Source of the DNA: Sycon ciliatum | Lineage: Eukaryota > Porifera > Calcarea > Leucosolenida > Sycettidae | Assembly: GCF_964019385.1 (NCBI RefSeq) | Contig: NC_088646.1 | Span: 7,650,162-7,714,161 of the forward strand | Reading direction: 5' to 3' | Length of the DNA stretch: 64,000 nt | Shown: positions 1 to 64,000 of the stretch, one piece after another | How the letters are laid out: the number at the start of each line of letters is the position of its first letter | Numbering within the stretch: position 1 is the stretch's first letter | Notes under the pieces: model-generated | What the model was told of the DNA's origin: nothing | Database searches by the model: none | What the model saw: the letters and a program-made list of their open reading frames with translations, nothing else | Translations under genes and position numbers: made by a program

Positions 1-51
1 CATACACATGCATACACAAACACATGCATGAACGCATGCACGCACGCACAC

Positions 52-82
52 ACCTTTGACCTTGACCTTTGACCTTTGACGC
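52..82 (-). repeat. TTTGACC tandem at the LINE 3' end
   Basis: Four imperfect units of a 7-8 bp motif (TTTGACC; AGGTCAAA on the other strand) follow the LINE ORF on its 3' side. A very similar run occurs at 35608-35630. Short tandem 3' tails are common in some non-LTR families. Confidence 0.6.
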
Positions 83-106
83 CCCATCTCCAGTGGAGAT
101 GATAGG

Positions 107-2180
107 CTACTGAGTTGGGCAGTACTTGATGTGACGCTTCAAATCGCCACTTCTCCTAAACGCTCTGCCGTATGCGCAATGAAAGTCCTTCGGTGCCGGG
201 GGAGGAAGACGATGTTGATGAACCCGCCTGCGCCATTCCGGGCGATCTTGTGCGAGCCGATACCACTCGGACTCCGGAATATCCAGCGAGCGCAGATCAC
301 CGACAATCGTGTCTCGCCAACGCTTCTTTGGCCCATGCCGTGGTCTGGTTGCTTCGAGCTCACCAAACAACACTTGTTGAGGAATCCGGGCCGCGTCCAT
401 ACGGGCAACATGACCCAGCCAACGCAGACGGTACTCACACAGGAGAGCGCCAATGTCCTCAGGAAGACGCGCTCTCTGGGCTAGATCAGCAGTATTAAGA
501 TGACGAGAGTGCTGATCGCTCCTTGAGACTCCCAAGATGGAACGGACGCATGAGCGATGAAACAGATTCAGGCGATTCAACTGCCGGGCCTTCATGGGCC
601 AAGTCTCTGCTCCATAGAAGAGGGTAGGGAGGACAATGGCCTAGTAGACAAGACGCTTAGACTTAATGGATAGGCCGCTACACCCGAAGAATAGCTTTTG
701 GAGAGCGCCAAAAGCACGAGAGGCCTTGGCAAGACGGGAGGTGAGCTCCTTGTCCAGAGCACCGTCTGCACTCAGGACACTGCCAAGATAGGTAAAGCTG
801 TCCACAACCTCCACGCTTCCTCCATCCTGAAGATCAATGGAAGGTGGCGGGTCAGAGCAGTTCACCGCCATGGCCTTGGTCTTCTGGACGCTCCCAGTTA
901 GACCCCAACCCGAAGCACAGGACACAAACTCGTTTGTCATCGTCTGCAGGTGGCTCAAAGAGGTGGTGTAGAGAGCCGCATCATCAGCAAACTGGGACTC
1001 TGTGACGTCAGTGGAGGCCAGTCGAGACTTGGCGGTCCGATCCCCAACAAGCTTCCTGCCGACACGGTAGCGGACCCGTACACCCGGAACAGAAGACTGG
1101 CGATGCCACGAAGAGACCACTGCAGAGAAATACAGATTAAAGAGCGTAGGCGCCAGTGTGCAGCCCTGACGCAAGCCATTCCGGACGTTGATGTTGTCCG
1201 TGACGACGTTAGGGAGCCGAACACGCACCTCCATGCCTTCATGGAGCGACTGGACAAGGCCAAGCAGCTTCGGAGGAATGCCCAGATTGCGGAGCACAAG
1301 CCACAAAGCAGACCGCGGAATTGAATCATAGGCCTTGCGCAGATCGACGAAAAGCACATATAGCTCAGAATCATGCTCCACTGCCTTCTCCATCAGTTGT
1401 CTTGCGGTGAATACCATGTCACTGCAGACACGGCCCCTGCGGAATCCGCACTGGGAATCCGGCAGAACATCCTCTGCCACCGCCTGCAGGCGACCCTGAA
1501 GAACACGAGCAAAGACCTTGCCGACCACATCCAGGAGGCTGATGCCATTCCAGTTATCGCAGGACCGTAAGTCACCTTTCTTGGGGATAGGGACGATCTC
1601 TGCGTTTCGCCAGTCAGACACGGCAGAACCGCAGGTCCATACCTCATTGATCACATTGTGGACGCGCTCATGCAAGGACTCGCCACCAGCAAGAATCATC
1701 TCCGGGACAATTCCAGACTGTCCACCCGCAGTGCCTGGGTGTAGCTTCCTGATCGCCGATACCACTTCCTCAAAAGAGGGCGGGTCGTCAAGACTTTGCC
1801 TGATGCCAAGCACTGGCATGGATTCAATGACTTCCGCATCAAACACACTCTCAACATTAAGGACACGATCAAAGTGGCGATGCCAACAAGCTCCCAAACT
1901 CTCTGGACCGTCTGTCAAGTTGCCATTCTCATCCCGAACGCTGGATGTCACCACTGACTGTCGGCCAGTGTGCATTCCCCGCAACTTCTTGATACATTTC
2001 CAGCGGACAGAGCCGTCCCTCTGGGCGGCCTCAGCTTCATCCGTAATTGCGCTGATCCACGCCTCCTTAGCTAACCGAACAGCCTTGCCCACAGCTCGCT
2101 GGGCAGATCTCAAGGCCTTACGAGACGACGGCGTGCCACAAGAAACATAGTCTGCGTTAGCTTGTCGCTTGACGGCAATG
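107..2180 (-). mobile_element. 5'-truncated LINE (non-LTR retrotransposon), reverse transcriptase ORF with one in-frame stop
   Basis: Reading leftwards from a (CA)n tract, one frame encodes a non-LTR reverse transcriptase. Visible motifs are the PIPKKGD/NWNGISLL block, the catalytic FVDLRKAYDS, NGLRQGCTLAPTLFN, and the polymerase box QFADDAALY. A TAG at 641-643 interrupts the frame, and the same frame then continues through AIVLPTLFYGAETW and the C-terminal region typical of LINE ORF2 (RWLGHVARM). The protein ends in a GDLKRH zinc-knuckle-like motif in which the second cysteine is missing (HCAYGRAF). No endonuclease domain is present, so the copy is 5' truncated at about 2180, exactly where the microsatellite begins. 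The 3' side ends in a short TTTGACC tandem. It lies in the same orientation as the ZAK-like gene, inside its intron. Clade assignment (CR1, Jockey or RTE-like) was not attempted. Confidence 0.9.
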
Positions 2181-2181
2181 G

Positions 2182-2182
<1 letters not shown>

Positions 2183-2259
<77 letters not shown>
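2183..2259. repeat. (CA)n microsatellite
   Basis: About 38 CA units lie at the truncated 5' end of the LINE. The poly-Cys/Val and poly-His/Thr reading frames across it are shadows of the repeat. Confidence 0.97.
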
Positions 2260-2262
<3 letters not shown>

Positions 2263-2326
2263 CACTAATGAAGACATTGCCCACACATCAATCACAAACA
2301 TGCACCGCTGGAAACCAGGCGCCTAC

Positions 2327-9100
<6,774 letters not shown>

Positions 9101-9643
9101 GGCTGCAGCATCGAGACAGCTATCAAAAACTTTTTACAATCAACTCTCTCCTTCCCAAAGGGCAGTGAATAAACGAGACCAGCTCCGATCTCTTGACATG
9201 CCCCTTCTCACCAATTCCTCTCACAAAATGTGAGAGGAGTTGAATCGTCCTCCTTCTTTCTGGGCCGAGGAATACTAATACGACGCGAACAAGAGGAGCA
9301 ACGCCGCATTGTCGCTCGTACGAGTACAGTCCGTTCAGGACTGATCGGCGCAGCACTAGCTGCTCATACAGTAGTCAGTACTGTTCTCAGCCCAGCCTCT
9401 CCTTGAATTCTAATCGTCTGTGCGTGTTCTACGCGTGCACATAATGTGCTTTCCTCTACTTGTGTACCATGGTGTTCGAGGTGCCATGCATAGTGCCTGC
9501 TACATGTATACCCTCCAGATTGTCACTGTGTCAGTAATATCGTGATTACAGTACTGTTTATGTAGTAAGCATCACTCATCAGTACAGGTAACACAGTAGC
9601 GGCTAGTTGTTCAGTACTAGACTGCGCAGTGTCCCATGACCAT

Positions 9644-10082
9644 TAGGCCTCCGCGGAATATGCTCGTATTTTTACCGATAATTCCTTTGAGCATGCATTG
9701 CTCAAATTTTCGACCGATTATTCCCGTAATTCCACCGATAATTCTCACAATAATGCTTTTTTTCTTCCCTTTTTTTGCAGATACCGAGCCGCGTACGGGT
9801 TTTTTTGCCACTTGTACGGGCAAAAAATCACGGTTCGCGTGAATTATGCATGAAACTCGGCTGGAAGCTTTTTTTTCTTTCTTTTTTGAAATACCGGGCG
9901 ATCAACTTCAGGATCACAAGCGTTTTGGTACAAATCAGGGTGTTATAAATGGAAAAAAATTGAAAAAAGGGGGGCATTGCTCAAATTTTACCGATTATTC
10001 CACAAAAATTGCCAATAATTCCCGTTTCAAAAATCACACCGATAATTCCCGAAATTATGCCGGCATATTCCGCGGAGGCCTA
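9644..10082. mobile_element. hAT-like MITE, 439 bp, 20-bp terminal inverted repeats, 8-bp target duplication
   Basis: Both ends carry the 20-bp inverted repeat TAGGCCTCCGCGGAATATGC. The flanks are the direct duplication ATGACCAT at 9636-9643 and 10083-10090, which fits the hAT target consensus nTnnnnAn. Inside are direct repeats of an ACCGATAATTCC-like motif near both ends. There is no transposase, so it is non-autonomous. Confidence 0.9.
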
Positions 10083-10090
10083 ATGACCAT

Positions 10091-11090
10091 GATAATGATG
10101 ACTGCCATATGCCTGTCATAACTCATGGCATGGGCATCTTTGGAGAGAAGAAATTTGTGAAATGTTACGTGAAAGAAGGAGAAACAATCACAGAGTCCTT
10201 TAATAGCTTTGCCAAATATTGGGTTGACTTATTTTTTGGGGGTGCATGGCATTGCCATTGGTGCAATTGGTTCTCTGCGATAATCACGAGTTCCTATAAC
10301 GTGACTGTCTTTAATATCATTTCCGGGTGCTGGCATGCCATGATGATGATGTCAGATTCGATGTACCATGCGCAGCCAGGTCACATGATGCCACGACTCA
10401 CAAGCACAGTCCGACCGACTCCCATGGTGAAAGTCACGCATCCGCAGGCCGTATCGAGACTCCAGAGTACTAACATTGGTACAGTGTATTGGACGCGTGC
10501 AGCCCAGGACGAGAGGGTTAGCATTCAAACTAGAGCAGTGCAGCAGAGACACTGCTGCGAGATTACAATATCAGTTGCACAAGCCACCTGCAGTGCGTGT
10601 ATAAATGAAAACACACTCGCACATGTTTTCTCAGCCGTTGTTTATCTACAATTGTATGTACAAGTAAACATAAAAGATATGGCAAATCCAGTTGCACTAA
10701 GCTAGAGCGCCACCACGGCAGTCCTAGAAGAAACAACTTCTAAACAAACAATGCCCGGAGCAAGAATACACAACACTGTCACAACAAACAAAAAAGAGAT
10801 GAACACGGACCAAAACAAGTGAGTTGTGGCGACAAGGTGTAAAGAGCATACCGATATGATCATTTTTTTTTAAAGCAGGCAGCGTATAAAACAAGCCAGC
10901 ACGGACTAGCGCGCCGCTGACTGCACTGAATATAAAATCAAGAAGGCTACATCATTGTGCAGAACTATTACAGACTACGATCTACACTATGGAGGTGAAA
11001 GAAACCATTTGAAAAAAAAGTCAACAAGAATAGCATGGCGTTCATTGAATGGCAGGTATACAGTCACTAGTTATTGACAACAGCACGGCT
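10091..11090. other. Intergenic, no recognised gene
   Basis: This separates the kinase 5' region from the 3' end of Ric-8. A 198-codon frame at 10109-10705 has no recognisable domain. No exact AATAAA for Ric-8 was seen on the minus strand. Confidence 0.6.
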
Positions 11091-12881
11091 TTACGCTGCA
11101 CCACTACCATTTACGCTGGCAGTTGAAGAGTCATCAGCAGGAGTAGACTCATCGTGGGTTGCTGGAGCGGCTTCAGTCTCTTCAGCCTCTGATGAGCGTG
11201 TCGGCGCACAACCACTGGCAGATGAAGGTGCAGGTTCCTCATTGGTTGCTGAAACTGCACACGCAGAAGCAGCTTTAGAAGCAGATTCAGAGCTGTTTGC
11301 TGTACCTGTTGCTGCACTAGTGTCAGGTGCAGCGGCCGAAGACGGAGTACCACCGACCCTCATCACCTTCATCACGCCCGTATTCTCTAGCTTAGTCATC
11401 AGCTCGCCCAGCCTCTCGGCTTCAGCTTCCTTCTCCTCTTCTGTCATTCCAGCCAATGGATCAACCTGGTCCTGAGCTTCTGGCCCTCCTGTCATGACAT
11501 TGACCCTGCTCTCTCTATACTCTTCCGTGTCAGAATCGTCAGAGTCGGACGAATAGTCAGCAGTTTGCTCTCCTTTTCCACCTCCCAGCATACCACGCTG
11601 CAGCAACAGTCCAGCAGCATTACCATATCCAGTGTACTTGACAAACCGGCCAGCATTCTCCTTGCAGAGTACAAACAGAAACTCGGCAACAGTGGCGGCC
11701 AGATTGGTGTGCGGTGACGTCATGAGTCGGACAAGGCGTGCTTTCAGACTGTTACCTTCGTCGGGCCGACTAACAACATTGCCTAGCGTTGGCAATACTT
11801 TCTGACGCCAGTACCGCCGAGCAACTGGACAAGCACGTGCACAGTTGGCAATGGCCGTGACAAGAGGGACAAGGTCATTGCCCGTCGCTGATGAGATGTT
11901 TGCCGAACACAGGCCGGTGGTTTCCTCGTCAAGCTGACGTAAGAGCTGCTCGGCAGCTGTTACATTACGATAATTATAGATCACGGTGTTACCCGTTCCA
12001 AACTGAGAATGGGTTTTGGGTAGGAACAAATCGTCGCAATTTGGAGGCATGTTGATAAGCATGTAGGTTACCTGTGAACGCAGTGGGTTGATATCTTTGG
12101 GCCCCATTAGGTGGGGAGAAGACAGCACAATGCGTGCCATCTTTACCAGCAGCATCACACTCTGAATCTCTTTTTCCGTGGGTTCCTTTGACACTTCCAT
12201 GCTGATGTTGAAAACACACTTCATAACCTCTGCTGCAAGGTCTCCGCACTGCTGTGAGAGCTCACCAATCGTGGCACAATCACCTTCATTCCCTGTTAGT
12301 CCCAACGCAGCTAGCACTCCACCACACAGTCTGTGCAGTCCATCGGCTTGCCGTATCGCGCTTCGCAGCGATTGGTTTACGGCTGACATCAGGAAGATCA
12401 GTCGTGCACTGTAGAAACGAATATCATACTCAGCATCTTTACTCGAGATTTGCTGAAGAAGGTGGGCCACAGCTCCTTCACATCCAGCAATATTGTCCGA
12501 GAATGAGTGGTGCTGGTAAGTCAAATTGCATAAACACTTGAGAGATTCGACAGCTGTGGCGTCCTCAACAGGAATATCACTGTCTGCACCGGTAAAGCGC
12601 ACTAAACGCAATGCACCCTTCTCTGTTAGGACATCCCGAAATCCAGCTTTCTGCCTCGTCAGAATACGCAAGGCGTTCAGTCCGTAGCGCTGACCATCAC
12701 GACAGACAATATCACTACCCAGATACTGAAAAACGTCAGAAACGAAATTAGTTACCACAGAATCAGTTTCCTCGAATTGGAATTTATCCTTGTTTTCCCC
12801 GACGTACGTTTGCAAAGCCTCGAGACTTAGGCTGGCATCACCAGATTTCAAAACGGAGGAATACGCCTCCATGGTGTGCAT
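11091..12881 (-). CDS. RIC8A-like: Ric-8 (synembryn), G-protein alpha-subunit chaperone and exchange factor
   Basis: A single uninterrupted exon encodes 596 residues, close to the 530-560 of animal Ric-8. The protein is an all-helical armadillo-like repeat fold. Recognisable blocks are LNALRILTRQK, CLCNLTYQHH, KCVFNIS, the conserved AEFLFVLCKENAGRFVKYTG and GYGNAAGLL region, then an acidic Ser/Thr stretch DSDDSDTEEYRE at about residues 440-455 that matches the casein-kinase-2 region of Ric-8A, and GMTEEEKEAEAERL. Ric-8 folds nascent G-alpha subunits and acts as a receptor-independent exchange factor in the cytosol. TAG lies directly upstream of the first ATG. A second ATG three codons later has the better context (CACCATGG), so either may be used. 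The Ser/Ala-rich tail (last 70 residues) is lineage-specific. The lack of introns is unusual for this family. Confidence 0.96.
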   Translation of the reverse strand: MHTMEAYSSVLKSGDASLSLEALQTYVGENKDKFQFEETDSVVTNFVSDVFQYLGSDIVCRDGQRYGLNALRILTRQKAGFRDVLTEKGALRLVRFTGADSDIPVEDATAVESLKCLCNLTYQHHSFSDNIAGCEGAVAHLLQQISSKDAEYDIRFYSARLIFLMSAVNQSLRSAIRQADGLHRLCGGVLAALGLTGNEGDCATIGELSQQCGDLAAEVMKCVFNISMEVSKEPTEKEIQSVMLLVKMARIVLSSPHLMGPKDINPLRSQVTYMLINMPPNCDDLFLPKTHSQFGTGNTVIYNYRNVTAAEQLLRQLDEETTGLCSANISSATGNDLVPLVTAIANCARACPVARRYWRQKVLPTLGNVVSRPDEGNSLKARLVRLMTSPHTNLAATVAEFLFVLCKENAGRFVKYTGYGNAAGLLLQRGMLGGGKGEQTADYSSDSDDSDTEEYRESRVNVMTGGPEAQDQVDPLAGMTEEEKEAEAERLGELMTKLENTGVMKVMRVGGTPSSAAAPDTSAATGTANSSESASKAASACAVSATNEEPAPSSASGCAPTRSSEAEETEAAPATHDESTPADDSSTASVNGSGAA

Positions 12882-13011
12882 CTATTCTAGAGCTATCAAC
12901 ACGACCATTTCTCACCAAACACAAAATCCATTCACGATATAAACCGTTCGAACCAAGGATCGACTACACTTGAACTGAAGTGAAGAAGACTTTCGGATCT
13001 CCAGTCACGCG

Positions 13012-13046
13012 TGGTGCGCGCCCGCGCCCGGGGGCGCCCGCGCGTC
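13012..13046. promoter_or_regulatory. GC-rich block between divergent genes
   Basis: A near-pure G+C stretch about 130 bp upstream of the Ric-8 ATG, in the 990-bp interval between divergently transcribed Ric-8 and the UNC-93-like gene. It is possibly part of the Ric-8 promoter; this rests on position and composition only. Confidence 0.3.
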
Positions 13047-13069
13047 TGCTGTCATGCCATGCTATCAAG

Positions 13070-13301
13070 CAGGGAGTAGTACAGTGGTCCCTCTATAATC
13101 CGGCACCATTTGTGCCACGAAAATCTGCTGGATAAGGGAGGAGGTGCTGGATTAAAATCTGATTTACTGCTGCAATGTGCATGAAGAGGACATTTTGGCT
13201 ACTGAAAATTGTGCTGGTTTATCGAGGGTGCTGGATTATAAAGTGCCGGATTAGAGAGGGACGACTGTACAATACAGTATTGACTATTGTACTACTCCCT
13301 G
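13070..13301. mobile_element. Ultrashort hAT-like palindromic element, split by a pogo-like MITE
   Basis: The outer ends are CAGGGAGTAGTA and its complement TACTACTCCCTG. They are flanked by a perfect 8-bp direct repeat CTATCAAG at 13062-13069 and 13302-13309, which fits nTnnnnAn. The interior is taken up by a separate TA-flanked element at 13082-13267. Without it the host element would be about 44-46 bp and nearly palindromic. Confidence 0.8.
13082..13267. mobile_element. pogo/Tigger-like MITE, copy 1 (186 bp)
   Basis: Terminal inverted repeats begin CAGTGGTCCCTCTATAATCC and CAGTCGTCCCTCTCTAATCC, with TA on each side (13080-13081 and 13268-13269). A 207-bp copy is at 57058-57264. TA duplication and CAGT ends are typical of pogo-group Tc1/mariner elements. 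Confidence 0.85.
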
Positions 13302-13451
13302 CTATCAAGTCAAGAGTCCATAACCATGATAACCCTTGATGCTATGCAGTGCAGTACAGATTGACTGCACCACCACCATGTGCATGCATAATATGCGCGG
13401 ATGCAGTACCAGTCTACCGACTGCATGCACCGCGGTCTGTACGATGTGGTA

Positions 13452-13503
13452 CAGGGAGCCCTACACATACCGGTACGGTATAATGACTGTGTAGGGCTCC
13501 CTG
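13452..13503. mobile_element. Ultrashort palindromic hAT-like element, 52 bp
   Basis: The arms are CAGGGAGCCCTACACA and TGTGTAGGGCTCCCTG. The 8-bp flanks ATGTGGTA and ATGTGGTT match at 7 of 8 positions. Confidence 0.7.
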
Positions 13504-13871
13504 ATGTGGTTCAGTACTGGTAAACATGTCTGTACCTCAGGACCTATCTAGTACCTGAGCATGCATGCTTCATTTACCTTTCGCAGTTTGGTGGTGTTCT
13601 TGTTTTGTCTCTTCCGCAAAGTTTACTTGAGGAGGAGGAAGTGACTTCGGGAAGAAACCGAAACAATTAGGGCTTCACCGTGTATACTATTGCTACCACG
13701 GTCCGTATGGAGCGTGGTCCTATTTTCTTCTTACGGCAATATTCCATACCAGAACTCTTCAGCTAAAGCCAATAGACACGGGTTCGACATATCACCGAAC
13801 TCCTCATTCCACTAGGTTTATTTTGTATCCAGCTGCCTCTAGGACGATAACCAGTAGTCAGTAGTCCGAAC

Positions 13872-16800
13872 ATGACTAATGAAAAGGAGGGTCCACGGCA
13901 GTCTTTGGTAGGGGAGGAGATGAATGGCGATGATCTTTGCGACGTTTGCGACTTAGATCCGAACTCTCCCTTCGAGCCAGAGACACCCATCCAGCTATCA
14001 GTGAATTGTGATGGAATTTCGTTGGCGTCCGGCAGCATCTTCGAGGCAGATGTGTTGAGTGTGGCCAGCGGGGCTGGAAATGACTCAGCGGAGAGCCGAT
14101 ACCATTTGGTCAATGTCGCTTTACTCATTGCCGGATTCTGTTTCAACTTCACAGCATTCCTTGCCTTGCAGAGTCTCCAAAGCAGCTTGAATTCGGAAGG
14201 TGGAATTGGACTGTTGGGCTTATCCACGATGGCGGCTGCCCAGATGATAACCAGCTCGCTAGCCAGTGCTACAGCCATCCAGTATTTTGGAGAGCGGAGA
14301 CTTTTACAGTTCTCTGCCATTGGTTTTGGCAATTTGATTCTCGCCAATGCCCTACGGATAAACACGTATGTGGTGTTTTCCTTCTGTTTCTTTGGATTCC
14401 TGTCGGGTACGTTCTGGCCCAGCCAGTATCGCTATCTTACCAGGAGTGCTAAGGCGTATGCAAGAATCACCAAGCAACCTGTAGACACGGTGTTGACTCG
14501 CTTCAACGGCGCCTTCTTCACATTCTTTGTCGGAACTCATTTCACTGGAAACCTCATATCTTCACTTATCCTGGCTCCAGCCCATCAGGATGGTGGCACA
14601 GGATTGCCCAATGCAACAGATCCGCTCGGAAATTTCTCACATTCCAACATCTCCATGGCAGCACATCACTCTACTGCCCCGCAATTGCTCTATCTCAACG
14701 AGTCAAGCAACATGTCTCTCCCCACGCCTTCACCTTGGTACTTTGGTGACTGCCCTCCATCGGCTGCCAACTTCAAGCTCTTGGTGGACGAACAGAGTCG
14801 GCTGACGTTGATGTCAGTGTTTGGTGGCCTTGTGACCCTCGGTGCGATATGCATGCTCAGCCTCCGTCCTGTCCATAAGCCGACTATTTCTTCTCAAAGC
14901 CGATCTGAAGCACACCTTATAGTGGAAGCAAGTCCAGATGAGCTGGCAGAAGCCTCTGGTGCCAACGAGAAATCTAACCAACCAAAGACCTTCTGTGAAC
15001 GTTTCAAATCATCTGAGACGTACAGCACGCTCAGAATCATTGGCGACCCAAGACTTTATCGTCTGATTCCCATCATTATCGTTGCCGCTACTCTGAAAAG
15101 CTTTGTGTATGGTGACTTCAATCATGTAAGTACTCTATACGATGCGACCTGTCATGTACCGGTTAAAGGGTCTATCCGGGTCCACACATCTCGTACAGAT
15201 AATGCTGCTTATATGGAACAGTACTATCTATAGATTATTGAGTTCACTACAGTCCATTCACAAAAAGATGGGCTCTGGCGAGCTCCCGTATTTGGCGATT
15301 TTTCAAGATTTTATCGTACACAGTGCAGTGCTGCGAAATTTGGAAAAGGGTCCAAAAAGGTACCTGAACTGGGATTCGAACCGCACAATGCACTGTTGCA
15401 GGCAGAGTCAAACGGCCTGGATTTTGATGGTTTCCCAATTCAGTGCTCTTGGGGCTAAACCTGGCCGAAATCCTATCCTTGTTACGGCTTGCTTTTTGGA
15501 GAAATAGACTTCAGAAACATAATTGGAAGAGGATTCCATAGGGGATAGCAGAAAAATTCTACAAAAATGTTTTATGGCCAAAAGCTAGAAGTCCATCTTT
15601 TTCTGAATGGACTGTAGTAAATGCATGGAACGAAAAGAGGTGTACATTATCCATATATGGATGGATTGTGTGTATGATGATTGTAATGCATTTACAGAAA
15701 AACCTGTAACGACCACCTCTGGGGCCAGAGAAAGCGGTCTTTAGGGGCAGGTGGTCCTTACTTAGAGGTTTGCACCGCACAACCATTATTATTATGAACG
15801 TGTGACCGTCCGCGCCTGGCAAAGTGATCTGTAGTACCAGGCTGATCGCTAGTCACGGTGGCCTTTAGTTACAGGTTTTACTGTATATTGAACGTACCAA
15901 CATTCGACCCTTGAGCTTGGCACGCTGGTAGAATTAGAAATCCCGCACGAAACTCCGGCTTACATAGGGAGTATGTGTGATTCCTGTTGAGAATTCGACG
16001 TTAGCAAGGCAGTACAGGTCTACCTTCGTTGGTAAACAATCGAAGGGTTCAACATTTTTGTCTTATAGCGAGTAGTATCTACTATCAGTACTTGCACATT
16101 TTCTGATGTTTGACATCATACATACATGACACTGTATCCGCCTCAGAAATGATGTTTCCACATTATAAAACACACCTTTCCCCAGACCCCTGTACAAGAC
16201 AAACCATTATAGGACAACTTTTCCATCAGACCCTCTATACAAGACAATATGAAACATCGATTGAGCTAGAAAGAAACAAATCCAGAGGATGTGTAAAACA
16301 GAATTGTGTTTTCAAACTTCACGCCAAGCTGCTGACAGCGAACATTGAACCATCCGAGTAAATTCGTAGTCCATGGCCATTTGCTTTGTCTTGTAAAGAG
16401 GGAATCAAACCTGTGCGACAGCTAAAGGTGACATTGTAACGCATTTCGTCTACAAATGAGTTATCTCTTATCCGGACTTGCATGTACGACTGTTATACTT
16501 GTAATTTCGTCAGAGGATTTTGGATCGTTGTCTACTAATGAGGTTTGTCTTGTAACCAATGTCGTAATACTGGCCAGTTCAGAGTGCATGAAACCTGTGT
16601 CTGTGGTGAATATTGCAACTCTATGTGACAGGCGTGCATAATATGTTGGGGGTAAATGTTTGAATAATTAGAATGGCTGGGTAATTATTCATTTTTCTTC
16701 GGCGACTTGGGGTGTGTTTTGAAGCACTGTTTTCAGTTTTTGCCTAGGTTACAATTTTTGCAGAATTTCCAGGGACTCTTGTACTTGAGCATGGCTCCAC

Positions 16801-19800
16801 CATTTATTTTCAGGGGGTAGTTCACACGTTCTCCTTTTCATCACCTTTAGGCCATGGTAAAAAATAAAGTTGATTCTCAGGTCATGAGCCTGTGAAAATC
16901 GGTGCGAGCGAGCGATTTTATATCTTATTTCCAAAGACAGGGTCACACATTATGTACGTCACAGGTTCATATAATTATTTTATTATTCAGGCCAGGGAGT
17001 AGAAAAATACCGGTATTTTACTACTCCCTGATTCATGCCTTTCGCATTGATCGTTTTCATGTGCGCATATACCATGGCCTTTATGTGTAAAGTATTGGTT
17101 TTTGAAATTCACTGGAGCAAATATACATTGTATTACTACAGTTGAACATCGACTATCCGACCATTCGATTATCCGTAACAGTTTTTTTTGGGCGCACGTG
17201 CCGTAGAGTACGCACTGTGCATGTAGTGAGCCATTCAAAAAATACGAAAATTTTGAAAAGTAGCACTCTATTCTACATGTATTTACAGTGTGTTTTCTTA
17301 TCCGGAACATTTGCCTTATCTGAACACCGCCTGACAGTTGTCTGCCCAGAGGTGGTCGGATAATCGATGTTCAACTGTATTAGAAATAGCACTGTAAGTA
17401 GGGATTTCAGCGAACACACTGCGCAGAGGGTTTGCGCAGTTATGATGTAGTCGAATTTTGTACATGTCACATGATGTCAGCATGCCACGCGCGCGCGCGG
17501 TAGGCCTTTCCGGATTATGTGTTTGCATATTTTTGCATTTTGGGGGTCAAAATGCATTTTGTCCATTTTGACACACTTTGGGCCAGGGAGTCGTAAAATA
17601 CCGGTATTTTACAGGGAGTCGTAAAATACCGGTATTTTACGACTCCCTGCAAGCGATAGGTACTTCACGATCACCATGAATGATCACCATGGGCATGGTG
17701 CCAAATGTCACACGACTACGGGACCCTCACTTAATTTTTTGCCGACTACCCGCAAAAAACACATTTCGACACGCGTGTGTGCTGCTGCACGTCTGCGCGT
17801 GCACGACATGTGTGATCGTGAGCTGGCTGACAAGTGAGACTGAGAGCCAGGGAGTCGTCAAGTACCGGCATTTGACGACTCCCGGCCTGGTGAGACTGAG
17901 AGCATGCATGCATGCATGTCCAGCTGGCGAGAAAGGGAACCTGTCGCCATTTTGTTACCATAGCAACGGCGGCATTTTTGTGCTTTTTGGGTAAATTTTT
18001 GCATTTTCTTTTAAAAAATGATTTATAGGGGTTTTTCAAAACACTTTCCATTTCCATTTTAGACCAAGAAAAAACGCATAATCCGGAAAAGCCTAGCGCG
18101 CGGCCAGAAAAGTCCAAGTCAGAAAATGAATATTTTTGCCGGGAAACTGGAAGGAGTCTTGATGGAGAAGAAGGAGAATGGCGGCTGAAGTCGGTACCTT
18201 GCGCTCAGGATCTGCCGTTTCGTTGATTGCTTCGTATATTCGCTGCTGGTGAAGGATTCGTGGGTAGAGAGTGGCATGCCTACGGTAACAGCCACGCGAT
18301 CAACTACAGATGAGCCGAGCCCCGGGACTTTCTTCAGACGAATTTTCAAATTTGTCCTTCGATGCCCAAGGAGCGCGCATGGGTGAATCGAAGGCGATTT
18401 TTTACAACGTTCCCACCGGAGAAATCTTCTAATTTTTGGTGAACTGGTACCTCACCCGGTACCCCCATGGATCTACTAGTATCCATGTGCCAAGCAAGAA
18501 AAAAATTGACCGACGCAATCCATGCGATCCAAGGTCCCAGAGGTCAAAAGTTCACAAGGTCGATCATTCAAGAAGAACTCAGGGAGATGAAGCTTGGACG
18601 ATCGACGAACATGGGCCTGTCGTCCTTCACCGATTTTTAATACTGTGTGTTTTGTATAAGTTCGTTAGTGTAATTGCTGGCAGAGGATACCCAAAGTGAG
18701 GTGCACAGACTCAGTAGTCGGACATCATCAGAATCGAAACAATGGGGGTCCGTTCACAGCAGTATGTGCTTTCAAAATAATAATATAATTATTCAAATAT
18801 TTATGTAGGTCGTGAGCCACGTTCGACCAGTCGCCATTTTATTTGCGTCAATTTTTTGTCCCCACCAGTACGTACATTGGTATGGTAGCGCTGAAAACAG
18901 CGCAAACCCCGTGCGCAGTGTGTTCGCTGATATCCCTACTGTAAGTAACACACGTGTGTTGCCATTGTTGCAGAAGTCAGAATCCTTAGTTGCAATTCTG
19001 AGTTTCATGCTAAGGAATCTCGACTTCTGTAGAACACTCTGCCATTCGTTGAGCCTGATGAGTTTTCATCTAAATGTGGTATGAAATGTTCTTGTTCTTT
19101 CTTCTTCTTTTTTTTCACTTTCCCGTTGCACAGTCCTTTGTTGCTCAGTGCATCGGAACGTCTCAGGTGGGTTTTGCTATGGCCTGTTTCGGTGCTGCAA
19201 ATGCTGTGTCTAACCTTGTCATCACGAAAGTCGCTGTGCGGTGGGGTCGTCCCACTGTCTATGTCTTCGGAATGACACTGGCTATCATCATGGTCATCTT
19301 TTCCAACTTTTGGCATAAGGAGCCCAACCGGACTGCACTGTTCATGATGTCCATGACCTGGGGCTTCATCGATGCCATTTGGAACCCTCAAATCTGCTGT
19401 GAGTAATAACACTTATTCTGTTCACAAATAAACAACAATCATGCACTGCTTGGTTGCCGTCAAAATTTAGTGTTCAGCCTTCGGTTAGACAAACACTAAA
19501 AAAACTCTACAGTGTAACCAGCAATGTGCTGTAAAGGCCTACATGTATACTTGAGGTAGTTTACTAGTCGAAAACGCCGTAATACGAAGTTATCCACCAA
19601 TAATTACTAACCAAGATACAATACAACTTCAATTAGCCTACCCACTCTGGGATTAACTCTCCTTCACAGGGGAGTCAGACAAGGAGAGAATGTTCGGATG
19701 AGAAAGGATCAGATCACATTGATAATAATTTGATATCCATGTTCCTTTTCAGCATCAGGTGCAGATCTTGTGCTCATAATTATTACAGTCCAAGATTAGA

Positions 19801-21129
19801 AAGGACACTTTCTCGCTGAAAGGATAACAGATCAGCATGAAAACAATCAAAACGGCCGGTACATGTGTAGTTCTAAACACCCGATATCAAAAGTATATTA
19901 TAAGCTCCTAAGAATGTGCAACTCCTGATACCCTTTTAAGTTCCTATGGGGTTCGCCAACGGCAAAAACTCACAGCACAGTAGTGTCCCAGTTGTACGTT
20001 TCCAGCCTGTTTTGGCGAGCAGTGGAGTAATAGGGCTTGAAAGTGCTACGTCACAGCATAGCAACAATTTCAAAAATTCAAAAACTAGATCCACGTGGAT
20101 CCAGTTTTTGTATGGATCCAAGCACATTTCAAGCAGTCTTACTCACAGCAAGGTGATGTAGCCAGTGAAACTGACTGATTTGGCTACTGGGGGCGGGGTG
20201 ACTACTGGTGGCAAGTAAAAGTCACACCTGCATACGACATGAGTGGGTTGCTATGCACCCACATACTGAGGCAATAGCAAAGTCACACCTTAGTGGATCC
20301 AAAATAGAAATCTGATGTCAACTTACTACTCCTTGGCCGTTTTTGACGTCATCACTTTCAAGCCCTATCCAGTACTGTCGGTCGCGGAAGAACGGGGGGG
20401 TGTCAGCCTCCCAGCCCAGACCGTTCTTATTTTCATGTATTACAGTCTATGCACAGTTGAGTCACTGTATCTACATTGGTATGCTGTGCTTGGTAAAATT
20501 CTAGCCGGGTCGTTCTTCGACGCCCAACAGTACTGTAATAAAAGCGCTCCCAGGCAGAAACTCACTGCGCGTATGCAGATCACCAGCATAATCATGGTAG
20601 ATTTTTTGGATTGCGCGAACATGCACACTATCCTTAGTTGTACATAGTACATGTACAAAACGAACCTGAGACACGTGATGTGAGTTTTCGCCGTCGGAGA
20701 CCCCATAATTATGCAGAGTTACACACTCTTGAGTACTCTTGCTGATAGGACTGTGGACATTTCCCTTTTGCCGTGGCTGACTCAGCTAATGAAATAAGTT
20801 AAATAACTTCCCTCTCTATTTCTTTCTCTCTCTCTCTATTTCTTTCTCTATTTTTTGTTTGTGGTGCTGCAGCTTTTCTTGGAGTTCTGTTCCCCACGGA
20901 CCCTGAAAAGGCATATGCTATCTTCAACCTGTTCAATGGGCTCACTTTTGCTGCTTCATTCATGATGAGCTCAATCTATGGTGATTCGTATACGCCCATC
21001 TTTATCAAGTGCGGTCTTCTTATTCCTGGCTTTCCTCTAGCCTTCTTGGCTTACTACAAAAATGAGCGTGAATATAGGAAAGGAAAACTCCAAAGAATGT
21101 CTGTTGAAATGAACGAAATTGAGACCTGA
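13872..21129 (+). CDS. UNC-93-like multi-pass membrane protein (major facilitator superfamily fold)
   Basis: Three exons with consistent phases: 13872-15125, 19134-19398 and 20873-21129. They encode 591 residues. After a roughly 75-residue acidic cytoplasmic N-terminus, hydrophobic helices start at LVNVALLIAGFCFNFTAF. FLSGTFWPSQYRYLT and the glycine-rich TMAAAQMITSS region are typical of UNC-93. A long non-membrane loop with several N-glycosylation motifs (NFSHSN, NESSNM) separates the halves. The second half includes YGDFNH/SFVAQCIGTSQVGF, MTWGFIDAIWNPQ and the last helices before a short tail ending EIET. UNC-93 proteins regulate potassium channels or carry Toll-like receptors to endosomes; the role here is unknown. 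The length is nearer UNC93B1 (about 600) than UNC93A (about 457), but orthology was not tested. Intron 1 (4.0 kb) is packed with MITEs. Confidence 0.9.
15250..15614. mobile_element. TA-flanked MITE with CAGTCCATTCA ends, copy 1 (365 bp)
   Basis: The inverted termini are CAGTCCATTCACAAAAAGAT and CAGTCCATTCAGAAAAAGAT, flanked by TA (15248-15249 and 15615-15616). It lies in intron 1 of the UNC-93-like gene. A related element is at 58740-59062. Confidence 0.85.
16993..17030. mobile_element. Ultrashort palindromic hAT-like element, 38 bp
   Basis: Near-perfect palindrome from CAGGGAGTAG to CTACTCCCTG, centred on TACCGGTA. The flanks ATTCAGGC and ATTCATGC match at 7 of 8 positions. Confidence 0.7.
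17139..17377. mobile_element. pogo-like MITE, second family (239 bp)
   Basis: The inverted termini CAGTTGAACATCGACTATCC and CAGTTGAACATCGATTATCC are flanked by TA at 17137-17138 and 17378-17379. Confidence 0.85.
17501..18095. mobile_element. hAT-like MITE, 595 bp, 8-bp target duplication, with nested palindromes
   Basis: The ends read TAGGCCTTTCCGGATTATG and, inverted, TAGGCTTTTCCGGATTATG. The flanks are the 8-bp repeat GCGCGCGG at 17493-17500 and 18096-18103. Two CAGGGAGTCGT palindromes (17584-17649 and about 17848-17889) lie inside it, so they arrived later. The terminal TAGGCC links it to the element at 9644. Confidence 0.85.
17584..17649. repeat. CAGGGAGTCGTAAAATACC palindrome with its left arm duplicated
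   Basis: A 38-bp palindrome of the ultrashort family (17612-17649) is preceded by a 28-bp copy of its own left part. No 8-bp flanking duplication is evident. Confidence 0.75.
18120..19080. other. Intron 1 remainder of the UNC-93-like gene
   Basis: No exon is recognised. 18898-18940 is an inverted, about 88% identical copy of 17391-17440, a repeat of unknown family. Confidence 0.5.
20031..20366. mobile_element. Probable hAT-like MITE (336 bp) in UNC-93-like intron 2
   Basis: Perfect 15-bp inverted termini TAGGGCTTGAAAGTG. The flanking 8-mers TGGAGTAA and TCCAGTAC match only 5 of 8, so the target duplication has decayed or the superfamily call is wrong. Confidence 0.55.
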
Positions 21130-23531
21130 ATAGTGATAGTGAATAGTGATAATGCTGCCCGTGTCCTGTCTACTGCTCTTGTTCGTGTTTATAAAAACGA
21201 AGACAGATATTTGAGTGACCAGGGTGCTACCTCTTGCTATCCTCCTTACTTTGAAGCAATAATATTATTACACTTTCATAATATTTTCGTAAATATATAA
21301 TCAGCTGCCGGCCGTCCTTGTTCATAAAAGCAGCAATATTTTCCAAAGCAGTTTTTTCCTTTTGCTTTGAAGCAGTCAATACTTTTCATGATTTTTCATA
21401 AAAAAATAATAATAGTCACCTGCTGGCCTTGTCCATCAGTATGGTTTTCTTCAGCAGCGCTAGCAAGATATATTTTTTAACATACGAAATGTTCCCCGTC
21501 ATCGCCCGAGAGTTGCGAAATTGATACAAAACAAATTCTAGATAATACCGGTATATTTCCTTGTCTGTTTTCCGTTTTGTCATATCTTTCCGCCAAGGTG
21601 GACGTCAATCTATTGTTCTTTCAAACGAGCTCATGACAAAACACCCAAAGTGGTGCACTCTCCCTCTATTTCGCTTTGCTCGTATTCTTTGCTCCAGAGC
21701 GGCTGAATAGAAATGAGCTGTTTTGCTGCAAAAGCTTTTGCTTATGCAAGTTACTAGTACATGTACATTGTAGTTATGGGCCGTTATGGCACTCATGTAC
21801 CGTGATACCAATGTTGTGTTCTGTTTGCCCATGGCTGACTTACGATGTATTTTGTGTGTGTGTGTGCGACAGTCAGAGTGCATAGTGACTGTCTGTAGGA
21901 ATTAGGGAGTGTGTGTTAAAAATTACTTTTCCTACTCCCTGGTAAGAATGCAAGGAGGTGTGTTTCATGATTGCCATGTTTCAATGCAGGGCCTGCATTG
22001 TAGCATGTAAATGCATGTGCCTGACCACTTGTAAACTCTCTTGGTGGATGCAGGTACATGATGTAGTGCCAGTCATTTCCAGCACAGCAAGACTGCATGC
22101 ACATCTCCCACGGATTACCGGTACTTTTTAGACCCGGAACTCACTTTGTCACGAAAATCACGAATGTTTGAGGATCACAAAACTTTCTGGGTTCACTTCC
22201 AGATGATTATGTACTCTCCCAGAGAAAATTAGCTGATGCATCAGTCAGACCTCTTCGTACCATGGTCCGACTCTGTAGACTCTTGTCTCTAACGCTGCCA
22301 CTCCACTGCACAGCTGTCACATTAATTTTATTTTGCCGGTATGCATGTGGTATTGAACAGTGACACATCCAGCACATAGGTAACTTATCGTCAATCCTCA
22401 ATGGAGCTCCGAGTCACTGGCCGAACCGATCCCAATGAAGAGGCTAAGCATGTTTTTAGGCACCTCAAAGCATCAACACAGCAAACTTTGCAAGAGGGCA
22501 GATGATAACAGTCTAACGTTACTTTGACGCTGAACTAGAAAGAGTGCTCTCTCATGCATGAAGCTCTCAGTTGAGACAGTTCCACTGGATTTCTGCCGGT
22601 GTATCTAAGAATATAATGACTGGATAACAAAGGCGCAAAGTGATCATGTTCTCTACACCCTAGTCCAGTGTACAGGGTGGATGTCGGCCTCCTAACAACA
22701 ATTTCCTGGGAACGATAGTCCAATACATTGAATGGCACTGCAGCATCATTTTCAACTGGACAATTTTATGGCTGCATCTGTGTACTCCAAGTCGACAGTA
22801 GGCACGTGCTGAAAGATCATAATTCATTTCTTTGATAATAGAAAAGTGCATCAGGGAACAAGGATTCTGGCAGATCTTAGAAGATTTGAAAGGGACAGAA
22901 TAAGCTGCTGAAAACAATGCAGCTGTATGATATCGGATGTCTTTCTCTGTGTTCATGTGCCACTGGCCGCATATCAAAACGCACTGGTACTTGTAATATG
23001 TAATACTAATAGTCTACAAAAGAAAGGCACAGGAAAAACTGAAGGGCCTAAAACTTCGATTTGAACTGGGAGATACATGTACATAATATATGTTGCAAAC
23101 TCTCTTGGATGCTGTCGCGGGATGATGAGCAGAGCAGTACATGTATGGTGACCACCACCCACAGTAACAACACCAGACCCACACTGGGAAGATTGCTCCG
23201 TGCTCCAACAACACATATACGTACACGTACATGGATACCGCTCTGGCATTAGCTTTGCACCATGGTATTGGTACCAAGCTACTTCGAAGTATGTGAAACA
23301 GAAAGGGGCAACGAAAAATTGAAAAACAGAACTAGCAGCATCGGTACTAATCAGTCAAATGGCAGTGCAGTCTACGTCTGCAGACCGAGTTCACAGCGCG
23401 TCAGAGGCAGCCGGAAAAGTTTTTCCACGCACTCTCACGTCCATGCACACCTGGTCCACGACCAAAAATGTCACACACGTACACTAGCACCGCATTAGAT
23501 CGACCGCCGCTTACCCCGTATTATAAATTTC
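21130..23531. other. Intergenic between convergent UNC-93-like and tropomyosin-like genes
   Basis: It holds the 39-bp palindromic element at 21903-21941 and otherwise unremarkable sequence. The frames here show no conserved domain. Confidence 0.5.
21903..21941. mobile_element. Ultrashort palindromic hAT-like element, 39 bp
   Basis: Ends TAGGGAGTG and CTACTCCCTG, with flanks GTAGGAAT and GTAAGAAT (7 of 8 identical; T at position 2 and A at position 7, as in hAT targets). Confidence 0.65.
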
Positions 23532-24143
23532 TTAGATGTCATCCAGCTCGGCAAGGCTTTGCTCGAGCTCTTCCTTTTTCTTGATGTACATCTGCTCCCA
23601 TTCTGCCGCCTTGTCCTGTGCCGTACCAAGTTGACCCTCCAGCATCGCTATCTTGCGCTCCAATTCCTCGCACTTTCGTTCTTTCTCGCCCAGCTCCTCT
23701 ATCTTCGCACGATATTCATCAACACTGTCCTCGGCTTTGCCCAGGTCGGTCTTCAGGATAAGAATTCGTCTCTCGTGCTCATCATTTTCGGAGGCTTTCT
23801 CCTCCAGTTGTTGCTGCTGCTGCTTGCACAGCTCTTCCAAATCGGCCAATTTGTCCGCATCTCCGGCAGAGTTGCCTTGGTATGATGCCAGCTCCCTGAT
23901 AGCCTCTTCTGCTTTTGCCTCGCTCGTCTCTAGTTTAGCTCGCGTATCATCAAGCATTTCCTCTACTTTCGCCAAGTCATCCTCCGTTAGCTTCAACTTC
24001 CTCGTCAGCGTCTTCTCCTCGTTCTCGGCAGTTTCTAGCTTCTCCTTCAGCGAGGCGCACTCCGCTTTCGCATCCCCCTCTCGCTGCTCGGCCTGATCCA
24101 GCTGCTCACGCATCGTGGCAAGTTTTCTCTTGATCTGCTCCAT
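23532..24143 (-). CDS. Tropomyosin-like coiled-coil protein, single exon
   Basis: 203 residues starting MEQIKRKLATMREQLDQAEQ, close to the tropomyosin N-terminal pattern (MDAIKKKM...). The sequence is an almost continuous heptad coiled coil: KLKLTEDDLAKVEEMLDD, ERRILILKTDLGKAEDSV, EELERKIAMLEGQL and EELEQSLAELDDI at the C-terminus, where animal tropomyosins have LDHALNDMTSI. Tropomyosins polymerise head to tail along actin filaments. At 203 residues it is shorter than the usual 248 or 284, and a QQQQQ run interrupts the coil near the middle. The ATG at 24143 has G at +4; the frame stays open upstream for 39 codons to another ATG, so an extended start cannot be excluded. It is an intronless gene. 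Any long coiled coil shows background similarity, so the family call is moderate. Confidence 0.75.
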   Translation of the reverse strand: MEQIKRKLATMREQLDQAEQREGDAKAECASLKEKLETAENEEKTLTRKLKLTEDDLAKVEEMLDDTRAKLETSEAKAEEAIRELASYQGNSAGDADKLADLEELCKQQQQQLEEKASENDEHERRILILKTDLGKAEDSVDEYRAKIEELGEKERKCEELERKIAMLEGQLGTAQDKAAEWEQMYIKKKEELEQSLAELDDI

Positions 24144-24263
24144 CGTTGAACTGTTGCAGTGGTTCGGAACGGTGCAAACGAGCGTTCTGGACGGCTGGGA
24201 AGAACTGACAGACTCAAACCTCCACACGGATCTCGAAACCTCGACCACGCCAGGTATCAACGC

Positions 24264-24931
24264 TTGTGGCTAGATACATACGCTCGCAACCAGTTACCTG
24301 TTCTTGCTGAAGAACACAGACCAGTCATGCACCGCACACACACGCACTGGTAGATCTAGACGCACACCACGGTCCCGTGCCGATGTCTGTGCCTGCGTTA
24401 CCGATCTCTAGCTCTGCGTGCTGTACTGTTTGCAGCCTGGCCTGGCCGCTGAGGCTGAGATGGTGAGGTACTACTACAGTCACTGAGTCAGTACAGAAAA
24501 AAAGAAAAAAAACTACAGTACAGACAGTCTGAGTCACTCTCACACTTCACAGTCTCAGGTATGTATTGACCTGTTACACTGGTGATAGATACCTGGATAC
24601 ATAATCAGTCATCATGGTCATCACTGCAGCCAGGCATTAGCGCTGAAATACTCCTGTACAAAACTACCTTTTTGACTTTGAGGGCTCGCTGTGTGCATGG
24701 TGTGTGTACGTAGATCTACATGACAATACGTCGTCAGCGCTGTCGACGTGTCGTAGGATACAGTCTACAGACCGTACTAGTAGGCGTAGATCTACACAAT
24801 GCCAATGGTAGATCTACACTGATGATAGTCTTGACGTGAAGGGTCGACCGTAAGTAAATACTAAAATAGTACTACTACTAGTTGACGTCTTGTAAACTTT
24901 AAAAGTTTAAAAAAAGTAAGTATAATAGTTA
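24264..24931. other. Upstream region of the tropomyosin-like gene
   Basis: No gene recognised. The palindrome GTAGATCTAC recurs (24711, 24786, 24809), and related GTAGATCT sites occur at 24352 and 26488. No function is assigned. Confidence 0.4.
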
Positions 24932-25071
24932 CATGAAGTTGATTGTTCCAACTAGGAACACACGCTTCTTGCCGAACTTGACACTTGACTGACTCACGAC
25001 TGCCATCCGGAGCACACGAGGAGCACGTCGCACCTTCCACTCGGCAAACCTGCAAGAAAGCACCACTCCCT

Positions 25072-25117
25072 GCTCAATACACGGTGTTTCGGGGAATTCA
25101 CCCCTCATCAGTTGAGC
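25072..25117 (-). ncRNA. Hammerhead ribozyme, type I, intact core (copy 1)
   Basis: Minus strand, 5' to 3': stem I strand GCTCAA; core CTGATGA; stem II GGGG, loop TGAATT, CCCC; core GAAA; a short stem III from CACCGTG; then T (16.1) and A (17) as the cleavage site; then stem I partner TTGAGC. All invariant core bases are present and stem I pairs 6 of 6. Cleavage is predicted between 25078 and 25077 on the minus strand after a GUA triplet. The very short stem III is like hammerheads of Penelope elements and retrozymes, which often work as dimers. Confidence 0.88.
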
Positions 25118-25156
25118 TTGAGTAGGCTGAGGAAGATTGTGCCTGAAAAGCACCAC

Positions 25157-25164
25157 TTATATAC
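25157..25164 (-). promoter_or_regulatory. TATA box candidate upstream of the hammerhead
   Basis: TATATAAG on the minus strand, 40 bp before the first base of the ribozyme. A transcript starting about 30 bp downstream would include the whole motif. Confidence 0.4.
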
Positions 25165-25385
25165 TGCTCTCCAGGCCAAACCATCACCAGGGATACAAAC
25201 TTACAGAGACGCTTTGTTTCCAGCGCGACAAACACCTCGTGAAGCTCCAGGTAGCAGCGTGAGTCAGAGTCGCTCATGGAGTTGTGATAAGCAGACGTTG
25301 AGAGCTCCGGATGGCAGTCGTGAGTCAGTCAAGTGTCAAGTTCGGCAAGAAGCGTGTGTTCCTAGTTGGAACAATCAACTTCATG

Positions 25386-27530
25386 ACTATTACCGCCGAA
25401 GTCGCAACTTCTAAGTTCATAATAGTTACAGTTGTAGCAATTGCTAGTATATTAATTAGGGGGGGGGGGGTATCTCTTTGTTGCAATAAGTGTAATAGTG
25501 CTGTTGTTGTGACTGTTGTAGCCTAGTAGGGGAAATCAGGCCGATATGAGCCACACGTGGTGCTAGTCATTGGCGCATCCTGAATGTCGTGCTGTGGTTG
25601 TTTCTTTATTTTGTCACGTGTACCAGGTGTACGCAGTATTAGTCAGTGCTAAGTCAGTGTTATGTTTTGTCACGCGGTATACATGTACTAGTAGTCACAC
25701 AAAGAAGTTTAGGTAGATCGTCAACAATTCGTAAGTTGGTAAAAGTACAAGTCATGTACATGTACACTGTACATCAGAACAACAGATGGCTTGTGTCACG
25801 GCTCTACCTTCCAGGTATCGAGCTCTCTTGGATTTCTGCTGGAATTCACAACAGTGTGTACACTGTACATCTGTATGTCCATCGGTTGTCTATTGTTGTC
25901 GCACTACATTTCACGCTTGTTAGGTTTCTTCATACTGCACCTTTTTGTCATTGGGTCACGCATGTATCACTGCTTTATCACCTCTCCAGCTCATTGTTCT
26001 TGTTCCTTTGCTCTTGCCTGAGGTGTACCTGTAGTCTGTACATCATCTGAAGAGAAGGCACGAAAGTTTACTTGCGGGAAATGCTTTCGATATGTTGAAG
26101 AACCTGATGGCAGTGATGCTTCTACTTCGGAAGTACTATATTAAAAGTGTTATAGCATTTTTGTCTCCGAGGAAACATTAATTTTTATGAGAGGAGGCGT
26201 TGCAGTTTTGGCAGGTATTTATTACTAATTTTTTACTTATACTCCCTGATTCTCAATCTGACTGCACCAACTATACTACTACAGACTACAACTACAAGCG
26301 TAGACTGGCCAAGCGCTGAAGCCCTCACTACATAGTGAAATGCTGCAAGTCAGACAAGTACAGCTGAGCATGTGTGTGTCGTCGACGTCCAGCATCATGT
26401 CATGACTAGTAATAGTATCGGATCCAGTTACAATGGCAGCGGCTGTGGTATGCGCATGCAGTGCGCTGTCTGTGTAGCTCAGAAGAGTAGATCTACGCCT
26501 ACGGTCTGTGACTGTTTGGGTCCGAAGACTCCGGATCGAGTGGATTCCAAACACACCACCCGGCCGGACTGGTTTGCAAACGACAACAAAATACAGCTCA
26601 GCTGAGCTCGACCTCTTTACACGCTGGGGGTCCTGTCGACATGTACATAGTCATTGACATTGTATGTTGTTGGTCTGACAGCATGAAACAAGGTGGAGGA
26701 CACCGTATTCGGAAACAGTGACCTTTCAACAACCATCCACGGTTGGTAGAGCCCCTGTCCGTTGGGACCATCTGAACCGTCTGACCCTCTTATTTAGGGG
26801 AGGTTTTTTTATAGACTTCTCCTAACGTCAGTCGTGTATTCTGTGATCGCTCCTGGATGTCGTCCTGATAGTCATAAAAATAGTAGCTATTTCAACCTGG
26901 ATTGCTTTTCTTAAAATTAATCTTCTGTTCTTCCAACTTCTGCCCATGGCGTCCCTCTCTCAGCTCGTCAGCTGACAACAATTGCTGTCACCACCATGAC
27001 ACTGTCGTGAGAAGGTGCTCTCTGTAGACGAGGTTGGTGATGTCTCGACGCGGCCATGGGTAGGCCTTCAGGCTTCACCACGTCGGAACACCCCGGCTAC
27101 ACGTTGGTTACACGGACACGGACCACTGTCGGTGTCCTCCACCTTGTTTCATGCTGTCAAACCAACAACATGTGTGAACTAAAACAAGGTTTATCTAATA
27201 CCATAGTCATATTGTATCTGCAAAAAAATTGTAGATAAGATTTACCACGACGTAGACGTACGATCGAGTCGAGTAGAGACAGTCTGTGCAGGTATTTTAC
27301 TACTCCGGACCGGTCGACCCTGGTCTGTAGTCTAGTTCAGTACTAGCATAGGTAACGATTTCTTGTCAAGCTTTTGTGTTCAATCTTTTCAGTGTTCTAT
27401 TTATTTCCGAATTTGGGTTGTCTTTTTGCTATGGTTCTTACTTCATGGTTTCACGCTATTGCCAGTATTGGCGTTGTGAATAACCCGTTCTTAAAGTCTG
27501 CATACCTTCCGTAATTCTGTTCTTCATTTT
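25386..27530. other. Intergenic repeats, no recognised gene
   Basis: Contains a poly-G run (25459-25470), an ATTACCGCCGAAGTCGCAAC motif (25387) that recurs near 52920, and the 40-bp inverted pair described separately. Confidence 0.4.
26665..27170. repeat. Inverted repeat pair, 40-bp arms
   Basis: Arms 26665-26704 and 27131-27170 are inverted copies with one mismatch (TGTTGTTGG...GGACACC), 426 bp apart. There is no clear target duplication, so the element type is unknown. Confidence 0.8.
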
Positions 27531-27605
27531 TTAGCCTGTCAAAAGGCCTTAGGCCTGTGGGGATTGCCCTATCAAAAATTTATTAAATAATAAAATAATA
27601 ATAAT
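27360..27605 (+). mobile_element. LINE 3' untranslated tail, copy 1
   Basis: CTGTCAAAAGGCCTTAGGCC followed by TGTGGGGATTGCCCTATC and a (TAA)n tail. The same block is at 31639-31680, and a minus-strand relative is at about 62393-62440. Such ends are typical of non-LTR retrotransposons. Confidence 0.7.
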
Positions 27606-27963
27606 AAAAGTAGTGTATACAGTAGAGTCTGATCCCAGTTGGCACACCACTGTCACCAGGCGCGGTGCTTCCACCTGTTTCGTGATCTTGGGGTGGACTA
27701 CCAAGTGACCAGATGCCTGGCCGACGTACAATACTGTACTAGTAGGCCCTGTGTGCCATGAATGGTGAAGGAACGTCGCAAGCAAAGCTTCGAAGCCATA
27801 CACTATACAGACTCAGTAAAATGAAAGGAAACAAACGAAATACTAGTACAACGGTTGTCCGGACATGAACTGTGCTTTCAGTGGTGGGTGTCCGATAAAA
27901 CAGTCACTGTACTGAGCCAAGGCTGTTTTACGGGACGCTCGCCACTCAAAGCATGGTTGGAAG

Positions 27964-28006
27964 CAGGGAATAGTAAAATACTGAGCTAGTACCTTACCAC
28001 TCCCTG
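27964..28006. mobile_element. Ultrashort hAT-like element, 43 bp, perfect 8-bp target duplication
   Basis: CAGGGAATAGTAAAATACTG at one end and ACCACTCCCTG at the other, flanked by exact GTTGGAAG copies (27956-27963 and 28007-28014) that fit nTnnnnAn. Confidence 0.85.
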
Positions 28007-28232
28007 GTTGGAAGTGTCGTAGTGGGTGAGGTCGATCTGACAGTTTGATGTCGGACCGACTCTGCCCCAGTGCTTCGGTAATCTTGTACGGTTTTCGTTG
28101 GACAGAGGTTGGTCGTCAATTGTGATTCATCGCTGATTTTTCAGGCTCTTTCTGCTCCATACTAGGAGCCTGGACCCATTCTGTGACCTTCCTGTTACTG
28201 TACACTATGCACAAGACAGTATTGTCCAGTCA

Positions 28233-28400
28233 GTGATATGGAGTTCGCCGAACGGTGTCGCGTTCCAAGCTGAGAAAGTAAGTTTCTACAGTGCTGTTTT
28301 GTGGAACTTGCTACCGGAAGATGTGCGGACCGTCTCGTGGCTCCCTAAGTTTAAACTGCCCTCCGTATTGCTGCGATGTATGACAATTGCATTCCTGCCT
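28233..28400 (+). pseudogene. Fragment of a LINE ORF2 C-terminus
   Basis: The frame includes SFYSAVLWNLLPEDVRTV, the W-LP-V signature found near the C-terminal end of many non-LTR polyproteins. No flanking reverse transcriptase is present. Confidence 0.5.
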
Positions 28401-28407
28401 AATGCCT

Positions 28408-30800
28408 GGCCGACTACGGTACCGTGAGTACTAGTAGAGTGTCTCGCCACCCATACTGTGATAACTGTTAGCACTAGTGCTTTCATAGGATGCCCTTACC
28501 CACTTAGAGTACATACTTACACAACGGTGATACACCTTGCCTACTTTAGCCTTCTGCTGTTCTTCTGCTCTTTTATCCCTCCCTACTGAGTCCTGACACA
28601 TTAAATTTTGATTACGACAGATAATTATTACCGGTATGTAATGTCACCCCCCCCCCCCCCCCCCAACACACACACACCCTTCATGGGCAACCCGTTTGAC
28701 TTAGCGAAGTAAAATAAAGAATACATACAATACATACTCAATCTACAATACATACTCGGTATTCGGGTCGAGACCAGGACCATACTAGCTAGACATATCC
28801 CAACGCCTAGACTAGAGCCTGTCAATCTGTCCGATGAACCGATGCCGGTGATGGCATATTTTGCGCGGCTGGATGATCGCATCCTTCAAATGCCATTCAA
28901 AAGAGAATCAGTAAAAGCAACAGCAAGGTGTAAAATGCAATCAGTGAACCCGGCGGTCATCACGGCGTGTTGTTCTACGTCGCAGGAGTTTCAACAATAC
29001 TCGCCGGTATTGCACTATTGGGCCTGTGTGTGTGACACGCTCGAATTAAATGTGACACGCTCATGCATCCGACTGTGGCACAGATCAGTGTCCAGTGCAG
29101 CTCTAATAGTAATACATAATGTAGTATTATACATGTACTACAGTAAGCTGAGTAACCACAAATACACACTGTACAATGATCAATACCTACTTTTACCAGT
29201 GAATACCTAATTTTATGATGATCTATAATCAGATAATGTCAAGAGTACTTGATAATGTACATCATGATACCAGTAGACTATCATTGTTGTACCAGTTTGC
29301 AATGATTATGTACACGTACATGCAGGTCAAGTTCTTCTTCTTCAACACAAGCTACTGTAGCTGTATTACTTTGTTCTTGCTCGTACAAGAGGCTGTATTG
29401 TTCCAGAAAAAAAGCAAAAAAGCACATGTACTATAGAATCTGATACAGTATATTATACTTCCGCCAATATTTCAGCATCAACATAATTATTCGCGATCTT
29501 GAAAGGAGGACCACGCCTCGGTCCTCACTACCCGGTACCCCTCAGCTGTGATATGCCTGCACGCTCGTCATCACCTCATGTAGCAAGCAAATACTTGGAA
29601 TAGCTGGACCTGATGGTGTTACTGTTGTCTTACACATTCCTATAATAGTATTTCGACTAGAGACAAACATGCGGCGCACAGCTGATTTAGCAAACACTGT
29701 GAATAGTACATGTAAGCCGCTAAGCGTGGAGAGTAAAGCAACTGGCAGCAGGTCAGAATGCACGCACACATCACAAAGCAGGCTTAGGGGAGAGACTTAC
29801 TCAAAACCAGGAGACAGGATTGAACACTTGAATTGAACGGTGCGGTTGGTCCGAAATCTTTCCTCTCCTACTGCGACGCGACCGCCGTTTCGTAGCCTTA
29901 ATTATCGTGTGCAGAACCACCTGGTGACCATCATGCATTGTAATGCAGTTCACTCCGCGATAAAGAATGTGATGCAGTTACTAAGGAAGGAAGACGTGCG
30001 TTCCAGTTGGGTTTGTAAATGTGCGTCTAGCGATCGCGCGCGGGCGCGCGTGTGTAGGCATTGGCGGATTAATGCTCGAAAAGCAGTGAAATTAATTGGC
30101 AGAACCATACAACCTTATGGCAGGCAATTCCTCAAATTCTGCTCCATTTCTTTATCCACATACCAAACATGTATGAAACTTACCAGAAAAAGTACCGAAT
30201 TCTACCAATTCTTCTGCCGGCATTATTTATAATTATAATAATAATACAATGGTGATCTGCCACCAACCATGAAAATGTTACTATACCATCACTCAGCCCG
30301 CCATCGCTGTTGACGACCAACATCGACCGCATCGACCTGACACCTCGTCCAAGAGTTCCGCTGTCTTGCAAGTGTCTGTACTTTTAGTAATGGTGGCTTT
30401 TTGGATACGGAAATAACTTTTAAAATTCCAGATTGAACCAGATTCCTCGTGTTTTGTGTACACTGCAAAGTCTCATCTTTCAAGTGCCATCGACTTCAAG
30501 AGGACCAAGGTGTTGGTAGGACGATGACTACAGGCTTAGGCTATATATTATTATTAAAGTTTATACACACTGCTATAGAGTTGAGACGAAGGCTGCGAAC
30601 TATTATAAAGGCATCCCATTTCCGCTATCTCGACCAATTCCACTGGGCATGTACTGATTTGGACGCGAACTCAGTTAGAGGCGTGTGGCTGTTCAGATCA
30701 ACTCAAAGCTAAGATTATCCCGACTGCACAGCAGTCAGTCTCTGCAGCATCTCATCCAGACCACTTTTATAAAACTCCACTTACACGTCACTTAAAACAT
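28408..30800. other. Intergenic, no recognised gene
   Basis: Poly-C run at 28648-28664, many TACATGTAC palindromes and AT-rich stretches. Short frames only. Confidence 0.4.
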
Positions 30801-31034
30801 AAACTGATAAAGCACTAGAAGTCTCGACAATAATGGGTAACCACTAACCAACTGTTATTGGTTACCGCGCTGCGACTCAATACAAGTAGTCTCGTCGTTC
30901 CTCCTGGACGTATCAGGTTTTCGCCATCTTCTGACTGAAGTAGAGTCTTCGACCAATAACAGTTAGTGGTGACCCATTAGCTAGAGGAGTCGGCAATATG
31001 ACTATTGTCGAGACTTCTAGTGCTTTATCAGTTT
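30801..31034. repeat. Foldback repeat with perfect 32-bp arms
   Basis: Arms 30801-30832 and 31003-31034 are perfect inverted copies (AAACTGATAAAGCACTAGAA...). A second pair of arm segments (CACTAAC...GTTATTGG) lies inside, so the arms once extended about 75 bp. Confidence 0.8.
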
Positions 31035-31155
31035 GTACAATCCATGTATGTATCAGCCTCTTACAAGCAGATACAAAACCTCTTGATGTCACCAAGAGTA
31101 CCGTGATAAACCGGTTTACATCATGGTGACATAGCAGACTCAGCGGAGCACGTTC

Positions 31156-31206
31156 AGGTTGGTTGTAACTCTGAGTTTCATGCCGCTAGTCAATCATCAC
31201 ACAACT
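31156..31206 (-). ncRNA. Decayed hammerhead, second sequence family
   Basis: Minus strand: AGTTGT, GTGATGA (core C3 changed to G), a degenerate stem II, GAAA, stem III CTC-A-GAG, TT, then ACAACC. Stem I still pairs 5 bp. It shares stems I and III with 36136-36180. Confidence 0.55.
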
Positions 31207-31635
31207 GATACTCGAATCTACCCAACACGGCAACAGTATGCTTATAAACACACAGGGCCACAAGCATAAACAAATTTAGCGCTAAATCTGGTGTAAGGTA
31301 TGGGGAGAAAGTTGGCGCGGGCCAAGGCGCGACAGTAGAAGTACCGGGAGGGTGGCGGGCAACAGGCAGGTGTGAGCATGAAAGCGCGGACAGAGGCGAT
31401 GGGGAGGCAGTGTACAGCAGATGGGTGGAGGGGCCAGGAAGATGGCGCGCAATGGGCCAGTGAGATCGCTAGGCCTGCCCCCGGACGAGCCTCTGGAGTT
31501 TCGAGAAAACTCCATTTTTTTATTTTTGTTGCAGTGCCGAAAGACCATCTTTTCAGGAAAGTGAAATTCCTCGAAAAGTCCTACTAGCGGCAACCCGAAA
31601 CTCCCTCTAGAATTCGACGATTCTGCCGCGTCATA

Positions 31636-31700
31636 CCCTGTCAAAAGGCCTTAGGCCTGTGGGGATTGCCCTATCAAAAACTTAATAATAATACCAGTGG
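31636..31700 (+). mobile_element. LINE 3' tail, copy 2
   Basis: Nearly identical to 27536-27590 (CTGTCAAAAGGCCTTAGGCC, then an AATAATAATA tail). Confidence 0.7.
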
Positions 31701-33011
31701 ACCACAGTGATTTGCCAGTAAAACGGGGTTACCAGATTAGAAAAAAGGTTCTAATGGAAATTTGGGCGAAGGACTGAGCATACTTGAACAATGTAAGAAT
31801 GAAAACTGTCAACGAATCTCTTTTCAGGAAATCTGGGAAGGGCCAGTATATCTCCAATGGTTCCTAGCGATCTAACCTCTGGGGTGTCGGTAGAACGCGT
31901 CTCACCTAATCCTGTGAATGATTGTTCACATGCACATACACACGCACACACACACATGCGCACACGCGCACACCTTGAACGGCCACCGCCATGCCGGAGT
32001 GCGATGCTCGCACGTGAGCAGAGCAATAGGTATAAACAGGGAGTCACAGGCTCACAGCATGGCACTTGGTGAAGTTGGTCCACCCGCAACTACATCATTG
32101 GGAAGCTTGCCACTGCAGGAGGACGAGGGTGCTATGGCATTTGCCTCCACTACATGCCTCGTTCTGCGCAGCGCAGTACCGCGGCTCTTCCTCCGTGATG
32201 GCTGTCTTGGCCAGGTCAGTGCTTTGTAGCAAAACCCAGCACGCTGTCTCCTTCTGGGGCCATGTCTGGAATGCGAAGACAGAGCTCCCCAAAAAGCACT
32301 TGCCTAGCGCCTGGTGAGGCGATTGGAGTCCATCCTGGCAAAATGACTGAGTCAATGACCGAGGGAAGAATGATGATGGTACAGCAGCAGATCACCATGG
32401 TTTCCAGGAAGTCTGACCTGGTCTGCTATCTCCGCCATGCTGGTGATCATGGTGAACCTGGCACATCTGCCATTGACATTGTGTGAAGCGGGATCTACCC
32501 AGGATGGCACGGTTGCATGCATGGTGGAAAGCGTCGAGCCGTAGCCTACCCTGTCCCCGGTTCACTGCTCAGGTTCTGGCGATGTATTGTAGAACGACGT
32601 AGATGTAGTGAGCACAACGGGTGTTTGTACACCCATCTCCAGTCCTCATGGATATGGAGACTTTTGGAGAGGCATTGGCATTGAAAAGTAGACTGCTGCA
32701 CCCTACTAAAAGCGTATGGTGCCTTTCCCAATTGTACCATTACCTAACCACCAGGGGCGTCAGAAGGGATTTACCGGTAGGGTATTTAACAGTGCGGGTA
32801 AGGTCAGCCATCTGAAGTACAACTTACTCTTGGGGGAGGGGTGGCTCCGCTGAAAATTTCTAAATGTATAGCCCAACATCACATCACCACTGCCTTTTTC
32901 TTGATTCACGGGGTAGCTGGGACAACGAGTGGTACGGTCAATACCGTACTGGGGTAGCGTGTCCATCTAACCATCCAGTAAACCGCTGACCAGGGTAAGT
33001 GAAACCGGTCC
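31700..33011. other. Intergenic, no recognised gene
   Basis: Frames of 60-110 codons around 31750-32490 lack recognisable domains. 32757-32950 resembles 36531-36700 (both start GGCGTCAGAAGG), a degraded dispersed repeat. Confidence 0.4.
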
Positions 33012-33157
33012 CAGGCGCGTGCGCCGGTGCCCTTCAAGGGGGGGATTCCGGGGACCTCCCCCCGGGAAAAATTTCAAAAAGTTAAGCAAAATCCTGCATT
33101 TTGAGCTAAAAAAGGGGGGTTCCGGGCACCCAGGAACCCATACGGGGCACGCGCCTG
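33012..33157. mobile_element. Small inverted-repeat element with possible 5-bp target duplication
   Basis: Ends CAGGCGCGTGC and GCACGCGCCTG, flanked by GGTCC on each side. The centre holds a poly-G/poly-C tract pair. Confidence 0.45.
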
Positions 33158-33174
33158 GGTCCTGCACTTGCTCT

Positions 33175-33263
33175 ATATCCCCGCAAGACTCCAGATTGGC
33201 GCCGCTCCATCTCCCCGCAAGACTCCAGATGGGCGCCGCTCCATCTCCTCGCCAGATTTCAGA
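33175..33263. repeat. Tandem repeat, three units of about 30 bp
   Basis: CCCCGCAAGACTCCAGATTG-type units repeated three times with divergence. Confidence 0.8.
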
Positions 33264-33799
33264 TGGACATCACTTTGAGCATTATCGTCCACAGCCATCG
33301 CCTTCTCAGTCGTGCTCAAGGTCAAGCCCCAGCGACTTGAGCAGCTTATCAAGTCCCATGCTAGTGAGTCCAGATCATGGTGAGTGACAGTGCACAGGAG
33401 CCACATCATCGTAAAACTGTGATCACTGTGCACTTCACCCACACCCACCCAAACACCCACCCGCACCCACACACAGACACCCACCCACCCACACACCCGC
33501 ACCCATACACAGACACAGACACCCACACACAGACACAGACACAACACACACATGATTGCCACAGTTGCAGCAACAATGATGTGGTTATATAATACACTTC
33601 CCAGGGGCTTTGGTTAAAAACCGTTAAAAAAGTAAAGATCCAAATGATAATGGTTGAAAATGAAGAACTATAATGCTGACACAACACACGCAAACGAATG
33701 TTTATCTTGAAAGTAGACTTTTATGTACAATCATTCTGTGCATCTTTACATATTTACAACAGATATATAATGGCGAAAACACATCTCACATATACCACA

Positions 33800-34759
33800 C
33801 TACCAATCGAGCCATTCCTTCATATAGACACATGTTGAAGGCGACACGGCACTGCCTTCGCAGCAGTTGAACACCAGCGGGCAAGCAGCACACGGAGTGC
33901 ACATGAGACCGGTGGGCGCAAGCGTCGAGGAGCGCGCGCGGTACAGCACGACCGGCTTTCCGTCCATGCCGCTGGTCACCTCGCGCTCCACTTTGCCGTC
34001 GTAGATCAGCGCGCCGAGTAGCATCTCGATATGCTCAACAGTCAGCTTTACTTTACTGACGCCAAGCCGGTTTATAAACTCCCACACGTCACTAGAGTTT
34101 GTCAGCGCTGCACTACGCCGGGCGATTGGATCCAGATCGCCGACTGCAACACCACCAAACGCTGCTGCCGGCGCCAGCGTACTGGCTCTGCTCTGCAGAA
34201 ATTTCAGACACTGCTGCATTAGCACATCCACAAACTCTGACTCAAAGTCCTGATCAGTGAACCATGGTCCTCCTGTCACTGACTGATCTGGCTCCAAGTT
34301 GAAGAGCATGTAAACTTTCTTCTTTTGATTCCCGACACTCTTCAACTGCTTGATGATCTTCTTGCTCTCTAGCGTTTTCAGCACTTTCTTCAGCTGTGTT
34401 TCGTTCAGGCCACTCTGTTGCCTAATGTCTCGTGTCCAAATGCCCTTCGTCTGAGCCTGCTCAACAATCTGGTAAACTAGTTTCTCCTCATTGTCAGCAC
34501 CTTGCAGGCTGCCAAGCACCTCCGTGTTTTTCGTCCGGTAAAACAACACATCGCCCTGCTTCAACACTTCCAGTCTTCCAGTGGATAAAAGGCGATTGAT
34601 GGCCGTGGCCAGACGAGCAGCCTCCACATGCTGGGGCAATTCTCGACGTATAAGATCATGGCTGACCTCACCACTGCGCTGGCATAATTCCAAAATCCGA
34701 ACTTCCAAGTCCAACACCTCGGCCGCTTCTTGCTTTATAACAACCTCCGCTACAGCCAT
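33800..34759 (-). CDS. POLR3F: DNA-directed RNA polymerase III subunit RPC6 (RPC39/C34)
   Basis: An intronless 319-residue protein; family members have about 316. It is the winged-helix subunit of the RPC3/RPC6/RPC7 subcomplex, which opens promoters and contacts TFIIIB in the nucleus. The N-terminal winged helices include AINRLLSTGRLEVL and DNEEKLVYQIVEQA with KGIWTRDIRQQS. The highly conserved KKKVYMLFNLEPDQSVTGG, WFTDQDFESEFVDVL and QQCLKFLQSRA follow. Near the C-terminus, ALIYDGKVE precedes the cysteine cluster CTPCAACP...CC...CVYMKEWL, corresponding to the iron-sulphur site of this family. The reading starts at ATG 34759; the codon before it is GTG and is not used. Confidence 0.97.
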   Translation of the reverse strand: MAVAEVVIKQEAAEVLDLEVRILELCQRSGEVSHDLIRRELPQHVEAARLATAINRLLSTGRLEVLKQGDVLFYRTKNTEVLGSLQGADNEEKLVYQIVEQAQTKGIWTRDIRQQSGLNETQLKKVLKTLESKKIIKQLKSVGNQKKKVYMLFNLEPDQSVTGGPWFTDQDFESEFVDVLMQQCLKFLQSRASTLAPAAAFGGVAVGDLDPIARRSAALTNSSDVWEFINRLGVSKVKLTVEHIEMLLGALIYDGKVEREVTSGMDGKPVVLYRARSSTLAPTGLMCTPCAACPLVFNCCEGSAVSPSTCVYMKEWLDW

Positions 34760-35150
34760 CACTCCCTGTTACATCTTTCACGTCGATACCAAGGGACTAG
34801 AAGAAGGAGAACACGTAGTACAACTCAACTAAACTTCCAATGAATGTGTCTAAAAAATGGATTTGGCACTTTTTCGCATCTTGAGTTTTTCAAAAAAATA
34901 TAATTATACGATCACATGCACATGCACGAGATGTACGACGCGAAGGTAGACGTCATCGTCGTCATGTCACCCGACCACCACGACCACGGCCGGTACGGGC
35001 CGGGCCACGGCTAGCCGGCTAGGCTTGTCCACAAAATGTTTTCAATTATTTCTGAATTTTGGTTGGATTTTCGCACTTTGAATTTTTTTTGAATTTTGGC
35101 CTCATCAGGATTAAATTTTGGCCGTTTTTGGAGAACGACAGTGCTGTCAC

Positions 35151-35524
35151 TAGACATAGCCCGATTTTGCTAGCAATTCTGCTGGCAAAATATCGAAGAA
35201 TTTTGACGAGAGAATTTGCTGGCAAAATGGAGCAAAATATCGGTATGTTCGCTGGAAATTGGGAGATTTTACACTTATACGGTGCATGTGACTCATTTTC
35301 GTACATTTTGCGAACACGTGACTCATTTTTTCTCATTTTTGCCAACACGTGACCCACTTTCGGTCAGTTTTCCTACACGTGACCCAAATTTGGCCTTGCA
35401 TTGGAGCAAAAAGGGAGCAAAATATCGAGTGACCTGGCAAAATGAAAGCAAAATATCGACGATGAGCGAGCAAAATTTTGCGGCAAAATATCGAAGTTTC
35501 CCTGGCAAAATCGGGCTTTGCCTA
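35151..35524. mobile_element. hAT-like MITE, 374 bp, 8-bp target duplication
   Basis: Ends TAGACATAGCCCGATTTTGC and, inverted, TAGGCAAAGCCCGATTTTGC. Flanked by GCTGTCAC at 35143-35150 and 35525-35532. The inside is a series of GCAAAATATCG and ACACGTGACCCA sub-repeats. Confidence 0.88.
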
Positions 35525-35607
35525 GCTGTCACATCTGGAGAGTACATGTGCTGCTCAATATATTACCAAGTTTGACATGTGAAAACAGTACTTTCAAATA
35601 CACACAC

Positions 35608-35630
35608 CTTTGACCTTTGACCTTTTGACA
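35608..35630. repeat. TTTGACC tandem
   Basis: CACCTTTGACCTTTGACC..., as at 52-82. It is followed by unrelated sequence and a 22-bp T run (35691-35712). Confidence 0.7.
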
Positions 35631-36135
35631 CCCATCCCCCAAATTTGGAAGCACACAGCAGTACAGACACACATGATAAGCAGTTTGTGGTTTTTTTTTT
35701 TTTTTTTTTTTTCATTTTTTGGAAATGTTGGGTACGAGTACTGTAAAAACCATGGCAGCGGATCGAATTTTTTCTGCATTTTGGGGGATTTTTTGAATTT
35801 TCTTAAAACATTTTGACCGTTTTTTTCGCTTTTTGAATTTCAATTTTGCACAAAATAATTCGCATGATGTGGCCACCCTTACTAGATACTAGGCCTTAGC
35901 CACGGCCACATGCACAGCTAGCTAGAGAGTAGAGTCACAGACTCCAGTGACAGGCCAGGAGTCCCAGGACAGGACTGGCCCAGGCCAGGAGTCCCTGATA
36001 CTGACGTCATGATCATCACTCATGCATATGCATGACTTGTTTGTACACAATCATGACACTGTAATAAATTTGTATTGTATGTACACTGCACTGTTGTTGT
36101 TGTCGTGTTGTGTCACAAGTAGCGGATATCTAGGA

Positions 36136-36180
36136 GGATGGAACTCAGAGTTTCACGCATGAGGCGATCATCAGACAACC
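36136..36180 (-). ncRNA. Hammerhead-like motif, second family, core intact but stems weakened
   Basis: Minus strand: GGTTGT, CTGATGA, stem II CGC with loop CTCAT and GCG (outer T-T mismatch), GAAA, stem III CTC-T-GAG, TT, CCATCC. Stem I pairs at 4 of 6 positions. Activity is doubtful, but descent from a hammerhead is clear beside the copy at 31156-31206. Confidence 0.6.
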
Positions 36181-36899
36181 GCATTCCTACTTGCCTTTGC
36201 TGTAGTTGTAATAGCTGAACAGGCTTGTAAGTAAATACTAGTAGTTAGCTGTAGCAGTGCCGCAGTAGTACTGTACCTGCACAATGTAGGTTCTTTCTGG
36301 AAGTACCAGTCCAGCTCAGTCAAACTGTCATGATCCATTTCAACACAAACAATCAAACATTCAGCAGCAGCCGCGGGCCAGCAGCGCGCGGGCGAACTTA
36401 TGATGTCATGATTGTATCTGCAATGACTCCCCTATCATAAAAGTCCAGGATTTCATAAAGCCTTTGACTCTTCACTCGGCAATCTTTAACTGTTTGGCAT
36501 CGGTTCATATGATTAATTTTTTAAACTTCCAGAGGCGTCAGAAGGTAAGTTAGGGTGGTACGGTGGTCATCCATCTGAGCATGAGGTGCAGTTTACTGAG
36601 CTGGCTTGTTGGGATTGTGGTTACGCCGAAATTTTTCGAAGTTTAGAGCCCAAACCAGTGCTTTTGATTGATTCATGGGGCAAAGCCTGTGGTGCGGTCA
36701 CGTTACTTTGTGTACGATATCATATCGGAAGTGAAGGATACATGACCTCCTTAGCAATAAATACACGCTGGTGGCCAAAAAGTTGGCCGATGAACTGGAC
36801 CGGTTCCGCCGGGCCTGCACGGTAGTGACCGTAGCGTGTCCGACGTGTCCGACGTCGGCCCTGACTATGACTTAGTAACCGTATCGTGAGTCTATGGCC

Positions 36900-38199
36900 G
36901 GTACCAGCCTGGCATGTTCTGAGCCGAGGAACCAGCCTGGCATGTTCTGAGCCGAGGAACCAGCCTGGCATGTTCTGAGCCGAGGAACCAGCCTGGCATG
37001 TTCTGAGCCGAGGAACCAGCCTGGCATGTTCTGAGCCGAGGAACCAGCCTGGCATGTTCTGAGCCGAGGAACCAGCCTGGCATGTTCTGAGCCGAGGAAC
37101 CAGCCTGGCATGTTCTGAGCCGAGGAACCAGCCTGGCATGTTCTGAGCCGAGGAACCAGCCTGGCATGTTCTGAGCCGAGGAACCAGCCTGGCATGTTCT
37201 GAGCCGAGGAACCAGCCTGGCATGTTCTGAGCCGAGGAACCAGCCTGGCATGTTCTGAGCCGAGGAACCAGCCTGGCATGTTCTGAGCCGAGGAACCAGC
37301 CTGGCATGTTCTGAGCCGAGGAACCAGCCTGGCATGTTCTGAGCCGAGGAACCAGCCTGGCATGTTCTGAGCCGAGGAACCAGCCTGGCATGTTCTGAGC
37401 CGAGGAACCAGCCTGGCATGTTCTGAGCCGAGGAACCAGCCTGGCATGTTCTGAGCCGAGGAACCAGCCTGGCATGTTCTGAGCCGAGGAACCAGCCTGG
37501 CATGTTCTGAGCCGAGGAACCAGCCTGGCATGTTCTGAGCCGAGGAACCAGCCTGGCATGTTCTGAGCCGAGGAACCAGCCTGGCATGTTCTGAGCCGAG
37601 GAACCAGCCTGGCATGTTCTGAGCCGAGGAACCAGCCTGGCATGTTCTGAGCCGAGGAACCAGCCTGGCATGTTCTGAGCCGAGGTACCAGCCTGGCATG
37701 TTCTGAGCCGAGGAACCAGCCTGGCATGTTCTGAGCCGAGGAACCAGCCTGGCATGTTCTGAGCCGAGGAACCAGCCTGGCATGTTCTGAGCCGAGGAAC
37801 CAGCCTGGCATGTTCTGAGCCGAGGAACCAGCCTGGCATGTTCTGAGCCGAGGAACCAGCCTGGCATGTTCTGAGCCGAGGAACCAGCCTGGCATGTTCT
37901 GAGCCGAGGTACCAGCCTGGCATGTTCTGAGCCGAGGAACCAGCCTGGCATGTTCTGAGCCGAGGAACCAGCCTGGCATGTTCTGAGCCGAGGTACCAGC
38001 CTGGCATGTTCTGAGCCGAGGTACCAGCCTGGCATGTTCTGAGCCGAGGAACCAGCCTGGCATGTTCTGAGCCGAGGAACCAGCCTGGCATGTTCTGAGC
38101 CGAGGTACCAGCCTGGCATGTTCTGAGCCGAGGTACCAGCCTGGCATGTTCTGAGCCGAGGTACCAGCATGGCATGTTCTGAGCCGAGGAACCAGCTTG
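36900..38199. repeat. 28-bp minisatellite, about 46 units
   Basis: The unit is ACCAGCCTGGCATGTTCTGA followed by GCCGAGGA. Units are almost identical. A GGTACC variant in place of GGAACC is concentrated in the right third. Because 28 is not a multiple of three and the minus-strand unit has no stop in any frame, all three minus frames stay open for more than 1.2 kb. These frames are treated as repeat artefacts, not genes. Confidence 0.97.
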
Positions 38200-38477
38200 G
38201 GTGAACGTCTTACAACGTTACCGGCCGCATGATCTGGTTTCATATACTGTACAATGTATATCTGTAGAGTATGATGTAGAGTCACGTGATGCTGCAGGCA
38301 GTTTACAAGGCCCAGTCCCATACCACTGACTGCACCATGTACCCAACTAATTGGTGTGATGGCCTCTTAGGTCATCATGGGTATTTTAACTACTATTTTA
38401 GCTTTTTAGTCTCGAATACTGTAGTCCTTAGGAGCCTGTTCTCTTGCGATAGCCTATGCCCAGGCCATGGTATAAAC

Positions 38478-38868
38478 TAGGGGTCAAACGGGTGTACCTT
38501 TAACTAACGAACGGGTAATTTTCTTAACGGGCGGGTTAACGGGTACCCTTTAACAGCCATGTTTAAAGTTTTGCGCAATTTTCACATAAATCAAGATTTT
38601 AATTGATCTGTTCTCGGGTTGCATTTTGATATCACGTTGTGATTCGCAAATTGATTTGTGTCTCATAGTCGCAGAGGTAGATCTGCTAGGTACGAAAATG
38701 CAACAATAATGCAGACATCCAGCGTGGAGTTGTAAATAATTGACTTCCGCCTGGAATACACGATCCCAGCAGTGTTGCTCCGTACTGACTGAATCATCAA
38801 AATCCAAACGGGTACTCTTTTACTAACGGTACCTGAGATTAACGGTCGGGCACACCCCTTTGACTCTA
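38478..38868. mobile_element. hAT-like MITE, 391 bp
   Basis: Ends TAGGGGTCAAACGGGTGTAC and, inverted, TAGAGTCAAAGGGGTGTGCC. Flanks GTATAAAC and GTACAAAC are 7/8 identical and fit nTnnnnAn. AACGGGTA-type sub-repeats lie near both ends. Confidence 0.75.
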
Positions 38869-38876
38869 GTACAAAC

Positions 38877-40400
38877 TATAAAAGTAGCAAAGAGAGCCTG
38901 ACGATTTTAGAGCCAATGTTGTATGGCAACGGTGAGCGAACGCGGTGCTAAGAATAATCGTCTTCATCTCAAGTTGCCGCCATAGTCGGGTCCTCAGACT
39001 AGCTGCTTCGAGGCCAGGTGCATCACTGGATGTACGTCTTCCACCGTTAACGCATTCCTGGTCACCCAGCATTCACCATGGTAACACGATGAATCCCAGA
39101 CTACAGTAGACGAGGTACAGCGCGGACAACGGGGGGGGGGGGGGGGGGGTAGCGATACATGACCGTGATGTGAACCGCTCAACTGGACTCAGTCGGGTTG
39201 AGCGGTTACTAGTGTAGTAGCACTCGCAAGAGTCACGCCTGCTTTTCTTCTCATGAAGACTGTGTAGGTTCAGTCCCAGTTTCTCGCCTGACTGCTGTTA
39301 TGGTCCACGCTAATGCTAACAGGGGGGGGGGGGGGGCAGGGTCCATGGTCAGATCCCATCCATATCAGATGATAGAATCTCAGTAAATTAGCACTGGCTC
39401 ACCATGCTCACTGTAGCAACAAGATAAAGAAGACCAATGTCATTTTTGGCAACCTAGCCCTTAGCCTTAGGCTTAGGTGATGGTCATGACACTGACTGAC
39501 TGACACCCTGACACAGAGGACTGCTGGTACTGCCTGGTGTAGGCTATGGAGTATGGGCCACTAATACTAATAGTAATAGGCACTATGGCCATGGCAGACC
39601 TATCACCATGATTACGCCCACAGGCACAGGACCTCTGGCCATGTGGCATGATACAGCAGCACTCTACTTGTACTCCAGCAGCCAGCAAGCTAGCATGCTA
39701 GCATGCAGTGGACCGGTCGACCATGCACGTGCAGATCACATCTCTGGTAAGGGCCACGTGAGTAGCAGCGTCACCAGACTGTAAGTGTAAGACTCCAGTG
39801 CAGTCCAGACTGTCCAGACCTGGCCAGATACTGAGATACTGATAGAGATAGGGAGCTAGAGTCCAGACTGTCCAGACCTGGCCAGATACTGAGATACTGA
39901 TAGAGATAGGGAGCTAGAGCCGTAGACATGGTAGAGGCTAGCCAGTAGTACTGCAAGAGGGCAGGTGCCTAGACAAGATGATTATCAGTTGAGCAGGAGG
40001 AGCCTTGAAACCATACTGATGATCAGGACAGCTGACTGAATCTTCGAGTTCATGGAACAGTCAGCGCCTGTCTCAAGATCGTGATTTGCTGCTTTTTCGG
40101 ACAATGATCCTCTTCCCCGAATGCGAGGAACTAAACCAACTTACTTGTGCTGAAGAGAGAATAGCTAGCTAGTAGCTACCTAGTAGTACTAGTAGCAGCA
40201 GCAAGTACATGTAGATCTAGCGGTAATAGTGCAATTTATGTCACCTAACCCTTCCCTGACCAGCGGCAGCTCTTTCTGCAATGAAAATGAATGAGCTGTT
40301 GGAATGTTTGAGATGTTCAGTGTCGCACTGCGAATGCTTATAGTTGCGATTATCATGCCTTTGTGAAAACTGTAAAACTGTGTTGTGCATTGGTGAACTC
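38877..40400. other. Intergenic, no confirmed gene
   Basis: Poly-G runs at 39131-39149 and 39321-39336. A 58-bp unit is repeated twice in tandem (39803-39860 and 39861-39918). Minus-strand frames at 38940-39060 and 39990-40120 could contain exons of the unknown gene below but lack recognisable similarity. Confidence 0.4.
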
Positions 40401-40406
40401 TTGTAC

Positions 40407-40575
40407 CTTTGCAGTTCCAGTAGCTGATCACGGAAGCATTCAGAGGAGGACCACTTGCTGCTGCTCTAGCATCCGCTACAACCGCTGGAGCGTGATAGCA
40501 GCGGTATTTGATTTGGGTGACTTCTCTCCACGGCACTAGTGGCCACTCCAGTGCCGGGTACAACGAGTCGTAGAT
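40407..40575 (-). CDS. Candidate internal exon of an unidentified gene
   Basis: After an AG acceptor (GAAGTGCAG) the frame reads VDIYDSLYPALEWPLVPW, then YRCYHAPAVVADARAAA, and ends at WNCK before a good donor (AAG|GTACAA at 40406). A TAA lies upstream in frame, so no ATG start is available and this would be an internal exon. A possible next exon starts at about 40273 after TTTCATTGCAG and soon runs into a stop. The composition (Trp, Tyr, Pro, Cys) looks protein-like, but I do not recognise the family. Confidence 0.3.
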
Positions 40576-41317
40576 ATCTACCCTGCACTTCGGCAATCGT
40601 TAGCGGGCTGGGGAGCGCAACAACTAACTAACTTCTGCTAGTAGAAAACTACTCTCGGTCCGTCTCCTGCGGAGTGGCGAGCAGCATCGTGATCCGTGAA
40701 GTCCCTGCTGTGGTGCTGTTGGAGATTTCTTGGTCCCCGGGATCAAAACTACTGTCGTACTGAGCAGGGTCTAGTTTGCCACCAGGATTTCAGGAGAAAA
40801 CTGCACTTCGTTGTCCAGATTCGCGCTGCATAAGCACGAGGGCTATTCTTTGCAACGATCCGCGTGGTGCAACTGGCACACAGTACAGACTAGACTGGGC
40901 GCGTGTTCTGGTAGATTTGCATCAGTGCGTGTGCAGACAGTCAGTGTGGCTGCTGACTCAGTGACTGTCTGTCCATCTGAGCGGGTCACTCTACACTACA
41001 TGCTCAAGCCAATCAAGTCACCCTGCTGCGAATGAGGACATGAATACTAGTACTGCCACTGGTGTGCCCAGGATTAGTGCCATAGACTATAGTGGATGAA
41101 GAACCGTTGACCACTATGTCTTAGTGGATATCCTGTAGCAGCTTTTTGACTATTATTGCCAAGTAGTAGAATAGCAAGTCACTGTCTGTGCACCAGCAAC
41201 AGAGAGCCACCCATTGACTGTCAGTCGGACCAATCAGTGTGACGGCAATAGTGTACGTTACTGGGTTGATACGCCTACAGCAGCCGAACACGACGGGTCA
41301 CAGGCTGAAGTCTGACG

Positions 41318-44300
41318 ATGGTGAAGGCAGGCGGTGGTTGCTGTGGCTACGGCTGTCTGGCCATTGTGAGCATGTTGGTACTGGTCCCCGCCATCCTACT
41401 CTACATCTATATGAACACTCTCTTCCTGCTTATTATCAGAGAGGTGAGTTATCATACCGTAACATTTCGCATTTGGTGTCAGGGCAATATTGCGTCCCAG
41501 GACCCTTCAGGTACTCATCTAATGATAAAACAGGGTATCTCTCCCTTTCTCACTGCTCTACCATCTCACTGCTCTACCATCTCAGCATCTTTAAAACTCG
41601 CTATCATGGGCCAATGGCGATATATCGACCAGTATGGTGTGATGTAAGCTACAGCTTTTAACACATTCATTGCTCCATTTTTGTTCATTTGTGAACTTTA
41701 CAGAGCATGGATTTGTTACTCTGTCCTTCAGTTTCAGTTGCTGGAAAAGGTCCTATTCAGTCGTTTTGCCTATCCCTTGTCATTTTTCTGCTCTATGCTT
41801 TTTACATTACCAGCAAGCTTACATTCAACCCGGTGGAGAAGTTGAGAAGCAATGGGCCAATCCAGAGGTGCCTGTATACTGCAAATTCTACTTTTACGAT
41901 CTGATAAACCCGGAAGGCTTCAAACAAGGAGAGCGACCGGAATTTGACGAAGTCGGACCATTCGTCTACAGGTACGAATAACGTTATTCTTGTATTGGCC
42001 GAGCAAGTTGTGTAGCAATGTGAATGTGTGTGCACGCTCCCACTACATATCTCAATAAATCTGCGTGCTTTGTGCTGACACACTTCACTTGGCTCATATC
42101 AGGACATGCTTGACCAGTGCATGTACAGTGGTACATGTTGGTGTATGCGATGCAAAGCCTGTTATTCCACACCGATTGGAATCTACTACATGTATGGATG
42201 GTGGGGGTTCGTTGGAGTCACGTGTCTGCTTGTGCTTTCTGGTTCACCTGCAGGGAACACCGCGAGAAGTATGACCTGCAGTACACGTACGATGACACAT
42301 TGGTCCAATATCGCATGGATCATTACTTCACGCTGGACCTGAATGCGTCTGTCTTTGATCCACGCCTTTACAACATCACAACACTCAACACACCACTTGC
42401 GGTAATACTGCTGTAGAAGATATAGGAATCAGCAACAGGGATTCGTGTTTTTTTGCTCTGTTTGACCTTTCATGATGTTTCAGTCCTATCGTGCTGCCGG
42501 GCTTTGCTATGTTTTGCTAGCTGACGCTAATCAGCATGCATGACATGTGAAACAGTTTATAACTACTTCAGACAGTCTTCAGTACTTGCATGCGTCTCAG
42601 TTAGAGGGTATAGGTGGTCGCAGATGAGGCTCGTATGTGGCTTGACTGTGCTAGACCATGTGGAGGAGAACGCTTCAGCATTTGGACTGAACAGAACATG
42701 TTTGCATGGATGTAAAAATGACCGCGGCCATTTACCCCAAGTCTACAGTACTTTGATGAACACGGATGCTGATTGCTGGTACCGTATACTTATTTTAAAA
42801 GCTAAAACTTTTCACCAGAGACTAATTCCGCCCAATTGTGAACAAGGACAGTTCGTCGTGTGAAAAGATTTGTCCATGAATGATGAAACCATATTGAAGG
42901 TACCCGGCTACACAAATTTCCCTTAGTGTTGAACTTCAATGTTGTTCAATAACTCTTCAGACGAAAAGGACGGAACTAAACGGGCGATATGTGGACAAGT
43001 GAGCCTATGGTGGTTCCTTAGTTTCATACTGACCCCCACCCCATGAAAGCACGTGCACACTGACCATTGCATCGATCCCCCACCCCCTTTCCCTAGAGTA
43101 CATGGACAATCTTTCAACTAACCGAAAAAACTAACAACATCTGCCCCCTCCCGATTCCAAATTCAGAATATCATTATTTACACACCTTCCCTTACTCATG
43201 CCGTTTCAGCTGTCCTGATTGCTGGATGACTTTCTGTGACCGTCTGTGTAGATATTATTGTCAGTCGAGACTCACGAGAAGAGTGAAACGCTGCGTGACC
43301 TTCTGAATGCCGTCGTCAAAGGACTTGGAGAAGTCGACCTTATTGTCACCAAGACGGTGGATGAGCTTCTATGGGGATATGACGATCCCATCTTCAAGCT
43401 TGCACATCAGTACGACAAGACCTTGCCCGCTCAGTTCTCCCTTCAGGTATGCTAGCATTGCCAGGACATGTAGATGCACTGCCTGATAGTGTGCTCTTTG
43501 TTAATTCTGCGCCGGGGCAGCTCGCAGACTTTTCGCCTAGTGCCCAGCACCCACCCAAAATAATTCTGACCCTAGCCATTAGAGGGTGACCCGGGTGACT
43601 TGCATTGTTTATGACATTCTCCTGTGCTGTATCTATGTGCTCAGTGTGGACTGTGCAGAGAGATTATGTTCAGCTAGTCACTCTGAGCTCCGTTGATGTA
43701 ACCTTGGAGACCGAAGCAGCTACTAGCGGCTGTCCGGGAATTGAGTACACTTCCAAGTACAGGGAGGTTGTTGTTGGATCGGAATTCTAGATTCCCTGTT
43801 TTCATTCACAATGGTAATCTGTGCTTGATTAGAAGACCGTGCTCTAATCTGGCTCCTTCTCTGTTGTGCGTTTTGTCTCTTCTTTAGCAAAAGAATTTAA
43901 CCGACGACTCTGAACTGTGGAGTCAAATCTTCACCGGGAAGGGAGACAGCAACCTCGTTGGCGTTTACACACACTGGCACGAGATGACCAAGTTGCCGTA
44001 CTGGGGCAGCCCACAAGCCAACGGTATCAACGGGACTGATGGCACTCTCTTCCACACAGACATACAGAAAGAGGAACGCCTCGTTGCCTTCATTGATAAC
44101 CTGTTTCGGTCAGGCTACTTTGTGTTCAATAACTCCGGCGATGTGCGCGGTATCGACACGTATCGCTTCATCATACCCTCAGTAGAGCTGAATAACGACA
44201 CTGTCGATCCCGACAACAAGCCCTTTTTCATGGACGGCCCCGCAGGTCTTATGAATATGTCAGCGCTGAGCCCCCTGCACCCGCCGGTATTCATGAGCAA

Positions 44301-44796
44301 GCCGTACTTCCTGAACGCACCCGACGACATCATCGATGGCATGGTGGTCAATAACAGCATGGTAGGATTTCCGCCGGACATCGCCCATCACGATTCTTTC
44401 CTGGACGTCAATCCGCTTACTGGAGCTGTGCTCAACGCGCACAAGCGCATGCAGGTCAACGTCCTGGTCAAACCAGAGCCGAGCCATATCTACGACACTT
44501 CCATACTGCGCGAGACATACTTCCCGGTGATGTGGGTGGACGAGACGGCAACCATCACTCCATCACTGGCATCGGCCTTCAAGAAGAAGATCATTCTGCC
44601 AATGGATGCATGCAGTATCGCTCTACTCGCTCTTATGATCCTAACGGGCTGCGGGTTCACCGTAAGTGTTGGCATTCTGTTACATCGGAAAACGTGTGCC
44701 CGCGATGCAGGCTCACAACTCAACCATGGCCGATGGAGACGCAATGGTTCCGTGAACGACGCTGCACCGAATGAAACGACAACACTGCTCCAATAG
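41318..44796 (+). CDS. SCARB2-like: CD36-superfamily scavenger receptor, LIMP-2/SCARB2-like
   Basis: Five exons: 41318-41443, 41814-41971, 42254-42401, 43252-43446 and 43888-44796. All phases fit, giving 511 residues (family 470-550). The architecture is typical: a short cytoplasmic start with Cys/Gly residues, transmembrane helix 1 (CLAIVSMLVLVPAILLYIY), a large ectodomain with many N-X-S/T sites, helix 2 (DACSIALLALMILTGCGF) and a cytoplasmic tail. Conserved segments are FDEVGPFVYR, ELLWGYDDPIF, WHEMTKLPYWGS, INGTDGTLFH, DTYRFIIPS, FLDVNPLTGAVLNAHKRMQV and FPVMWVDETATI. The tail ends NETTTLLQ, containing the acidic dileucine pattern [DE]xxxL[LI] that sends LIMP-2 to lysosomes. LIMP-2 carries beta-glucocerebrosidase and lipids. 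Orthology to SCARB2 rather than SR-BI is inferred from the tail. Confidence 0.93.
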
Positions 44797-45070
44797 GCAA
44801 AATGTACGGAGGATACTCATCTTTAAAGATCTCCTCAGTAAAATTACAATCATAATATTGAGTGGTGTTGAAATTGTGTTATGTGTTATCAGCCTGCTGT
44901 GTCATGCCAGCTTGATATAATCCAGACCCCCATATGTGGTTTAAGTCAGTGTGCAGCCATGTTGGAAAAAGTGACCCTCGATAGACTACTGCATGTTACT
45001 ATAGCTAGAGATCACAGCACTGGCATGGCAACAGAAACACAAACCTGCAAATACATGTGCTTGATTGTAG

Positions 45071-45131
45071 CACATCTCCAACATCACTGGTCTTCATACT
45101 GTGATCTCCAACATCACTGGTCTTCATACTG
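45071..45131. repeat. 30-bp tandem duplication
   Basis: CTCCAACATCACTGGTCTTC plus ATACTGTGAT occurs twice in a row in the probable 3' UTR of the LIMP-2-like gene. Confidence 0.9.
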
Positions 45132-45208
45132 TAGGCTGTCACGGTTGCATTCTTTTATTTTTTACTTCATGATAGGCAAAGGCAATGCTGCCTTCTCATC
45201 GGAGGGTG

Positions 45209-45214
45209 AATAAA
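45209..45214 (+). terminator. Candidate AATAAA polyadenylation signal for the LIMP-2-like gene
   Basis: The exact hexamer, about 413 bp after the stop codon. No closer match was seen. Confidence 0.4.
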
Positions 45215-45437
45215 ACCTTTATCGATGTTTGAGCTAAAGCTGATTCATTGATATCAGATTGAAGCATAAGAAACCTCATTCAGTTTTGCAGTCGCGTTTC
45301 AGCTGGTCTAAATTACGCGCAAACACAGCCAGAGCTGTTGGCCATTGGTCTAAATTATTAATTTTTTAAGTTGTGGTTGTCAGAACATTTTAGTCACCGT
45401 AGTAATCAGAGAATCTATGTCTTCATAATTACTCAAT

Positions 45438-45483
45438 CTGCGGACAGCATGCTGTTTCGTTCTTTTTGAACTCATCAGCGCAG
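45438..45483 (-). ncRNA. Hammerhead ribozyme, type I, intact core (copy 2)
   Basis: Minus strand: stem I CTGCG; core CTGATGA; stem II GTTC, loop AAAAA, GAAC; core GAAA; stem III as the self-complementary CAGCATGCTG; then T and C (cleavage triplet GUC); then stem I partner CGCAG. Every invariant base is present and all stems pair. Cleavage is predicted between 45443 and 45442 on the minus strand. It lies 0.6 kb downstream of the LIMP-2-like gene in antisense orientation. A decayed relative is at 5861-5910. Confidence 0.9.
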
Positions 45484-45857
45484 CACAGAGAAAATGAGGC
45501 CGAACCTGATAGCAATGAAAATAAAAATTTCCAATCAGGCCCGAACGTACCTTGCCAGAGTGCTCAAACTGACAAGTCAGTGAGCTCTGCATAACGCAAA
45601 CAGCTTCTTCATAATTATTTACTTTAAAAATGGGACCAGATTCTTCTATTTGTACTATTTGTCTTCCTCAGTGTCAGGTTGGTTAGTGTGGCTGTGGTGG
45701 CTAAGCAGCCGATAAGTTTAGGACTCGCATATGGATCATCAATTATGGATTGTTGAGCTTGCTGGTACAACTTTGATTAGCCATTGTTTCTACATGTAGG
45801 TGGTGGGTGCATAGCACTTTTTCCAGTAAGTATTGCCTTACTAACCGATGATGTTAA

Positions 45858-46693
45858 AGGGGAAGTTAAGGCAAAAATTAAAATTTCACCAGTTGTAGTC
45901 TTCGGGGTGCTGAGTCGAATGGTCTTGGTCCGAGGAAGCTGAGACGCTCCCTTCCTACTTGAATCCCAATCGAACTCGCGCACTTCCACCGAAACTGGGT
46001 GACTGCGCCCTACTAGATGGGGATTTGTATGCAAAATGTCACTAAAAGCGCCATTTCGTTCTTATAAAAGCACGGATGACCGCGATTGGCCCATATGTTG
46101 TAGTCTTTGGGACGCTGAGTCGACTGGTTTTGGTCCGAAAAGGCTGCGATGCAGAGTTCCTCCTTTATTCCCAATCGAACATGGTTGAAGAAGCGGTCAC
46201 GTGGTCCTGTTGGTCACCACGCCAGCAGGTGACAACTTTCACACCAAGGTTCAACTCGAGTGACAGGACTGCACCCAAAAAAGGTCAAACAGGCTAGTAA
46301 GTTGTACCCTGCAGGCACGGTGACCAGGTGACTGGTGTACGCAGGAGCACGTGACCGCTTGTTCAACCATGTTCGATTGGGAATAAAGGAGGAACGCTGC
46401 ATCGCAGCCTTTTCGGACCAAAACCAGTCGACTCAGCGTCCAAAAGACTACAACACATGGGCCAATCGCGGTCATCCGTGCTTTTATAAGAACGAAATGG
46501 CGCTTTTAGTGACATTTTGCATACAAATCCCCATCTAGTAGGGCGCAGTCACCCAATTTCGGTGGAAGTGCGCGAGTTCGATTGGGATTCAAGTAGGAAG
46601 GGAGCGTCTCAGCTTCCTCGGACCACGACCATTCGACTCAGCACCCCGAAGACTACAACTGGTGAAATTTTAATTTTTGCCTTAACTTCCCCT
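45858..46693. mobile_element. Kolobok/T2-like foldback element, 836 bp, TTAA flanks
   Basis: Two long, about 97% identical inverted arms (roughly 45858-46205 and 46345-46693) enclose a short centre. The ends read TTAA-AGGGGAAGTTAAGGC, with TTAA at 45854-45857 and 46694-46697. TTAA target plus AGGG ends match Kolobok/T2 MITEs; piggyBac also uses TTAA but normally begins CCC. No transposase is encoded. Confidence 0.85.
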
Positions 46694-46697
46694 TTAA

Positions 46698-46835
46698 CAC
46701 CCCCCCCCCCGGTTCCTTTTTCTTCTCCTCCCCTTCTCCCTTCCTTGCCGTGGTTGGCTAACACCCTCTCTCTTTGTATTGGCCGGTGTTCTCACTGTGC
46801 TATGAGATGCTGTAATTTAATAATAAATAAATAAC
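46698..46835 (+). mobile_element. Retroelement 3' end with AATAAATAAATAA tail
   Basis: A pyrimidine-rich segment ends in TTTAATAATAAATAAATAA, like a LINE 3' terminus. A poly-C run (46700-46711) separates it from the foldback element. Confidence 0.4.
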
Positions 46836-47352
46836 ACGGGTCCGGTGTGAACACATGCATGCGTTAGTAGCTTCCACACTTCTTTGCACGGTGAAACAAT
46901 CATGCTCGCTACTCGTCCGGCATTTATCCAATATGGTCATAGTTGGTGACCTGATATCAGTCACACAGAGTGCTTGTCACTGAGTACCGTAGAGGTTATC
47001 AAGTCATGCCGCGAACTGAACATGTGAACAACTTGAAACGGTTGTCTGGAGCAACTTGATGACTGAACAAAAGCTGATGACTGTGATCTCCTTCTGGGGA
47101 GTGATGCGGTGAAACCACGAAGCAGTCAGGGTCTTGCTCCTCAGTCTATGCCACATGTCGCTGCCACTCTCGTTGCTGTTGTTGGGAGGGTGCTGACCCT
47201 GCAAGGTAGGTCTTGTCCTTTCACTTCACAATAGTTGAGAGATCAGAAGGACTGCTTTTTGCCAGAAGTTTGCAGCCTAGAGTGGACTATGTGGCCAGGC
47301 GTGCATTTACCGCCTTTTCACCAGGCATGCCGGTTTAACCACCGTTTCTCTG
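46836..47352. other. Intergenic, nothing recognised
   Basis: No conserved frame and no structured repeat seen. Confidence 0.4.
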
Positions 47353-47366
47353 CTAGCACCGGAATA

Positions 47367-47690
47367 AAATAAAATAAAGTAAATTATCGTGTCCGTTCCC
47401 GAAGGGAACTCACGACGGCCGCTAACACCCGGTAAATCCTAGCGGCAGATACAGCGCCTAACGGTGGGCCGGGGGTGACTGGATAAGTCTCACAACCACT
47501 GGCACAAGTGCCGAGAACGACCCCATTACTGGCATTAGCTGCATCCATGTACTCCTTGTGCCTGGCCACAAGTTCCCAGTTGACTGTGGGTAGCAGCACG
47601 GCTGGAAAAACCGCTCCCAGGCAGGACTTGAACCAGGTACCTCTCGTATCTCAATCATGGTCTTTGACCAACCCACTGTGCCTGCCTGGT
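47367..47690 (-). mobile_element. tRNA-derived SINE, 324 bp, with 14-bp target duplication
   Basis: Flanked by exact copies of CTAGCACCGGAATA (47353-47366 and 47691-47704). On the minus strand it begins with a tRNA-like head: A box GGCACAGTGGGTTGG, then about 45 bp later B box GGTTCAAGTCC. The body follows and ends in a TTTACTTTATTTTATTTT tail. A second copy is at about 58400-58548. Target duplication, Pol III boxes and tail together define a retrotransposed SINE. Confidence 0.92.
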
Positions 47691-47704
47691 CTAGCACCGG
47701 AATA

Positions 47705-49843
47705 GTACACTTATCAAGAGTACAATGGCTGTCATGGTACTCTTGCTAATATGCATCCACTGAGGAGAAGAAAGACTTTTTAAAGTCATTGGCCCATTGA
47801 GTCTATACCCATAGGAAACATAAACCGATTCCTCATACTCACACAGAATGGACGCCGAGCTGTACAGTACTTCAACTGACTGTTACGTTGTGACATTTTA
47901 CTATGAAATTTACAAACAAAAAAAGTGAATGCCTTGATAGGTATACAGTCATGGTTTGATAGTCTGACTGTGTGCACGCAAAACTTTACGCACTGCATAT
48001 GAAGACATCGACGTAACTGCGTCGAAAACCGGAAAACTTCATAATGTCGACATCCCCATCCATACGGAAGACGTGTGCGTGCAAAGGTACTGGTTAGCTC
48101 ATGCTGATGATAGGTGACATAGCCGAGTGGTGAGCCGGCAAGTGGTCAGGTGACCACTGATAATACATGGCCAGTGCACAAATACAAAACTTGATTCGGG
48201 CGAACTGCGCGCACTATCAATGACATGTTGTGCTGCTGCAAAGGAGGCACGGCAACATTCCTTATTCTTTATTCTGCTAAAGATGCTGCAAGAAGCATCC
48301 TGCGTCGGTATAGTCACTTGATGGAGCGTTGAAGGAAAGAGTTGAGGCTGAGCCCAAAGCCCCTCGCAGTATTGGAAGAGATCACGGTTTTCTGACGCTA
48401 CCTGTTTTCCTGAATACAGCTAACGCACTAGGATGAGGACGGTATAACAACACTTGAGAGAAGGAATGGGTTGTATGGCTTTATAGAGCACTGTCTTGTT
48501 GGGTGAGAGTTCCCCGAGGTGAGTCGGCCAAGCGGCACAACCTGCATAAAAGTAGAGTATTCGTTTGAAAGAAGGCTTCGTATCATCTACAGCAATCGTG
48601 TTTCATCCGATCGTCAATCAGCTCCCAGCTTGTCCGCCATCATCGGCTGTTGTCCCCGTCTGTGGTTGACTCGGGTTGCTCTGAGCTTGGCTTGGGTTGC
48701 TCTGTAGCTGACCCGGGTTGCTCTGGGCTTGGCTCGGATTGCTCTGGAAGTGCTGTACACAATTGAACACAGAAACAAAGGAACAGATTCCTTCAGATTT
48801 TTTGAAGACCCAACAGAAAACCTGGACTACAAATAGGACACAATCAACAGAATTGGAGGTGAGAAAGAGTGGCAAGAAGACCGTGTGAGGGGAAATGAAG
48901 CGGGTTGGCTATCCGAAAGTGAAGTCATGATAAGCAAGTCAGTTGCTATTTTAGCAGGTAGGCCTAAGCTACCAAACATGCATTCACCATACAACTACAT
49001 GTACATACAAACACACAAGTAACTGTTACACAAGTTATATTTAACGCGAGAAAGCTCCAGAATCGGTCCGGTCATGATTACAGCCCTCTGAAATCAGTCA
49101 GTTCCCCCCCCCCCACAAAATCCCCTACGTACCTTGCACCTGTTACAGAGTGGTCAGAAATCAGGTCTACACTATGGCCTCGCCGGCCTGTTGCAGTGCA
49201 GCAAAAACCTGTTCACTGGCCACCTGTGGCAGGTGGTTAGTATTGGAAGATTATTGCAATCAGACACTGCTGGGTTGGGGAGAAAGCGTCTGCCCGCCTA
49301 AATGTGTGACTACAGTGCTGCTCGATGTAATCCGATCTTGTGCTCCTAGGTCTGCGGTTGCACAGCGCCGGCGGTACGACCCTGGCTGAGTCGATCGGAC
49401 TTCAATGAGCAGTACGGTGGACTTTTTTCTCTTTTTCTTTCTAAACAAAAGCCACAACTCAAGAAGAATGAGAGCATGCGGTGATGTGTAAATGACCTTT
49501 GACGGAAAAAAGCCAGAGTCAATGTCAATGACTCAGAGGGGTAACATGTACATTGGTGAGTAGACATGCAAGAAGGGCACAATAGGGCCTTTGAAACCTG
49601 CACTATGACATGCATCCAGTACCTGCACTATGACATGCATCCATTATGCACACTGGTACATGTACATCTCCACTACCACATGAACGTTAAAAACAACTTT
49701 CTGCCAGCCTCACACCCTCACAGAGTGCCACGTCAATCAATGGCATCGCATCATGCACCATGCACCACGACAGTGTAGTATGAATAATGCATCACGCGGC
49801 GAAATCAATGCATCACGTGGCGAATCAATGCATCATTATTGCA
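47705..49843. other. Intergenic between SINE and IFT46 3' end
   Basis: 48662-48740 holds about seven diverged GGGTTGCTCTGAGCTTGGCT-like units (a short tandem repeat). Poly-C at 49107-49116. No gene recognised. Confidence 0.4.
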
Positions 49844-51598
49844 TTATGGAGCAACAGTATCCGTCTGGTCACCTTCACTTTCTGCAAATGACACTTTCTT
49901 GGGACCCTTCAGCCATGCCTGGACCTCCTTAACGCTACGACCGGCACGATCTCCCGACTCCTTGCCAGGCGCCGCTTGTCGTAGGATGCTGCCGCGCCGA
50001 GGTAGCTTACCGAGCGCAATCTGCATTCAGTTCAACGTGACAGGTAATGTTAATCATTTTAAGTTATCAGTGATCTCTAGTAGTGCATTATCACGTGCAT
50101 ACCAGTCGAAACCATGGCGACTGGTAAAAGCCCAACGGGTTAAGTTCAAGTGGTACATGAACACGATTTTAGCGTTAAGTTCTGAGTCGTGCCTGTGCAT
50201 AGACAGACAGCATTGGTTAAGTTGGGTCAAGAAAGTCACCGCATGTCTGTCAGTAGAAAGAAAGCCATCACATGTCTGTCAGGAGAATGGCATCAACCAG
50301 GGACCACTAAAGTTACAATGTATTGAGGCCGTTCTGGTTAGGCAATTAGTGGATTGACGTGACATCATTGAAGGATACGAGTGTTTTTTCTTCTTCAGCA
50401 GAATGAACACATGCACAGTTGAAGAGGGTTCGATTATTATGCTGCCAGGAGTTCTGGCCATCACCAATATACCTGAAGAAGATTTGAGGATGCCATGCAC
50501 TGCGGTGCTCAGCTTCATTGCATTTTGTATTCATTCATACCCCGACATTCAAGCATGTGAACAAACGGCATACAATGTACTACTACCACTACGGCGTATG
50601 CATGTACCACACCCTATTCATCATGCATATGAACACGCGTAAGCTCAAGTCAAAGCAAAGCACTCGCATTTTTGAACATTTCAAAACAAGACCAAGACAC
50701 CTTAGAGACTGTAGAGTATTGCGATCACTGATTAGCAGTTATACATACCGTATGTCCGCACCTTTAAAGCCATGGAGGTATATTCAATTATAAAGCCAGT
50801 CTCAGTTATAAAGCCATGGGCTTCGTAAATGAAATGACATTTTAAGTAGGTTTTGTAAAAATGAAGGAATAAGTACTATACTATCAAACTTACAACCCAG
50901 CAGGAAGGGTGAACAAGTGGATTTAGGTTGAATTTTCTGTGTGGACTTTGACTTTTATGGCATGGCGTAGTGGGTGAGTCATTTTACACCTAAAATAGCT
51001 AGGAAAGCAGCGGGGTTTCGAATATAAGGCCATGGCTTTAAAGGCGCCGACATACGGTAATAATTATACAAGTACAGATGTTGTTTACAAACACGGGTCA
51101 TAAACACAGCGTATCCATGCAAACCCAGACTGAGCACGATCAAAGTTTAGTTAGGATTGTGTCACGCTGGGAACATTATAATACCTCATTGATGTTTTCT
51201 CCCTTAACCACACTACCACCACCACCACCACCACCAAGACTACTGTCCTAGACACTGACCCGTTACTGTCCCATAGGCACGATTCTCAGTTTCAGTTCTC
51301 CAGGAACTGCACTGCTGGCCCTGCATGATTGTGAAGTGTGCACATCCAAAACCTGGGCTTCACACAGTAAATTGAGAGCACTCTCTCACTGCAATGATAA
51401 GCATGCACGGGCATGCAGAACAAGCACTTTGCCGTGCCACGCCAAGACAGTGTCACCACAGTGTGTGACGCCGAGTGCTGCACATACCTGCGAGCTCTTG
51501 AACTCCGCGTACAGACTGAACATCACGTGAAGTGCTTCTATGCGACTCTTATGTACCGGTATGTCCAACAAGCCTGCATTGAAGAGAGGGGGGGGGGG

Positions 51599-51647
<49 letters not shown>

Positions 51648-54600
51648 CACACGCGTTAACACCACGCCAAAGCGAGTCATTGCTCTGCACTGGTTGGCAG
51701 ATCTGCTGTCCAACAAAGGCCATAGGCCGGGGAAACAGGGTAAACCCCATCGCATCCCAATCTTATACTGTTTGCTCACGGCAAGACGCAAACCCACTGG
51801 GGTGGCTCTCCGCACTAGCTAGACAACACAGTCAATGGCATGACCTCTGTAGTAACTTACCGCAAGCAATGTCTACATATGCAGCGAGGTCACAATCCAG
51901 GTCAGCAGATGGTAGTGGCAGCTGTACATAGAGATAGGATAGCACTATGTTTTGAAAACAACACCAGCTATGTACATGTAGAGCGCCGTGATGGTCTTAG
52001 AATTAGGCCGGGCAGAGTGCTGATCCAGTCAGATAGAATTAGGCCAGGGCAGAGTGCTGATCCAGTCAGATAGAATTAGGCCAGGGCAGAGTGCTGATCC
52101 AGTCAGATAGAATTAGGCCAGGGCAGAGTGCTGATCCAGTCAGATAGAATTAGGCCAGGGCAGAGTGCTGATCCAGTCAGATAGAATTAGGCCAGGGCAG
52201 AGTGCTGATCCAGTCAGATAGGCCAGGGCAGAGTGCTGATCCAGTCAGATAGAATGTTGATGTGCTCACTACTCTTCCTTTCAGTACAGTAGAGCATTGG
52301 TAGTGTTCCCGCACACCAGTATAACTAGAGCATTGGTAGTGTTCCGCACACCAGTATACGAAAAAATTGCTCTTCTAAATTAGGCAGGTGGTGTTTCCAC
52401 ACAGACCTGATCGTGTGCCAAGCAACTGTCTGGGGACTGATACGACACCGAGTCTCTACAGTCATTAGAACCTTGCACGTCGTCTTTGACTGTGAGGGAG
52501 CCAAGGACAGTGGCACGTCCATCAAGGAAACCAGAGAGCTGCCAGCTCAGCCCCCCCCCCTCCCCCTCTTCCCTGCTATGCTTGCTCTTTTTTTAAACCT
52601 AACTTAGGCCATCATATGAACTCATTTTCCTCAGCTAGCTAAGCTGGTGATCAGCCACGCGATACGTGTAAACGCGGATGCTGCCAGCCCTCTGCCCTCT
52701 GCACTCTGCACTGCGGCCACAGCACCTACACTGTACAACTCTTGGGTTGGTCACATGATCAGTCATGTGACATGCCAACATAGCCGACACATACTACACA
52801 CAGACATGAAATAAAACACGACGGAACCTGGTTACGGCAAACGCAACGTATTTTGCATAGCTTCTGGAAGTAAGGTGGGTATTCCCAACGTCGGAGGTCA
52901 CCCTACCACTTTCTTCACCAATTACCGCCGATGTCGCAACATCTTAGTTCGTTCTGAAAGTAAAGGGCAAGCTAATTAATACAACTGTTTTGAAGGAAAG
53001 TGTTGTCACAGGGCTACGTACATCCTTGAGTGATTTCTCATACTCTGCTGGCCATTCCTTCATGAGCGACTCAATATCTGGCATGGGTCTAGGGCACAAA
53101 AAGAGGAGGACAGAACACCATCGGGCATGTTAGAGTTAATAGATTTCTGTTGGTACGCTCGATCATATTTGAGTCCGACCAAGGAAGGTGGCTCCTCCGA
53201 ATATTAGAGCGCGTGTTTCCTGCTGCCTGACTGGCACTTGGCTGGACTCACGGCTCACTCAGTCCGTCGGCAGGAAGCACACGCTGCAACATTCGGAGCA
53301 GCTGCCTTCGTCAGATACTACAGGACTGCCGGGTGCCGAAGAACGGGCAGGCTAAGATTTCACCAAGCACAGCATGCCGATATTGTATACATGGCGACTC
53401 AACTATGCATAGCCTGTGGTGTATGAAAATAGGAATGGTTTGGGCTACGAGCCCCTCCCCTGTGGGTTAAGGTACCCTCTCATTCTGCCCGCTCACACGT
53501 GTATAATTGCTCTACAGTCCCGAGTGACAATTCCCAAGTGTTTCTCACCCGGTGTAGTTGACTGTAGGAGGTGGTTTGTGACGATGAAGATCACTGTACA
53601 GCACACAAAAACAAAGGTAACTATTAGTGAGCATATATCAGTTTCTAACGTGCAGTGTTGGTCGATTGTCATCACTCTGCCATTCCATCAATTGTCCTAC
53701 ACTGCAAGCTGGTTTCCGTCACAATGTCCTACCACCAAGTGTCTTGCAACGAGTGTGATAAATGAGAGGATAAAACACGCCACCCTGGTACATACGTGAT
53801 GTTCTCTATCCAGTTGTCAATTGCCTTGGTGTTCTTGCTGCCCTCCGGTATACTGTGTACGGTCTTTGAAACACACGCGACACACAGGCGACACACAAAC
53901 AAGCAAACAGATCGCACAACTCAGACCAGTGGTGTGCGCTACAACCGGCGGCAGATGAGATAATGTAAATAGCAAGCAGTACCAATGCATCATGCCGCAC
54001 TCGTACTTCACCGAGTACACCCACATCGGCAGTATCTTTAAGCCGGCTGGGATGATGATGGCCTGATCTAACTCACCACGTGCTTTGCTTGCTTCTCCTT
54101 TGTCATTCTGCGTAGCTGGAGGTCCATGACTGCAGTGAGAATGATTCACAACATGATGGGTACTGGAGTAAGCTTGTGTTAGTCCAGGTGCATGCGTCTG
54201 TCCTATCTGTCTCTTCCAGCAATAGGGAATGTTCATGTCCAAGAATTCACTCGTGTAGGCCATCGTTCACAACATTCGATTCGACCCACTACCAACTCAG
54301 AGAAGTATGCTAGCCATGCTAGGACTGCTGGGAAGCATAGTCACTATACCAACGGAGGAAGTACAGAGCTGCTGCAGGTGTAATGGTGCTATTTTTGTCT
54401 GACTGCACCAGGATGACCCCGTATTCATTTGAGACTTGTGGCACGTGATCGAGATCCATTCTCACTTGGATGCACAATCATCCCTAATGCGGGACTGTCA
54501 CACATGCAGTGTTGTTGTAAATACCAAGCACTCATGCAGCAAAACACCAACTTTAGTAGATAGTCGCAAGGGATGGGAGTGCTGTGGGAGTGCTGTGGGG

Positions 54601-57600
54601 GTGCTGTGGGGGTGCTGTGGGGGTGCTGTGGGAGTGCTGTGGGAGTGCTGTGGGGGTGCTGTGGGAGTGCTGTGGGAGTGCTGTGGGAGTGCTGTGGGGG
54701 TTGTATGTGTAGGTTGTGAGGCACGCCGTACAAGCATCCAGCACAGCACAATGACAGACACACGGAACACACGAGGATGCGAGTGGAACCAACCTGTTGG
54801 ATCAGACTGCTTTGCACACGGCTCGTCTAAAACTGTCAGGCCGAGCATTTCCGGCTTCCCGTCCGGTCTCTCAACCTGCACGAGCACATGCAACATCATT
54901 CGCGAGTACAACATATACCTAAGTGATACAAGCTGCACACGTGCGCAAGTCACCTGCGGTGAGGTGCATGTACTATACTCGGCGTACTATTCGTCGAATA
55001 ACATTAGTTTGGAAATCCCCTGGATCAAGTACGAGATGCGCCCGGTCCGATTACCATGATTGCCTGCCGCATTGCCATTTCCCTCAAAACCTAACACAGA
55101 TTAGGTTCTCTATCTCGCATGCGCATGTAGCAGTGCTAACCTTAACAAACCCGTCTATGTCTCCGACAGCCGGAAGGTATTCTGGAACGAAAGGCCGCAG
55201 CTTTGTCTGCAAGTTGACATTGGTTGGTGAAAATCTACAGCATGACATTGACACATAGTTAGACACACACACACACATGATCAGCACCGACTTAAAACAT
55301 CTTCAAAGTAGGGAAAGAAACAGTTGTATGGTCGGAATAGTATCAACACTTTAAAAATATGCTTCTGGCGCTCTGAATGTCCCTGGGTCATATACTAGCA
55401 GGTTTCTGAAGAACTGCAGCGTAACTATTTTTAATAGACCTCTTCAACTCAGTGTCCCACTTTCAAACCCAATGACGTCATGGTGATGAGTCAGCAAAAC
55501 CGTTTATCGGGCCCTATGTATACAGCGCAAGTGAGCGGAACCACTTGTGGGTGCCATGCATACAGCGCGAGTCGCTAGCGCATCGCTGTGCCACGACTTC
55601 GCCAAAGCATCTAGAGTTCTAAACGGATTGGATATAATCGCATGTCCTCTATAGCATAGCACCACTAATAACGTAAGTACACACTACTGTCCCACTCCAT
55701 TTCATTGTTTTACGAAGATTAACTGCCGTTCTGTGTCACAGTGTAATAAGGTAGCTCATACTCACTGTGTGATGTGCTTGAAGAGCTCCTTCACCTCCTC
55801 CCCTACAGGTAGGTTGTTATACTCAGCAGCATCGTACATTCTGGACACGGACAGTTGCAATACACAATCGCCAGCAGCGAACATGTTTAGAGAAAGAAAG
55901 CCAAAATTCTCCAGTGATTCGAGCAATCCCCTTTCAAATACAGAATAGCATTTGAATCCGGGTACTTCAACTAGGCACAGTAAGCCTTTAAAGGACATAG
56001 CAGTAGGGTCTGCAGATTGGGCGCACCATACTCTCCAGTGTGCTTTTTAAAATTATCCAGTACAGGAAGGCACAGTACTCCTCTAAGAGATACCTCAACA
56101 CAATACATACACTGGGTCCTGTCCAGAATATTCAGGTACGAGTGATGGTAACTTGCTGAGCCTCCTCGGTGCTGGTGGACATGGGGGAGCACTGTGCACG
56201 TCATCAGGAGGAGCATCAGGCGAGGATGCGTGCGCTTCCGCCTTGTTCGGCTCAGAACTGTTTACGTCCGCATCCAGTTGCCTGAAGAACGCACCTACAC
56301 TAAAATTGCTAGCAAGCGTAGGAGGAGCGCCTGGCCCGCCTGTGCTCTCACTGGGTCCTTCGGCTCCGCTTTCTTTTCTCGCCATCGCGACAAACGTCGT
56401 CTTCGCTCCAGTACACTGGTCTTGCAGACGCTGCAAGGAACAGCGAGTGATGCTCAGTGCTTGAACGTGCCAGTACAGCGGTCTGGTCGGACGCGCCACC
56501 AAGTCCCTGACGCTATCTAACCTGCTAATGAGTACTGCTACCACTAAGGAGTAGGTATATACGCGCTGCACACACGCATATGCACACACGCACAGGCAAC
56601 GTGAACACGATTCCTTGGTTATCACTTTATCCAGTTTGCTGTATGACGAAAACGTTGACAGTACCTATGACCGTAGTTTGGTGACCTAATCACATCGACA
56701 CGTAAATAATGGTTCAACCAGAAAGGATGCGTGACAATCGGTTTCAAGCAAATGCCACATAGCCAGCAGGTTTGTATTGCATGAGACTAAACGGAAAAAA
56801 GAGAATGGGGATGCTCGTGCACAAGTATTTAACTTTAAGAGCGAGGTATGGTTAGAAGCGGCAAGGAGGTGACAGATTCCACACAGAAAAATGCCAATGC
56901 TATCACGGTCCCCACACGTGCGCCGTGTGAAACATTGCGCTCATATTTCCACCTAAGTTTAGGTAGCACTCGTACTTGGGCTTTCGCAAAATGGATTGGG
57001 TGCTCAGCTGCAAAAGCGGTGCTACCTGCACTCGGTGTGAGAAAGCAGAGAGTAGTACAGTGGTCCCTTTGTAGTCCGGCACCATTTGTGCTAAGGAAAT
57101 TCTGCTGGATTAGGGAGGGTGCTGGATTAGGGAGGGTGCTGGATTAACAAATTCGATTGACTGCTGCAATGTGCATGTAGAGTCGGACCATTTGGTTACT
57201 GAAAAATTTGCTGGTTTATAGAGGGTGCTGATTTATAAAGTGCTGGATTAAGGAAGGACGACTGTAGCACGCACTACTGTATTATATACATACCGGCGTA
57301 TAAAGTCACACCGTTTTGCACTAAACTCTCAAGGGCAAAGAAAGGAGTGCGACTTACAGTCGAGTGTAATATTCTACGCTATGTGAATATATTGAAACAA
57401 TATGGCTGAAACCTGAAAATGGGGGTGTGACTTTTAATCGGGGATACACGGTCTGCATAAAGCATCGCCTTGTGCACGAAGATCAGAGGTAACATGCTGT
57501 AAGGCTCTCCACTTTGTGACATGCTATGTCATGCTCGGCCACACTGTGTCCGCTTTTCTCACTTTACTTCATGCACTATTTCACCACGGTCTTCTGGCAT

Positions 57601-59300
57601 TTGTACATTGTGCCTATCAAGGCAATGGACTGAAATAACCAAGCCAGACCGCATAGGTACAGTTGTAACGCGTGCTCATTGTATTGCCGTGATAGTACTC
57701 CAGTAGGGCTTACTCGAACCAACATTGACCGGATCAAAGGCCTATAACTGTAAGAATGCTAATGATGGCAAGTTCAGCACTGTTCCAACACCGGCTACAC
57801 ATGTAACTCTACTACTTCTGCCCCACTTGGGTAATTGGTTTAAGTACGTCAAGCCTAGCACAGGTACGCCACCTGGGAGAATGCCACTGTGGCCCAGGTG
57901 TACAAAAAGGCTAAAAAGGAAAGCAAGTCAGAGCAGCAGGATGTCTCGAGAACTTGTGAGTATTTCGGGCGGTAGAAATGTGCGTGGACCAAGAAGTACA
58001 GGATTGTCAGGAATGTAATAGGGAGAGAGACAACACTCCGAGTCCATGGTCAAGCAAGGTCCACTTACGGCACATTGTCGCCCTGTTCATCCTCGCTGCC
58101 ATCCTCTAGCTCCTCAGAGTCACCAGGATCCTCACTGTTCCGACCGGCTTGTCCATCTCTCTGCACATTAGAACACCAGCAAATGCCGTCGGCGGTGGTT
58201 ACAGAGCGGGATGGGTGCATTCACTGACAGTTTACGGGAGAGACGTTCCGTTCTACATGGACTATAGGGAAATAAAAATAAAAATTCACGGCTTGTGTGA
58301 TACTTGGCTGGAGGCCCAGTTTTCCGCATCCGTAGTAACGCCACCACTCTCCATGGATCAAGGCGCAGATGCAGCTCCTAAAGCGGTGCAAGGTGAGTAG
58401 GACAGACCCCCCCCCCCACAAAGTGGGTCGCAGCACCGCTGCCGGGAAAAATCCTTCCGCTTCCAATCAGGACTTGATCCTGGTACCCTCTCTTTCTCAA
58501 TCATGGTCTTCGACCATCCCACTAGTGCACTATACCTGCCTGTGTAAATCATAACATCAGGGACATAATCATTCATAAGAAGAGCTTCTTTAAGATCGTG
58601 CTTATGAAGAATTTCAAAGGATCGGTTCGGGAAGTGAACTGCCTGAAAAGAGGAAAAAAAATGCCACCTGTCCATAGCGGCCACATTCATCACCCTAGAG
58701 CTTTGATAGGTTTCACAGTACTTCAAATGGACACGAGTACAGTCCATTCATCGGAAACTGGCCCGCTGGCTTTTGAAAGTCGGATTTGGGCCGAATTGAG
58801 GATCAAAAACCCACTTTAAATCTAAAAAATCTGGGTTTTGGATCTGCTTCTCCACACATTTTGCCATCGCATACCTGTCCTAATTTTGTAAAACCTGGCT
58901 GAATTTCTATTTCCCTGTTCTTGGACTTTTCTGGCCTCAAATGTGGCAAGGAGTAATTGCACGGGTCACACAATGCAGAATGTACTCTTGTTTTCACGAT
59001 ATCTACAACTATGTGAGAGAGACACCAAAAAGTTAGGGTGTCAGTTTCCAATGAATGGACTGTAGGACTTAGTATGGTGCAACAGCAAGATCAGCTCGAA
59101 TTTGACACACTCCAGCGCACATGTACCTCGTGCTGCAGAGGTGAGACTTCGGCATGACCTTGCAAGCGCTCTCGATTAGCTACTGCCGCTGCTGCCGCCG
59201 CCGCTGCTGCTCTGTGACCATCATCATCTTCAACGCCATCATCACCTCTGTCGTCATCATTTAGTCCTCTGGCATCGTCAGACTGTGGCGGGGTGGGCAT
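49844..59300 (-). CDS. IFT46: Intraflagellar transport protein 46
   Basis: Twelve exons: 59300-59127, 58160-58069, 55840-55766, 55234-55141, 54875-54794, 54129-54077, 53863-53796, 53593-53549, 53088-53022, 51921-51861, 51573-51488 and 50020-49844. They give 357 residues in continuous phase. An acidic, disordered N-terminus (DDDRGDDGVEDDDG, alanine run, SEELEDGSEDEQGD) precedes the conserved core: YNNLPVGEEVKELF, KLRPFVPEYLPAVGDIDGF, VERPDGKPEMLGLTVLDEP, KQSDPT, KNTKAIDNWIENI, PPPTVNY, PMPDIESLMKEWP, LDCDLAAYVD, and LLDIPVHKSR with FSLYAEFKSSQ. IFT46 is a core IFT-B subunit that carries cargo such as outer-arm dynein along cilia. The last exon (LPRRGSILRQ...KKVSFAESEGD) is not conserved and is joined on phase only. 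The ATG at 59300 is a choice; the frame is open upstream to an AG acceptor at about 59333. Confidence 0.93.
50748..51057. mobile_element. Tc1/mariner-type MITE, 310 bp, CCGTATGTC ends
   Basis: Inverted ends of about 28 bp (CCGTATGTCCGCACCTTTAA and CCGTATGTCGGCGCCTTTAA) flanked by TA (50746-50747 and 51058-51059). It lies in the last intron of IFT46. Confidence 0.8.
51586..51596. repeat. Poly-G/(CA)n compound microsatellite
   Basis: An 11-G run adjoins the CA repeat 51599-51645, only about 13 bp from IFT46 exon 11's acceptor side (51573), so it forms part of the splice-site neighbourhood. Confidence 0.9.
51998..52255. repeat. 37-bp minisatellite, about 7 units
   Basis: The unit AGAATTAGGCCAGGGCAGAG continues TGCTGATCCAGTCAGAT. 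The last unit lacks the AGAATT part. It is in the IFT46 intron between exons 9 and 10. Confidence 0.95.
54577..54706. repeat. 12-bp minisatellite, about 11 units
   Basis: GTGCTGTGGGAG or GTGCTGTGGGGG units in the IFT46 intron between exons 5 and 6. The long Pro/His/Ser frames over it are artefacts. Confidence 0.95.
56138..56460 (-). CDS. Possible alternative first exon of IFT46
   Basis: A frame with ATG at 56385 reads MARKESGAEGPSES, NFSVGAFFRQLDADVNSSE and APRRLSKLPSLVPEYSGQDP. Ending at the donor GT|GTATGT (about 56136) it would join exon 55840-55766 in the correct phase. It cannot be spliced in frame from the acidic exon at 58160-58069, so if real it marks a second promoter giving a shorter, different N-terminus. 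The upstream AG at 56449 could alternatively make it an internal exon of another transcript. Confidence 0.4.
57058..57264. mobile_element. pogo/Tigger-like MITE, copy 2 (207 bp)
   Basis: CAGTGGTCCCTTTGTAGTCC at the left end and the inverted CAGTCGTCCTTCCTTAATCC at the right, TA on both sides. Same family as 13082-13267. A duplicated GGAGGGTGCTGGATTAG segment explains the extra length. It lies in the IFT46 intron. Confidence 0.85.
58400..58548 (-). mobile_element. tRNA-derived SINE, second copy, truncated
   Basis: Shares the head (AGTGGGATGGTCGAAGACCA, B box GATCAAGTCC) and the first part of the body with 47367-47690. It ends at a C run and lacks the rest of the body. Confidence 0.75.
58740..59062. 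mobile_element. TA-flanked MITE with CAGTCCATTCA ends, copy 2 (323 bp)
   Basis: Inverted ends CAGTCCATTCATCGGAAACT and CAGTCCATTCATTGGAAACT, TA at 58738-58739 and 59063-59064. It shares its outer 11 bp with 15250-15614. Confidence 0.85.
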
Positions 59301-59559
59301 GACTAATTGCTGAGGTGGGGCTAAGTTCACTGCACATGTACAGTGGGCATCAGCAAAGGAGACGTGTGACCATGCATTGCTCTGCTCATTACTGCATGTA
59401 ATACTGGTAGTAGAATGTAATGTGACACAATCAAACAATTTGAGTGAGGTGAAGAGACACAGCAATATATCCATTTCGTTATATTTTGGATAATCTTTAA
59501 AAAAAGATTCATTTAAAAAAGAAGAAAAACATGAGAACGGGTTATGCAGCAACTATCCA

Positions 59560-60125
59560 CGACTGTAGCAACACGATAAACGGTCAGAACGTGCAATGAC
59601 TAGGGCACACAACTGACAGGCTACTGAGATATTCAGCGACCCGAGACCTAGCTCTAACACATCTCCAGTGCGCAAACCAACAACTGTAGTCAACCAACAG
59701 CTGTAGTCAACTCGTCCACAATAGTGTCATGCATGAGCAGTACCGTTAGATATTGGCGTCCGGTTTTGTACAATTCGTTTTCGCAAAGCGTCCCCCTTCC
59801 TTTATCTCTGATATTGCTGACCCATCCAAGTTGGGTGGTGTGTTGCTTTGCTGCTTCGAATTGTAGTTAGACCGAATTGCCATGTTATTAACTGGTCTCG
59901 TCATCGTCCTGTAACAGTCGGCATTCTTTGTTGCCGTGGGACTTAGCTTGTGCACATTTTCGCTGCGCTCACCTTCCCCTCTCCGGTCCTACGTAACCAT
60001 GAACCTTCCAAGTTGGAAGGCTGTTGGTTTGCGCATTGAACATGTGGATAGTTGCTGTATAACTCGTTCTCATGTTTTTCTTCTCTTTTTTACATTTTAT
60101 TACTGGCTCAGTATCCGAGTTTAAA
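59560..60125. repeat. Dispersed repeat, related to 62640-62890 and 63800-63960
   Basis: Segments such as ACACATCTCCAGTGCGCAAA and TTGGAAGGCTGTTGGTTTGC recur on both strands in these three places, so a repeat family occupies much of the right end. The class is not determined. A minus-strand ATG frame at 59887-59752 could also be an upstream IFT46 exon, without support beyond position. Confidence 0.5.
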
Positions 60126-60656
60126 GATTCATTTTTGTGACTTCATGGCGAAGTTCATATTTGGGTAGCAGTTTAAAGTGTTCCTTTGGCCTCAATTTGA
60201 ATGTGAACTTTTGCATAAAGATGCACCTTGACTTGTTGGTGGCACTGAGCCGAATTCTAGAATCCTTTCCTAACATTGGTGCTTGTCATGTTTTTCCGCC
60301 TAAACTCTACATGGCAACAGTCTCAGCAGTACGTAACAATCAAAAGCATATGACCTCCTCCCCCCTTCCCCGAATGTTCATTCACTTGGGAAGCTTGCCC
60401 AGGGGGTGCTTCTATGTGATGGAAAAGCAAAGCAAAATAGGAGAGAGGAGAGAAAAAAAAAGCACAGGACTACATGAAAATGAGAGAAATGCATGTAACA
60501 GTTGTGACCACGTGATGTGAGTTTTCCTCATCGTCCCGGAACCCCACATGCAGAGCTGGGCAATACATGTATCTGGCCGGGGGGGTATGTACCATTGGTG
60601 CACTACATGAACTCATTTCTCTCTCTCTCTCTCTCTCACCCATCCACCCACATACG

Positions 60657-60715
<59 letters not shown>

Positions 60716-62240
60716 GTGTGTGCGTCACATGACTGTCTCACGCTCAATCATGATCACCTACTTCCGTATGGTCGTTCACTCTCCCCCACTCTTCTTTGCC
60801 GATCTTGTTCGTTGTTACCACGATCTGATTCTTGGTCCATGTAGCTAGCACGACTTGGTACGTTCTCACCATCCACAACGAGCAGTTCCTCGTCGTAATG
60901 TTCGTTATCTATGCGCCGAGTCTACGCAATGTACACACGTGAATACAAATCATATCAACGATGTTCTGCTCTACATTTCAGGAACGTGACGCGAAGAATC
61001 CCAGGAGCACTATTTGTGTTCCCGTAACATATAACAAACCTGGTCTGCTCTACATCCACGTAGAGAAGCCACGTGGAATGTGTACTGGGAATCTCTCAGT
61101 GTTCAAAATTTGGCAGTTGCCTGCCTGCATTTGAATGATACCCAGCAGATCCGTAAGCATTTTCTTTGCGTGTGCCACAACGTAGAGAACCTCATCTATG
61201 CGTAGAAATCTGGACCCAAAGCACACAAAAGCCGTAGGCTCTAACCCAGACACCTGCTATCTACGTGGTTTCTCAAAGTTTCACGTTGAGCAGAACCTCG
61301 CTACTATATCAGTTGCAATAGCTACAAACCCAGCAGTCGGAGATCATCATGAACAATGGACTGACTAATTATTCACTTGTCCTGTCTTTATAAATAACAT
61401 GTTATTGCATATGTTCTTGGTTTAGGTTTTGGCCTTTTTCGTGTTTTGGAGTTAATAACATTTTCCTCACATTGTACAGCTACGTGAACTCAGAAAAAAA
61501 AAGAAAAAAAAGTGCATGCCATAATAAACTACTTTGTTTCTACTACTAGCTAGTATGATCCCCTCACCCAGTGAGCGGGCTAGTGTAGTTAGTTGTATTG
61601 GTGGCGGTATGTTGGATGATCAGATCGCAGGTCTCACCTGGAACTGTGCGTCGTCACCTCCCACCTCGGAGTCATCCATTCCCTTGTTCCGTCGTCACCA
61701 CTCCGACACAAGAACAATGCTTTCCCTATGTGGTGAAAATGAACGAAAATCCAGTTCAAAGAAGATTTGGTTCACTGGTACGGCCAATGTTGCCTATGTG
61801 TGCTATGGCGCAGACCGCTGGACCCGCACTATCGTAGTCACCAATAACAGCATGCAGTAGCTTTGCGGTCCTGCATGAGCGAACTCGAACACTAGCAGTA
61901 GCAGCAGGCTAACCTCGAATCGCTAGAGAGCTGAGAGCAACTGCACTGTTACGTGAAGAAATGAAATGACAAGAAAGAGAAATCATGGAATTATTTTCGC
62001 GCCGTGTAGATGTGTATGTGTATCACTGACACACACACGACACAACAGTACAGTCTGTGCTGCATTGTGTAGATCATGCCTTCAGTTCAATGCTTCATCA
62101 TACATGGACTGGTGGTCGTCAGATCAGACTCCAGACACCGTAAAAATAGCGGTACCGCTCAACGTGCCGCGTTGCCCCGGTGAAATCGTCATGGTGACAA
62201 CTATTTCTGATTTCTGACATGACGACTTTTTTTAGTACGC
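60126..62240. other. Intergenic, no recognised gene
   Basis: CT and CA microsatellites at 60620-60640 and 60667-60712. A 108-codon frame at 61534-61860 has no known domain. Confidence 0.4.
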
Positions 62241-62251
62241 CCTTAGCCTTT

Positions 62252-62298
62252 AGGCTTAATAGTAGTACTAGTAGTACTACTAGTAGTAGTACTAGTAC

Positions 62299-62345
<47 letters not shown>

Positions 62346-62390
62346 CTAGTAGTAGTAGTAGTACTAGTACTACTAGTAGTAGTAGTAGAA
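62252..62390. repeat. (AGT/ACT)n microsatellite
   Basis: An interrupted AGT/ACT triplet run able to fold on itself. Just to its right, 62393-62440 resembles a minus-oriented LINE tail (compare 27536-27590). Confidence 0.9.
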
Positions 62391-62611
62391 TTTATTATTT
62401 TGATAGGGAAGGCCCTACAGACGTTGCCGTCTTGTTACAGGGAACCCTAAGTGCTGCTACTAGTGCTAGTCCTTACCATGCTTACGGCCTTAGCCTAGGC
62501 CTTACTCAACTTCTCTCTCTCTCAAGTTACTGTACTTGTGTGTAGTTTAGGCTAGCGACTTGAATGTCACTTCATCAGCAGCTTATTTAAATCTGTATCC
62601 TACCAATATGT

Positions 62612-62886
62612 AAAGAGAAAAGGACCTATAACTTAGTATAAGTTACCAGTTATGACTAACAGTCCACCAAGGTAACCAAGGTAACGAGATAACAGTATAC
62701 TAGTAGTGAGATAGTGCCGCGACAACAAGACACAACACTGACAAGTGACAGGGATATTGAGACATTCGACGACCTGACACCTACATTGATTATGTAGTTC
62801 CAACACATCTACGAAGCGCAAACCAACTTATAGGTAACTTATAGGTCCGTTTCTCTTCGCATATTACTATTGGCTCAACATCCGAG
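62612..62886. repeat. Inverted-repeat element between TATCCTACCAAT copies
   Basis: Arms near 62610-62637 and 62832-62866 are inverted relatives (AAAGAGAAAAGGACCTATAA). TATCCTACCAAT occurs just outside both ends and may be a target duplication. Confidence 0.5.
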
Positions 62887-62899
62887 TTTATATCCTACC

Positions 62900-64000
62900 A
62901 ATCTTGATACTAACCGGACCCGCAGGCCGAAATGCAGTACTGATAGTGATACAGTCATGTACCAGAGCTGCCGGGAAGGTACATTTTAACAATGAGTATA
63001 GTTATTGTACACATGTATATCTACGATGCGGGAAGTAGGCGCTGATGCCGAGACAATTGCCCATTGGCATTGATCAGCGGAGCCTGCAACACCCCATCGC
63101 CACCGCTGCCTTGCAGTGCAGCCTCGTTCAGTCAATGTCTTGTTAGTCTGTTTCCAGTGGTTTCCTTTGTCATTTCCTCCTTCCTTCGTTTTTCACGAAT
63201 TGTGTCCGTTAAACGTTGTTTTTAAGTTTATGGTACATAGACCATGCATATAACTTGGAGGTAATAGCAAGGGAGTTATGCACTCTCGCCTAAATACTAA
63301 ACTTGCGGGTTGTGCTTCATAAAATTTGGAAACGTTCGAGGCTTTTTACTTCTGCACAGTCTAATCAGTATGATTCTACTGTTCTAGTTCTGGCCAGCCC
63401 TTTCCCAAAGATGCCATCATTTTTCGCAACTTATGTTTTCACAACCTTGACAAAACAAGTGCTAGTTGCTGAAATCGCATCCATATTTTCAGAAAAAGCT
63501 CAAAAGTTGCTTATATCGCAACTTAAAATTGGAGAGTTATTGTGCAAAAAACACCAAAAATAGGAGCAGAAATAGCAGAAGTGCAGCGACAGCAAACTCG
63601 TACACCCCTCCCTGCTGTGAACCAGCACTTTAGACAGTGCCAGTAGCCTGTTGCATGTATCCTCAACTTGATGGCATATCTAACTCCAGTGCCATGGTCC
63701 ATGCCATGGCTATGGTCTTTTAAAATCTTCGCTGCGTCTACATGTACCTTCTCCCTGTAAGTGTTTCAAGTCGTTGGTATTGTCCTTACCATGAGCTTTC
63801 CAAGTAAATTACAATTGGTTGGAAGGCTGTTGGTTTGCGCATTGGAGATGATTTGGAGCTACATGACATTGTATAACACGTGTAATGTGTCAGCCCGTTG
63901 AATGTCTCAGGACTCTATCAGTTTCGTGCCCAGTTACTAAGTACAATGTAGTATCGCACCAATGCACCTGATGATTGTATATTGCCCAGTTGCAGTTGTC
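62900..64000. other. Right end, no recognised gene
   Basis: An 86-codon frame at 63303-63563 has no recognised domain. 63800-63960 is part of the dispersed repeat above. Confidence 0.4.

What the first reader, a model, noticed from the sequence alone, without database searches (positions are those of the whole stretch)
25072..25117. Intact hammerhead ribozyme in intergenic DNA
The minus strand has all invariant core bases (CTGATGA, GAAA, A15.1/U16.1), a 6-bp stem I, a 4-bp stem II and a GUA cleavage triplet. That combination is very unlikely by chance. The short stem III suggests it works best as a dimer, as in Penelope-like elements and retrozymes.
Basis: partly seen in the sequence, partly recalled or inferred. 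Interest (0 to 1): 0.9.

Follow-up and report, generated by a model that had tools for sequence, protein, structure and literature searches.

The report
Ribozyme repeat copied by Penelope-type machinery
The ribozyme is real and sits in a short non-coding repeat with thousands of copies in this animal genome, whose sampled copies end as Penelope-type jumping genes of the same genome do, which points to the enzyme that spreads such ribozyme repeats.

Summary
The hammerhead motif at 25072-25117 (minus strand) is real. A strict motif search finds two hammerheads in the window and none in 300 random windows. Rfam's type I model scores it 20.5 bits, below its cut-off of 34.

It is not a lone intergenic ribozyme. 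It lies in a 485-bp insertion (24934-25418) flanked by a 12-bp target duplication. This is one copy of a non-coding family with a ~476-nt unit; its 28-nt ribozyme core has 3,413 exact copies in the genome. Most sampled inserts are two outward-facing arms meeting head to head. In 24 of 25 distinct two-armed inserts, one outer end lies near RNA position 144 and the other near 180. Penelope-like elements (PLEs) of the same genome show the same pairing in 3 of 3 arrays tested.

Best reading: a metazoan retrozyme whose multimeric or circular RNA is reverse-transcribed by a PLE protein from both strands of a staggered break, one start site per strand. Allele sharing between arms and unrelated inner ends argue against hairpin self-priming. 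Retrozymes and PLE tails are known; a PLE role for retrozymes was only proposed in the papers I could read. Cleavage, circles and the helper PLE are untested.

The parts
24922..24933 (.). Left copy of the 12-bp target-site duplication ATAATAGTTACA
24934..25303 (-). Left arm of the insertion; outer end at RNA position 144 (proximal start site, no tail); the inner join lies within a few bases of 25304
25072..25117 (-). Type I hammerhead ribozyme; predicted cut between 25078 and 25077
25156..25163 (-). TATATAAG box (unit position 391-398), 38 nt upstream of the ribozyme; possible promoter, found by eye
25304..25418 (+). Right arm, head to head with the left; outer end at RNA position 179 (distal start site, with the ~36-nt tail)
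25398..25411 (+). Tail hairpin GAAGU-CGCA-ACUUC (stem 25398-25402 / 25407-25411)
   Evidence: compensatory change in a subfamily
25419..25430 (.). Right copy of the target-site duplication ATAATAGTTACA
45427..45604 (-). Single copy of a second ribozyme repeat family (B, 228-nt unit)
45438..45483 (-). Second hammerhead; Rfam Hammerhead_HH9 24.6 bits (cut-off 52)
52921..52952 (+). Tail of a diverged subfamily of the first family (GAUGU-CGCA-ACAUC hairpin), apparently the end of a short truncated insert

Best explanation
A non-coding, ribozyme-bearing retroelement (a metazoan non-LTR retrozyme, here called family A) that is integrated by PLE machinery. Proposed cycle. (1) The unit is transcribed, perhaps from its TATATAAG box; inferred. 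(2) The RNA exists as multimers or circles; the hammerhead cuts units apart and they are rejoined. That the template runs across the cut site is shown by insert structure; cleavage and circles are inferred. (3) A PLE protein (reverse transcriptase plus GIY-YIG endonuclease) makes a staggered break of about 12 nt in AT-rich DNA; the duplication is shown, the enzyme inferred. (4) Both 3' ends prime reverse transcription on RNA of one source, one at position ~144 and the other at ~180; the end positions are shown, the mechanism inferred. (5) The two cDNAs run for a variable length, some for several unit lengths, and are joined in the middle, giving outward-facing arms (<-- -->); the structure is shown.
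For: Copy number 3,413 exact cores, reversed control 0. Of the first 100 places listed (all on C1), 62 clusters; adjacent units 23 same orientation (22 spaced 476-482 bp, one 442), 15 head to head, 0 tail to tail. End mapping in 32 loci: 26 rows are two-armed with both outer ends read; L017 and L018 share flanks, so 25 distinct; 24 of 25 pair one end at 138-146 with one at 170-185; none has two equal ends; one exception (L023, 181/111). At a free choice of ends, 24 or more of 25 has probability 8e-7 at most. Duplications 9-14 bp, median 12, 72% AT in 19 of the 25 (6 in simple repeats or misplaced by the finder left out). Arms cross the cleavage site: 41 of 50 arms exceed 185 nt, at least one in 25 of 25 inserts. 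Same RNA source for both arms: 65 of 65 allele comparisons agree, 0.894 expected between loci; 6.5 differences per kb between arms of a locus, 11.7 between loci. PLE-1 of the same genome has a 902-aa ORF with weak reverse transcriptase and GIY-YIG matches in PLE order (RVT_1 24.0 bits, cut-off 29.6; GIY-YIG 22.5, cut-off 22.6; 26.3 bits), a minimal hammerhead, tandem 2,935-bp units, 25 head-to-head and 0 tail-to-tail neighbours among the 100 listed of 129, and one tail-less plus one tailed outer end in 3 of 3 arrays read at both ends. In vitro, a purified anole PLE cuts and extends both strands and starts at two adjacent internal sites that explain the 30-40-bp tail (PMC11167929; parts 1 and 2 of 4 read).
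Against: No nucleotide similarity beyond chance between family A and PLE-1 or four other PLE start regions fetched (best E 5), so the helper is not identified. The two domain matches of the PLE-1 protein lie at or below Pfam's cut-offs. No covariation was found in the family A hammerhead itself. Frangieh et al. report no difference in start site between top and bottom strands in vitro. The hairpins are not clearly more stable than shuffled sequence (z = -1.03 and -0.53), the tail hairpin is absent from the longer of two folds, and it is not kept in the relatives at L017 2950 and L018 2993. Inner ends show a slight excess at positions 1-10 (4 of 52, 1.1 expected), so some templates may have been cut at the ribozyme. 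Loci came from the 40 of 2,192 candidates scored against a query that itself held both arms, which favours young, two-armed copies. No RNA data.
Confidence: 0.8

Rival explanations
1. Hairpin self-priming: one cDNA (or an antisense RNA) folds back and primes its own second arm, giving an inverted repeat, as proposed for rotifer Penelope elements.
For: Adjacent opposite units are all head to head in the sample (15 of 15); the Adineta paper argues for self-priming on an antisense template (PMC3846280, passages read).
Against: Fold-back predicts that both arms break at nearly the same RNA position. In 26 two-armed rows the inner ends lie 6-233 nt apart on the 476-nt circle, 1 of 26 within 10 nt against 1.15 expected at random. 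Both outer ends are start sites next to target DNA, with duplications.
Confidence: 0.06
2. A DNA transposon or MITE with terminal inverted repeats that happens to hold a ribozyme-like motif.
For: The window copy has 82-bp perfect inverted repeats and a target duplication.
Against: Inverted-repeat length differs from copy to copy, arms hold up to several tandem units, one-armed inserts occur (4 of 32 loci), the two ends differ by ~36 nt, duplications vary from 9 to 14 bp.
Confidence: 0.01
3. Satellite DNA grown by unequal crossing-over, with no RNA step.
For: Tandem units of nearly constant length.
Against: Sampled copies are short dispersed arrays at different sites, most with their own target duplication and fixed start positions.
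Confidence: 0.02
4. The same element, but moved by a LINE-type non-LTR retrotransposon instead of a PLE.
For: A reverse transcriptase fragment, LINE-type by eye, lies in the window (641-2284); the retrozyme authors name LINEs or PLEs as possible movers (PMC7229834, parts 1-4 of 6 read).
Against: The paired internal start sites, tail and head-to-head tandem arms are shared with PLE-1 of this genome; no poly-A is seen at the ends printed. LINE families of the genome were not searched for such ends.
Confidence: 0.08
5. The hammerhead is a relic: the element moves, but the ribozyme no longer cuts and is carried along.
For: Score below Rfam's cut-off; in the anole PLE the ribozyme is not needed for insertion in vitro (PMC11167929); inserts copy across the cut site.
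Against: The exact 28-nt core is found in 3,413 copies and in a diverged relative (L010 3400-3773); but recent shared ancestry alone could explain this.
Confidence: 0.2

Closest known systems
Metazoan non-LTR retrozymes (Cervera and de la Pena 2020, PMC7229834)
   Same: Non-coding tandem repeats with a type I hammerhead, many copies, target duplications, no LTR; coexist with PLEs. Family B (228 nt, same-orientation arrays) fits closely.
   Different: Family A has a ~476-nt unit (the paper gives 150-450-bp repeats and ~170-400-nt RNAs), sampled inserts that are mostly two-armed, and two fixed outer ends; parts 1-4 of 6 that I read describe no such ends.
Penelope-like elements with GIY-YIG endonuclease (PMC11167929, PMC3846280)
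   Same: Tandem or head-to-head arrangement, optional 30-40-bp tail, short duplications, AT-rich targets; minimal hammerhead (PMC11167929).
   Different: Family A has no reverse transcriptase ORF and shares no detectable sequence with the PLEs sampled.
Small hammerheads of PLEs that cleave as dimers (Lunse et al. 2017; title seen in a reference list; paper not held)
   Same: Short, nearly self-complementary stem III.
   Different: Dimer action not tested here; their structures not seen.
Plant LTR retrozymes (PMC4918200; search listing seen, features from PMC7229834 and PMC7761336)
   Same: Non-autonomous ribozyme element thought to pass through circles.
   Different: Type III hammerhead, LTRs, primer binding site, 4-bp duplications.

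Membership tests
Type I hammerhead ribozyme | Invariant core, three helices, open stem I | tested here: met
Type I hammerhead ribozyme | Rfam RF00163 gathering score | tested here: not met
   20.5 bits, cut-off 34
Type I hammerhead ribozyme | Self-cleavage | not testable with these tools
   needs an RNA assay
Metazoan non-LTR retrozyme | Non-coding tandem units each holding a type I hammerhead, dispersed, no LTR | tested here: met
   longest open frames of the circular unit 96 codons sense and 118 antisense, no Pfam match at E up to 1
Metazoan non-LTR retrozyme | Target-site duplications | tested here: met
Metazoan non-LTR retrozyme | Accumulates as linear and circular monomer RNA | not testable with these tools
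   no RNA data
Penelope-like element (autonomous) | Reverse transcriptase and GIY-YIG ORF in the unit | tested here: not met
PLE-type integration | Two internal start sites 30-40 nt apart, tail at one end, head-to-head arms, short duplication | tested here: met
   24 of 25 distinct two-armed inserts; same in 3 of 3 PLE-1 arrays
PLE-type integration | Shared recognition sequence with a PLE of the genome | tested here: inconclusive
   no similarity to PLE-1 or L108-L111; other PLE families not sampled
MITE / DNA transposon | Constant terminal inverted repeats and fixed-length duplication | tested here: not met

The most novel reading that the evidence does not exclude
PLE integration obeys a pairing rule: the two strands of one target break prime at two different, adjacent sites on RNA from one source (one proximal, one distal), as if a protein dimer placed one active site on each, and a non-coding ribozyme RNA has taken over this machinery. 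Head-to-head PLE inserts would then be two joined first-strand cDNAs, not fold-back products.
Probability: 0.6. Interest if true: 0.75.

Novelty: new variant of a known kind. Interest (0 to 1): 0.65.

Why it matters
Which enzyme spreads animal retrozymes is open in the papers I could read; they propose PLEs because both carry hammerheads, occur in tandem and coexist. Here the insert ends of a retrozyme and of PLEs in one genome follow the same unusual rule, which makes the proposal testable with a purified protein. The same data bear on how PLEs make their puzzling inverted repeats and optional tails, since the family has thousands of ribozyme copies and its short inserts show both outer ends and the inner join.

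Tried and rejected
Rfam at gathering score: nothing in the window. The 80-codon frame starting in the ribozyme's ATG looked at first like a PLE ORF start, but PLE-1, L109 and L110 start their ORF past the hairpin instead (PLE-1: between the two start sites), and the frame has no Pfam match; I treat it as chance. The tail match at 52921 looked at first like a separate PLE; six of its 38 exact relatives show a diverged subfamily of the same retrozyme. L069, with two hammerheads 3.9 kb apart, is not a PLE: it looks like a DIRS-type element carrying a family B copy (type by eye, no Pfam match). Of four PLE start regions fetched, L109 and L110 show a ribozyme before the ORF, L108 shows none in the 451 bp, and L111 shows a ribozyme of L110 type on the opposite strand (by eye). 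Unknown: organism (unnamed), helper PLE, expression. The genome-wide orientation count for family B was not obtained.

Limits of the end statistics: automatic end calls for L016, L025, L091 and L097 were misplaced by the duplication finder and were read by hand; L024 has a deletion in its tail (by eye); positions carry an error of 2-3 nt near gaps (the window's own proximal end, given as 142, is 144 when counted directly); duplications are longest exact matches and may include a base or more of the element. Of 32 loci, 26 rows were two-armed and resolved, 2 unresolved (L007, L098), 4 one-armed (L021, L022, L026 with the proximal end; L096 with the distal end). L017 and L018 share flanks and outer ends but not the inner join. 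Allele test: 6 informative columns only. Inner joins: 20 of 26 could be read exactly.

Full report
What was checked. The minus strand of 25072-25117 holds a complete type I hammerhead. A strict structural motif search finds two hammerheads in the 64-kb window, at 25111 (-) and 45478 (-), and none in 300 first-order Markov windows. Rfam's type I model aligns from end to end at 20.5 bits, cut-off 34, and nothing in the window reaches a gathering score. So the motif is beyond chance but below the curated threshold.

What surrounds it. The ribozyme lies between 82-bp inverted repeats (24932-25013 and 25304-25385, 100%), which belong to two outward-facing arms. The insertion runs from 24934 to 25418 and is flanked by ATAATAGTTACA on both sides. 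A DNA search of the window's own assembly (538 Mb; an animal, judging by Ric8, Rpc34, CD36 and tropomyosin) gave 236 matches from 40 scored of 2,192 candidates. Many are tandem at about 476 bp. The exact 28-nt ribozyme core occurs 3,413 times, reversed control 0. Among the first 100 places listed, all on C1, there are 62 clusters; 40 hold one core, 22 more than one, and 15 of those 22 hold both orientations; adjacent cores are 23 in the same orientation, 15 head to head, 0 tail to tail.

Ends. Positions are counted on the RNA from the predicted cut (position 1 = window 25077). I mapped 32 loci (window, L007, L009-L028, L089-L098). In 26 rows both outer ends of a two-armed insert could be read; L017 and L018 share flanks, leaving 25 distinct. 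In 24 of 25 one end lies at 138-146 and the other at 170-185; L023 has 181/111. No insert has two equal ends. If each end chose freely, at most half would be mixed (probability of 24 or more, 8e-7). The loci are not a random sample: the query held both arms, so two-armed copies were favoured; the choice of end positions should not be affected. Duplications in 19 of the 25 are 9-14 bp, median 12, 72% AT. A 48-bp insert in L034 with a 12-bp duplication shows the same two ends in miniature (by eye).

Template. At least one arm crosses the cut site in 25 of 25 inserts, and 41 of 50 arms are longer than 185 nt, so those templates were multimeric or circular. Four of 52 inner ends lie at positions 1-10 against 1.1 expected, so some may have run off at the cut. 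At six informative columns the two arms of a locus agree in 65 of 65 comparisons (0.894 expected across loci), and rare alleles seen in one arm are in the other in 4 of 4 cases. Differences per kb are 5.6 within an arm, 6.5 between arms of a locus and 11.7 between loci. Both arms therefore most likely come from one RNA source. The inner ends are unrelated: 6-233 nt apart on the unit, 1 of 26 within 10 nt, 1.15 expected. Of 26 joins, 20 could be read exactly: 9 share 1-3 bases, 2 are blunt, 9 have 1-15 extra or altered bases, some of which are only differences from the reference. This is what two separate cDNAs joined end to end would give, and not what fold-back priming would give.

The PLE link. 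The genome holds many GIY-YIG matches (150 scored of 944 candidates). [quoted passage not shown] Its ribozyme core occurs 129 times, reversed control 0; among the 100 listed, neighbours are 25 head to head, 19 same orientation, 0 tail to tail. Three head-to-head arrays could be read at both ends: C1 97.53 Mb (duplication ATTCGATTTTG), C7 1.37 Mb (ATGTACAGTTAT), C14 5.23 Mb (TACTTCAAAAGT). Each has one end at the proximal site and one 35-37 nt further (exact ends and duplications by eye). This is the known PLE tail. In the anole PLE, purified protein cuts and extends both strands and starts at two adjacent internal sites that match the genomic tail (PMC11167929). In Adineta, inverted pLTRs, a 31-bp tail on one of them and a 9-bp duplication are described, with self-priming as the authors' model (PMC3846280, passages).

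Layout. In family A a hairpin (UGUUCC-UAGUU-GGAACA) lies about 9 nt before the proximal site and a second (GAAGU-CGCA-ACUUC) before the distal site in a 65-nt fold; in a 100-nt fold only the first is kept. PLE-1 has GGAGCG-AGUC-CGCUCC about 10 nt before its proximal site; L109 has a different but paired hairpin at the same place, and L110 too (by eye for L110). A diverged subfamily of family A, with 38 exact tail copies (reversed control 0), carries GAUGU-CGCA-ACAUC, a compensatory change; relatives at L017 2950 and L018 2993 do not keep the pairing. Folding energies alone separate one of three further stretches from shuffles (z = -2.08, 0.81, -1.48). No sequence similarity between A and the sampled PLEs was found.

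Second family. Family B (228- or 226-nt units, hammerhead with stem II changes GTTC/GAAC and GTCC/GGAC) has one window copy at 45427-45604 (-). In 18 loci its arrays run in one orientation except L067, which has a head-to-head join; outer 3' ends lie about 13-14 nt after the cut where read, and several have 9-11-bp duplications (duplications by eye). It does not show the 144/180 rule, so not every retrozyme of this genome enters the same way. Family B fits the published metazoan retrozymes closely.

Literature. I read parts 1-4 of 6 of PMC7229834, parts 1-2 of 4 of PMC11167929 and passages of it, and passages of PMC3846280, PMC7761336, PMC8490949 and PMC6155905. PMC7229834 and PMC7761336 propose PLEs as movers of metazoan retrozymes. 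No title or abstract start in the listings of searches names paired PLE-type ends for a retrozyme; full texts were mostly not opened, and two key papers (Cervera 2014, Lunse 2017) are not held, so a prior description cannot be excluded.

Verdict. By its structure and place the ribozyme belongs to a mobile repeat; that it cuts is not shown. Insertion by PLE machinery is strongly supported by matching end rules, but the helper element is not identified. Filed as a new variant of a known kind.

Noticed in passing
window 45427-45604 (-): A second, independent hammerhead family (228-nt unit) with tandem arrays in the genome and paired changes in stem II; 123 matches from 40 scored of 888 candidates.
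   Followed up: partly
window 5859-5935 (-): Decayed copy of the second ribozyme family, 71% alike, core no longer intact by eye.
   Followed up: no
window 52921-52952 (+): Tail of a diverged subfamily with a compensatory hairpin change, between imperfect direct repeats TTCTGGAAGTAAGG and TTCTGAAAGTAAAGG (by eye).
   Followed up: partly
L069 1836 (-) and 5728 (-): A family B hammerhead sits inside a larger, DIRS-like repeat. One search lists 33 places at 30.6 bits; the five looked at (L069 twice, L071, L072, L073) are the same sequence, as if the ribozyme had been captured and multiplied.
   Followed up: no
L017 1019-2050 and L018 1044-2093: Two family A inserts about 25 kb apart share flanks, target duplication and outer ends but differ in the inner join and arm lengths; duplication followed by rearrangement, or repeated insertion.
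   Followed up: no
window 36903-38200: 28-bp minisatellite, 46.4 copies, 99% matches, open in three overlapping minus-strand frames up to 533 aa; Pfam hits there are likely artefacts.
   Followed up: no
window 11091-12881 (-) and 33800-34762 (-): Ric8 (596 aa) and Rpc34 (320 aa) each nearly complete in one uninterrupted ORF, unusual for an animal; intronless genes or retrocopies.
   Followed up: no
window 641-2284 (-): Fragment of a reverse transcriptase (Pfam RVT_1; LINE-type by eye).
   Followed up: no
G000 C1:78524528-78539334: Six tandem PLE-1 matches at exactly 2,935-bp spacing; five of the six in an uninterrupted 902-aa frame, suggesting recent activity.
   Followed up: partly
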